Origin: Bacteroidales bacterium
GTDB taxonomy: Bacteria; Bacteroidota; Bacteroidia; Bacteroidales; Muribaculaceae
DNA: 46,668 nucleotides
Assembly (NCBI GenBank): GCA_014800525.1
Contig: JAAVFV010000029.1
Coordinates: 1-46,668, forward strand
Reading direction: 5' to 3'
How positions within the stretch are numbered: position 1 is the stretch's first letter; every line of letters starts with the position of its first letter. The translations under genes and the position numbers were made by a program. This document shows, one piece after another, positions 1 through 46,668 of the stretch. Below the pieces are notes generated by a model, which was not told the DNA's origin, did no database searches, and worked only from the letters and a program-made list of their open reading frames with translations.

Positions 1-5
1 CATGA

Positions 6-43
6 CAAAGCCCCGGCTTGAGAAAGTCAGGGCTTTGTTTTAT
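6..43 (+). terminator. Intrinsic terminator of a gene left of the window
   Basis: CAAAGCCC (6-13) pairs with GGGCTTTG (30-37) and is followed by a TTTTAT run. Stem plus U-tract fits a rightward transcript ending from beyond the left edge. Confidence 0.55.
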
Positions 44-82
44 GTTTATCAACATATTAATTTATGTTTATCAACATATTAA
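41..82. repeat. Two 20-bp direct repeats, period 22 bp
   Basis: TATGTTTATCAACATATTAA occurs at 41-60 and again at 63-82, perfectly, separated by TT. It lies between two terminator hairpins and looks like a local slippage duplication. Confidence 0.85.
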
Positions 83-83
83 A

Positions 84-122
84 AAGAAGAGGCTGCGCCT
101 ATTTTGACACAGCCTCTTTCTT
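84..122 (-). terminator. Intrinsic terminator of the CBS-nadK operon
   Basis: AAGAGGCTG on the left arm pairs with CAGCCTCTT on the right arm. Read leftward, the stem is followed by CTTCTTTTT, a good U-tract. It lies about 85 bp beyond the nadK stop, so it probably ends that leftward transcript. Confidence 0.7.
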
Positions 123-130
123 ATTCATTT

Positions 131-171
131 ATATCACTTATAGTATATCACTTATAGTATATCACTTATAG
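131..171. repeat. 14-bp tandem repeat, nearly three copies
   Basis: ATATCACTTATAGT starts at 131, 145 and 159; the third copy lacks its last base. The repeat lies in the 3' untranslated region of nadK, between its stop and the terminator. No function is evident. Confidence 0.85.
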
Positions 172-206
172 CCCTCTTATGGAATTATACCCATCTCCTG
201 TAAGTC

Positions 207-1067
207 CTATAGTCCCCAGCCCAGTTTCTTGCGCAGGAGATTGGCAAAATTGGAGTCGGGCCGGCGTAACACCACCACACGGAAAGGGGCCTTACACAAT
301 TGTATCTCCCGTCCGCATGGCATCAGAAACGAACGGCCGTCGATACTCACCCGGCTCTCTTCCGACCTTGAGCTCGCCACAAGCCGTATCCGGGACGAAG
401 CTCCTATCACAACCGGCCGCATTGTAAGCGAATGAGCCGCAATCGGAGCCAATACCAGACATTCCAATGTAGGCTGAAGAATCGGTCCCCCTATCGAAAG
501 ATTATAGGCCGTGGAACCCGTAGGAGTTGACACCACAAGGCCGTCGCTCATGTAATCAGCCAAATATTTACCATCCACTTCCGCATGCACAGTCACCATC
601 GAAGCCGTAGCCGCCTTCAGCACTGCCACCTCATTCAAAGCATATGGCCAGAAGCCCTCCGGCATTCCTTCACAACACGCTTCTATCACTGACCGATATT
701 CCCTGGTGAACTTATCCGCTTTCACAGCCTCAAGAATTTCAGTGGCCTCATCAAGTGAATAACTTGTAAGATAACCTAAGTGGCCCGTATTGATTCCAAG
801 AATAGGAACCTCTCTCGAGCCCACCCACTGTGCGGCCTGGAGGAATGTGCCGTCTCCTCCGAAACTGAACACACACTCAGCCTCCTTCGGAAGCGCTTTC
901 ACTATCTCGAATTCTTCAATCTCCACACCTCTCTGACGCAGATAGACCGCGAATATCGAATGAATCCATACCCGGAATCCCTCACTCCTGAGCGATTCGA
1001 GCATATTGGCTAATCCCTCGAGATGCTCCCCCTGGAATGTATTTCCCCAGATTGCTATTGATTTCAT
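207..1067 (-). CDS. nadK: NAD kinase
   Basis: Cytoplasmic ATP-dependent NAD kinase, which phosphorylates NAD+ to NADP+. The 286-residue product has the usual family length. The diagnostic GGDGT nucleotide-binding motif is at residues 70-74, preceded by the hydrophobic strand CVFSF. The conserved NE pair is at 145-146, and the glycine-rich TPTGSTAY motif at 181-188 contributes to the NAD/ATP site. The ATG at 1067 places a short beta strand (IAIWGN) right at the N-terminus, as expected, so no upstream start is needed. It lies 48 bp downstream of the CBS-domain gene on the same strand and is probably co-transcribed with it. A hairpin at 84-122 follows the stop. The assignment is firm. Confidence 0.96.
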   Translation of the reverse strand: MKSIAIWGNTFQGEHLEGLANMLESLRSEGFRVWIHSIFAVYLRQRGVEIEEFEIVKALPKEAECVFSFGGDGTFLQAAQWVGSREVPILGINTGHLGYLTSYSLDEATEILEAVKADKFTREYRSVIEACCEGMPEGFWPYALNEVAVLKAATASMVTVHAEVDGKYLADYMSDGLVVSTPTGSTAYNLSIGGPILQPTLECLVLAPIAAHSLTMRPVVIGASSRIRLVASSRSEESRVSIDGRSFLMPCGREIQLCKAPFRVVVLRRPDSNFANLLRKKLGWGL

Positions 1068-1115
1068 ATCTGCATCAGCTATCTATTCTACTATAGAAGT
1101 CGTCTAAACTTCCTC

Positions 1116-1622
1116 CTATACGCTTAGAAGTCGGTTAAGCTCCAGCATTCTCTGGAACGTAATCTCCGCATTATCATAACGGGGAGCCGAAAAATCCGTG
1201 ACATTATAGCCGTAACGCTCCAGGCTCCTCACCACAGGTCCCGGATCCTCACGACGCACACGAAGCGTCACCTCCAGACACCCGTTCGATGAAGGAGCCG
1301 TAAGAAGATCCACAAGATGAGTGTCGGAATCTTCCACAGCCTGAGCAAGATGTGAGGCGCTGTAATCGGCCGGATGGCATTCCACCGTAATTTCGCTTGA
1401 ATCATCGCGCATCGCAATCAGGCGCCCGAGGCCCCCGAGAAGCGACTCCGTGTCGATCACTCCAAGCATATCCCCATCCTCCTCAACAGTCAGCAGACCC
1501 TCCCGGCTATCAAGCAACACAGGAAGAACGTCCATCACGCTCATCTCCGCCGGTATTCGTTTCAAGTCCGACTTCACTTCTGAATGTGGAGCGCGCGATA
1601 TTATGTCTTTTGCCTTTATCAT
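1116..1622 (-). CDS. CBS-domain protein
   Basis: A 168-residue soluble protein. The N-terminal half (about residues 1-75) reads as a CBS-type ligand-binding module: the pattern '[18 protein letters not shown]' is followed by a short strand/turn and '[14 protein letters not shown]'. The C-terminal half (about 90-165) resembles an ACT-like fold, with alternating strands around 'LEVTLRVRR' and '[15 protein letters not shown]'. CBS modules usually bind adenine nucleotides and regulate partner proteins; the ligand here is unknown. From memory, CBS proteins sit between pdxJ and nadK in other Bacteroidales, which supports a real conserved gene, but I cannot name a function. It is transcribed leftward, divergently from pdxJ, and is probably the first gene of an operon with nadK. 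Confidence 0.8.
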
Positions 1623-1692
1623 ATCAATAAAATCCCCTACTCTCTTTTTTTCTTTTGGAGTTTTTAGTAATTTTGTAGGCGGTCAATACATA

Positions 1693-1710
1693 TGTTCCGA
1701 TTCCGGAACA
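1693..1710. promoter_or_regulatory. Inverted repeat in the CBS/pdxJ divergent region
   Basis: TGTTCCG (1693-1699) and CGGAACA (1704-1710) form perfect 7-bp arms around a 4-base spacer. It lies between the divergent CBS-nadK and pdxJ genes, where an operator or a 5' UTR hairpin is plausible. No regulator can be named. Confidence 0.4.
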
Positions 1711-1739
1711 CGGTCTGACCTTCAATCTCCGGTATTATG

Positions 1740-1747
1740 CAAAGTTA
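1740..1747 (-). promoter_or_regulatory. Candidate -7 box for CBS-nadK
   Basis: The minus strand reads TAACTTTG, an exact match to the Bacteroidales -7 consensus TAnnTTTG, followed by GCATAA. No good TTTG -33 box lies 19-21 bp upstream, so this is only a partial promoter match. Transcription would run leftward with a leader of about 110 nt. Confidence 0.35.
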
Positions 1748-1788
1748 CAAATTTTATGCCAATCCGTGAGATTTTAAAAAGAATTATA

Positions 1789-2505
1789 ATGACCAGATTA
1801 AGCGTAAATATAAATAAGGTAGCCACTCTGCGCAATGCGCGTGGTGAGAATGTGCCCGATGTGGTGGAATTTGCTCTCGCATGTGAGAAGTTTGGTGCCC
1901 AGGGTATCACTGTACATCCCCGTCCAGACGAACGCCACATCACCCGCAACGATGTCTATAATCTGAAAAAGGCAATCTCAACGGAATTCAATATCGAGGG
2001 ATATCCATCTCCGGAGTTTATCAAGCTTGTGCTTGATATCAAACCCGCTCAGGTCACTCTCGTTCCCGATGCCCCCGATGCCATAACATCATCCGCCGGC
2101 TGGGATACCGTGGCAAACTCAGAGTTCCTCGCCCCCATTGTTTCTCAATTTAAGGATGCCGGCATTCGCGTATCCATCTTCGTCGATCCCGACCCTAAGA
2201 TGGTTCGTGAGGCCGCAAGAATCGGTGCCGACCGCGTGGAGCTTTACACCAAACCTTATGCCGACCGCTTCCCTCTCGATCCTGAAGAGGCCGTGGAGCC
2301 ATATATCATTGCCTCCAAAGCAGCCGTCGAGACCGGACTCGGTGTAAATGCCGGTCACGACCTCAATTCTTTCAATCTCAACTATCTCTGCCGACGTCTC
2401 CCACGTCTTGATGAGGTCAGCATCGGGCATGCTCTTATTGCCGACTGCCTCTATTGGGGGCTTGAAGAGACACTGCGCAGATATCGTGAGAGCATTCCCC
2501 AGTAA
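1789..2505 (+). CDS. pdxJ: Pyridoxine 5'-phosphate synthase
   Basis: Catalyses the last ring-closing step of DXP-dependent vitamin B6 synthesis: 3-amino-2-oxopropyl phosphate plus 1-deoxyxylulose 5-phosphate gives pyridoxine 5'-phosphate. The 238-residue TIM-barrel protein has the expected length. Visible signatures are HPRPDERHI at 43-51 (phosphate and substrate binding), the conserved glutamate in IEGYPS near 70, NAGHDL at 187-192 and GHALI at 213-217. The open frame extends far upstream, but that extension has no PdxJ sequence and overlaps the divergent gene. The ATG at 1789 gives the canonical N-terminus [10 protein letters not shown]. It is followed on the same strand by the exbB/exbD/tonB-like genes, a common Bacteroidales arrangement as I recall it. 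Confidence 0.96.
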
Positions 2506-2623
2506 GGCCCCATCCAATAAAATCTGTTAACGCCGGGGGGCACTCAGAGTGCTGATGTTCTCTGCTCGGATATTCCGAATCCCTGCTTTCTCCATCATTT
2601 CTTTCTCCATCCACTTTACAATA

Positions 2624-3256
2624 ATGGAAAATAATACTCTTTCTTTCTGGTCGCTGATAATGGATGGCGGCTACATCATGATTCCGCTGGCTCTCCTGAT
2701 GCTGGTGGCCATTTATATCTTTGTGGAGCGCTCCTTGGTTATCTCACGCGCTTCTAAAGGCGATAAAACTTTTATGGACCGCATCCGCGAATATGTACAT
2801 GAAGGTGATATCGAATCGGCTCAGAATCTTTGTCGCAAGACCGACACTCCCTATTCCCGGCTTATTCAAAAGGGTCTGTCGCGTATCGGTCGCCCCATGA
2901 ACGATGTGCTCGTGGCTATCGAAAACACCGGTAATATCGAAATCGCAAATCTCACCAAAGGTTTCTCATGGCTCTCCACCACAGCCGCCGGCGCTCCGAT
3001 GCTCGGCTTCCTTGGCACTGTGGTCGGTATGATTCAGGCGTTCTTCGCCCTCGCTTCCGCCGGAACATCTGCTAACATCACCGTCCTCTCAAGCGGTATA
3101 TATCAGGCCCTGGTCACCACCGTCGCCGGTCTTATCGTGGGTATTGTGGCCCTCTTCGCCTATAACTGGCTCGTGGGCCGTGTCAACCGTGTCATGAATG
3201 GCCTTGAATCTAAAACCATGGAATTCATGGACCTCCTAAATGAGCCTTCCGCATAA
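2624..3256 (+). CDS. exbB: MotA/TolQ/ExbB proton channel family protein
   Basis: Inner-membrane proton-channel subunit that uses the proton motive force to energise a TonB-type transducer. At 210 residues it has three predicted membrane segments: about 16-38 (MIPLALLMLVAIYIFVE), about 112-143 (the conserved GAPMLGFLGTVVGMIQAFF block) and about 156-182 (YQALVTTVAGLIVGIVAL). A charged cytoplasmic loop lies between the first and second. The APMLGFLGTVxGM and ALxTTxAGLxVGI motifs are diagnostic for the ExbB/TolQ family. The open frame reaches back to 2549, but residues before MENNTLSFW look non-coding, so the ATG at 2624 is preferred. exbD and a TonB-like gene follow, which makes ExbB more likely than MotA or TolQ. 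Confidence 0.92.
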   Translation: MENNTLSFWSLIMDGGYIMIPLALLMLVAIYIFVERSLVISRASKGDKTFMDRIREYVHEGDIESAQNLCRKTDTPYSRLIQKGLSRIGRPMNDVLVAIENTGNIEIANLTKGFSWLSTTAAGAPMLGFLGTVVGMIQAFFALASAGTSANITVLSSGIYQALVTTVAGLIVGIVALFAYNWLVGRVNRVMNGLESKTMEFMDLLNEPSA

Positions 3257-3336
3257 TATCATCCCCGGGGGTTCATGGCTTAGACATTAGTTCTAACTTT
3301 GTGATTTCCCATTAGGAAGCAATTATAAAATTGTCT

Positions 3337-3804
3337 ATGGCTCTCAAACGTAATTTCCAAACTCTCGAGACTTTCTCCATGTCGTCGATGACGGATGTGA
3401 TTTTCCTTCTGCTCATCTTCTTCATGGTCACCTCCACTATTATTTTTCCGGCCGCTATAGATGTCAATCTGCCACAAAGCAGCGAACAGTCGTCGGAAAA
3501 ACCCGTTACGGAGGTCTATATCGATGCTGATGAGTCGCTCTGGCTGGTGGCCGACCGCAATGATTCCACTCAGCGTCTCAATACTCCCAAACAACTCACT
3601 GTCGATGAGCTCGCCACAGAACTCACTCTGATTCATCAGGCTGATTCCCTGCGCGGTATCGCTCTTTATGCTGATTCCACAGTGGCGTATGGCCGTGTGG
3701 TGAATATCCTCGATATGGCAGCGCGCAGGAATATCCGCCTCGTCCTCGCCACTAAGGCAGCTGCCCCGGCTCCCGCCTCTGAAGCAAAACCCGTGACTGA
3801 GTAA
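3337..3804 (+). CDS. exbD: ExbD/TolR family biopolymer transport protein
   Basis: Partner of ExbB in the proton-driven energiser of outer-membrane transport. The 155-residue protein has one N-terminal membrane helix (about 19-38). It begins with the family motif MTDVIFLLLIFFM, in which Asp20 is the expected proton-carrying residue. A periplasmic alpha/beta domain (about 55-140) follows, then an Ala/Pro-rich tail. The ATG at 3337 is two codons inside a possible TTG start at 3331; ATG is preferred. It sits 80 bp after exbB and 51 bp before the TonB-like gene, so an operon is likely. Confidence 0.92.
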   Translation: MALKRNFQTLETFSMSSMTDVIFLLLIFFMVTSTIIFPAAIDVNLPQSSEQSSEKPVTEVYIDADESLWLVADRNDSTQRLNTPKQLTVDELATELTLIHQADSLRGIALYADSTVAYGRVVNILDMAARRNIRLVLATKAAAPAPASEAKPVTE

Positions 3805-3817
3805 TCCCCCGGTCCAT

Positions 3818-3841
3818 TGATACTTTAAGTGATACTTTAAG
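3818..3841. repeat. 12-bp tandem duplication before the tonB-like gene
   Basis: TGATACTTTAAG occurs twice back to back (3818-3829 and 3830-3841), ending 14 bp before the TTG start of the tonB-like gene. It lengthens the exbD-tonB spacer and could affect translation initiation. Confidence 0.8.
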
Positions 3842-3855
3842 TTTATTCTTTTATT

Positions 3856-4623
3856 TTGATACAGACCACACCCGATAATACTCGCGCCCGTCGCGATTCA
3901 ATCATAGCCGCAATCATCACCCTGATTATGGCGCTATTGATTGTGCTCTGTCTGGTGTTAGGCCATATTTCTTATCCTATCTCTCAATTTGCCCAAGACT
4001 CCACTCCGGAATTAATGGCTCCTGAGGAGGAAGAACTCTTTGTCGAGCCCGAGATTCTCGAGGATCTCGGCGAACCGGATGCCCCTTCCCACGATGCCCC
4101 GGCTCCCGTGCAGCAGGGTGAACCAAAACCGGCGCCTGTGGAGAATAATAAAATCGTCACCCCGGGTGAAAATACTAAGCCGGCCCCCCAGGTAGAGAAA
4201 TTGGTTTCCACTAAAAAGGAATCTCCCGTAAAGACCACGGATCCTCCCGCCACAAACGAGGAAGCTTCAGCCATCACGTCCTCTATGGCTAATAAATTCG
4301 GCGGTAAGAATGGTCAGTCTTCAGGCGCAACGGGGTCTAACGGCGCCGGAGGCACAGGATCCGGAATCAAGGGTCACGCCAACGGCCGGACCTTCATGGG
4401 TTGTCCCTCCCCATATGTGGAATTACGCACACCGGTCACCATCACCGTCACCGTGATGATCGATGCCGAAGGTAAAGTAGTTTCGGCCAAGGCCACGGGT
4501 GGCACGTCCGCAGCCCAACGCCAGGCCTGCGAAAAAGCCGCTATGCAGGCGCGCTGGAGTCCGAAGAAAGGCGAAGCCCAGACCCGCGGAACCCTCACGT
4601 TCAACATCACACCCCGATACTAA
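3856..4623 (+). CDS. TonB-like energy transducer
   Basis: A 255-residue periplasm-spanning protein expected to couple ExbB/ExbD to TonB-dependent receptors such as the SusC protein in this window. It has one N-terminal membrane helix (about 17-40), an acidic stretch (EEEELFVEPEILEDLGEP), and a Pro/Lys-rich linker (about 75-135). A Gly/Ser/Asn-rich hinge (about 150-175) leads to a TonB_C-like domain (about 178-255), seen as VTITVTVMIDAEGKVVSAK and ending TLTFNITPRY. The start appears to be TTG at 3856, because the next in-frame ATG lies inside the membrane helix; this start is uncertain. The last 283 bp, from 4341, were copied into the chimeric pseudogene at 6840-7121. Confidence 0.85.
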   Translation: MIQTTPDNTRARRDSIIAAIITLIMALLIVLCLVLGHISYPISQFAQDSTPELMAPEEEELFVEPEILEDLGEPDAPSHDAPAPVQQGEPKPAPVENNKIVTPGENTKPAPQVEKLVSTKKESPVKTTDPPATNEEASAITSSMANKFGGKNGQSSGATGSNGAGGTGSGIKGHANGRTFMGCPSPYVELRTPVTITVTVMIDAEGKVVSAKATGGTSAAQRQACEKAAMQARWSPKKGEAQTRGTLTFNITPRY

Positions 4624-4782
4624 GACCCCATCTATCGATTGGATAACCCTGATTATTCTTAAGATTACAAATGTCCTCATTGAATTCCTTTTATCTATTG
4701 GATAAAATCTTGATTAGAATATTCAATGATTTAATATCTTTTAACAACCAGAGCATATAGGTTTAATTCCTGTATTCTTATA

Positions 4783-4814
4783 TTTACAATATTAATACGA
4801 AGAACCTAACTTTC
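4783..4814 (+). promoter_or_regulatory. Near-consensus promoter for the 4841 gene
   Basis: TTTA (4783-4786), a 20-bp spacer and TAACTTTC (4807-4814) match the Bacteroidales promoter with one mismatch in each box. It ends 26 bp before the ATG at 4841. Confidence 0.35.
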
Positions 4815-4840
4815 ACAAACCACATCTTAATTTTAACTGA

Positions 4841-6526
4841 ATGAAGAAAATTTTAATATTATGTAGCCTCTTGCTGTCATTCATGGTAAGAGCCCTCGCC
4901 ACTACGCCTGAATCCATGGCCACGCGTGCGGAAGAATACGATTACAGTTCGTTCTATCTTCTGGCCGGAAATCCGAACCCTTATTCCTTTGCTATCCAAT
5001 CCGTAGACGGGAGTAAAACGGAATTCGTGTCAAAACATGTGCCGTTGCGTAAGGGCGATTTAATCTCCATACAAAGCATGCAGTATGGGCTGCTCCTGGC
5101 GTGTGTAGGTGAGACCCTGATCACAGAGGAAAACCCGACATGCGAAATGGTATCATTGGAATTGGGTGCCACACATTACGGTGAGTCGATGCTGTTCGGA
5201 TATTATGATGTCAATATCAAATTTTCCGGACAGACCGCAAAGCTCTCATTCATAAAAGTCGAAGATATCAATGTTGACTATTCTAAATTGAATTTCTCTA
5301 TTCGGGATGGATTCACCACCACTCCTTATGAAGCTACTGATAATAAAATAGTCTATAAGTCTCTTCCCTTGCTCGGGAAACATAACTTCGTGTTCCAGAA
5401 TTCTGTCGACGGAACAATGTATGCCTGGAAAGTTGAGCAGCCGGTTGTGTCATCCGACAATCCCACCACCACCATCTACAGCAATCCGGATTATTATGCC
5501 TCCTTTGATTTCCAGGATGGACATTATGATATCACTTTAGAATATGCCGCTGACCATAGCTCTGCAAATGTTTCTTTCTCTAAATCCGTTATCCCCGAAG
5601 AAATAGCGAAGTATTCCGGAGATTTATACATGGTTGGAGAGATTTCTCAAGGAGTGATCGGCGATGAGAAATGCAAATTCACATGCCTGCAGCCCGGTGT
5701 TTACGAATGGAAGGGTGAAACCATTGACTCTGAATTCAGGATTATGGGTACCGACGATGTGATTCCCGGTACAAAATTCCGTCCTAATTTCGGAGCTCCC
5801 ATATATGACATCCCCCCATTCCTTACAGTTAATTCAGATTATCTGCTTCAGATAAACGGATCGGGGATCAGTCTGCCTGACGCTATGTATGAAATCCGCA
5901 ATCCTGTGGTCACTCTTGACCTCCGAAACCTCACACTTAAGGTTACCGGTGACTATGCACATCAGAATATCGCCCTGAAGGATCTGACTCTCATTACTTC
6001 AGATTATATCTCCCGTTCTCCGGATTCTGTAGATGAAAATTCTGCAAAATTCCAAGAAGTCGATTTCACAGACATCAATGGATTTGTGGTTAATTACCGT
6101 GATAAAATTTCTTTTGCTTACAACACCCAGGAAGGACCCATAGTTAACAAAGATAACCTCGAAGTCACGTTAAATGCCTGCAATCCCAGGGAAGCATATT
6201 TCGTTACAACCACCCTCTCCGATAAATACGATGTTATTGTGACTCTCAACGAGGCTCAGACAGCCGCCACGGTCAAGTTTATGAAATATGTTCCCACTTC
6301 GATTTCGGAAGTAGCTGATGATTCACAGGAGTATAATATAATTGGTTATTCCAATGGTGTCTACATCTCCAACACTCCGCAAGGCACTGAGATATCAATC
6401 TATACGATTGATGGCCGAAATACAGGAAACTATGTCTCCACCGGTGAGACAATGAATATCGACCTCCCGCAACGGGGCCTATACATCGTACGTATCGGTG
6501 CCTCAGCCTTCAAGATAAATATCTGA
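4841..6526 (+). CDS. Secreted protein with C-terminal sorting-like tail
   Basis: I do not recognise a named family. The 561-residue product starts with a signal peptide (KKILILCSLLLSFMVRALA, cleavage near residue 21-23). Beta-rich repeats follow. One, around residues 263-305 (GDLYMVGEIS followed by LQPGVYEWKG and SEFRIMG), resembles the SusE/SusF-type starch-binding fold, but the match is weak. The last 75 residues (about 485-561) have the layout of a type IX secretion tail: a YNIIGYSNGVYISN segment, ISIYTIDGR, and a final GLYIVRIGASAFKINI. This suggests an exported, surface-attached protein. A near-consensus promoter lies at 4783-4814, a terminator at 6551-6590. Confidence 0.8.
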   Translation: MKKILILCSLLLSFMVRALATTPESMATRAEEYDYSSFYLLAGNPNPYSFAIQSVDGSKTEFVSKHVPLRKGDLISIQSMQYGLLLACVGETLITEENPTCEMVSLELGATHYGESMLFGYYDVNIKFSGQTAKLSFIKVEDINVDYSKLNFSIRDGFTTTPYEATDNKIVYKSLPLLGKHNFVFQNSVDGTMYAWKVEQPVVSSDNPTTTIYSNPDYYASFDFQDGHYDITLEYAADHSSANVSFSKSVIPEEIAKYSGDLYMVGEISQGVIGDEKCKFTCLQPGVYEWKGETIDSEFRIMGTDDVIPGTKFRPNFGAPIYDIPPFLTVNSDYLLQINGSGISLPDAMYEIRNPVVTLDLRNLTLKVTGDYAHQNIALKDLTLITSDYISRSPDSVDENSAKFQEVDFTDINGFVVNYRDKISFAYNTQEGPIVNKDNLEVTLNACNPREAYFVTTTLSDKYDVIVTLNEAQTAATVKFMKYVPTSISEVADDSQEYNIIGYSNGVYISNTPQGTEISIYTIDGRNTGNYVSTGETMNIDLPQRGLYIVRIGASAFKINI

Positions 6527-6550
6527 TACCCTAATATCATAATCATTAAA

Positions 6551-6590
6551 TAAGCGTGTCCCCATACATCTGTGGATACGCTTATTTTTT
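6551..6590 (+). terminator. Intrinsic terminator after the 4841 gene
   Basis: TAAGCGTGTCC (6551-6561) pairs with GGATACGCTTA (6574-6584) with a single G-T mispair, followed by six T. It is a classical Rho-independent terminator 24 bp after the stop codon. Confidence 0.85.
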
Positions 6591-6696
6591 ACCGCATAGA
6601 ATCTTAGTGGATGGAGCTTTATAGATTTAAGCCAATTCTTTCAACCATAATAAGGCTCAGCTACCTTATAATTTCAAATTATAACATATTACCACT

Positions 6697-7121
6697 ATGA
6701 GCATTTCCGACCATATCCGACATTTCTTCCATGTTGTTTCCAATGTCCGCCCGATTAGCTAGATCTGCATCTACATCGCCTGTGTCCCCCTTTTCTCTGT
6801 ATTCTATGATTTTGTGCCCGACGGACAGTTCCTCATACCCGGCGCCGGAGGCACAGGATCCGGAATCAAGGGTCACGCCAACGGCCGGACCTTCATGGGT
6901 TGTCCCTCACCATACGCGGAATTACACACACCGGTCACCATCACCGTCACCGTGATGATCGATGCCGAAGATAAAGTAGTTTCGGCCAAGGCCACGGTGG
7001 CACGTCCGCAGCCCAACGCCAGGCCTGCGAAAAAGCCGCCATGAAGGCGCGCTGGAGTCCGAAGAAAGGCGAAGCCCAGACCCGCTGAACCCTCACATTC
7101 AATATTACTCCCCGATACTGA
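6697..7121 (+). pseudogene. Chimeric pseudogene: K+ channel N-terminus fused to TonB C-terminus
   Basis: The first 144 bp (6697-6840) align without gaps to 15293-15436, the start of the intact K+ channel gene, with about 30 differences. Similarity continues upstream to about 6641. From 6840 the sequence switches to the tonB-like gene's 3' end (4341-4623) with about 14 differences. The join is in frame (channel codon 48 to the GGC GCC codons of tonB) and lies beside GGAGGCACAG, present in both parents. The original product would have been the channel's first membrane helix plus a TonB C-terminal domain. It is now broken: TAG at 6760-6762 replaces the Trp22 codon, a G is lost near 6996, and CGC-GGA has become CGC-TGA near 7084-7087. 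Each part differs from its parent, so a simple assembly artefact is unlikely. Confidence 0.85.
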
Positions 7122-7248
7122 TAGAAGTTATTCATCAAATTGCAGTTCCAATTCTCAGGTCAACAGATTGCATCATATTATTTCGACAGAGACATTTATA
7201 CTATATAGTTCTTTATCGCGGAATTGAGGGATTTCTTATTCACTATAT

Positions 7249-7279
7249 TTTGTAACTCTGTTTTTTATTCATATCTTTG
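7249..7279 (+). promoter_or_regulatory. Consensus promoter for the first AAA/nuclease gene
   Basis: TTTG (7249-7252), a 19-bp spacer and TATCTTTG (7272-7279) give an exact match to the Bacteroidales primary-sigma promoter. It lies 41 bp before the ATG at 7321, so this gene has its own transcript separate from the upstream pseudogene. Confidence 0.7.
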
Positions 7280-7320
7280 GATTCCAGCCTTTAGATTCTA
7301 ACTCATTAATTATAGAAAGA

Positions 7321-8886
7321 ATGGCAAATCCCAAATATCCGATTGGAATTCAAACTTTTGAAAAGATTATCGAAGAAGGATTCATATATGTGGATAAAAC
7401 CCGTTTCATCGCTGAATTAATCAGACAAAACGGCTATTACTTCCTAAGCAGACCACGGCGCTTCGGGAAAAGTCTGTTGCTCTCCACGCTCCATGCCTAT
7501 TTCGATGGTAAGCGGGAGCTCTTCAAGGGCCTATACCTGAATTCCGCTGATGTTGACTGGGAACCTACCCCTGTGCTTCACTTTGATCTTAATTCAGAGA
7601 ATTATCAGGTAGAAAACGGTCTGGAAATAATTCTTAACCATCAACTTAAAAGATATGAAGAGATATACGGTGTGACCTCACCGGCGCAAAGTATCGCCAC
7701 ACGCTTCGCCACTCTTATAGAAGCGGCAAGTGTAAAGACAGGCAAAAAAGTTGCCGTCCTCGTTGATGAATACGACAAACCTTTGCTCAATGTGGAGGAT
7801 AGTCCTCATATCTTAGATAAGAATCAGGCAATTCTGAAAAGTTTCTTCGGGAATCTGAAGTCGATGGATCGCTTTATAAAATTTGGATTCATCACCGGCG
7901 TAGCCAGATTCAATAAGGTCTCCATATTTTCCGATATCAATAATCTTAAAGATATCTCCCTTAATAACAAATACGCCGATATATGTGGAGTAACTCAGGA
8001 AGAGCTCCTGAAATATTTCAGGATAGGGATATCAAAACTGAAAGATAACCTGAACGTATCCTTCGAAAGAGGAATTGAACTTCTTCGTCAGAACTACGAC
8101 GGCTATCTTTTCAGCGAGAAAGGATCGCGGCTATTTAATCCCTACAGCCTTATATATGCTTTAGACGACTCAGAGATTCTCCCTTATTGGTATGAAACAG
8201 CCACACCGACCTTTCTGGCAAAAAGGATAAAGAAAAGCGGAGTCATACTCCCCAGCCTTGACCGGACTGTGTGCACACGTGCCCAGCTTCTGGCCACGGG
8301 AATCGATAATGAGGTCCCTCTCGGGCTGATGTTCCAGACAGGTTATCTCACCATCGACTCCTATGATCCGGATTTGGAAAGCTATACTTTGCGATTCCCT
8401 AACCGGGAGGTTAGAATTGGCTTTGCGGAGCAGCTTTATCATCTATATGTACCGGATACAAATACCACGGAATATCCCTTTGGTCTTATAAATTTCAAAC
8501 GGGCATTAGCGGAAGGAAATCCAGAAGACTTTATGGCCCGTTTACAGGCCCTGTGTAAATCAGCTGCCTTTGAATCGCACAATGAGGATAATTACCGCAA
8601 TATAGTGTGGCTCTTATGTACGTTATGCGGCAGCGACAGCCAAGCCGAGCGCCATAGCTATCGTGGAAGGAGTGATTTAGAGGTGAAGACGCGTAATTAT
8701 ATTTATGTGTTTGAATTTAAGTATAATGGATCAGTAGAGGAGGCCATGCAACAGATTCATTCCCGGGACTATGCAGGGCAATATACTTTTAATCATCGGA
8801 AAGTTTTCCTTATTGGTGCCAATTTCTCCACTAAATCTGATACAAAAGGACTATCTGATTGGCGGATAGAAAAAATAAAACCTTAG
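7321..8886 (+). CDS. AAA-ATPase with C-terminal PD-(D/E)XK nuclease-like domain
   Basis: A 521-residue cytoplasmic protein of the widespread Bacteroidota 'predicted AAA-ATPase + PD-(D/E)XK' family. The N-terminus has the family hallmark YPIGIQTFEKII...YVDKT. A modified Walker A, RPRRFGKS, is at 44-51 and a Walker B, LVDEYDKPL, at 147-155. The C-terminal domain keeps a nuclease-like triad in GRSD (Asp452) and FEFK (Glu465, Lys467). The biological role of the family is not established; DNA processing or defence are guesses. A paralogue lies at 16213-17781. Both copies sit just downstream of a K+ channel gene or its relic, which suggests duplication of a two-gene cassette. The ATG at 7321 is supported by the promoter at 7249-7279. 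Confidence 0.88.
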   Translation: MANPKYPIGIQTFEKIIEEGFIYVDKTRFIAELIRQNGYYFLSRPRRFGKSLLLSTLHAYFDGKRELFKGLYLNSADVDWEPTPVLHFDLNSENYQVENGLEIILNHQLKRYEEIYGVTSPAQSIATRFATLIEAASVKTGKKVAVLVDEYDKPLLNVEDSPHILDKNQAILKSFFGNLKSMDRFIKFGFITGVARFNKVSIFSDINNLKDISLNNKYADICGVTQEELLKYFRIGISKLKDNLNVSFERGIELLRQNYDGYLFSEKGSRLFNPYSLIYALDDSEILPYWYETATPTFLAKRIKKSGVILPSLDRTVCTRAQLLATGIDNEVPLGLMFQTGYLTIDSYDPDLESYTLRFPNREVRIGFAEQLYHLYVPDTNTTEYPFGLINFKRALAEGNPEDFMARLQALCKSAAFESHNEDNYRNIVWLLCTLCGSDSQAERHSYRGRSDLEVKTRNYIYVFEFKYNGSVEEAMQQIHSRDYAGQYTFNHRKVFLIGANFSTKSDTKGLSDWRIEKIKP

Positions 8887-8936
8887 ATGTAGGTTCTATC
8901 TATTTTTGAATTTTAGACTATAAATTTTCAAATAAG

Positions 8937-8969
8937 TTTGCAGTAGTCGTGGAAAATTTAGTACCTTTG
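8937..8969 (+). promoter_or_regulatory. Promoter of the GLUG adhesin gene
   Basis: TTTG (8937-8940), a 21-bp spacer and TACCTTTG (8962-8969) match the Bacteroidales promoter. It lies 38 bp before the ATG at 9008. Confidence 0.6.
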
Positions 8970-9007
8970 AGGATTCACTCAGTGTTGAATCCATAATTTT
9001 CCCATCT

Positions 9008-12000
9008 ATGAAACATTTGATTCCAATCGGAGTTCTGGCTATCTGTTCCTATTCAGGAACGGCTGTGGCCGGGACCTCCTTCTCATGGGCTGATGCCGGA
9101 TTTGCAGCAAATCCCGGTCCCATGACGGTGGATCGCGATCGACCTCAGTCGATACATGATTTCAGTCCGACATCTATCAGTATCCAGACCTCCGCGCCCT
9201 CCGGGACGGCAACCATTCCGACCAGGGTACAGCCTAAAGCAATCAGCACTATTGCCGACCTTGCCGGCAATTATGTAATGACCTCCACATCCTGTGTAGG
9301 ATATGGCAACCCGGGACGTGAGGTCAGTATCTCCCCTGTCGCAGGCACCGACTCTATCGCTATCGATGGCTTCTGGAGCGCAGGAATCATCATAAAGGCC
9401 AAGGTCGACCTCAAAACATCCTCAGTCACGATCCCATGCCAGTATATGTATACCCACAGTGCATATGGGCCTATGGATCTCAGCGCCGTGGCCACCAACG
9501 GTGTTCCTCTGCGTAACGAGCCTATTGTAGGCACAATCAATCCCGATGGCACAATCGGTCTCGACACATGGTGGTGTGTGGCTGTACGTCAGGGAGATGA
9601 TAAAGATGAGATTGTGGATGCCAACCGCGCCACTCTCTTCGAGCGCCCCAACGCCACGATGACCTATAAGTTCCAAGGAGCTCAACCTGTCACTTTCGGA
9701 GTAGTGGCAAACCAATCCTCCTCAAATGTGGTTTCGGTAAAAAACTTTGCCAATCGCGGTGCCACTATTGAAATCAGCCTTAACGGCGAGCGGAGTGGTA
9801 TAATAGCATCCCAGACTGTTTATATCACATCCGAGGGTTCGTGGATGACAGTAGGAAATCCTTCACTCAACGATGCCGGACAGCTCGTAACCTACTCCCC
9901 GGCAATTCCCTTGAATGTAGCTCCCGACACCGATAAACACACAATATCATGGGGCAACTGGGCCATGTATCTCCCACAGAAAAAATATTCGGGCCTCATC
10001 GAATCCGGAAGTGTCACAACCGATTTTGATATCGTCTATCCTCCCAAAGCATCCGCCACTCTGAGCGGTTCCGGAACAGAAGCCGATCCCTATAAGATTG
10101 CCAATGTCTCCGACATGATTCTGCTCGCGCAGATGGTAAATACGGATCAGGATCGTTCGGGAAGCATCACTTCCGGGAATCAGACCGTGACATATGCCCG
10201 TTCCCAGAGAGGAAAATTCTTTAAGATGACCTCCGATATCGACATGGGTGGCTATCGGGCCAATTCAATCGGTTGGGATATGATTCATCAATTCGCCGGC
10301 ACATTCGATGGCGCGGGACATACCATCACAGGGCTAAATGTGGAATCCGCCGGTTTCGCAGGTCTTTTCGGTATGGTGGATACCCTAGGTGTGATTAAGA
10401 ATATCATTATCGACGCACCCACCATCACCTCCACTTCAAGTTATTATGCAGCGGCTGTAGCAGCCTATTCCCAGGGCCTTATCAGCAATTGTAATGTAAA
10501 TAAACCGACCGTAAACCAGAATGGTCAGGTTGCAGCCGGTATTGTAGGTATAGGCCGTAATGTAGAAAACTGTAATGTCACAGGTGCCAATATCTTTGCC
10601 CGTTATGGTTTTGCAGCCGGTGTCGCAGGCCAGATTAATGGCACAATCTCCAATTGCTCTGCCACAGATTGCTATATTACCGGTTCCGCCTCCGCCTCTG
10701 CCGATCCCCGAATGAATGGCGGCACGCCCATTGGTGGCGTCGTAGGCTCTCTCTTCGGAGGCACAGCCGTGGGTTGCTCTTTCACCGGTATGGTGGATGG
10801 TTACTCCCTCGGGATTTCTCTCTATGCGGGTGGTATTGCCGGTATCAATCACCTGGGTCTCATCGACCGCTGTTTATCCGCAGGCAGCGTGCTCGGATTC
10901 GGAGCAGGGTCGGTGAATGGTGGCATCGCAGGCTTCTGCACAGGACGTATCATCAATTCATATTCCGCCGGTCTGGTGGATTGTGTCAGCAGCTACTACA
11001 CCGGCGGTATCACCGGCCGTCTTTCTATCGCTGACAGTTCTTCGCCCCAGCCGGAAGTAATATCCTGCTACACCACAGCCCAGGTACGCGCCGAATCATA
11101 TCAGTATCAGCCAGCCGAGGAGATGCGTGAGACTATCGGTAAGATATGGGCCGGAACCACTCCCAGGATCGAGAATGTCTATTTCGATAATCAGATCGTT
11201 AACTTCCGTTCCGAGCGTGGTGGTCTCACAAATGCCGCTCTCACATCCGGCACTCCCGTCACAGGTCTCGACTCTTCCGTCTGGACTTATACTCCCCAGG
11301 CTTATCCGCGCCTCACCCTTCTGGCAGCATCCAAGGCTTCCGAGCTGAGTGCGTCTGCAATTCTGATGCCCCAGGGTGCCACTACTCTGATGAATATCAA
11401 TGAAGACCTTAAGCTATCTGCCTTAGGAGACACCAAATTCTCACTCCTCAATGCCGGAAAGCTCTCCGATACAGGACATTTCTGCTCCATTGCCGGAGAT
11501 TCATTGATCATAAATAAGGAGTATCGCATAGGTAATGATACTATCGTGGCTGATAATGGTGACTCGCGCCTTTATTATTACATCAAGGTTGCTCCTAAAT
11601 TCCTTGATGGCGAAGGTTCGGAGGAATCTCCATATCTGATCAGGAATAAGGCCGACCTTCTGGCGCTCGCAGAGGCCACATCCGATAAGGAACTGGTGTT
11701 TGCCAACACTTGGTTTGCCCTCACCAATGATATCGACCTTGAGAACGACCCGGCTTTTCAGGGTATCAGCTTCACCTCCAAAACCACATTACGCTTTGCC
11801 GGAACCATCGATGGCCGTGGATATGCGATCCATAATATGAAACTCGATTTCGTGAAATGGGCCACACCTCCGACCGATACCACTCTGGGCGAACTCAATT
11901 CCTCAGGCTCGGTAAGCTATGTAGGCTTCGTTAGCAAACTTGCCGCCGCAGGCGTTATCAAAAACCTCACTATCGCTGAAGATTGCTCAATCCAGGGTCT

Positions 12001-15000
12001 CGGCACGGTGGGTGCTATCGTCGGAACATCTTACGGCATGATAGAGAATTGCCGTAACTTTGCTCCTGTCACTGCCCTGGCTACAGGTGCGGGCGGTATC
12101 GCCGGTAAGCTCGAGAGCGGTTCTAAGGCTTTCAATTGCTTTAACGGCGGACACATCGTAACAGGCTATCAGGGTGCCGGAGGCATCGCAGGAGCAGGTA
12201 CTTCCTGCCAGATCCTCGGCTGTGCAAACACCGGTCTTATCGAGGCAAAAGCTCTCTGCACTGCCCGTCCGGCCGGAAACACTTCCCTTAAATATGCCGG
12301 TGGTATCGCCGGAAACTTCACCGGCACATACACCATCGCTGATTGCGCCGACTATGGTCATTCCTTTGCGGAGTATGCCACTGTCGCCAGCATCTGCGCC
12401 CGCGCGTATGGCACAGCCACTTTAACCAATAACCTTGCGCTCGGAACCCTCCGGACCAACGATGTTGTGGCTATCGGCACAATGGCCGGAGAGATTCCCT
12501 CCAAGCCTACATGGACCGATAACCTCTGGGATGCTCAGATGCTCCCCTGGAAGGCAGGCGCTTCCCAGAATATGGAGGGTGCAGAAGGAGTATCCACTGA
12601 ATCCCTCACCTCCGGAGAAGCCCTCGCACAGCTCCCCGACTCCCTCTGGTCGTATGCCAAGGGCCGCTATCCTATCCTGAAGGCTTTTGTGGATATTCCA
12701 GTGGTTCAGGCCGCTGCGCTGGCTTATTTCAATCTTCCCAAGGGTGAAAGCGTGGGCGACATGAGTTCGAACGTCATTCTCCCGTCCACCGATAATCGCG
12801 TATGGTCTCTCGAACCGGGTTCGAAGTTCTCCCTTTCCGGAAATACACTCGATGTGCCTCAGGCCACTAAGGAACTGATGGAGGGCACTCTCAGCGTAAC
12901 CGTGAACGCCATCTATTCCAAACCTTTCTATCTGAGCGTACTCCCCGGTATTCCTTTCCAAGGAAAGGGTACAGCTGAGGAGCCTTATCTGATCAGATCA
13001 GCTCAGGAATGGAATGCCCTCTCCGTATTCATGGAGTCTACAGGTCAGACTTTCGAAGGTAAGTATCTTAAGGTCACTTCAGATATCGATTTCTCTACCG
13101 AAAAGTCTCTCGCAATCGCAGCTGATGGGAAGACTTCCTTCGAAGGAACTCTCGATGGCGATAACCATACCCTTAAAAATATCAGCCTCTCGGGTGCCAC
13201 ACAGTATATGGGTCTTATCGGTTCTCTCGGCGAGCAAGGCTGTATCCGGAATCTCACTTTCAGCGGATCTGTCAATTCCACAGGCCTGAATGCAGGTGGT
13301 GTGGTAGGTAAGAGCGCCGGTAGATTCGAAAACTGTATCTCTGAAATGGAGGTCTCTTCCAATAAACTCCACACCGGTGGTTTCGCTGGTCTGGTTACAG
13401 GCGGAGCTTTCAGGAACTGCACAAGCCGTGCCACCGTAAGCTCAACCTCCACAAATGTAGGTGGTTTTATCGGCCAGGGAACAGGTCGGGTTGCTCTCGA
13501 CAGCTGTGTGTTCGAAGGAAATATCAGCTGTAACTCCACTTCCACCGGTGCCCTCAACTATGGTGGATTCATCGGCAATGCCTGGAATTCCGATTTCACT
13601 GCCTGTGTCAACAAGGGTAAATTCACCAATCTACCCGAGCGTGCCAACGGTATCGGCGGTTTCATCGGTAATGCCAATGGAGCGGTAGGTAACGGTGCCT
13701 ACACTTTCACCGACTGCCGCAATGAAAGTGATATCACAGCCGGCAACGGAGTGGCCGGTTTCGTATTCACCGCAGTTGCCACTACCGGTGCGGCTCCGAT
13801 GACCTTCACACGTTGTGAGAATATCGGTAAGATCTCAATCACATATTCATCTACAAAAGCCGCCGGATTCGTTTGTAACATCACTCCCGGATCCTCATTC
13901 ACCGACTGTGTCAATCGTGGTGAGATCTCTTCTATCGGAGGTATCACTGCCGGTATCGTGGCTATGACCGCCGGCACATTCAATACCGACAATCAGCTTA
14001 CATTCACCAACTGCTCCAACGAAGCTCCGATTATTTCTCAGGGCAACAACACCGCAGGTATAATTGGTCAGGGCGGTAATTTCACAGTACTGAAAGATTG
14101 CTCGAATACCGGCACCATCCAGGGTGCGATCTACACGGGTGGTATCGTCGGACAGCATACCGCAGTCAATCTTCTGATCGAGAATTGCTGGAACAGTGGT
14201 GATATCACTGTCAAAGGTGGCCGCGCCGGTGGTATTATCGGTTCAATGAGCGGTAACGCCGCCAAGCAGGGCGATATTCTGGTGAAGGGTTGCTTCAATA
14301 CCGGTACCATCACCACTACCTCAACATTGGGAGGCACCTCTGTCACAGCCTCTAATCCTTCCGGATATGCTATCGGCGGTCTGGCCGGTTTCACCAATGG
14401 TCGCTTCGAGAATTCCTACAATATGGGTGAGGTGAAGGGTGTATCGCGTATCGGAGGACTGGTAGGCGATCCCGGAACCAACAAGAAATTCTCAATGGCC
14501 GGATGCTACAACGCAGGTATCGTTACGGCTCCCGCCGACACATGCGGAGCAATTGTCGGTATCAACACTGAGAATGGTAAGCTCTGGACAGAGGGTGCCG
14601 TAGAGAATTCTTTCTACCTTGCAGGATGCGCCGCTTCCACTCTCCCCGTTCAAGGTAAGGAAGTAAGCGTTAAGGAATTGTGCAAGCTCTCTATAAGTGA
14701 CAGTTTCGTGGCTCCGGCTGCCAACTGTTTCCCGGTGGTGAAAGCACTTGAGGATGTGGAGATCGCGCTTCTCTATTCCGCACAGCCTGTTTTCGGCGAC
14801 GGACAGTCTGCCGACAATGTCACAGGCCCATTCATGGTCGGAACTCCGGAGAACCTCGTCTGGTCTATCTCAGGCCTGGATGCCACAATCTCAAATGGCG
14901 AGGTAAGATTCAATGAGACTTATCGTGGCGATGCTCTCCTGAATAAATCTATTGGAGATCTCTCCATTGAGATTCCTCTGAAGCTGGATGTACAGGTCAC

Positions 15001-15166
15001 TTCTCTTGATGAGCTGACCTCTGAGAAAGAGATTGTGTCCAGACTATATTTCACTCCTGACGGTATTCAGACTGCCGAACCCACACCGGGCGATGGAGCT
15101 CTCTATATTGTAGTGATCTCTTACGCCGACGGCACATCACGTTCCGTGCGTCTTCTGAATAAATAA
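9008..15166 (+). CDS. Giant secreted GLUG-repeat protein, probable adhesin
   Basis: A 2052-residue exported protein. Residues 1-21 form a signal peptide. Three large modules open with a G-x-G-(x)4-PY-x-I signature near residues 353, 866 and 1316. Each is followed by many GLUG-type units (variants of GGIAGxxxGxIxNC, for example GGIAGINHLGLIDRC and GGFIGQGTGRVALDSC) that probably stack as a beta-solenoid. The third module is the longest, reaching about residue 1890. The end, from RLYFTPDGIQ to YADGTSRSVRLLNK, resembles a type IX secretion tail. GLUG proteins are known as bacterial surface adhesins, and surface binding is the likely role; the ligand is unknown. It has its own promoter and a strong terminator (15198-15230), so it is a single-gene unit. 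The repeated DNA could expand or contract by recombination. Confidence 0.88.
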   Translation: MKHLIPIGVLAICSYSGTAVAGTSFSWADAGFAANPGPMTVDRDRPQSIHDFSPTSISIQTSAPSGTATIPTRVQPKAISTIADLAGNYVMTSTSCVGYGNPGREVSISPVAGTDSIAIDGFWSAGIIIKAKVDLKTSSVTIPCQYMYTHSAYGPMDLSAVATNGVPLRNEPIVGTINPDGTIGLDTWWCVAVRQGDDKDEIVDANRATLFERPNATMTYKFQGAQPVTFGVVANQSSSNVVSVKNFANRGATIEISLNGERSGIIASQTVYITSEGSWMTVGNPSLNDAGQLVTYSPAIPLNVAPDTDKHTISWGNWAMYLPQKKYSGLIESGSVTTDFDIVYPPKASATLSGSGTEADPYKIANVSDMILLAQMVNTDQDRSGSITSGNQTVTYARSQRGKFFKMTSDIDMGGYRANSIGWDMIHQFAGTFDGAGHTITGLNVESAGFAGLFGMVDTLGVIKNIIIDAPTITSTSSYYAAAVAAYSQGLISNCNVNKPTVNQNGQVAAGIVGIGRNVENCNVTGANIFARYGFAAGVAGQINGTISNCSATDCYITGSASASADPRMNGGTPIGGVVGSLFGGTAVGCSFTGMVDGYSLGISLYAGGIAGINHLGLIDRCLSAGSVLGFGAGSVNGGIAGFCTGRIINSYSAGLVDCVSSYYTGGITGRLSIADSSSPQPEVISCYTTAQVRAESYQYQPAEEMRETIGKIWAGTTPRIENVYFDNQIVNFRSERGGLTNAALTSGTPVTGLDSSVWTYTPQAYPRLTLLAASKASELSASAILMPQGATTLMNINEDLKLSALGDTKFSLLNAGKLSDTGHFCSIAGDSLIINKEYRIGNDTIVADNGDSRLYYYIKVAPKFLDGEGSEESPYLIRNKADLLALAEATSDKELVFANTWFALTNDIDLENDPAFQGISFTSKTTLRFAGTIDGRGYAIHNMKLDFVKWATPPTDTTLGELNSSGSVSYVGFVSKLAAAGVIKNLTIAEDCSIQGLGTVGAIVGTSYGMIENCRNFAPVTALATGAGGIAGKLESGSKAFNCFNGGHIVTGYQGAGGIAGAGTSCQILGCANTGLIEAKALCTARPAGNTSLKYAGGIAGNFTGTYTIADCADYGHSFAEYATVASICARAYGTATLTNNLALGTLRTNDVVAIGTMAGEIPSKPTWTDNLWDAQMLPWKAGASQNMEGAEGVSTESLTSGEALAQLPDSLWSYAKGRYPILKAFVDIPVVQAAALAYFNLPKGESVGDMSSNVILPSTDNRVWSLEPGSKFSLSGNTLDVPQATKELMEGTLSVTVNAIYSKPFYLSVLPGIPFQGKGTAEEPYLIRSAQEWNALSVFMESTGQTFEGKYLKVTSDIDFSTEKSLAIAADGKTSFEGTLDGDNHTLKNISLSGATQYMGLIGSLGEQGCIRNLTFSGSVNSTGLNAGGVVGKSAGRFENCISEMEVSSNKLHTGGFAGLVTGGAFRNCTSRATVSSTSTNVGGFIGQGTGRVALDSCVFEGNISCNSTSTGALNYGGFIGNAWNSDFTACVNKGKFTNLPERANGIGGFIGNANGAVGNGAYTFTDCRNESDITAGNGVAGFVFTAVATTGAAPMTFTRCENIGKISITYSSTKAAGFVCNITPGSSFTDCVNRGEISSIGGITAGIVAMTAGTFNTDNQLTFTNCSNEAPIISQGNNTAGIIGQGGNFTVLKDCSNTGTIQGAIYTGGIVGQHTAVNLLIENCWNSGDITVKGGRAGGIIGSMSGNAAKQGDILVKGCFNTGTITTTSTLGGTSVTASNPSGYAIGGLAGFTNGRFENSYNMGEVKGVSRIGGLVGDPGTNKKFSMAGCYNAGIVTAPADTCGAIVGINTENGKLWTEGAVENSFYLAGCAASTLPVQGKEVSVKELCKLSISDSFVAPAANCFPVVKALEDVEIALLYSAQPVFGDGQSADNVTGPFMVGTPENLVWSISGLDATISNGEVRFNETYRGDALLNKSIGDLSIEIPLKLDVQVTSLDELTSEKEIVSRLYFTPDGIQTAEPTPGDGALYIVVISYADGTSRSVRLLNK

Positions 15167-15197
15167 TTCCGCTCCCGAAGGAGAATCTTTGATATTG

Positions 15198-15230
15198 CAA
15201 GGGTCGTGCCGTGCACGACCCTTGTTTTGT
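15198..15230 (+). terminator. Intrinsic terminator of the GLUG adhesin gene
   Basis: CAAGGGTCGTGC (15198-15209) and GCACGACCCTTG (15213-15224) form a perfect 12-bp stem with a 3-base loop, followed by TTTTGT. Confidence 0.92.
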
Positions 15231-15292
15231 GTCCATAGCTCAACCATACTATCCGGCCTGACGTTATAATTCATATAAAAACTAAGACTACT

Positions 15293-16150
15293 ATGAGCAT
15301 ATCCGACCGTATCCGACATTTCTTTCATGTCGTCTCCAATGTCCGCCCGATCGTGTGGATCGGGGTATATATCGTGTGCGTACCCTTATTCGCTTTGTTC
15401 TATAATCTTGTCCCTGACGGACAGTTCCGCATCCCCGACGGCGGAGGCACAGACTATGGTTCCTGGCTATATTATAGTATCGTGACAATCACCACCCTCG
15501 GCTTCGGCGATTATACCCCCATGGGTCCCGGCGCCCAGGCTATCACTGCCATTGAAGTTATGGTCGGTTTGAGCGTTATGGGGTTCTTCCTTAACTCCGT
15601 CGGCGCCATGAAATCTGAAATTGATGTGGAATCGGCTCTCGAAAAACAGCGCCGTCTTCATGATGAGGAGCAGAAAACAAAACTCCTTCAGAATGTCCCC
15701 GCCATCATTCATAACATCAATACATTCCTTTCATACTGCTATGCGGCTACCACTCCGCGTGCCGACCGGGCGACTCAACGTACATTCAATCCGGATTTTG
15801 AAATCGAGGATATGAAGGATCTATATCGGCCCACAGGCATGAGCATGGACTATTCCACACGTCCTGCAGTTGAACGACTGATGGAGGCCGCTTCCGCCAC
15901 GAGTCTCGCTCTCGATTCTCTCCAGACTCACGTTGATCTCACCCAATGGCCCGAACTCCTTGAGGATTGCTTCACATTCGTGGCCGATTGTCAGATGTTC
16001 TCACATTCTGATATCCCCTCTGAGGAGAGTGTCAAGGCTCATACTCCCGACAAGCCCCATCCCCTCTATTCCCTCTCCAATTTCATAAAATCAACTTCCC
16101 GGATGGCCCTCAACATCGAGGCATTCCTCTCCAAACTTTCTGCCGCCTGA
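15293..16150 (+). CDS. Two-TM potassium channel with cytoplasmic C-terminal domain
   Basis: A 285-residue inner-membrane protein. Predicted helix TM1 spans about 18-39 and TM2 about 80-105. Between them lies a re-entrant pore loop with the K+ selectivity filter TTLGFGDY (67-74), close to the canonical T-x-G-[YF]-G-D. The remaining 180 residues are cytoplasmic, with a charged, helical start (VESALEKQRRLHDEEQKTK) and no RCK/TrkA-type nucleotide-binding motif that I can see, so the gating signal is unknown. The final residues (SNFIKSTSRMALNIEAFLSKL) are helical. A degraded copy of its first 144 bp forms the 5' part of the pseudogene at 6697. The gene directly precedes the second AAA/nuclease gene. 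Confidence 0.88.
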   Translation: MSISDRIRHFFHVVSNVRPIVWIGVYIVCVPLFALFYNLVPDGQFRIPDGGGTDYGSWLYYSIVTITTLGFGDYTPMGPGAQAITAIEVMVGLSVMGFFLNSVGAMKSEIDVESALEKQRRLHDEEQKTKLLQNVPAIIHNINTFLSYCYAATTPRADRATQRTFNPDFEIEDMKDLYRPTGMSMDYSTRPAVERLMEAASATSLALDSLQTHVDLTQWPELLEDCFTFVADCQMFSHSDIPSEESVKAHTPDKPHPLYSLSNFIKSTSRMALNIEAFLSKLSAA

Positions 16151-16188
16151 CCCGGCCGCACTTGCACCGCAGAACACCGGATTTTTGT

Positions 16189-16196
16189 TATCTTTG
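16189..16196 (+). promoter_or_regulatory. -7 promoter box of the second AAA/nuclease gene
   Basis: TATCTTTG exactly matches TAnnTTTG, ends 17 bases before the ATG at 16213 and is followed by GCATAA. A CTTG near 16161 is too distant (24 bp) for a good -33 box. The box supports starting the gene at 16213 and not at the upstream in-frame codon at 16162. Confidence 0.5.
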
Positions 16197-16212
16197 CATA
16201 AACATAAAATAT

Positions 16213-17781
16213 ATGGAAAGAAATGCCGTGAAATATCCGATAGGCGAACAGTCTTTTAAGATGCTGCGTAAGGGAGGTTTCCTCTACGTGGACAAGACTA
16301 TGTACATTGATAAAATAGTCAATGGCAGCAAGTATTATTTCTTGGGCCGCCCACGTCGGTTCGGTAAGTCTCTCTTTCTTTCAACCCTGCAGGCTTTCTT
16401 CGAAGGGAAACGAGAGCTTTTCAAGGGTCTTTATGCAGATTCCATGGACTGGGATTGGGAGCCTTATCCTGTGATATATCTTGATCTCAATCCTCAAAGA
16501 TATCAAGATGACGCTGACTTCTCCGACCTGGATATTACAGTGGATGAAACACTCAAGATTCATGAGGAGAGATTAGGTATAACCTCCCCGAATGAAAATC
16601 TTTCCGCCCGTTTCTCTTTCCTTATCCGCAAACTATCGGAGGCTATGGGGAAAGGGGTTGTCATATTAGTGGATGAGTATGACAAACCATTAGTGAACAA
16701 TATTAATGACCGCCAAAGATTTATAACATACCGCAATAAGTTAGCCGCACTCTATTCTAACTTCAAGAGCTCGGCGCCTTATCTCCGGTTAGTGTTTCTC
16801 TCAGGTGTGAGCCGTTTCGGTAAACTATCTGTTTTCTCCGGACTCAATAACATAAGCGATATCTCCTTCATTGATAAATATGCCGCCATATGCGGAATTA
16901 CTGGACAGGAACTCTCTGAAAACTTCCGGGAGGGGATTCAGGAATTGGCATCTAAATATAGACACACCCCGGAGGAGGAGATTACTCAGCTTAAACGCCA
17001 TTATGATGGTTATCACTTCTCCGAAGAATGTCCGGATATCTATAATCCCTATTCTCTGCTGCAGGTGATGGCGTATCAGAAATATTCCAATTTCTGGATT
17101 GAATCCGGAAATTCCACACTGCTTGCGGAGCAACTGAAACGGACCAATTCAGACCTTAAGTCCCTTATCAATGCAAGATGTGCGCAGAACACCTTGGAGG
17201 GCCTTGACATCGACAGTATCTCGCCGCTGGCTCTACTTTATCAGACCGGATATCTCACAATTAAAGATTATGAGTCGGTCGATGATATCTTCACTTTGGG
17301 AATACCAAATCTCGAGGTGAAACAAGGGTTCTTCGAGCAGCTTCTACCATGGTATACCTCAATCCAGAAGGATGCGACACGAGTCTTTATATCCGACCTC
17401 CGTAAGGAGATGGAGCGCGGAGAAGTTGATGCCTTTATGAAACGGCTACAATCGCTTTTCGCCGGATTCGGCCATGATTTGAAGTTTGAGGAGGAGCGGA
17501 ATGTATCCAATGCAATGCTCATCGTATTCTCTCTTATAGGGATGCACGCGGATACCGAGGTAAGGACCTCCGACGGCAGAATCGATATCCTGGTGCGCAC
17601 GGTGGATTATGTCTACATCATGGAGCTGAAATATGATAAGTCTGCGCAGGAAGCTCTTGACCAGATTGAGCGGAAGGAGTATGCTCTTCCATGGGCTGTC
17701 GATTCCCGGAAGGTCATAGAAATCGGTATCAACTACTCTTCCGAGAAAAGAAGAATAGATGGGTGGGTGATGAAAAGATAG
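16213..17781 (+). CDS. AAA-ATPase with C-terminal PD-(D/E)XK nuclease-like domain, second copy
   Basis: Paralogue of the 7321-8886 gene, 522 residues. It shares YPIGEQSFKML...YVDKT at the N-terminus, the modified Walker A GRPRRFGKS (45-53) and Walker B ILVDEYDKPLV. The middle region has the same HYDGYHFSE...YNPYSLL and LLYQTGYLTI blocks. The C-terminal nuclease-like domain has GRID (Asp458) and MELK (Glu471, Lys473). The role of the family is unknown. The open frame begins at 16162, but that extension overlaps the -7 box at 16189-16196; the ATG at 16213 matches the paralogue's N-terminus. It follows the K+ channel gene by 62 bp and is followed by a 192-bp inverted-repeat element. Confidence 0.88.
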   Translation: MERNAVKYPIGEQSFKMLRKGGFLYVDKTMYIDKIVNGSKYYFLGRPRRFGKSLFLSTLQAFFEGKRELFKGLYADSMDWDWEPYPVIYLDLNPQRYQDDADFSDLDITVDETLKIHEERLGITSPNENLSARFSFLIRKLSEAMGKGVVILVDEYDKPLVNNINDRQRFITYRNKLAALYSNFKSSAPYLRLVFLSGVSRFGKLSVFSGLNNISDISFIDKYAAICGITGQELSENFREGIQELASKYRHTPEEEITQLKRHYDGYHFSEECPDIYNPYSLLQVMAYQKYSNFWIESGNSTLLAEQLKRTNSDLKSLINARCAQNTLEGLDIDSISPLALLYQTGYLTIKDYESVDDIFTLGIPNLEVKQGFFEQLLPWYTSIQKDATRVFISDLRKEMERGEVDAFMKRLQSLFAGFGHDLKFEEERNVSNAMLIVFSLIGMHADTEVRTSDGRIDILVRTVDYVYIMELKYDKSAQEALDQIERKEYALPWAVDSRKVIEIGINYSSEKRRIDGWVMKR

Positions 17782-17841
17782 GTCATTTAAATATAATCTT
17801 AGTTGGCTTGATTTTTAATACTTGATTATGATAAGAAAGAC

Positions 17842-18033
17842 GTTAAGTAAGTGTTCAAAATTAATTTATACTATATACGAGATTATTTTGGAGGCGATTG
17901 GGGCGCGGAAAGAAGGAGAATACTTTCGTATTCGACTGAGTGACAAGTCACAAGCGGCCCAAAAGAAGCCGTAGATAGTATAAAAGATAATTTAATTACT
18001 TGGTATCGGTTAATTTGGAATACTTACTTAAAC
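17842..18033. mobile_element. MITE-like element, copy A
   Basis: A 192-bp non-coding segment bounded by an imperfect terminal inverted repeat: 17842-17864 against the reverse complement of 18010-18033, 21 of 24 columns identical with one gap. Its interior aligns by eye, with shared blocks in the same order (GAGA..TTT..GATT, AAGC-GCC-AAAA, CCG, ATAAAAGA), to the 193-bp element at 28877-29069. The shared length, ends and interior suggest one small non-autonomous family. It fills most of the 340-bp gap between the second AAA/nuclease gene and the CoA-transferase gene. No transposase is present. Confidence 0.6.
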
Positions 18034-18046
18034 ATAAATGATAGAG

Positions 18047-18087
18047 CAACGGCTGCTTCCGGTTATGGAAGCAGCCGTTGATATTTT
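18047..18087. terminator. Bidirectional terminator between convergent genes
   Basis: CAACGGCTGCTTCC (18047-18060) and GGAAGCAGCCGTTG (18067-18080) form a perfect 14-bp stem with a 6-base loop. The T-rich tail is best on the plus strand (ATATTTTATT). It sits between the rightward AAA/nuclease gene and the leftward CoA-transferase gene and can serve both. Confidence 0.8.
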
Positions 18088-18121
18088 ATTCAGTATTCGG
18101 CGGGAGATACCCTCCTTTCTA

Positions 18122-19621
18122 TTACGCAAATTTGCCGAAGTCGGCCTGAAGCATATCACCCTTCTCCTGCAGTGCCTGATGAAGTGCGAAGGCGGCGCCA
18201 AGATTATGGGGAGTATGACCGCCACCCTTGTTGGCAAGCTTCACATAATCCCACATCAGCTCCTTATACATCGGGTGTACGCAATTCTCGATGATGGTCT
18301 CCGCACGCTGACGAGGATCCTTTCCACGAAGATCAGCAACGCCCTGCTCTGTGGCTATCACCTTCACTGAATGCTCGCTATGGTCGAGATGAGACACCAT
18401 CGGAACGATGGTCGAAATCTTTCCACCCTTCTGTATCGACGGACATGAGAAGATCGACAGATAAGCATTGCGGCTGAAGTCGGCCGAACCGCCGATACCG
18501 TTCATCATCTTAGTGCCCATCACATGAGTAGAGTTCACATTGCCATAGATATCAGCCTCAAGAGCCGTATTCATGGCGATCAGACCTAATCGGCGAACTA
18601 CCTCCGGATTATTCGAAATCTCGCCCGGACGCATCAGCACCTTATCACGGAAGAAATCGATATTATCCATAAAGTGAAGCATGGCCTCATCTGAGAATGT
18701 CAGCGCACAGGTAGATGCAAAGCGACACTTACCCTCCTCCATCAGTTTCATTACAGCATCCTGAATCACCTCAGTATACATATCAAACTGCGGAATCTCC
18801 GGATTCTCTCCCAGACCGTAAAGCACGGCATTGGCCACATTACCCACACCACTCTGAATCGGAAGGAATTCCTTGGGAAGTTTTCCGGTGCGGAGCTGCT
18901 CCACAAGGAAATTACAGATATTGTCACCGATACGCTGTGTCAGCTCATCGGGAGCTGTAAAGGGAGCGATGCTCTCTGAAGCGTTCGAGGGAACCACACC
19001 GATGATCTTCTTCGGATCTATCTTCAGCACCGGAGTACCGATTCGGTCGTTGGGCTTATAGATAGGAATCTCGCGACGGTTGGGAAGATCCTCCGGAACA
19101 TATATATCGTGGAAACCACGGAAGGAATTGCGATAATAAGAGGAATATTCGATGATCACCTTCTTGGCCATCTGTGCCACTGTGGGCGCCATTCCCAATC
19201 CGGCACCGAGAATCACCTCTCCATTAGGGCTCATCTCCGTAGCCTCGATTATCGCAACATCGATATCTCCATAGAATCCATAACGGAGGTCTTGCGACAG
19301 ATGACTCAAATGGAGATCGAAATAATTCATCCCTTGGGAGTTTGCCTTGGCACGCGAATCCTTATGGCCCTGATAGGGGGTGCGGATAGCGATGGCATCG
19401 GCGCGCGAAAGCTCGCCGTCAACATGATCGTTTGTAGATGCGCCCGTAAAGAGATTGATCTTAAAGGGCTGGCCGTTTTCATGGAGCGCCTTCGCCTTTT
19501 CGGCAAGCGCGACAGTTACTACCTTGGGAGTACCGGAGGCGGTGAAGCCGGAAAGGCCCACATTATCGCCGTTCTTGATATAACTTGCAGCTTCCTCAGC
19601 TGAAATAAATGGGATACTCAT
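18122..19621 (-). CDS. Acetyl-CoA hydrolase/succinate CoA-transferase family protein
   Basis: A 499-residue cytoplasmic class I CoA-transferase. Family members move CoA between succinate, acetate or propionate, or hydrolyse acetyl-CoA. In Bacteroidota this fits acetate/propionate/succinate fermentation. Visible features are the N-terminal VGLSGFTASGTPKVV, the GVGNVANAV loop (258-266), and the predicted catalytic glutamate in MYTEVIQD (Glu284), which would carry the CoA thioester intermediate. The C-terminal half contains GIGGSADFSRNA and VTEQGVADLRG-like ATEQGVADLRG. The length matches the family. The exact substrate pair cannot be read from sequence. It is divergent from miaB and shares a symmetrical promoter region with it; a hairpin at 18047-18080 ends it. 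Confidence 0.92.
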   Translation of the reverse strand: MSIPFISAEEAASYIKNGDNVGLSGFTASGTPKVVTVALAEKAKALHENGQPFKINLFTGASTNDHVDGELSRADAIAIRTPYQGHKDSRAKANSQGMNYFDLHLSHLSQDLRYGFYGDIDVAIIEATEMSPNGEVILGAGLGMAPTVAQMAKKVIIEYSSYYRNSFRGFHDIYVPEDLPNRREIPIYKPNDRIGTPVLKIDPKKIIGVVPSNASESIAPFTAPDELTQRIGDNICNFLVEQLRTGKLPKEFLPIQSGVGNVANAVLYGLGENPEIPQFDMYTEVIQDAVMKLMEEGKCRFASTCALTFSDEAMLHFMDNIDFFRDKVLMRPGEISNNPEVVRRLGLIAMNTALEADIYGNVNSTHVMGTKMMNGIGGSADFSRNAYLSIFSCPSIQKGGKISTIVPMVSHLDHSEHSVKVIATEQGVADLRGKDPRQRAETIIENCVHPMYKELMWDYVKLANKGGGHTPHNLGAAFALHQALQEKGDMLQADFGKFA

Positions 19622-19652
19622 TTGTAACGTTTAGATTTTAATGGTATTTTTG
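19621..19652 (+). promoter_or_regulatory. Consensus promoter of miaB
   Basis: TTTG (19621-19624), a 20-bp spacer and TATTTTTG (19645-19652) match the Bacteroidales promoter exactly. The possible ATG at 19641 overlaps this -7 box, which argues that translation starts at 19689. Confidence 0.65.
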
Positions 19653-19654
19653 CA

Positions 19655-19662
19655 CAAAAATA
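19655..19662 (-). promoter_or_regulatory. -7 box of the CoA-transferase gene
   Basis: The minus strand reads TATTTTTG, an exact TAnnTTTG match, only 2 bp from the miaB -7 box and facing the other way. The -33 region is weak. The two boxes form a perfect 8-bp inverted repeat around CA. Confidence 0.45.
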
Positions 19663-19688
19663 ATGAATCTCTGCAATTTGACCTAAAT

Positions 19689-21053
19689 ATGAACCCCTTT
19701 TTTTTACCTGATACTGATAAAAATTGCGCACACTCCAAGAAAGTGCGCATCGAAACCTACGGTTGCCAGATGAATGTGGCTGATTCAGAAGTAGTTGCGG
19801 CAATGATGGAGATGGCGGGGTATGAAACTACCCAACACGACTCCGAAGCCGCTGCCGTGCTTCTTAATACCTGTTCCATCCGCGATAACGCCGAACAGAA
19901 AATTTTCTCCCGTCTCGCTTATTGGAATTCGATGCGCAGGCGGTTGGGTCGCAATATTATAATCGGTGTGATCGGTTGTATGGCCGAGCGCCTGAAGGAG
20001 GAGCTTATTCAGAAACATGGTGTCGACCTCGTGGCCGGCCCCGATGCCTACCTTGATATCCCCAACCTTGTGGCCGCTGCTGAAACAGGCGAGGCAGCCA
20101 TCAATACCCTCCTCTCCGAGTCGGAGACTTATCGTGATATAGTTCCGAAACGTATCGGTGCTTCTGTAGGTGGGTTTATCTCCATTATGAGAGGCTGCAA
20201 TAATTTCTGTTCCTATTGTATCGTGCCTTATACCCGCGGTCGCGAGCGCTCACGCGAACCGGAATCCATCCTCCGGGAGTTGGCCGATCTGCGTAGCCGT
20301 GGATTCAAGGAGGCCACTCTCCTGGGTCAGAACGTGAACAGCTACCGCTTCGAACGCCCTGATGGTGCTGTAGTAGATTTCCCCGAACTCCTGCGCCTTG
20401 TGGCCGAGGCTGCTCCCGACATGCGTATACGTTTCACAACCTCACATCCGAAGGATATGAGCGATGAGACACTCCATGTAATCGCGAAATACCCTAATCT
20501 CGCGCGACACATCCATCTCCCGGTACAGAGCGGTTCGGACAGCGTGCTTAAGGATATGAACCGTAAATATACCCGCGAGTGGTATCTCGACCGTGTGGCC
20601 GCCATACGCCGTATCCTTCCCGATGCCGGTCTCTCCACGGATATGTTCACCGGATTCTATAATGAATCCGAAGATGATTTCCAGCAGACCCTCTCCCTGA
20701 TGGAGGAGGCCGGTTTTGATTCGGCTTTCATGTTCAAATATTCCGAGCGTCCCGGCACGCTCGCTTCCCGCACGATGCCCGATAATGTTCCTGAGGATGT
20801 GAAGATCGACCGACTAAACCGCATGATTGAACTCCAGAACCGTCTATCGCTCGAGAGCAATCTCCGCGATATCGGCAAGGAGTTTGAAGTCCTGGTGGAG
20901 GGCACTTCCAAGCGCAGCGAGGAAGAGATGTTCGGCCGCACATCGCAGAATAAGGTGGTGGTATTCCCGCGTGGCGAGAATAAGCCCGGTGATTTCATCC
21001 GGGTACGTATCCTCTCCGCCTCCTCCGCCACTCTCAAAGGCAAACAGATCTAA
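19689..21053 (+). CDS. miaB: tRNA-2-methylthio-N6-dimethylallyladenosine synthase
   Basis: Radical-SAM methylthiotransferase that adds the 2-methylthio group to i6A37 of tRNAs reading UNN codons. The 454-residue protein has the three family parts. The N-terminal MTTase domain keeps Cys26 (TYGCQMN), Cys62 (NTCSIR) and Cys97 (IGCMAER), which hold the auxiliary Fe-S cluster. The radical-SAM core has Cys170, Cys174 and Cys177 (MRGCNNFCSYCIVPYTRGRE). A C-terminal TRAM-like RNA-binding segment (about 385-450) contains VLVEGTSKRS. TYGCQMN and the SREPESIL block separate MiaB from RimO and MtaB. The start at 19689 is chosen because the upstream in-frame ATG overlaps the promoter. Confidence 0.95.
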   Translation: MNPFFLPDTDKNCAHSKKVRIETYGCQMNVADSEVVAAMMEMAGYETTQHDSEAAAVLLNTCSIRDNAEQKIFSRLAYWNSMRRRLGRNIIIGVIGCMAERLKEELIQKHGVDLVAGPDAYLDIPNLVAAAETGEAAINTLLSESETYRDIVPKRIGASVGGFISIMRGCNNFCSYCIVPYTRGRERSREPESILRELADLRSRGFKEATLLGQNVNSYRFERPDGAVVDFPELLRLVAEAAPDMRIRFTTSHPKDMSDETLHVIAKYPNLARHIHLPVQSGSDSVLKDMNRKYTREWYLDRVAAIRRILPDAGLSTDMFTGFYNESEDDFQQTLSLMEEAGFDSAFMFKYSERPGTLASRTMPDNVPEDVKIDRLNRMIELQNRLSLESNLRDIGKEFEVLVEGTSKRSEEEMFGRTSQNKVVVFPRGENKPGDFIRVRILSASSATLKGKQI

Positions 21054-21105
21054 CCCCTCCCCGCTCCCCTATCTTTTTAGCAGATATCCGCGCCTATGTG
21101 AAGAA

Positions 21106-21174
21106 AATCTGTGTCCATCTGTGAAAACAATCTGTGTCCATCTGTGAAAACAATCTGTGTCCATCTGTGAAAAC
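21106..21174. repeat. Three perfect 23-bp tandem repeats
   Basis: The unit AATCTGTGTCCATCTGTGAAAAC-type (23 bp) repeats exactly at 21106-21128, 21129-21151 and 21152-21174, then continues as a partial copy to 21192. It starts 52 bp after the miaB stop. There are no spacers between units, so it is not CRISPR. Confidence 0.9.
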
Positions 21175-21261
21175 AATCTGTGAAAATCTGTGATTATAGC
21201 CGGAGACGGTGTCAGGTTAATATCCTGTGCTCACAGATCTTCACAGATTGTTTTCACAGAT
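21163..21261. repeat. 30-bp inverted repeat forming a large hairpin
   Basis: Bases 21163-21192 pair with 21232-21261 over 30 bp with one mismatch, around a 39-nt loop. The left arm is made from the last tandem-repeat copies. It is a REP-like structure downstream of miaB that may act as a terminator or mRNA stabiliser; the loop holds no gene. Confidence 0.85.
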
Positions 21262-21420
21262 AAACGCAGATGAGCTGACTCCGGAATTTACTCCTTTCAA
21301 TACCTGTTTTTTATCCCTATTACATTTTAATTTTATTAACTAATTTTAACAATCGGGAGGGGTAATTTCAAAAATTCGTTATAATTTTACATTCAAGGAC
21401 GTAACATACCCTTTCTTTTA

Positions 21421-21458
21421 TAACTTTGTATCATTATCGTTCTGTTTCTACAACTTTG
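21421..21458 (+). promoter_or_regulatory. Candidate promoter region of the fimbrial locus
   Basis: TAACTTTG (21421-21428) matches TAnnTTTG exactly. A second near match, CAACTTTG, is at 21451-21458, and the first box's TTTG lies 22 bp upstream of it, so the two could form one promoter. The region 21262-21568 is otherwise AT-rich and non-coding; the leader would be over 100 nt. Confidence 0.35.
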
Positions 21459-21568
21459 ATTTATCATAACATACGAATTATTAATTATTAAAATAGATGA
21501 TCCGGAGAATTAGAGCACCCACTTTAATTACCCGATCATTGTAATCCATTACTTAACTCTTCCGAAAG

Positions 21569-23701
21569 ATGAAAAAGAATCTTCTTTATGGATCGATGGC
21601 TTTTGGCCTTCTTTTCGCAAGTTGTTCTTCTGAGGATCTCGTGGTAGACGACACTACGAATACTCAGGGGGATCAGGATTATTACGTGACCATGCGTATC
21701 TCCGGCGACATGACCGGCACTCGCGCTGCCTCTTCCGGGAATCCGGATGAGGGCACTACCGGCGATTTCGATCCCGGTACGGCAGATGAGAATAAGGTGT
21801 CCACCGCCTATTTCGTTTTCTACGATCAAAGCGGTAATGTGGTAGGTGACGTTGTGCCCGTCGACCTTCCGACTCCCGAAACCGCCCCCTCTCCCTCCGG
21901 TACAGTCGATGTCTATTATAAATCGACTGTCAAGATATCGGTCCGCAAGGGTGAGAGCAAGCCCACTCAGGTGATCTGCTACCTCAATCCCGTTGTACCC
22001 GGTGGTCTCAACCGTTCGCTTAGCGAGATTCAGACAGTGTCGCGCGAGAACTTCCGTAATGGCGACCGCAACTTCTCCATGAGTAACTCCGTATATTATG
22101 CCACCGTTCCCGGCCAGTCCGCCCCCACTCCTCAGATTGCTGTAGTGATTCCGGAGGCGCAGCTCTATTCCTCCGAGACCGCCGCTAAAGAAGCTGCCGA
22201 TAGAGATGAGTGCGTCAGCATATATGTGGAACGTTACGCTTCAAAAATCAAATTCGAGGCCACAGGAATCGAGCCCTATAAATCGGCCAATCGTATCTTC
22301 TCATCTACCGGAGGTATGGAGGAAAAACCTGTCGAACTTACTTTCGTGCCTCTGAAATGGACACTCAATGCCGTGGCAAATGAGAACTATGTCATCAAGT
22401 CGTTCCGTCAGGAATCAACCGATGGTATGATTCTGCCCGAAAACTATTCTTACGATGGTCTTAACAAGATCATCAATGTAGGAGCCAACGCCTCAAAAAC
22501 AGGTCTTAATCTCGATATCACCCAAGACGCTCAGGGAAATATCACTTCCATCACTCCGACCGGGAATCCGTTGGCATCCAACGAGGAATGGAAATGGAAT
22601 AATCCCGACTATCATCGCTCTTACTGGGGAATGTCGCCGGCATACTTCACTGCAGCCTATCCCGAAGTCTCTTCCGATCTCGCTGATATGGCGGCTGAAG
22701 GGAAGACTATAAACCAGACCTACTGGTCATACAACGATGTGACCACATCTGAGGTCGGTAAAAATGTCGGGACCACTCATTACTTTAAAGAGACCACTGT
22801 CGGCGCAAAAGCACTTGCAAGCACCAACCCTGCCGCTGCTGTGGGTTCCGTTATCTATGTCGGTAAGTATGAGATTAGTCTTAATGGCACTGCCCTTGAG
22901 GAAGGAACAGGTTTCTATGCCTATGGTAATGGTCAGGTAAGCGTGGATGGCCAGCAAGTCGACCGCCCCTTTATATATTTTGAAAACAAACCGGGTTCTG
23001 TGGAGTCCACAGTCAACGGCGGTGGCAGCATGCTGCAGCGCTTCTTCGTGCAGTGTATCAATATCGTAAAATATGACGATGTGGCCGGCGAGTATGTTCC
23101 TTTCTCATACACTAATCCCGCCGATATGGAGAAACTTGCCAATGTGTTCCAGATCGACACAATCTCCAAGGATGTAAAGCAGAAATACGATGGCGATAAC
23201 GCAACTATTCTTAAGATTCAGGCCAACGCCCGCACTCTCCAGCTCAAGAGCAATCTGAATCCTTCAGATCTGGAAGGAATCTTCATCCTAAGCGATAACG
23301 GATATAAGTCAATCACATCAAATGCAACTTCAGGAAATGATGAGCTGACTTATCTTGAAGCTAACGTGGCCTTGATGCGTATGGCAGGCCTCGCATATTA
23401 TTACACCTCCGGCCATGCTTACTTCAATATTCCCGTTAAGCATCTCGGGTGGTATCGCGCGGGCAATACCCAGAAAGACTCCCCCTCAATCAACTGGAAT
23501 CTTGTCCGTGTAGGCGATTTCGGCGTAGTCCGCAACCATTCCTATTCTATCGTGGTCGACAAGGTGATCGGTCTCGCTTCAGGTATCGGCAATGACAACA
23601 CTCCGATCGTGCCCCCCGTCACTCCCGACGATTTCTACATGTCGTATCGTGTCAACATCCTGAAATGGGCCGTAGTTCCCACTCAGAATGTATCTCTCTG
23701 A
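21569..23701 (+). CDS. Mfa1-family major fimbrillin
   Basis: Pilin lipoprotein of the Bacteroidales type V pilus class, as in Porphyromonas gingivalis Mfa1. The 710-residue protein has a lipoprotein signal with Cys19 (LLFASCS). Known members are lipidated, exported, then cut by an Arg protease so that strand exchange can polymerise them; Arg52 (TGTRAASS) is a candidate site. The C-terminal strand DFYMSYRVNILKWAVVPTQ-NVSL is typical of the donor strand in this family. It is longer than Mfa1 of P. gingivalis (about 560 residues from memory), so extra loops are likely. It is the first gene of a five-gene fimbrial cluster, and a hairpin directly downstream (23722-23752) may raise its level over later genes. 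Confidence 0.88.
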   Translation: MKKNLLYGSMAFGLLFASCSSEDLVVDDTTNTQGDQDYYVTMRISGDMTGTRAASSGNPDEGTTGDFDPGTADENKVSTAYFVFYDQSGNVVGDVVPVDLPTPETAPSPSGTVDVYYKSTVKISVRKGESKPTQVICYLNPVVPGGLNRSLSEIQTVSRENFRNGDRNFSMSNSVYYATVPGQSAPTPQIAVVIPEAQLYSSETAAKEAADRDECVSIYVERYASKIKFEATGIEPYKSANRIFSSTGGMEEKPVELTFVPLKWTLNAVANENYVIKSFRQESTDGMILPENYSYDGLNKIINVGANASKTGLNLDITQDAQGNITSITPTGNPLASNEEWKWNNPDYHRSYWGMSPAYFTAAYPEVSSDLADMAAEGKTINQTYWSYNDVTTSEVGKNVGTTHYFKETTVGAKALASTNPAAAVGSVIYVGKYEISLNGTALEEGTGFYAYGNGQVSVDGQQVDRPFIYFENKPGSVESTVNGGGSMLQRFFVQCINIVKYDDVAGEYVPFSYTNPADMEKLANVFQIDTISKDVKQKYDGDNATILKIQANARTLQLKSNLNPSDLEGIFILSDNGYKSITSNATSGNDELTYLEANVALMRMAGLAYYYTSGHAYFNIPVKHLGWYRAGNTQKDSPSINWNLVRVGDFGVVRNHSYSIVVDKVIGLASGIGNDNTPIVPPVTPDDFYMSYRVNILKWAVVPTQNVSL

Positions 23702-23721
23702 TATCAAATAATTTAAATAAA

Positions 23722-23752
23722 GGAGACTGTGGTCAAAAACGCCACAGTCTCC
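23722..23752 (+). terminator. Hairpin after the major fimbrillin gene
   Basis: GGAGACTGTGG (23722-23732) and CCACAGTCTCC (23742-23752) form a perfect 11-bp stem with a 9-base loop. The tail is C/T-rich without a pure T-run, so partial termination or 3'-end stabilisation is more likely than full termination. Confidence 0.65.
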
Positions 23753-23844
23753 CTTCCTCCTTACAATCAAGGCTCTTCCCGGGAATCATTTTATTCCTCA
23801 CCAACCAGATTTATCCAAGCAACTACCTATCTCGAACATTCCAT

Positions 23845-24885
23845 ATGGGTTTCCATAATATCTACAATCGGTTCAGAGTATTATCGGCTGTCATAGTTTC
23901 GGCTATGACATTCACAGGCTGCTCGATCATCAACGACGATCTGGAGCCTTGTCCTGCCGGGCTACGCCTACAGTTCGTATACAATTATAATCTCCTTCAG
24001 GCCGATGCCTTCCCCACTCAGGTGAAAAGCCTGAATGTCTGGGCTTTCGATGATTCCGGCAAATTTGTATGGAGTGCTTCCGAATCCGGAGAAATCCTCT
24101 CCAAACCGGGATACATCATGGAGACCCCGCTCCCCCAAGGAACCTACGATTTCATTGTCTGGGGAGGCCTGCTCGATAATTCCGATTTCACCCTCTCTTC
24201 CTACACTCCTTCAAGCAAGGAAGACCTCGAGATGACCCTCAAAACCATCTCAGAGGATGGCGCCAATGTGAGCCAATCTCATTTCAAACCTCTTTTTCAC
24301 GGCTACCTCGGCAATGTGGAATACACCGTGGAGCCTACCAGCCCTTCGGTGAAGACCGTAACCGTCCCTCTCATCAAGGATACCAACGATATTGCCGTGC
24401 TCCTCTGCAACGAAAACGGCAATCCTCTCAAAGCTGAGGATTTCACCGTAAAATTCATCTATGCCGATGCAGATCTGGCATGGAACAATGCTATCAAGCC
24501 ATCGTCTCCGACCGTGACATATATGCCATGGAGCCAACTTTACGGAGAAACCACCCTCCAGCCCCTGGCTTCGGCAAGCGAAGAGGCTGTCCGCTCCACT
24601 ATCCTTTACGAACTTTCCGTAAGCCGGCTTATGGCTGATGGAGCTGCGTATCTCGATGTGGTCCGCAACACCGACAATAAAACGATCATCCATGTCCCGC
24701 TCATCGAATATTTCCTCCTTGAGAAGGGAAACAGATACAATCAATTTGGAGATCAGGAGTATCTCGACCGCCGTGATGACTATACGGCACTCTTCTTCCT
24801 CAATAACGATAACGACTGGTATATGGCCGGCGGCATATATATCAATAGTTGGGTTGTGGTTCCTCCTCAGCATGAGGGAATGTGA
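23845..24885 (+). CDS. FimB/Mfa2-family fimbrial anchor lipoprotein
   Basis: A 346-residue lipoprotein with signal peptide and Cys26 (MTFTGCS). The mature start DDLEPCPAGLRLQFVYNYN is characteristic of the FimB/Mfa2 family, which anchors the pilus base to the outer membrane and limits its length. Two Ig-like beta domains are expected (about 35-170 and 175-346). The frame is open back to 23665 across the intergenic hairpin, but that extension has no family sequence; the ATG at 23845 gives a normal signal peptide. It follows the major fimbrillin, the usual order. Confidence 0.88.
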   Translation: MGFHNIYNRFRVLSAVIVSAMTFTGCSIINDDLEPCPAGLRLQFVYNYNLLQADAFPTQVKSLNVWAFDDSGKFVWSASESGEILSKPGYIMETPLPQGTYDFIVWGGLLDNSDFTLSSYTPSSKEDLEMTLKTISEDGANVSQSHFKPLFHGYLGNVEYTVEPTSPSVKTVTVPLIKDTNDIAVLLCNENGNPLKAEDFTVKFIYADADLAWNNAIKPSSPTVTYMPWSQLYGETTLQPLASASEEAVRSTILYELSVSRLMADGAAYLDVVRNTDNKTIIHVPLIEYFLLEKGNRYNQFGDQEYLDRRDDYTALFFLNNDNDWYMAGGIYINSWVVVPPQHEGM

Positions 24886-24907
24886 GCATGGGGAAATACG
24901 GCATATT

Positions 24908-24950
24908 CCTCCTCTCCTCCTCTCCTCCTCTCCTCCTCTCCTCCTCTCTA
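24908..24950. repeat. 8-bp polypyrimidine microsatellite
   Basis: CCTCTCCT is repeated at 24911, 24919, 24927 and 24935, with a fifth copy (24943-24950) differing at its last base. It is pure C/T and ends 16 bp before the ATG at 24967. Such tracts are prone to slippage and can form triplex DNA. Confidence 0.92.
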
Positions 24951-24966
24951 TTCAATTTGAAACGAA

Positions 24967-26292
24967 ATGAAATTTACAATATACATCATCATCATGTTAT
25001 TGGCGTTGCTGGGCGCCTCCTGCTCCGCGATTTATGAGTCGCCGGATGAGTGTCCTCCGCCTGATGGCTCCGGAGATGTGCTGATAAGCTTCCGGATGAT
25101 CACCCCCGTGACCGAGGTTGCCTCTCGTGCCGACGACCATGGCCATGATGAGGTCGGCAGTGAATATCGCCGCTTCGAGGATGGTCTGGACATGAGTGAT
25201 GTCGCTCTCTTCATTTTTGCCGGGATGGCCGATTCTACCGACGAAGCACGTCTGCTGCTGAAGGTGACCGACCTTTCCGCCGCTTCTCAGCCTTCCGATA
25301 TCGAGGTATTGGGAATTCCAGGCTCCTATATTGTCAATCTCACAATTCCCCAAACCCAACTCCAGACTTTTTTAGGGCGTGAAATCGATGCCAACAGCTA
25401 CGAGGAGGTGTTTTTCCGCGTCCTGATGGTGGCCAACAGTTCGGCCGGTACTTCCGGGGATGCTTCCCAATGGGACGCTATCACTGCCACCACTTTCCCT
25501 GACGTTATCAGTCAGCTGGATAATCTCCCTACATTCCCCATGTCTCTCCTCTGCAATTTCAATTGCGATTATTCAATACCGACCGATTACGGCGACAATA
25601 CAGTGTCCGGCTTTTACCCCGGCTCGCGTACCTGTATGCCGATGTTCGGAACCATTGAGACCCGACTCTCCCAACAGATTCTCCTCAACAGCACCCCACT
25701 CCATCGGGCAATGCTTCCGGATATGGATATGCTGAGGTCGCTGGCTAAGGTGCGGCTGATTGATAATATCGATAATAAGGGTGCCGACGGTTATCCCAAA
25801 GTGGTGGCCGCTCAATTAGTGGGCACTCAGAATGCAATCCACCAGCTTCCTTTCGGAGCGGCTACATATGTCAACGGCAATCAGGTCCATTCTCCATATT
25901 TTGCTGATCCTGATTATGATTCGGCCTCCGGCCCCGGATTCATCTATTGTCTCGGCCGCATGCCGGCTTCTATTACAGATGTTCCGTCATCACAACGAAA
26001 GGGGGATGTGAGAGTGGGATATGTCCCCGAGATGAAGATTCTCCCAACTTTGAATGAAAACTTAGGCGGTCTTCCGGCTTTCCGTATCACGATGGCTCTC
26101 TCAAAATCGGTGGACGGCACAGAAATCACAGAGGAATATCTTGTTCCGATGTCTCGCTTTCCGGGCTTCGGCGGCAATATTCTCCGCAATCATATCTATA
26201 CTCTGTCGGTGGATCATGTCACCCTACAGAATCTGACTCTTAACATCACTGTCAATCACTGGGACACTATCCGTTTTATATATGAATATTAG
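24967..26292 (+). CDS. Fimbrial accessory lipoprotein, Mfa/Fim-like
   Basis: A 441-residue lipoprotein with Cys19 (LLGASCSA). The mature N-terminus is acidic and is followed by a first beta domain containing MSDVALFIFAG and VTDLSA, the layout seen in FimC/FimD or Mfa3-type minor fimbrial subunits. The C-terminus (NHIYTLSVDHVTLQNLTLNITVNHWDTI) resembles the final strand region of fimbrillin-like proteins. It probably sits in or near the pilus tip. The exact equivalent in P. gingivalis cannot be assigned. The upstream 8-bp microsatellite is in its leader, and its stop codon overlaps the next gene's start region by 11 bp, so these two are translationally linked. Confidence 0.75.
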   Translation: MKFTIYIIIMLLALLGASCSAIYESPDECPPPDGSGDVLISFRMITPVTEVASRADDHGHDEVGSEYRRFEDGLDMSDVALFIFAGMADSTDEARLLLKVTDLSAASQPSDIEVLGIPGSYIVNLTIPQTQLQTFLGREIDANSYEEVFFRVLMVANSSAGTSGDASQWDAITATTFPDVISQLDNLPTFPMSLLCNFNCDYSIPTDYGDNTVSGFYPGSRTCMPMFGTIETRLSQQILLNSTPLHRAMLPDMDMLRSLAKVRLIDNIDNKGADGYPKVVAAQLVGTQNAIHQLPFGAATYVNGNQVHSPYFADPDYDSASGPGFIYCLGRMPASITDVPSSQRKGDVRVGYVPEMKILPTLNENLGGLPAFRITMALSKSVDGTEITEEYLVPMSRFPGFGGNILRNHIYTLSVDHVTLQNLTLNITVNHWDTIRFIYEY

Positions 26293-28843
26293 ATTCCTGC
26301 ATATCATAGCGCTGATTATCGCCATTATCGGATGCTCGCTTTCATCATGTACAGATGATCACGATCAGTTCCGCCAGGGTGGCGATGGCAAAGAACAGCT
26401 CACGCTGAAAGTGCCCGTACTCCCGGGATTCTCTTCGCGTGCCGATGGTCAAAATGCTGCGGAACTTGAATATTCCTCCCTCTTCTTCTTCGCCTTCTCC
26501 AATGCGGAGGATGTGGCGCCTGTGATATTGGATCTCACCACCGACAATAGTCCCCTCGATTTCAAGGATATCTATCGCTCATATCCTCTCAACCTCGCTG
26601 CCGGTGATTACCGGTTCTATCTTGTGGCCAACGTATGGAATGCGGGCACACCCGTGGCCGATCTTCCGCAGTCGGAAGAAGAAATCAACCAATTGAATTA
26701 TACATTCTCCGACCACGCTTGCTCCATCCCTTCTTCCGGACTCCCGATGTCGGCCCCTCATGGCGATTTCTCATTTAAGGATAATGCCGGTATCAGATCC
26801 TCAATGTCTTCCGAATGGTTCCACTACGATGGGAAGGGTGGCGAACTATATGCGGTGCTTACATTCATGTTTGCCAAAATCACCATCATTCCTCAGGACG
26901 CGGCAGGAGAACCGGTAAAAGTATCCGATATCATATTCTCCGACCTCTCCGGGAGCGAACCCGTGATGTTCCGTGCCGGATACGATTATGGCCGGATTGC
27001 CAAGGCAGTTCCGGCTTTTGATGAAGCGCTCCACGATACCATCTCGTTCTATATCCCCGAGCGATATATCGGAGCCTCCGCCGATCCCTCCTCTCAATCT
27101 TCCCTGGATCTCAAGATCGGAGAGAAGGCAATCACTCTTCCCTTGGGCGCTCCGAGGGTCTATTCCGATTCCATCAATTCTGTGCCTGAAGCCGGAGATT
27201 ATCGGGAAATCAAGCGCGGGAAAGAGTATCAATACACTCTCTTCACTCAGGATAAGATCACGCTTACCGTGAGCGACTGGACTCCTGAGATGGTGGCCGC
27301 TTCGCTGTCGGGCCCTGTATTCCTACATATCGAGCAGCAGCAATATGAGGTGAGAGCCGGCGAGGAAACCCCCATCTGGTTTAATTCAAATGTGTCGGAT
27401 GTGCGTGTGGAATCGCCCAAATATACTACGGAGGAGAATCTGACGCTCGATCTTTTTAATTATTCGGTTGATGCCACTCAGGACACTATCCGGCTGAGTG
27501 TCAATCCCCAGATTCCTTCTGATGAATACTGGAGAATCAAGCAGAGTCTGGAAGCCGGGGAAAATCGCTACAATTTTGTGCATATCGTAGCCGGGAATAT
27601 ACATAAACGTATCTCCATCTCTCCTCTGAATCTCGACTATTATCTCATACTGAATCCCGAAGTGCTCACGATTGATGTCAAGCTCCGCATTGCTTCGGGT
27701 GAATATGCCGGAGTGCTCCCCGTGAGCATCCGTTCGAATTATCCTCAGGTGAGGGTGTCGCTGTCCGACGACTGGGCCTCTCTTCCGGCTTCGGAATTCG
27801 GCACCGGGATCCCTCCTTCCGGGTATCCTCTGAAGGTATCGGCACTTTCCTATGATGCGGAGGGGAATCCGGTAGTGGGAACTCAGGTTACCTCCTCCGC
27901 GCCCCAGACGGTGGATATCAACGGAGGCCGGATATATTACGGGGTCTCTTTCTCCGGTCTCAATTCCGGCCTGGAAATCTGGAAATCCTCCCGCAACGTA
28001 AGATTCATGGTAGAGGGTATTGACGAGAATGGCAATACGGTGGCCGGCTCCGCTCAATATTGCACCATCAATATCGTTCCCTCCATTCTCAACTATAAGA
28101 TTCATTTCCGGCCCGCCGCCAACAATTGGTCGTTGCCCCACATCTATGTCTACCAGTGTCTCGAGTTCCCGGCCGACTACGATCAGTCGTTCAACGGAAC
28201 CCCTCTGGCTTCAAAGCCCATCGGTTATTATCCTAATGACTCAAAAAATACCACAGAAGCAGCCCTTGAATACTCCTTCTCCGGAGCATTGGGTTTCCGA
28301 GGATGGGAATATCCGGTGAATTATTCTTTGCTCTATAATCAGAACGGCACCACACATGCCGTATCCGGAGTGATGGATCAGGGATTCTTTATTTTCGATA
28401 ATGAAAACCAATCCTGGAATTTCAGGGATTATCCCCAGCAGGCTGAAGCCCGCTATAATACTACGATGGACTTCTGCCGTGAGCATCGTGATTATGTCAC
28501 GGTTCCACATGGCTCGGAGCCTTACTGCCCCTATTGTGCCTGGCTGTATGATAGCGATGGCATGAAGATGAACCGTCTATGGCCCGGCATAATGATGCGC
28601 CCTGAGGAGGATGGCTGGTTCGAGTTCGAGCTCACCGGCATCGCCGAACCCGGCCGGACCCTCATTATGTTTGCTGATACACACCAGGGCTCAACATCTC
28701 TTCGTTTCCCCGGCGATCATGCCGTAGGTATGCCCCTCTTCGACTATCCCTCGCATGAAGGTTGGTTTCTATATAACGGTAATGTCAACGATCGTGTAAA
28801 CAACCAGTTCCTCCCTCAGAAACCGACTACTGTAAAAAAATAA
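26282..28843 (+). CDS. Large fimbrial lipoprotein with C-terminal carbohydrate-binding-like modules
   Basis: An 853-residue lipoprotein with signal peptide and probable Cys23 (SLSSC). The N-terminal part (about 30-330) is fimbrillin-like: SRADGQN, then YSSLFFFAFS and FRFYLVANVW-like strands, with the repeated AKITIIPQD pattern. The middle (about 335-600) is a series of beta-sandwich repeats. The C-terminal part starts with KIHFRPAANNW (about 606) and ends with a segment near residues 745-835 (WLYDSDGMKMNRLWPGIMM, DGWFEFELTG), which resembles CBM26-type starch-binding modules. A CPYC pair is at about 748-751. This suggests a tip adhesin that binds glycans; the CBM call is by pattern only. It overlaps the preceding gene by 11 bp. 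Confidence 0.7.
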   Translation: MNIRFLHIIALIIAIIGCSLSSCTDDHDQFRQGGDGKEQLTLKVPVLPGFSSRADGQNAAELEYSSLFFFAFSNAEDVAPVILDLTTDNSPLDFKDIYRSYPLNLAAGDYRFYLVANVWNAGTPVADLPQSEEEINQLNYTFSDHACSIPSSGLPMSAPHGDFSFKDNAGIRSSMSSEWFHYDGKGGELYAVLTFMFAKITIIPQDAAGEPVKVSDIIFSDLSGSEPVMFRAGYDYGRIAKAVPAFDEALHDTISFYIPERYIGASADPSSQSSLDLKIGEKAITLPLGAPRVYSDSINSVPEAGDYREIKRGKEYQYTLFTQDKITLTVSDWTPEMVAASLSGPVFLHIEQQQYEVRAGEETPIWFNSNVSDVRVESPKYTTEENLTLDLFNYSVDATQDTIRLSVNPQIPSDEYWRIKQSLEAGENRYNFVHIVAGNIHKRISISPLNLDYYLILNPEVLTIDVKLRIASGEYAGVLPVSIRSNYPQVRVSLSDDWASLPASEFGTGIPPSGYPLKVSALSYDAEGNPVVGTQVTSSAPQTVDINGGRIYYGVSFSGLNSGLEIWKSSRNVRFMVEGIDENGNTVAGSAQYCTINIVPSILNYKIHFRPAANNWSLPHIYVYQCLEFPADYDQSFNGTPLASKPIGYYPNDSKNTTEAALEYSFSGALGFRGWEYPVNYSLLYNQNGTTHAVSGVMDQGFFIFDNENQSWNFRDYPQQAEARYNTTMDFCREHRDYVTVPHGSEPYCPYCAWLYDSDGMKMNRLWPGIMMRPEEDGWFEFELTGIAEPGRTLIMFADTHQGSTSLRFPGDHAVGMPLFDYPSHEGWFLYNGNVNDRVNNQFLPQKPTTVKK

Positions 28844-28876
28844 AACATCGATCGTTTTTACTACCTATTTAGTAAT

Positions 28877-29069
28877 GAAGTTGTTTAAACTTATTTTTTA
28901 TTCACATTTGCGAGAGATTTTTGAGCAGATTTCGTCACTCGAAGAGGTAGCAACCTCTCGGTTGGTAACGATGAGAGGGGCGGAAGCTGCCAAAAAGGTC
29001 CGCAAAGGGGAATAAAAGAATGAAGAATATTCCTAATTTTAACATTCGTAAATTAGTTTAAACAACTTC
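28877..29069. mobile_element. MITE-like element, copy B
   Basis: A 193-bp non-coding element with perfect 15-bp terminal inverted repeats, GAAGTTGTTTAAACT at 28877-28891 and its complement at 29055-29069. It is homologous in length and interior to copy A at 17842-18033. TTTAGTAAT stands directly left of it (28868-28876) and again 10 bp beyond the right end (29080-29088), a possible but offset target duplication. It separates two genes of the fimbrial locus, so it may carry a promoter or terminator. Confidence 0.65.
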
Positions 29070-29119
29070 AATACTTAACTTTAGTAATACTTAGCAACTA
29101 CTTCCTATTTAAGAGTCAT

Positions 29120-32100
29120 ATGAGAAGCAATGTATTCACATATATATTACTCATCCTCCTGTTGGGGATTACCGGCTGTTCCGACGAATTTGATTTCCGC
29201 AGTCATGATGTGGTGGCCCCTGACGGCACAGTGGAAATGACTCTTAACGTTCCCGGAATGCGTCAATATACCAGCCGTGCGGTTGACCCGGAATTTCAGG
29301 TTAACGATCTCACATTGGTGATCTATCCTTCGGATGCAAGCGGTAACGTCTTCCCCCGCCAGACATTTACTGTCTCCAATAATTCCGTTAACAGCGACCA
29401 CAGCAAACTCGAGCAGATAAACGATACCCAACTCCGCCTATCGTTCAGATTAGACAATAGCCTGCGCTCGGGAAGCTTCCAGATGTTCATATTCGCCAAC
29501 AAGCCCTCCTCTGCCTCCCTCTCCAATCTCACTGTAAATGATTTAAAAGCAGTTAAGAGCCGGGATTGGGGTCAGTCCGGAGTTGACATTCCCATGTTTT
29601 CTTATATCACCAAGGAGGACCTCAGTGCCTCAGCCAATGAGGCATCCCTTTCACGTGTATCAGCCAAAGTCTCGATTTCAGATAAGCAGCCGGGCTCAGG
29701 ATCCCTGACATATTTTCCTATTGCTCTTTTTGGAGCCGCTGATGAGGCAGTGCTCACCGCCCCGGGGTTTTCCGGAGACGAGTTTTTCTGCCCCGGTGTG
29801 GCACCGGCATCATTTCCCACAGATATCACATCTACCGACCCGCTCTATTTCCCTCAGACCAAGAATGATGCCGTGTCTGAAGGGCCGGGCCGAAATCTAT
29901 ATCTAATCACTAAAGCCAACTATGACGGCACCGATTATTTCTATCGTCTTGACTTCTGTCGGGAGTCGACAGCTGAGGATGGCTCTACGGTCTATGATTA
30001 TCTGAACGCTCTCTGCAATCATTGGTATCAATTCGTTATCACGGAGGTTACCGGTCGTGGCTACGCTTCTCCGGCCGAGGCGGCGAAACATCCGGCCAAC
30101 GGTATCAAGTATGTGATTCACGACCATTCCCCCGTGTCTTATAATATGATTTCCGATGGCATCCGGGAGTTGGGTGTCAGCCACACCCTCATCTATTCCG
30201 GTGATATAAATGCCGATGGGGAATGGAGTGATCTCACTCTCTATGTGAAGTTATTCTCAAGGTATCCCGATGATGTGCCCTCCTCCGCTGCGGAAGTCAA
30301 TGGTCTGATTACGATCGAGGATGATTCCTGGCTTGAACTATCTGCGGCTGAGAAGGTAACTGACCCGGAACAGACCGGTATCACCTCCGCCGACGACCCG
30401 AATGATGCCGGGACGGTGTATGCTCTCAGACTGCGCTTCAAAAATATCCTGCAATGGGGCGCGATGACAAATAATATCAAGGTCCGTTGGCTCGGTCTCG
30501 AGCGCGATGTGCCCGTAATCTGGGAGCGTGGCTTCAACGCCGAGAATCTCACTTCCGTAAAACTGACCATGAGCGGCTCTCCCATTGCAGGAGGTGTCGA
30601 GGTGATTGATGATTACTGGGGATTCCTTAAGAGTGCGGATCCTTATTATGAAGGAGGCGCGGTCACAGGGGTCAATAATCTCTGGGGTGTGCAGCCCGTG
30701 GCGAACAATGGAAAGATCCGCAACCGTGGCTTCCACTTCCCGGTGATGTATGGTGATGGGAATTCCGACTCTGATTATGCGAAGTATTCATACGAAATAA
30801 AATTTGATAAGACTGATCGCTTCAACGACGCGAACGGGGGATTTAATGCGCTCGTCTCTTTGTCGTTGACTGGAGATGCGGCAATTACCAATCAATGCAA
30901 ATGCGAGATTACGTCTAAATCTCCACTCACCATTAAGCTGGAGCGTCCCGGAAGAGTCAATGCCAATGATTATAGTTACGCTACCGGGAATATGGTGGTG
31001 ATAATTAAATTTGATTCCGGAGGTTCGGAAATTTATTCTTTCGACCTCTACCACACCGGCTTCTTCCATAAGGATAGCCAGCAATACCGTCTGGATGCTC
31101 AGGACTCTGGAAATTATTACTACTATGAGGTGATTCCCGTTCAACTTGATGGGAAGACCCGCTATATGCTCGACCGCGACTTAGCAGCCAGATCAGCTCA
31201 GAATTGCATCATAGAGGGAGCCAACCAGTTGGTCACCGGTAGCCTGAGCGCCCGGGGTGGTTATTATATGATCGCCGAGCAGACTACTCTTTATACCGAT
31301 CCCACATTATTCCCCGGAATAGCTCCCCCCGGCTATCGCATACCCGATAAAAATGACTGGGACGCCCTTCGGCATTCTTCATCATTTCACACGGATGGTG
31401 ACAACCGGAATTTTACGGTCTATTATGAGACAGGCAATCCGAAGATAGGGAATGTCTATTTCCCGAAGTCGATGATGTGGCTCAACGGAAACATCACCGG
31501 TGAAGACCGCTCCGGCTATTATTGGACCACTACGGCAGCTACCGGTGCTGAGAAAGAAGAAATCGGCCGCTGGCTGAATATGTTTGTCCTGACCGGTAGC
31601 GCCACGTCGTTCAGCAACGGCAAGGTGCTTGTCGGTGGAAATAGGGCGGAAGCGTTCGGCGCCTCGATCCGCTGTCTGAATGATGTTGATGAAGAACGCG
31701 TGGTGCAACGCACACATTTCAATGTCTCCGGAGCCACTCATGTCTATCTATATTCAGAGGACGGCAATGGTGTCCGCACGGCCACTACCACATGGCCAGG
31801 ACATTCCGTCGGCAATTATGCCACTATGACCGATGGCGTATGGATGGGTTTCTCATATTCTTCATCCCAATTCTCACCCAGCCAGCTCAAGGTGATATTC
31901 AATTACATCGATGAGAAGGGTGTGATCTATTCCTTCAGCAGAAAGAGTGATGGAACCACGCAATGCACCACCACCCTCTCCCCCGATCAGTGTATCGGCT
32001 GGAATGTGGTGGGCGATACCTCTCCGGCCATCATCCCCTCTTCCGGCCTCACCACTATGGACGATATCGCGCTCGACCCGGCTTCGGTGTCGGCACTCGG

Positions 32101-32803
32101 AAACTGGTGGCTATGTCAGAATTATAAATCCGGTACACCGTCGGTGAAAGATTATAAGCGCGGGATTCCTACGGAATATAACTATGCGTTCTATTGGCCC
32201 TCATATATGGGAAACAGTCCGGAGATCACAGTGGATGGAAAGTCGATATTTGAGTTTGATGAGACTGCCAACCGTATCATCCCCGGCTGGTATCGGTTCA
32301 CATTCTCTTCCACACGTCCCAATGCAGCGGTGAATATTAAGATTCGCAACACATCCTTCAATATCACCGGATCATTAAGCGAATTATTCGGATCAAGTTC
32401 ACAATCCGTAAACAGCGCATATCTCGATTACTATCTTAATTTTGTTAAGAAGACCGTTCCTGAAAGCGTGATGACTCAGAATAATATCACCAATCCGATC
32501 CCAGCCGGCATGAGACGCGTCTATATGGAGAATGCCAAGGGGTGGCCGATGGTCAGAATCTGGTATTGGAAGTATATCAATGGAAACTCCGACTCCTTCG
32601 GTAATCAGTGGGGAGATGGCAGCGGCGTCCCGAAGATGACACCGGTAGCAGGATATGACGACAAGATATGGTATGCCGACATTCCCGACTCCGCCACGCA
32701 TTGCCTGTTCGTATGCGTACAGTCTCTCGATGGAACTCCCGCCGGCCAGACTGCCGATATCATATTGAACAGCGATCCCAATTACCTCTACTCCAACTAT
32801 TAG
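29120..32803 (+). CDS. Giant fimbrial tip-like lipoprotein with FISUMP and CBM-like modules
   Basis: A 1227-residue lipoprotein with Cys20 (GITGCSDEF). Residues about 30-330 resemble a fimbrillin-type domain (VNDLTLVIYPSD, FQMFIFANKP, ending HWYQFVITEVTG). A segment near 737-852 has the FISUMP pattern: PPGYRIPDKNDWDAL, then SGYYWTTTA and SIRCLND. From about 864 to 950 (ATHVYLYSEDG, TTWPGH), and again from about 1132 (RRVYMENAKGWPMVRIWYW), there are CBM26-like beta modules. It is likely the distal adhesin of the pilus. FISUMP domains are common in large secreted Bacteroidota proteins, but their function is unknown. It lies 276 bp after the preceding gene, across copy B of the MITE-like element, and is followed by a strong terminator. 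Confidence 0.7.
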   Translation: MRSNVFTYILLILLLGITGCSDEFDFRSHDVVAPDGTVEMTLNVPGMRQYTSRAVDPEFQVNDLTLVIYPSDASGNVFPRQTFTVSNNSVNSDHSKLEQINDTQLRLSFRLDNSLRSGSFQMFIFANKPSSASLSNLTVNDLKAVKSRDWGQSGVDIPMFSYITKEDLSASANEASLSRVSAKVSISDKQPGSGSLTYFPIALFGAADEAVLTAPGFSGDEFFCPGVAPASFPTDITSTDPLYFPQTKNDAVSEGPGRNLYLITKANYDGTDYFYRLDFCRESTAEDGSTVYDYLNALCNHWYQFVITEVTGRGYASPAEAAKHPANGIKYVIHDHSPVSYNMISDGIRELGVSHTLIYSGDINADGEWSDLTLYVKLFSRYPDDVPSSAAEVNGLITIEDDSWLELSAAEKVTDPEQTGITSADDPNDAGTVYALRLRFKNILQWGAMTNNIKVRWLGLERDVPVIWERGFNAENLTSVKLTMSGSPIAGGVEVIDDYWGFLKSADPYYEGGAVTGVNNLWGVQPVANNGKIRNRGFHFPVMYGDGNSDSDYAKYSYEIKFDKTDRFNDANGGFNALVSLSLTGDAAITNQCKCEITSKSPLTIKLERPGRVNANDYSYATGNMVVIIKFDSGGSEIYSFDLYHTGFFHKDSQQYRLDAQDSGNYYYYEVIPVQLDGKTRYMLDRDLAARSAQNCIIEGANQLVTGSLSARGGYYMIAEQTTLYTDPTLFPGIAPPGYRIPDKNDWDALRHSSSFHTDGDNRNFTVYYETGNPKIGNVYFPKSMMWLNGNITGEDRSGYYWTTTAATGAEKEEIGRWLNMFVLTGSATSFSNGKVLVGGNRAEAFGASIRCLNDVDEERVVQRTHFNVSGATHVYLYSEDGNGVRTATTTWPGHSVGNYATMTDGVWMGFSYSSSQFSPSQLKVIFNYIDEKGVIYSFSRKSDGTTQCTTTLSPDQCIGWNVVGDTSPAIIPSSGLTTMDDIALDPASVSALGNWWLCQNYKSGTPSVKDYKRGIPTEYNYAFYWPSYMGNSPEITVDGKSIFEFDETANRIIPGWYRFTFSSTRPNAAVNIKIRNTSFNITGSLSELFGSSSQSVNSAYLDYYLNFVKKTVPESVMTQNNITNPIPAGMRRVYMENAKGWPMVRIWYWKYINGNSDSFGNQWGDGSGVPKMTPVAGYDDKIWYADIPDSATHCLFVCVQSLDGTPAGQTADIILNSDPNYLYSNY

Positions 32804-32852
32804 CCCTGACCGGAGGATAGTTGTGATAATAAAATGCTTAGAATTTATAACC

Positions 32853-32892
32853 GGGAGGCTATGTCGTAATTGTATCAACGACATAGCCTCCC
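32853..32892 (+). terminator. Terminator of the fimbrial locus
   Basis: GGGAGGCTATGTCGT (32853-32867) and ACGACATAGCCTCCC (32878-32892) form a perfect 15-bp stem with a 10-base loop. It is 50 bp after the last fimbrial stop and separates this locus from the SusCD locus. Confidence 0.85.
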
Positions 32893-33020
32893 TACTCTTC
32901 ACTAAATCAGGGAGATGGGAGGTGTATAAGATTTGTAGCATCTATAGGTAAAAATTGGTGCATTCCCCATTATTATCAGTATTGGCAACATTTGTGATAG
33001 CCCCATTATAGATATTGCTA

Positions 33021-33028
33021 TAACTTTG
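33021..33028 (+). promoter_or_regulatory. -7 promoter box of the SusCD locus
   Basis: TAACTTTG matches TAnnTTTG and is followed by GCGG. It lies 36 bp before the ATG at 33065. The nearest TTTG (32991) is 26 bp upstream, too far for a standard -33 box, so an activator may be needed, as is usual for polysaccharide loci. Confidence 0.5.
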
Positions 33029-33064
33029 CGGCAGAAACATTTAAAACCAACCAACCAATAGATC

Positions 33065-36000
33065 ATGAAAAAAAGTATGCTCACTGCTATCCTGATGCTG
33101 TTCGCAGCTTTCATAGCTCAGGCTCAGGATCTGACTGTGCATGGAACAGTGATCTCCCGTAATGACGGCGAGCCCCTCATCGGTGCTACTGTTTTGTCGG
33201 ATGCTACAAAGAATGGTGTAGCCACTGACCTTGACGGTAACTTCACTATCACCGTGCCACAAAACTCAACGTTAACCTTCTCTTATATCGGCTATCAGGG
33301 AACTACACTAAAAGCCGAACCCAAGATGACCGTTTATATGGACGAGCTTAGCGACCTCCTCGATGAATTGGTAGTGACGGGTTATACCGTGCAGCGCAAA
33401 GCCGACCTTACCGGTGCCGTAGCTGTGATGAATATGAAGGAGCCCCTCTCGGAAAACTCCGGTAATATCATGAACTCAATGGCAGGTAAACTTCCCGGTG
33501 TGAATGTAGTTCCTGATGCAGCCCCCGGTGGTACAGGTTCGATCCGCGTCCGCGGTATGTCTACTGCGAATTCAAGCAATGATCCTCTTTATATTGTTGA
33601 TGGCGTTCCTACCGACAATATCAATATGATCAACCCCTCCGACATTGAGTCAATGCAGGTGCTCAAGGATGCTGCCTCCGCGTCTATTTATGGTTCGCGC
33701 GCTGCTAATGGCGTTGTGATCATCACTACCAAACATGGTAAAGGCGACCGGCTGACTGTAAACGTTAACTATGCTGTCTCCGCTCAGACTATTGCAAAGC
33801 GCTATAAGGTGATGGATGCCACTCAGTGGGGTCAGGCCTACTGGCAGGCTGCGGCAAATTCGGGAATCCCCGCTAATAATGCTCTCTATGGAAGTGGAAG
33901 CCAGCCTCAGCTTGTGGAATTTATCGATGGCAACCCCAACTATCCTTCCACTAACACCGACTGGCAGGATGAGGTGTACCACACCGCATGGACCAACAAC
34001 CTCACAGCTTCCGTGGCTAACAATACTGATAAGGGATCTGTCCTTTTCTCCGCCAACTATATCAATCAGAATGGTAATATAAAAGACACATTCTATGAGC
34101 GTTTCTCAGCTCGTGTCAACTCTCGATTTGATGTCAACAAATATGTATCAATAGGCGAGAACCTCGTAGTGGCACGCTGGAGCAATCGTGGTGTGGATGT
34201 TGCTGGCGATCGCGGTATTCCCTTCACAGCCCTTTCTCAGATGCCCTGTATTCCAGTAAAGGGTCTTGACGGTTCTTGGACTAATCCTATGGCCCTCTTC
34301 AAATCTGACCTTGCCAATCCCGCTCAGCTTATCGCTAACTCTTCGGATAATTCTTCTGTAAGCTGGAGAATTCTGGGAAATGCGTTCCTTGAAGTAAAAC
34401 CAATCGAGGGCCTTACTCTTAAGAGCAATATCGGTATCGAGCATTCGCAGTACCTCAACCAGACCCTCGGACGCCGTGTGGCCGAGACTGATGTCAATTC
34501 AGTTTCCGAATCCTACGGTCAGGGCGATACCTGGACTTGGACCAACACTGCTTTCTACAACAAGACTTTCAAAGATGACCATCATCTCTCTGCCCTTATC
34601 GGTACAGAAGCAATCGGCTATACTTTCAAGGATTTAGGTGCTTCACGCAATGGGTATGCTTTCGAGGATGCGAACTATATGCAGATCGGTGCCGGTACAG
34701 GCGAACGTAACAACTGGGGCGGCAAATCACAGTGGAGCGTCTTCTCCCTCTTCGCAAAGGCCGACTATAACTATGCCGACCGCTATCTCGCTTCATTCAC
34801 TATCCGTCGTGATGAGAACTCCCGTTTCGCAAAAGGTCACCGCGCGGGCGTATTCCCCGCTTTCTCTCTGGCATGGCGTCCTTCTGCGGAGCCTTTCTGG
34901 AAAGCCAACGATATCCTGACCGACCTTAAGATCCGCTATTCATGGGGCCAGAACGGTAATGCCAACATTCCTCCCCTCTATCCCGCATATTCCACATACG
35001 TATTCAACACCGGAAATGGTGCATACGATATCGCAGGAACAAACTCTTCCACCACTTCCGGTATCACTCTCGCAGCTTCCGGAAATCCTGATTTGACTTG
35101 GGAAACAACCGTACAGAACAATATCGGTATCGATATGATGTTCTTCAATGGTGCTCTGGCTCTTTCTGCCGATTACTATATCAAGAAGACTCATGATATG
35201 CTCACCATCCCCCCGGCATTGGCTGTGGCAGGTGAGAATGCCGCAAAATGGCTCAATACCGGTACAATGAGAAATAACGGCTGGGAAATCACTCTTGCTT
35301 ACAATTCTCCCACATACGGTGATTTCTCCTGGAATGGTTCGTTCAATATCTCCCAGTATAAGAATAAGCTCATCAAGCTCAACAATCAGGAAGACCATAT
35401 CGGTGGTGACGCACGTCTCGTTCCCGGTAAGCCGATGGGTATCTACTACGGTTATGTCTGCGACGGTATCTTCCAGAACGTTGAGCAGGTGGCTAATCAT
35501 GCCACTCAGGTGGGAGCCGCTCCCGGCCGTCTGATGTATCGCGATCTCAACGGCGATGGTGTGGTCAATGATCAGGACCGTTGCTATATCGGTGATCCGA
35601 ACCCGGATGTTTCCTTGGGCCTCAACCTTGCTTTCAAGTATAAGGCCTTCACTCTTGATATGTTCTTTGCCGGTGACTTCGGTCAGGACATCATCAATTC
35701 CATGAAGGGTCAGCTCTATAGCTTCGGTCGTGCCAACCTCTGGACCAACCATGCAGCCGATATCCTCAATGCCTGGACTCCTCAGAATCCCGGATCAGAT
35801 ATCCCCGCACTCTCGCTTACCGATGCTAACAATGAGGCGCGCTTCTCTACTTATTATGTGGAAAACGGCTCTTATATGAAGATGAAATACATCAAGCTTT
35901 CATATCAACTTCCTCACCACATCACAGAGAAATTCGCTTGCGATAATCTGAACGTTTATTTCCAAGTGGAGAATGTATTCACAATGACCAAGTATAAAGG

Positions 36001-36103
36001 TCTGGATCCCGAGCTTCTCCCTGGTGAATACGGCGGTCTCTGGGATAATGGTGCCTACCCGCGTCCTCGCACTTTCACTTTAGGTGTTAACTTCCAATTC
36101 TAA
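33065..36103 (+). CDS. SusC-family TonB-dependent outer-membrane transporter
   Basis: A 1012-residue outer-membrane beta-barrel that imports oligosaccharides with a SusD lid. It has a signal peptide (1-20), a carboxypeptidase-regulatory-like domain (about 24-98, VHGTVISRNDGEPLIGATV to TFSYIGYQG), and a TonB-box region with DELVVTGYTVQRK (about 102-114). The plug domain (about 115-230) carries the family signature LPGVNVV, IRVRGMST, PLYIVDGVP, IESMQVLKDAASASIYGSRAANGVVIITTK. The remaining 780 residues form the barrel and end in the aromatic NFQF. The TonB-like protein at 3856 is a possible energy source. susD follows after 8 bp and GH32 lies downstream, which suggests a fructan as substrate. 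Confidence 0.96.
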   Translation: MKKSMLTAILMLFAAFIAQAQDLTVHGTVISRNDGEPLIGATVLSDATKNGVATDLDGNFTITVPQNSTLTFSYIGYQGTTLKAEPKMTVYMDELSDLLDELVVTGYTVQRKADLTGAVAVMNMKEPLSENSGNIMNSMAGKLPGVNVVPDAAPGGTGSIRVRGMSTANSSNDPLYIVDGVPTDNINMINPSDIESMQVLKDAASASIYGSRAANGVVIITTKHGKGDRLTVNVNYAVSAQTIAKRYKVMDATQWGQAYWQAAANSGIPANNALYGSGSQPQLVEFIDGNPNYPSTNTDWQDEVYHTAWTNNLTASVANNTDKGSVLFSANYINQNGNIKDTFYERFSARVNSRFDVNKYVSIGENLVVARWSNRGVDVAGDRGIPFTALSQMPCIPVKGLDGSWTNPMALFKSDLANPAQLIANSSDNSSVSWRILGNAFLEVKPIEGLTLKSNIGIEHSQYLNQTLGRRVAETDVNSVSESYGQGDTWTWTNTAFYNKTFKDDHHLSALIGTEAIGYTFKDLGASRNGYAFEDANYMQIGAGTGERNNWGGKSQWSVFSLFAKADYNYADRYLASFTIRRDENSRFAKGHRAGVFPAFSLAWRPSAEPFWKANDILTDLKIRYSWGQNGNANIPPLYPAYSTYVFNTGNGAYDIAGTNSSTTSGITLAASGNPDLTWETTVQNNIGIDMMFFNGALALSADYYIKKTHDMLTIPPALAVAGENAAKWLNTGTMRNNGWEITLAYNSPTYGDFSWNGSFNISQYKNKLIKLNNQEDHIGGDARLVPGKPMGIYYGYVCDGIFQNVEQVANHATQVGAAPGRLMYRDLNGDGVVNDQDRCYIGDPNPDVSLGLNLAFKYKAFTLDMFFAGDFGQDIINSMKGQLYSFGRANLWTNHAADILNAWTPQNPGSDIPALSLTDANNEARFSTYYVENGSYMKMKYIKLSYQLPHHITEKFACDNLNVYFQVENVFTMTKYKGLDPELLPGEYGGLWDNGAYPRPRTFTLGVNFQF

Positions 36104-36111
36104 TCCACACA

Positions 36112-37791
36112 ATGAAAACATTTAAAACTATCATAAAAGGTTCGGCACTCGCTCTTGTTATCGCTGCAAGCGGACTTGGTTTCACATCTTGTGATAGCCT
36201 GCTGGACACTAAGCCTCAGGGATCGTTCACTGAAGCTCAGATTGGCGACGATGAGGCAGTCGACCTCATGACATCTGCCTACGCAACCCTCCTCTGCCAC
36301 TACTTCGGCAATAATGAATCATTTGCCGGCCCGATCAATAACTGGGTATTCGATATCCGTTCCGATGATGCCCAGAAGGGTGGTGGCGAACTCGGTTTCG
36401 AAAGCTATATGCATGAGTTCTCTATCGGTAATGTGCAGAGCAATAACCCGATTCTCGACTTTAAATGGCGTAACGACTTCTTCTCTATTTCTCGTTGCAA
36501 CACTGCAATCCGCGGTCTGAAGAATGCCGGTAATCTCTCAGATGAGAATCGCAAGGCTTACATCGCCGAGATGAAGACCCTTCGCGCATATTACTACTTC
36601 GATCTCTATCGCATCTTCCGTGAATTCCCCTATTTTACAGATGAGACAGCCGATCCTTCCGCATGTAGCCCGCGTGAGTTCACAAAGGCTCAGATAATGG
36701 ATTTCATCTATTCTGACCTCAAGGATGCTTTTGACAACAATGTGGAGAAACAGACCGATCCGGGACGTTTCAACAAATATGTTGCTGCTGCAATCCTTGC
36801 CCGTGTGGCCCTCTTCAACCATGATTATGCCACAGCTGAAAAATACGCCGACGAGGTGATCAAGAGTGGTCAGTATAATCTATATCCCAACTTCCTCGAT
36901 ATCTCAAAACCGGAGATGAACAATCAGTATGAATCAGTTATGGCCGTGCAGTTCTCTTCTGCCAACTCTCCCGACCAGTACAACTACAACAACTGTCTGA
37001 ACTGTACGCTCTCAGAGGGTAACCTCTACGGAAATGGTGACGACTTCTATGTTGGCTCCCAGAATCTGGTAAATGCCTTCCGCACAGATGAGACTGGTCT
37101 TCCCTATCTTGATGAATCCAAGGCTCCGGTCGGAAATCTCGACAAGGCTGACTATGCAGGCAATGTCGATCCTCGCGTAGACTTCACTTTTGGACGTATC
37201 GGTATGCCTTGGAGAGGATATACCTACAACGAACAGTGGTGTCGTAATCTTCAGAACTATACTCAGTTCTCCGGTAAGAAACCTTACCCCTCCCCTGATT
37301 CACCCTTCGTTGAGGTGGGTATCGTTCCCTGGGGTGCAAGTTCTCTTAACTATATCATCATCCGTTATGCGGATGTACTCCTGATGAAAGCCGAAGCTCT
37401 CATAGAGCAGAATAAGAATCTTAATGAGGCTCGCGATCTTATCAATAAGATCCGTCAGAAAGCCAATCGTTCTGTCAATCCTTCGTATGCTCCGGTGGAT
37501 ATTAATCCTAACATCGCCACTTATCTCGTGCGCGAATATGGAGCTCAAGGCTGGACTCAGGATTATGCCCGTAGGGCTGTCCGCATGGAACGTCGTCTTG
37601 AACTCGCTATGGAAGGACACAGATGGTTCGACCTTCTCCGCTGGGGTAACGCAGTGGAGACAGTGAATGCCTACTACCTCAAGGAAGCTAAGCTTTATCC
37701 TCAGTATAATAATGCTCATCTCAATGAGGCTGATCTATACAGCCCGATTCCTCTTGGTCAGGTGGATGATGCTGGTGATCTCTATAAATAA
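36112..37791 (+). CDS. SusD-family outer-membrane glycan-binding lipoprotein
   Basis: A 559-residue surface lipoprotein that captures glycan and closes over SusC. It has a signal peptide with Cys27 (GFTSCDSLLDTKPQG, the classic SusD start). The TPR-like helical part includes CNTAIRGLKNAG, AEMKTLRAYYYFDLYRIFREFPYF and AAAILARVALFNHDYATAEKYADEVI. The C-terminal RagB/SusD block has ADVLLMKAEALIEQNKNLNEARDLINKIRQKA and ERRLELAMEGHRWFDLLRWG. It starts 8 bp after susC, so the two are co-expressed. Binding-site residues cannot be placed with confidence. Confidence 0.95.
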   Translation: MKTFKTIIKGSALALVIAASGLGFTSCDSLLDTKPQGSFTEAQIGDDEAVDLMTSAYATLLCHYFGNNESFAGPINNWVFDIRSDDAQKGGGELGFESYMHEFSIGNVQSNNPILDFKWRNDFFSISRCNTAIRGLKNAGNLSDENRKAYIAEMKTLRAYYYFDLYRIFREFPYFTDETADPSACSPREFTKAQIMDFIYSDLKDAFDNNVEKQTDPGRFNKYVAAAILARVALFNHDYATAEKYADEVIKSGQYNLYPNFLDISKPEMNNQYESVMAVQFSSANSPDQYNYNNCLNCTLSEGNLYGNGDDFYVGSQNLVNAFRTDETGLPYLDESKAPVGNLDKADYAGNVDPRVDFTFGRIGMPWRGYTYNEQWCRNLQNYTQFSGKKPYPSPDSPFVEVGIVPWGASSLNYIIIRYADVLLMKAEALIEQNKNLNEARDLINKIRQKANRSVNPSYAPVDINPNIATYLVREYGAQGWTQDYARRAVRMERRLELAMEGHRWFDLLRWGNAVETVNAYYLKEAKLYPQYNNAHLNEADLYSPIPLGQVDDAGDLYK

Positions 37792-37798
37792 TCTTTTT

Positions 37799-37832
37799 CC
37801 GAGTCCTTGCCACTTGGATCGCAAGGACTCGG
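37799..37832 (+). terminator. Intercistronic hairpin after susD
   Basis: CCGAGTCCTTGC (37799-37810) and GCAAGGACTCGG (37821-37832) form a perfect 12-bp stem with a 10-base loop. No T-run follows. It lies 34 bp before the next gene in the locus, so partial attenuation or mRNA protection of susCD is likely. Confidence 0.65.
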
Positions 37833-37865
37833 AGCCCTGAAAAACTATACAAAAACATCAAAGAA

Positions 37866-39344
37866 ATGAAATTTCCAAAAATCACATATCTGGCAGTCGG
37901 AATCGGAATGATGCTCACCGGCTGTTCGGAATTCACCCCTACCGGCTATACTGAAGAGCCCTCTCTTCCGACAGCCACTACAATGGAATATACCGTTGGC
38001 GGCATGGCAAATCATGACGTTAACATCACATGGTCACTCCCCTCCGATAAAGACGTTACGGGATGTATTCTCTACCGTAATGCGCAGGAAATTGAGTCTT
38101 TTGATCTCAACTCAGATCGTAAATACAATTATAATGTGTTGGGTACACCACTCGGAGAGGATGTGGTCTATACTGTGAAGGTACGCTATGATAACGGAAG
38201 TATCTCTACTGGCAAATCTGTTGTGGTGAATCTTCCTTCGGAAACTTTTGCCGGTGTCTCCAATCTTAAGGGAGATGTAGATGGCCGAACTGTAACCCTG
38301 ACCTGGAATCTCCCCACCCAGCAATATCGCACTGGTATCCGCGTAATTACAGATGGTAATGAGAATGAAGCTAAAGTACTTGATGCTGATGCCACTTCCA
38401 TAGTATTGAAGGCTCAGGCAATGGAATCCACTCATACCTATAGTGTCGAAGCTATCTATGACACCTACTACTATTCTCCGGCGGAGAGTGTGAAAGGCAC
38501 AATCGGCTATGTAGCTCCCAAGATGCTCTTCCTCCTCCCTGAAGACTGTGCTTCTTACGCCGACCTTAAGGATGATGATGAATTGGCTGCAGCAAGCTGG
38601 TTTGCTAATCTTGAGAATGCCGAGTTCCTCCATCCTTCTGAAATCAATAATTATGATGCCTCTACATATACGGTAATGTGGATTATGGTGGATCGTGTTG
38701 GTCTGGAGATGGGATGGCAGAATCTCCCCGGTGGGTTTGCTGAGGCTTCCACTATCTCTGCTCTTCAGAAATACTCCAATGAGGGTGGTAGTATCTATCT
38801 CTCAAATATGGCTACACAGCTCACTGTTCCTCTCAATGTAGTGCCTGATAATATGGCTCCGACCGTTTATGGTAATGGCGAAGGTGGTTCGGGCGATGAT
38901 GTCTGGGTGATCAATCCTTATCTCGGCTGGGATTTCAAGGATGGAGCCGATCAGGGATTCTATGACCGCACTGATCATGCCGTGTTCCAGGGGCTCACTC
39001 TCGAGGATCCGAATAATTATGGATACATGAATCTGCCGTTGATTGGTCCCGGCCAGCGTGAAGACCATAACTGCCTATGGGATTGCAATATCTACGGCCG
39101 CGGTTCTGAACGTGATGTTATCCGTAACTTTGAGGTGACCACCAATTCATTAGTACTCGCCACTTGGGGGCACGTCCGCGACCACTGCGTGGCCGGTTTG
39201 GTTGACTTCTACCAGGGTCCTAACCATGGTCATGTTGTGGCTATGGGTCTGGCAGCCTACGAATGGAATCAGAATTCGGGTGTAAATATCTACCAGAAGA
39301 ATGTAGAGAAACTCACTGAGAATATCCTGAATTATCTCAAATAA
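37866..39344 (+). CDS. SusE-position surface lipoprotein (FN3-like plus DUF4960-like)
   Basis: A 492-residue lipoprotein with Cys20 (MLTGCSEFTPTGY). Two fibronectin-III-like repeats are at about 40-120 (VNITWSLPSDKDVTGCILYRN) and 130-215 (VTLTWNLPTQQYRTGIRVI). A larger C-terminal domain (about 220-492) starts KMLFLLPEDCASYADL and contains SIYLSNMATQL and NHGHVVAMGLAAYEWNQN. The C-terminal part resembles the DUF4960 family. As I recall, proteins of this kind occupy the SusE position in Bacteroides fructan loci, where they bind levan on the cell surface. Ligand binding here is inferred from position. The gene lies 74 bp after susD, across a hairpin, and a terminator follows. Confidence 0.75.
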   Translation: MKFPKITYLAVGIGMMLTGCSEFTPTGYTEEPSLPTATTMEYTVGGMANHDVNITWSLPSDKDVTGCILYRNAQEIESFDLNSDRKYNYNVLGTPLGEDVVYTVKVRYDNGSISTGKSVVVNLPSETFAGVSNLKGDVDGRTVTLTWNLPTQQYRTGIRVITDGNENEAKVLDADATSIVLKAQAMESTHTYSVEAIYDTYYYSPAESVKGTIGYVAPKMLFLLPEDCASYADLKDDDELAAASWFANLENAEFLHPSEINNYDASTYTVMWIMVDRVGLEMGWQNLPGGFAEASTISALQKYSNEGGSIYLSNMATQLTVPLNVVPDNMAPTVYGNGEGGSGDDVWVINPYLGWDFKDGADQGFYDRTDHAVFQGLTLEDPNNYGYMNLPLIGPGQREDHNCLWDCNIYGRGSERDVIRNFEVTTNSLVLATWGHVRDHCVAGLVDFYQGPNHGHVVAMGLAAYEWNQNSGVNIYQKNVEKLTENILNYLK

Positions 39345-39377
39345 GTAGGTATTCTATATTAAAGCGTGAATATAATA

Positions 39378-39424
39378 AGCCCCGGGACGCATCCATTGGG
39401 TATGCTTCCCGGGGTTATATAATT
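39378..39424 (+). terminator. Terminator after the SusE-position gene
   Basis: CCCCGGGA (39380-39387) pairs with TCCCGGGG (39407-39414), extended inward by GCAT/ATGC, followed by a T/A-rich tail. It separates the GH32 gene, which has its own -7 box. Confidence 0.75.
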
Positions 39425-39440
39425 CTTAAGTTGAATACAA

Positions 39441-39448
39441 TATCTTTG
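39441..39448 (+). promoter_or_regulatory. -7 promoter box of the GH32 gene
   Basis: TATCTTTG matches TAnnTTTG and is followed by GCGG. It lies 79 bp before the ATG at 39528. No TTTG is seen at the right distance upstream. The GH32 gene may therefore be transcribed apart from susCD. Confidence 0.45.
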
Positions 39449-39527
39449 CGGAAAGATAGTTACCAATATAGCTTTCTACTTACCGTAACACACTATCTTA
39501 TAATCTCTTACACCTTAATCAAAGGAA

Positions 39528-41900
39528 ATGAAAACTAACTACTACAAACTTAGAAAATTTATATATTCCCTTGCTTTGGCCGGTGCGCTTCCCTCTATGG
39601 CTGGTGTTGTGGCTCATTTCCCCATGGAACTGAATGGGAAACTTATAAAAGAAGTCATCTCTAATAAAGATTACTTAGTAAAAGGTCAATTCGGTGAGGT
39701 ATGCACCGGTGCAATTGGTCAAGGTCTGATGATGGACGGCTACAGCACCTACATCGATGCCAAATTCAATAACATCTTCGAAAAGGGTTCTCCTTCGATG
39801 ACAGCTTCCGTCTGGGTGGCTCTCCCTTGCTATCCGATCGTTAAACTCGATGAACGTACTAAAGAGAAATCCACAATCGTCTCTTGTCTCGATGAATCCG
39901 ATAAAAAAGGTTTCGGATTCTATGTAGGCATGGATGGAAAAGTGGAATTCAAACTATTCGCGGGTGGATGGCCCGTGAGCGTGGAAAGCAATCGCTCCCT
40001 TCCAACATATTCCTTTACAAATCTTACTGCAGTACTTAATGGTGCCGATAAGACCCTTAAGCTCTACTTCAATGGCGAGGAAGTGGGTTCAACACGTTGT
40101 AACGGCACTATGGATCCGTTTACCGGTCAGCTTCGCTTCGGCTTCGGACCTTCGGATAATAAGATGAACAATCTCTTCAATCTTCAGTCGTTTGCCGGAA
40201 TCATTGATGAATTCAAAGTGTGGGATGAGCCTCTATCTCCATCTGCAATTGCCGGGATGAAAGCTGAGAGTGAATGCGACCTCTCTATTCCCGAATCTCG
40301 TTTTGCGGAACAAAAACTTCGTCCCCGTTTCCATGGGATGCCCGGAGCAGGCTGGACCAATGAAAGCCATGGTCTGATAAAGTCAGGTGGTCGCTATCAT
40401 GTCTTCTTCCAGAAGAATGCCAATGGGCCGTACATGGCTCGTCTGCATTGGGGACATATTTCCAGCGATAACCTTTATGATTGGCGCGAGGATAAAATAG
40501 CGTTCGGTCCGGATGAGGACTACGACTTTAAGGGATGCTGGAGTGGAGCGGTGTTCAGTGATGATGAAATCACAGGAGGAAAACCTGCTGCTATTTATAC
40601 GGCAGTTGACTATGGCCGGGCCACAATTGCAATGGCATCTCCCGAGGATGATCAGTTGCTTAACTGGAAGAAGAATAATAAGAATCCTTTGATTGCCGGC
40701 CGTCCGCAGGGTCTCTCCGATGATTTCCGCGATTGTTTCTTCTTCCGAAATGGAGATAAGGCTTATATCATTGTTGGCTCCTCCAAGAATGATAAAGGTG
40801 TCACCACTCTTCATCGCTATTCTAATGGTAATTGGACGAATGACGGTTCCGTTTTCTTTGCCGCTAAAGATAAAGCCACAGAAGGTCGATTCTGGGAGAT
40901 GCCGAATGTCACTAAGATGGCAGATGGTAAATGGCTATTTACAGCCACTCCGCTCGATATGAATGGTGGTGTGCGTCTTCTATATTGGACAGGCGATATT
41001 AATGCTGACGGCACATTTGCTCCCGATGCGAAATCAGCTACCCCCCGAGGCGTGGAGCTGATAAGCAAGGAGGGTTATGGTCTTCTGTCGCCTTCTATCT
41101 ATCAGGAGGAGGGAAAGACTATCGCCATGGGTATCGTGCCTGATAAATTACCCGGTAGTATCAATCATCAGCTTGGCTGGGCCCATTTATACTCCCTGCC
41201 TCGCGAATGGAGCATTGATGCCGAGGGGGATCTGATCCAGAAACCCTATGAGGGATTGAAAGCTATGCGCACTAATGTTGCCATAACTAAACAGGCATTC
41301 ACCCTTAATGGGTCTGAGGAGCTTGCACCGGTGTCCGGACGACAAGCCGAACTGAAATTGACTGCTACTCCTGATAGTGCGGAATTCGGCTTCAATATCT
41401 TCAAGAATCATAACGGTGAAGCAAAGGTAAGCATTAACGGGACAACCTCTGAGTTCCACGTTGACTTAACTAATTTAAAACGCTACGATAATGATGGCTG
41501 GAGCTATGGCAGTGTATATTCCACCACCCTCCCCCAGCTCTTGAAGAAAGGAGAAGAAGTGACTCTGCATTTATTCATTGATGGATCCATCCTCGATATC
41601 TTCATCAATGATAAATGGGCTACATCAATTCGGGTATTCCCCACTGAAGTAGATGCCGACGGCATTGAAGCATTCTCCACCACTCCCACTGCTGTGAAGA
41701 GTCTTGAAGCCTGGACGTTAGACAGCAAGTCAACTGCCGGTATACCGGATATTATCTCAGCTGATAATCTCTCCGCATCAGGTAATAATGTATACTCCAT
41801 TGACGGCACATTAGTAAAACAGAATGTGGATGCTTCAAATCCTCTGGAAGATCTTCCCAAAGGAGTCTATATCTTCAATGGTAAAAGGATGGTAAAATAA
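39528..41900 (+). CDS. LamG plus GH32-family protein with altered nucleophile motif
   Basis: A 790-residue exported protein. After a signal peptide (about 1-25) comes a LamG/concanavalin-like domain (about 28-240, GLMMDGYSTYIDAKF to FAGIIDEFKVWDEPLS). The GH32 five-blade propeller (about 265-580) and a C-terminal beta-sandwich (about 600-740, LHLFIDGSILDIFINDKWA) follow. GH32 enzymes cleave fructans or sucrose. The usual WMNDPNG nucleophile motif reads WTNESHG here (276-282), with Glu279 in place of Asp. RD of the RDP motif (401-402) and the acid/base Glu457 in the EC-like motif (EMPNV) are kept. Catalysis is therefore possible but unproven; a binding role is an alternative. The tail (NVYSIDGTLV, LPKGVYIFNGKRMVK) resembles a type IX secretion signal. 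Confidence 0.88.
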   Translation: MKTNYYKLRKFIYSLALAGALPSMAGVVAHFPMELNGKLIKEVISNKDYLVKGQFGEVCTGAIGQGLMMDGYSTYIDAKFNNIFEKGSPSMTASVWVALPCYPIVKLDERTKEKSTIVSCLDESDKKGFGFYVGMDGKVEFKLFAGGWPVSVESNRSLPTYSFTNLTAVLNGADKTLKLYFNGEEVGSTRCNGTMDPFTGQLRFGFGPSDNKMNNLFNLQSFAGIIDEFKVWDEPLSPSAIAGMKAESECDLSIPESRFAEQKLRPRFHGMPGAGWTNESHGLIKSGGRYHVFFQKNANGPYMARLHWGHISSDNLYDWREDKIAFGPDEDYDFKGCWSGAVFSDDEITGGKPAAIYTAVDYGRATIAMASPEDDQLLNWKKNNKNPLIAGRPQGLSDDFRDCFFFRNGDKAYIIVGSSKNDKGVTTLHRYSNGNWTNDGSVFFAAKDKATEGRFWEMPNVTKMADGKWLFTATPLDMNGGVRLLYWTGDINADGTFAPDAKSATPRGVELISKEGYGLLSPSIYQEEGKTIAMGIVPDKLPGSINHQLGWAHLYSLPREWSIDAEGDLIQKPYEGLKAMRTNVAITKQAFTLNGSEELAPVSGRQAELKLTATPDSAEFGFNIFKNHNGEAKVSINGTTSEFHVDLTNLKRYDNDGWSYGSVYSTTLPQLLKKGEEVTLHLFIDGSILDIFINDKWATSIRVFPTEVDADGIEAFSTTPTAVKSLEAWTLDSKSTAGIPDIISADNLSASGNNVYSIDGTLVKQNVDASNPLEDLPKGVYIFNGKRMVK

Positions 41901-41930
41901 TCCAATCCAATTGAATCTACAGGCAAAGAT

Positions 41931-41975
41931 AACGCCGGCATCGTTTATCAGAAACGATTCCGGCGTTGTTATTTA
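41931..41975 (+). terminator. Terminator of the GH32 gene
   Basis: AACGCCGGCATCGTTT (41931-41946) pairs with AAACGATTCCGGCGTT (41952-41967) with one mismatch and a 5-base loop, followed by GTTATTTA. It is 31 bp after the GH32 stop. Confidence 0.85.
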
Positions 41976-42135
41976 CAGAGAAATTTTCCAGATTGCGTAT
42001 TTCTGAGAAATACGGATCGGCAAATCGCGTATCAATCCTGTATGGGAATGACCGATCCGGAAGCACCGTCACGACAACTCCCGGCATCCGGAGTTTACAC
42101 CTTTTGCCAATCGTACAACTCGTAATCCAAAACTC

Positions 42136-42234
42136 ATCTATTACTAATAAATAAAATCAGCTGTTTTTATCTATTATAAATAAATAAAGTTAAGTATTTT
42201 TATCTATCACTAATAAATAAAACTCTGAATTCGC
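42136..42234. repeat. Three 33-bp tandem repeats upstream of a promoter
   Basis: Units start at 42136, 42169 and 42202, each opening with ATCTAT-(T/C)A and sharing AATAAATAAA at the same offset; the second halves vary. The array ends exactly at the -33 box of the promoter (42235). The period of 33 bp is about three helical turns. The interval 41976-42135 holds nothing else that I recognise. Confidence 0.8.
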
Positions 42235-42265
42235 TTTGTTTCAATAGAAGATTATATTACTTTTG
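42235..42265 (+). promoter_or_regulatory. Consensus promoter of the folded leader and AAA/DUF4143 gene
   Basis: TTTG (42235-42238), a 19-bp spacer and TACTTTTG (42258-42265) match the Bacteroidales promoter exactly. The start of transcription should be near 42272, at the left edge of the predicted RNA structure. Confidence 0.7.
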
Positions 42266-42271
42266 TAGCCT

Positions 42272-42392
42272 TAAGGTTTCCGATAAGGCTACGTCAGGAT
42301 AGATGCCACCTCCGGTTGCTTTGGGGAGGCAGACTACAACATGTAGAAAATTTATAGGCAGTATCCTGCCGTAAGGATTACAGATAACCTTA
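42272..42392 (+). ncRNA. Multi-helix structured leader RNA (candidate cis-regulator or sRNA)
   Basis: Four helices nest or sit side by side within about 121 nt. P1 is TAAGGTT (42272-42278) with AACCTTA (42386-42392). P2 is ACG-t-CAGGATA (42291-42301) with TATCCTG-c-CGT (42362-42372). P3 is CCTCC (42309-42313) with GGAGG (42325-42329). P4 is CTACA (42334-42338) with TGTAG (42342-42346). P1 closes the whole domain, P2 encloses P3 and P4, and P1 starts where the promoter predicts the 5' end. I do not recognise it as a known riboswitch class. It ends 19 nt before the ATG of the next gene. Helices were found by eye. Confidence 0.5.
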
Positions 42393-42411
42393 TTATTTAT
42401 ATATTTCACCA

Positions 42412-43683
42412 ATGAATATTGAATTATTAAAAGAGATTATTATTGAGAATCAGGAGCTTTTATCGCAAATTTCCCTGATAAAGCGACGCTTTACCTTTGA
42501 AGCTCAGGCGAGATATGTATTTGTCGGCATCCGCCAAGCTGGAAAAAGCTATCTGCTTTATCAGCGGGCTGACGCTTTAATCGAGGAAGGACATCTGCAG
42601 GAAGAAATGCTCTTCATAAACTTTGATGACGAACGTCTATTAGGTTTCCGGGCTGAAGATTTGGATATGATTCTCCAAGCCTATTCATCTCTCTTTCCAT
42701 ATCGCCCCATCCTGTTCTTAGATGAGATTCAGAACATCGAGGGTTGGGAACACTTCGCCCGAAGATTAGCCAACTCAAAATATCAGGTATATATCACAGG
42801 AAGCAATGCCAAGATGCTCAGCCGAGATATCGCCACCACCTTAGGACACCGATTCCTTGAACAGCGCGTCTTCCCATTCTCTTTCAAGGAATTTCTAAAG
42901 GCTAACGGAGTGGAGATTCCGGCTCATGGTATCTTCGGACAATTAAAGGGCACAGTAGACCGCTTGCTGCTGTCATACTTTCAATGGGGCGGTTTTCCAG
43001 AACTAACCCTATTTACTGATAAACGGAAATGGCTCAATCAGCTATTCGAGAAAATAATCCTGGCAGACATTATTCAACGCAATGGAGTTCGCAATGAATA
43101 TGGGCTGCGCCTCACTCTACGCCGGCTTGCGGAAAATATCAAGACTCCGACTTCATATAATCGCCTTGCGAATATAGTGCGAGCTGCCGGAGTGTCAACT
43201 ACCGCGACATCGGTAATGGATTATCTGGCGATGTGTAAGGAGTCGTGCCTGCTTTTCGATGTAGAAAACTTTGCCTCTAAATTTGCAGAGAGAGTCAGTG
43301 TAAAAAAACATTATTTTACTGATAACGGTCTGCTTAATATCTTCCTTACAAATAGCGAGACAACTTTATTAGAGAATATCTGCGCAATAACCCTCTATAA
43401 GCGAAGTGTTGAAAATCAGGATGAAAAATTCTATTATTACAATAAGGAGTGGGAAATAGACTTTTATATTCCCGAGTTGAAGAAAGGAATTCAGGCTTCT
43501 TATTCTCTTGCAGATACATCTACATACGAGAGGGAGACGCGAGCTCTGATAGAATTTCATAAGAAATATGGGTTGAAGGAAGCGGTGATTGTAACTTATT
43601 CCGAGATGGATACAATTACAGCGGATGATCTGACCATACATGTCGTGCCACTCGCCAAGTGGCTACTCTCTTATGAGCAATAA
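42412..43683 (+). CDS. AAA-family ATPase with DUF4143-type C-terminus
   Basis: A 423-residue cytoplasmic ATPase of the AAA_14/DUF4143 type. Walker A is at about 39-46 (GIRQAGKS). Walker B is ILFLDEIQ (about 101-108), followed by the sensor ITGSNAKML. The middle part contains HRFLEQRVFPFSFKEF and YFQWGGFPEL, typical of the group. The C-terminal DUF4143 region (about 205-400) has LADIIQRNGVRN, SYNRLANIVRAAGVSTT and the nuclease-like strand WEIDFYIPEL. The function of the family is not established. It has its own promoter and a structured 120-nt leader, and no gene follows on the same strand. Confidence 0.88.
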   Translation: MNIELLKEIIIENQELLSQISLIKRRFTFEAQARYVFVGIRQAGKSYLLYQRADALIEEGHLQEEMLFINFDDERLLGFRAEDLDMILQAYSSLFPYRPILFLDEIQNIEGWEHFARRLANSKYQVYITGSNAKMLSRDIATTLGHRFLEQRVFPFSFKEFLKANGVEIPAHGIFGQLKGTVDRLLLSYFQWGGFPELTLFTDKRKWLNQLFEKIILADIIQRNGVRNEYGLRLTLRRLAENIKTPTSYNRLANIVRAAGVSTTATSVMDYLAMCKESCLLFDVENFASKFAERVSVKKHYFTDNGLLNIFLTNSETTLLENICAITLYKRSVENQDEKFYYYNKEWEIDFYIPELKKGIQASYSLADTSTYERETRALIEFHKKYGLKEAVIVTYSEMDTITADDLTIHVVPLAKWLLSYEQ

Positions 43684-43722
43684 TGGAAGATACACCGGAA
43701 AGAATGTATTAGGGAATATTAT

Positions 43723-43918
43723 CTAAAACCAATCGGGGAATGCAATTACATTACCATGCTCTGTAGTCATGCTTCTGTCTCCGGCGTAAATCACGTTCAG
43801 TCGTTCAATAGGAGTAGAGGATAGTTTTCCCCATTTATCAAGTCCCTTAAAGAATTCGAATTACCGGGAATTTTGTGGTTAGTTCTCGTATCTTGGATGT
43901 TATCTCGCGTGTAATCAT
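43723..43918 (-). pseudogene. Internally deleted relic of a DUF4143 AAA-ATPase
   Basis: On the minus strand an ATG at 43918 opens MITREITSKIRELTTKFPV, the usual N-terminus just before the Walker A of DUF4143 ATPases. After codon 19 the sequence jumps, out of frame, to a segment (43860-43723) encoding FFKGLDKWGKLSS, then IERLNVIYAGDRSMTTEHG and AFPDWF-stop, the typical C-terminus of the same family. Some 300 internal codons, including Walker A and B, are missing. It belongs to a different subfamily from the intact ATPase at 42412. The palindrome at 43945-43979 lies directly upstream. Confidence 0.6.
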
Positions 43919-43944
43919 TTGATATATAGTTATCTAACTTAAAC

Positions 43945-43979
43945 TTTGCAAATCTCAAATTCGATTTGAGATTTGCAAA
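43945..43979. promoter_or_regulatory. Perfect 16-bp-arm palindrome upstream of the DUF4143 relic
   Basis: TTTGCAAATCTCAAAT (43945-43960) and ATTTGAGATTTGCAAA (43964-43979) are perfect inverted repeats around TCG. It lies 26 bp upstream of the relic's ATG on the minus strand, where an operator would sit. It is outside any coding sequence and lacks a T-tail, so an operator is favoured over a terminator. Confidence 0.7.
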
Positions 43980-44071
43980 ATTAAGTAAAATCGATTAATT
44001 TTTAATTATGGGAGTCCGGTAAATTGGTCTAATGTTTTTTATAAAAGACAATCCCCATCTACTTTTACTCA

Positions 44072-44108
44072 TGGTTATTTTTAAGTTGTGGTGAACTCAA
44101 AATAACCA
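44072..44108. repeat. Hairpin with 10-bp stem
   Basis: TGGTTATTTT (44072-44081) and AAAATAACCA (44099-44108) pair perfectly around a 17-nt loop. It lies next to the terminator of the LRR gene. The stretch 43980-44071 holds nothing that I recognise. Confidence 0.6.
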
Positions 44109-44111
44109 CAA

Positions 44112-44149
44112 AGGGCTGACTCCTGCAATGGAATCAGCCCTAATTTTTA
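44112..44149. terminator. Terminator of the LRR gene cluster
   Basis: AGGGCTGA (44112-44119) pairs with TCAGCCCT (44134-44141), extended by TCC/GGA. It is flanked by T-rich sequence on both strands (best on plus: AATTTTTAT). It lies 70 bp past the stop of the leftward LRR gene. Confidence 0.7.
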
Positions 44150-44211
44150 TTCACTCAAAATTTTTAGCGAACAGTAATAATTAATAACCTTAACGTAACT
44201 GGATGAATGTA

Positions 44212-45600
44212 CTAGTCGGTTGTAAACTCATATACGAATTTTGCGTTGGCAGGCTTCTGAACTGATGCCGGGGGATTCTCGATATCAAAGCCGGGCCAAA
44301 CTTTTATCTCAGTAAGGTTATCGTTGTAATCAAAGTAGAGATTACGGTAGTCGTGGTTAACTTTGCTGATATCAATGCGTTTAAGAGGAGTCATGTAGAT
44401 ATTTGCATACTGCAGCTTTTCAGTTGCGCCCCATTCGAAGGTTTCAAGAGCGGGAACATTATCGATATTCAACTGATGAAGCGTTGTCAGGCGGTCAGCG
44501 AGCTTGAAAGATTTCAAACTGTTGTTGCCGGAGCACTGTATTTCAGCAATGTCGGGGCACATAGTGAGATCTATTCTGGGGATTTCATTACCGTCAACTC
44601 TTAAAACATCAAGTTTAGTACAAGATGAAAAGTCAAGGTCTTCAGTCATACCACAGTTATCTAACGCGAGGTATGTAAGATTGGTGCAGTTGGAAATATT
44701 CACTGAATTAACCTTTGTCCAGCCCAAGTTGATCTCTTCGATGGTTGAAGCGAAAGAAGCTGCGTCGAAAGATTTAAGGGCGGTGTACATGAACATAAAG
44801 TTCTTTATTTTCGTACAACCTGTCAAATCAACTTCTGACAATTCAAGATTATAGGATCCGGCAACAAATTCAAGATTTGAACAACCTGCAAAAGATACCT
44901 TTTTAAGATCGTTAGTGGTAAAGATTATTTTATTAAGCTTAGAAAGACCCGCTACATTGAGGCTTGTCAAACCATTCTGCGTACAACTCAATTCAATAAG
45001 ATTCGAGAAGCGGCCGAGGTCAAGACTTTCATATTTCAAATTGTCAACGTTGAGTTGAGCCAGACATACGGGGAGTGGAGAAAGATCAAACTGTGTCAAC
45101 TTTGTCCCCCCGATGTTAAGGCTCATAAGTTTTGTGGGCGTTCCAAGATCCAGGCTTTCAACCTCAGACCGGTTGATGTCAAGCAGCTGCAGGTTTGTGA
45201 GCTTGGACACATCAAGGGATTTAGCGAAGACCCCCTCGGCAACTAATGATGAAAGTGAGGTGAGATATTCAATACCTGTAAATTTCTGGACACGGTTATC
45301 GGTAAGAATAAGTTCACCGGTATAAGCTGCGGCCTCCACATTAGTGAGGGTCTCGCTTCCTCTGGCCACCTGCTCCTTGATCGCATTGCGCAACATGCCA
45401 TCGGGGATATATTCCTCGGTAAGAATATTAAATGTCTGTCCCGGTGTCTCGGAGTCAGTCACGAAGCGCACTTCTGACACTTTATCGGCTGGGATATATT
45501 GTTTTGTACCATCGGAGAGCGTAATCTCCATGTTATAGTTCTGGGCCAGGGCAGTGAGGCCTGCTGTCACGGTCAGAATTAATAGTACGAGATGTTTCAT
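44212..45600 (-). CDS. Secreted leucine-rich-repeat protein
   Basis: A 462-residue exported protein. A signal peptide spans 1-19 (LVLLILTVTAGLTALAQ). The N-terminal strand region YNMEITLSDGTKQYIPADKVSEVRFV is followed by about a dozen leucine-rich repeats (about 95-430) of 20-23 residues, for example LTNLQLLDINRSEVESLDL, LSKLNKIIFTTNDLKKVSF and CTNLTYLALDNCGMTEDLDF. The pattern resembles the bacterial LRR class found in secreted or surface proteins. A role in binding host or bacterial ligands is inferred. There is no obvious membrane anchor, and the C-terminus (KFVYEFTTD) lacks a clear sorting tail. It is 32 bp downstream of the small secreted gene on the same strand. Confidence 0.85.
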   Translation of the reverse strand: MKHLVLLILTVTAGLTALAQNYNMEITLSDGTKQYIPADKVSEVRFVTDSETPGQTFNILTEEYIPDGMLRNAIKEQVARGSETLTNVEAAAYTGELILTDNRVQKFTGIEYLTSLSSLVAEGVFAKSLDVSKLTNLQLLDINRSEVESLDLGTPTKLMSLNIGGTKLTQFDLSPLPVCLAQLNVDNLKYESLDLGRFSNLIELSCTQNGLTSLNVAGLSKLNKIIFTTNDLKKVSFAGCSNLEFVAGSYNLELSEVDLTGCTKIKNFMFMYTALKSFDAASFASTIEEINLGWTKVNSVNISNCTNLTYLALDNCGMTEDLDFSSCTKLDVLRVDGNEIPRIDLTMCPDIAEIQCSGNNSLKSFKLADRLTTLHQLNIDNVPALETFEWGATEKLQYANIYMTPLKRIDISKVNHDYRNLYFDYNDNLTEIKVWPGFDIENPPASVQKPANAKFVYEFTTD

Positions 45601-45632
45601 TTCCGTATATTTTAGAATATTATAAACCTAAA

Positions 45633-46115
45633 TTATTGTATGAGAATTTTAATTCCCTTGTTGTTATAAGAAATCATATAAACGCCAGAAGAGAATGTAG
45701 AAAGATCAATAATTGCGTGGCCATCTTCATCAGTTTTCCCTTCGGTCACATATTTCCCGTCTAAAGAAAAGACTCTCACTATTGTTTCCGGCTTTAGGCT
45801 GTCGATATAAACTACATTGCAGTCCACCCTATAGGCGTCATTGGGCATTACCACTTCTGATGTCCCCGATACCTCGGATGTCAATTGGTAATTCTTTAAA
45901 TCAGCAAAAGCAACCGTGATACTTTTTTCCGGGGTTGTCACCTGAACTTCGGAAGAAGTGTTTGTAATCACTGGGTCGTCTGCCAACGCGAAAGACGCTG
46001 TTGACCCATCATTCAGATTCACGACCAGGAATTTAACCTCCGCCGCAACTTGTATGGATGTCAAAAAGATGGCAATAACAACCATAATATTACGTAAAAT
46101 ATTAAACCTGTTCAT
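45633..46115 (-). CDS. Small secreted protein with type IX-like tail
   Basis: A 160-residue exported protein. The signal peptide is about 1-25 (IMVVIAIFLTSIQVAAE). The mature start, VKFLVVNLNDGSTASFALAD, has the same L-(S/N)-DG-(T/S) pattern as the start of the neighbouring LRR protein. The last 70 residues (VVYIDSLKPETIVRVFSLDGKYV to GVYMISYNNKGIKILIQ) form a type A sorting-like domain. The protein is essentially a short N-domain plus this tail and has no other recognisable function. It lies 32 bp upstream of the LRR gene and 40 bp downstream of the receiver-like gene, all leftward. Confidence 0.8.
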   Translation of the reverse strand: MNRFNILRNIMVVIAIFLTSIQVAAEVKFLVVNLNDGSTASFALADDPVITNTSSEVQVTTPEKSITVAFADLKNYQLTSEVSGTSEVVMPNDAYRVDCNVVYIDSLKPETIVRVFSLDGKYVTEGKTDEDGHAIIDLSTFSSGVYMISYNNKGIKILIQ

Positions 46116-46155
46116 AATATAAAGAGTTAATTATACAATTCGTCCTAATTGTCGG

Positions 46156-46512
46156 CTAAACGCGTCCTAATGCATCTGACAATTCCGAGACAGCTACTGG
46201 TTCGAGAATGAACTGCACCATATTGATTTCCTTCCCCGCCGCCCGTTTCTCGTTAGATTGGGAAATCAGAATAGTGGGTATTCTAACACTGTTGGATTTA
46301 AGTACCTCCACTACACTCCCATCGCTGACGATATCCTTTGTTATGATCAGGTCTATTTTATTACCATCGATTAGCTCTTTCATAGTCATTGTATCATCGG
46401 CACACCCTATCAATGTAAAGTCAGGCTTAATCCTGTCAATGGTCTGCATAAGGAACAATTGTGAAAAATAGGAGTCGTCAACTATAATGTATGTATTGTC
46501 AGCACACCACAT
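46156..46512 (-). CDS. Degenerate response-regulator receiver-like protein
   Basis: A 118-residue stand-alone domain with a receiver-like (CheY) fold. The first strand YIIVDDS carries the acidic pair Asp12-Asp13, and IDLIITKDI marks the third strand. The phospho-acceptor position, normally directly after such a strand, is Lys59, with Asp60 one residue later. ILISQS supplies the Ser/Thr position. The conserved Lys of the fifth strand is replaced by Glu104 (FILEPV), so normal phosphorylation is doubtful. No output domain follows. A GTG five codons upstream (46527) is an alternative start. It lies 40 bp upstream of the small secreted gene and could regulate it, but this is inference. Confidence 0.65.
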   Translation of the reverse strand: MWCADNTYIIVDDSYFSQLFLMQTIDRIKPDFTLIGCADDTMTMKELIDGNKIDLIITKDIVSDGSVVEVLKSNSVRIPTILISQSNEKRAAGKEINMVQFILEPVAVSELSDALGRV

Positions 46513-46527
46513 TTTATCTGATTTCAC

Positions 46528-46668
46528 CGCAAAATAGCATGTGGCGTTCAGATATCAAATGTTTTTCCGACGAATGAGGACTTTTAGTAGGGCAACGGGT
46601 ATTTTTTAGAGGGGAATCGGAGCAGTAGATCAGTGCGGGGAATACCCGAACCAGTTCAGGAACTCATC
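46528..46668. other. Right-edge region without a supported gene
   Basis: On the minus strand 46668-46630 reads an open stretch of 12 codons (DEFLNWFGYSPH, then stop). It could be the end of a leftward gene entering the window, but it is too short to identify. No promoter box or hairpin stands out. Confidence 0.25.

Follow-up and report, generated by a model that had tools for sequence, protein, structure and literature searches.

The window analysed here, a 46,668-nucleotide contig, carries an intact tonB-like gene and an intact K+-channel-like gene, and between them a third stretch (6641–7121) in which the front of the channel gene runs into the rear of the tonB-like gene. The question is whether this fusion is the remnant of a new energy transducer built by domain shuffling, as the original prediction proposed, or whether it records how its two parents were once arranged. 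In the reading that we favour, at a probability of about 0.68, 6641–7121 marks the joint left when tonB and channel, then neighbours, were duplicated in tandem long ago, a joint that was later converted and has now decayed.

All the features concerned lie on the forward strand. The tonB-like parent (3859–4623) follows exbB (2624–3256; MotA_ExbB) and exbD (3337–3804; ExbD). Its protein matches TonB_C at an E value of 0.031, below the gathering score; all seven aligned homologues match this domain at E ≤ 1 (best 1.5e-5), and a profile search of solved structures, run from the tonB alignment, produced nothing useful, only two weak matches that look unrelated. The channel parent (15293–16150; Ion_trans_2, E = 7.7e-12) has its selectivity-filter stretch, TTLGFGD, at residues 67–73 and is preceded by a leader at 15240–15292. 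A similar leader opens the fusion (6641–6696), as had been claimed: local alignment of 6600–6696 with 15190–15292 scores 19 against a shuffle mean of 9, and none of 500 shuffles scores as high. Similarity to the DNA upstream of the channel was not found ahead of the leader, where 131 of 500 shuffles score as high. Codons 1–48 of the channel follow at 6697–6840, aligned without gaps to 15293–15436, and the 30 differences in 144 bp reported originally were obtained again (dS 0.83, dN 0.14). The copy thus takes in the first membrane helix, which was located by eye, but stops short of the filter. The remainder, 6841–7121, corresponds to the 3' end of the tonB-like gene (4342–4623), from which it differs by 13 substitutions and a single 1-bp deletion, so that pairwise alignment confirms both of the parentages first proposed.

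The two halves meet in frame at CGGAGGCACAG, an 11-bp word that is one base longer than first described and that occurs at 4347–4357 in tonB, at 6846–6856 in the joint and at 15442–15452 in the channel gene; read from the sequence, it stands in the same phase in tonB and in the channel. There are six copies of the word in the 2.19-Mb genome, and a fourth copy within the window lies at 10756–10766, inside the large GLUG-type gene described below. A DNA search of the genome at E ≤ 0.001 matches three places only, namely the fusion, tonB and the channel, at E values far beyond chance (1.2e-125 for the tonB half and 1.4e-39 for the channel half). Could the joint have been made by assembly or binning, through the joining of strain variants? 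The assembly is a draft in 72 contigs with a completeness of 76.5%, which leaves some room for such an artefact. Assembler k-mers are, however, normally much longer than 11 bp, and with a joint that shares just those 11 bp and two halves that both differ from their parents, an assembly error is unlikely; homology also ends within unrelated sequence on both sides, and contamination is listed at 0.04. We therefore consider an artefact highly improbable.

The fusion is a broken pseudogene, with disabling lesions while both parents are intact. The two lesions noted originally are both present: a TAG stop at 6760–6762, which is codon 22 of the channel copy, and a 1-bp deletion near 6996, seen in the alignment with tonB. 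A third lesion had been missed, a nonsense change at 7086–7088 (forward strand) that turns GGA into TGA in the frame of tonB.

The arrangement of the parents in related genomes, which is observed directly, bears most strongly on the origin of the joint. Among 17 loci, six relatives (L023–L027 and L029) have the order NADK-CBS-pdxJ-exbB-exbD-tonB-channel, with an acyl-CoA hydrolase gene and miaB after the channel in five of them; the sequence of L029 breaks off behind the channel. A seventh locus, L028, reaches no more than 194 bp upstream of the channel, so that tonB would fall outside it. Nine of the other ten carry the channel alone among the window genes looked for, a set that did not include the GLUG gene, and the last, a short match from Bifidobacterium (L039), has none of these genes. 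In the relatives, the last aligned tonB residue lies 69 to 388 bp from the channel ATG. The genomes of the six relatives contain one tonB match and one channel match each, and no second tonB or channel fragment was found in the seven loci L023–L029. As a separate observation, the tonB-channel spacers of L024, L026 and L027 share GCGAAGCCGTTTCCG (1, 2 and 2 times, respectively), and GTTCCAAAGC is repeated twice in each of the L024 and L026 spacers; these words possibly belong to an intergenic repeat family.

Across the genus, protein searches that included the window's own genome gave a channel match in 76 of 111 genomes and a tonB match in 89 of 111. The match lists, inspected by eye, place tonB and channel on one contig only in the six relatives already described (G030, G014, G041, G163, G010 and G070) and in the window; the other genus genomes that have both genes carry them on different contigs. 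With adjacency seen in six relatives only, it characterises the window's nearest relatives rather than the genus as a whole. The nearest channels in the other genus genomes are 67% identical or less, and no genome of the same species or of a nearest sister was found.

Given neighbouring parents, a tandem duplication yields the joint as a by-product, with no function needed: if the segment from the 3' part of tonB to the 5' part of the channel is duplicated, the joint must read channel front and then tonB rear. The ancestral order would have been exbB-exbD-tonB-channel, and the duplicated segment would have run from about codon 162 of tonB to codon 48 of the channel, with CGGAGGCACAG as the point of joining. 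The result would be tonB, then the channel 5' part joined to the tonB 3' part, then the channel, which is the order seen; duplication of the full pair followed by an internal deletion would lead to the same outcome. What this origin leads one to expect of the locus is largely what is found. In the six relatives the parents are neighbours with a shared orientation, the fusion has the reversed order and lies between two intact parents, and a short word is shared at the joint. The duplicated spacer is recognisable at its channel-side end (0 of 500 shuffles as high) but not at its tonB-side end, since the stretches that follow tonB and its copy, 4624–4840 and 7122–7320, are not similar (498 of 500 shuffles reach the observed score). 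The beginning of the duplicated spacer must accordingly have been lost or replaced. Homology of the tonB half ends at the stop codon, as expected if selection held coding DNA only. An intermediate, either an intact duplicate or a joint without the other genes, was not seen among 110 other genus genomes.

About 10 kb of other genes now surround the fusion, and these are absent from this place in the relatives. The six relatives have no room there for 4841–6526, 7321–8886 or 9008–15166, and the gene after the channel (16162–17781) is in none of the five relative loci that reach further, so the surrounding genes were either acquired in the window's lineage or lost in theirs. The first of them, 4841–6526, lies between tonB and the fusion and encodes a probable secreted protein of 561 residues, whose matches to a T9SS type A sorting tail (E = 7e-4) and to DUF6383 (E = 0.0016) stay below threshold. 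Directly behind the fusion is an AAA-ATPase_like/PDDEXK_9 gene (AAA1, 7321–8886), and a second gene of this kind (AAA2, 16162–17781) sits directly behind the intact channel. The large GLUG-type gene is an open frame of 2052 residues at 9008–15166, between tonB and the channel, with a sub-threshold GLUG match (Pfam, E = 0.0011). The secreted-protein gene, the two AAA-ATPase/PDDEXK genes and the GLUG-type gene would now separate a pair that was once adjacent. The positions of AAA1 and AAA2 could suggest that they were duplicated jointly with the channel end. This idea was rejected: the two are only 41% alike, and AAA2 is closest to a copy on contig C26 (79%). As queries, AAA1 and AAA2 each find nine places in the genome, themselves included; among the copies, the one on contig C23 has an internal TAG and the one on C35 is partial. 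Neither gene is present at the locus in the relatives.

A single duplication would leave the two sides of the joint equally diverged if nothing happened later, and direct comparison shows that they are not. About 16 of 32 synonymous sites differ in the channel half, about 3 of 63 in 6841–7094 and 4 of 6 in the final eight sense codons (Fisher tests on these contrasts, p = 5.6e-7 and 5.6e-4), so the unequal divergence of the halves described originally is real. With synonymous divergence this uneven, one event alone is insufficient and a second is needed, either gene conversion or replacement of the channel. Under the first, the copy would have diverged for long under partial constraint before conversion, with the intact tonB as donor, rewrote its tonB part over 6841–7094, where it now differs by 8 substitutions and the 1-bp deletion (dS 0.05). 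The last 27 bp (7095–7121) would have escaped conversion and remained old, and the copy would then have decayed to a pseudogene through the stop, the frameshift and the nonsense change. We infer both the conversion and this order of events.

The tail at 7095–7121 carries five differences from tonB, all silent (four synonymous codons and TAA to TGA). Five of the 13 substitutions of the tonB half thus fall within its last 27 bp (p = 0.004). The tail was noticed before it was tested, and its weight therefore rests on the silence of its changes, which five random tail substitutions would show with a probability of 0.0003 to 0.001. Its weakness as evidence for the main reading is that it is only 27 bp long and that five differences this close anywhere in the tonB half arise in 10% of random draws. 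It would also count against this reading that conversion would have had to act between short, partly diverged copies. A second tonB gene was considered as the source of the tail and rejected, the tail being found once in its own genome within 3 mismatches (with the genome 76.5% complete). Its ending, FNITPRY, is shared only with the window's own tonB, while the six aligned homologues end in TPK or TPR; the tail therefore stems from the window's lineage. As for 6841–7094, all six relatives agree with tonB at four of the five nonsynonymous sites, the fifth being ambiguous, which indicates that the changes in this tract fall on the copy.

The main rival to conversion supposes a young joint, with the intact channel at 15293 later replaced, via recombination, by a diverged allele of another lineage. 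This would explain the difference between about 3% and 21% divergence without gene conversion, and the intervening genes, which the relatives lack here, reveal a place that can gain DNA. Third-position change also falls nearly all on the intact channel (branch of about 0.5, estimated at 0.52) and not on the copy (about 0), a point in favour that is weak because these positions are saturated. On the other hand, channel replacement leaves the silent-only tail to chance, and the copy and the window's own channel are mutually closest: in a tree of 14 sequences and 144 bases, the two form a group at 98% ultrafast bootstrap. The copy branch at positions 1+2 is, moreover, longer than a decay of 3% would give, at 0.10 in one run (5–95% range 0.05–0.17 in 60 bootstraps; channel 0.05) and 0.16 in another (channel 0.004). 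Such branch-length dating is a weak hint only, given saturated third positions and estimates that swing between runs. Taken together, we regard channel replacement as rather unlikely. In either of these readings, conversion or channel replacement, the fusion itself would be a duplication joint.

Was the fusion ever of use to the cell? A possible history is that a chimera of the channel's membrane helix and the TonB C-terminal domain was selected as a short transducer and decayed later, and this could be argued from the in-frame join, the silent-only changes of the tail and the channel half, where 14 nonsynonymous and 16 synonymous differences amount to fewer nonsynonymous changes than under neutrality (p = 0.0002). 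The deficit, however, arises partly because the intact channel is itself constrained, and the same constraint would be expected if the halves had once belonged to ordinary intact copies; as far as these relatives show, the early constraint may have acted on full-length copies or on the fusion. The comparison of dN and dS for each half, suggested with the original prediction, thus finds constraint in the channel half and none in 6841–7094, where 5 nonsynonymous and 3 synonymous changes do not depart from the neutral expectation (p = 0.42, at low power). In addition, V187, R190 and G205, kept in all six homologues compared, are changed in the fusion, and at conserved channel positions the copy alone has W22 changed to a stop, A34S and R46L (12 of 12 relatives keep the residue).

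The layout of the product argues in the same direction. TonB is described in PMC12204202 as having three domains: a motor-binding membrane helix, domain II, which spans the periplasm, and the C-terminal domain. Like the TonB/TolA force transducers, the fusion has a TonB_C-like domain and a parent tonB behind ExbB and ExbD; unlike the three-domain TonB of that account, it is without TonB's own helix and most of domain II, and it is broken. We estimate the gap from helix to domain at about 25 residues in the fusion product, against about 140 in the window's TonB. With domain II nearly absent and the frame broken, the fusion does not qualify as a TonB energy transducer. Neither is it a K+ channel: it shares with Ion_trans_2 channels the first 48 residues and the first membrane helix, but the copy ends before the selectivity filter and the second helix. 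The near-total loss of domain II makes it unlikely that the product reached the outer membrane or engaged ExbB/ExbD, and we rate the new-transducer reading low for this reason.

The unbroken version that the original prediction suggested looking for in relatives was not seen among the 110 other genus genomes, many of them incomplete, in searches with the parent proteins whose tables were inspected by eye; the sole exception in those tables is a partial channel match of 27 codons in G012, which ends at a contig edge. A DNA search of 150 genomes gave 21 with a match, the window's own included, and its reading covered loci L004–L022 and G012:C202; all 19 loci hold a tonB or channel match of the usual sort. 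Viral contigs contain no exact copy of the 27-base junction word. The first description of the locus as a chimera therefore stands as regards an in-frame join at microhomology, later decay and halves of unequal age, while its proposal that domain shuffling built a new transducer is not supported, given parents that adjoin in six relatives. We consider it doubtful that a functional chimera was selected here. The corresponding longer history, in which a duplication joint would have produced an in-frame, channel-anchored TonB C-terminal protein that was long selected before conversion and decay, seems to us similarly doubtful; if true, it would mean a mini-transducer born at microhomology and caught after its death.

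The duplication joint that we favour belongs to a known kind. Fusions at the novel joint of tandem duplications in bacteria go back to Anderson and Roth (1978), as cited in PMC11111574, where 9-bp microhomology borders are given for an illegitimate tandem duplication. As in the joints treated there, the front of the downstream gene is joined to the rear of the upstream gene, and a short microhomology is enough. The window's fusion differs from those cited in that its joint lies in frame between two coding regions and is read as old, and in that one recognisable duplicate flank has been lost and a younger tract lies inside. Given the ancestral order, its origin is ordinary. Apparent domain shuffling may thus be explainable by gene order alone, and where parents are neighbours a reversed fusion is to be expected. 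The parts of one fusion may also appear to differ in age, in which case either half alone would mislead its dating.
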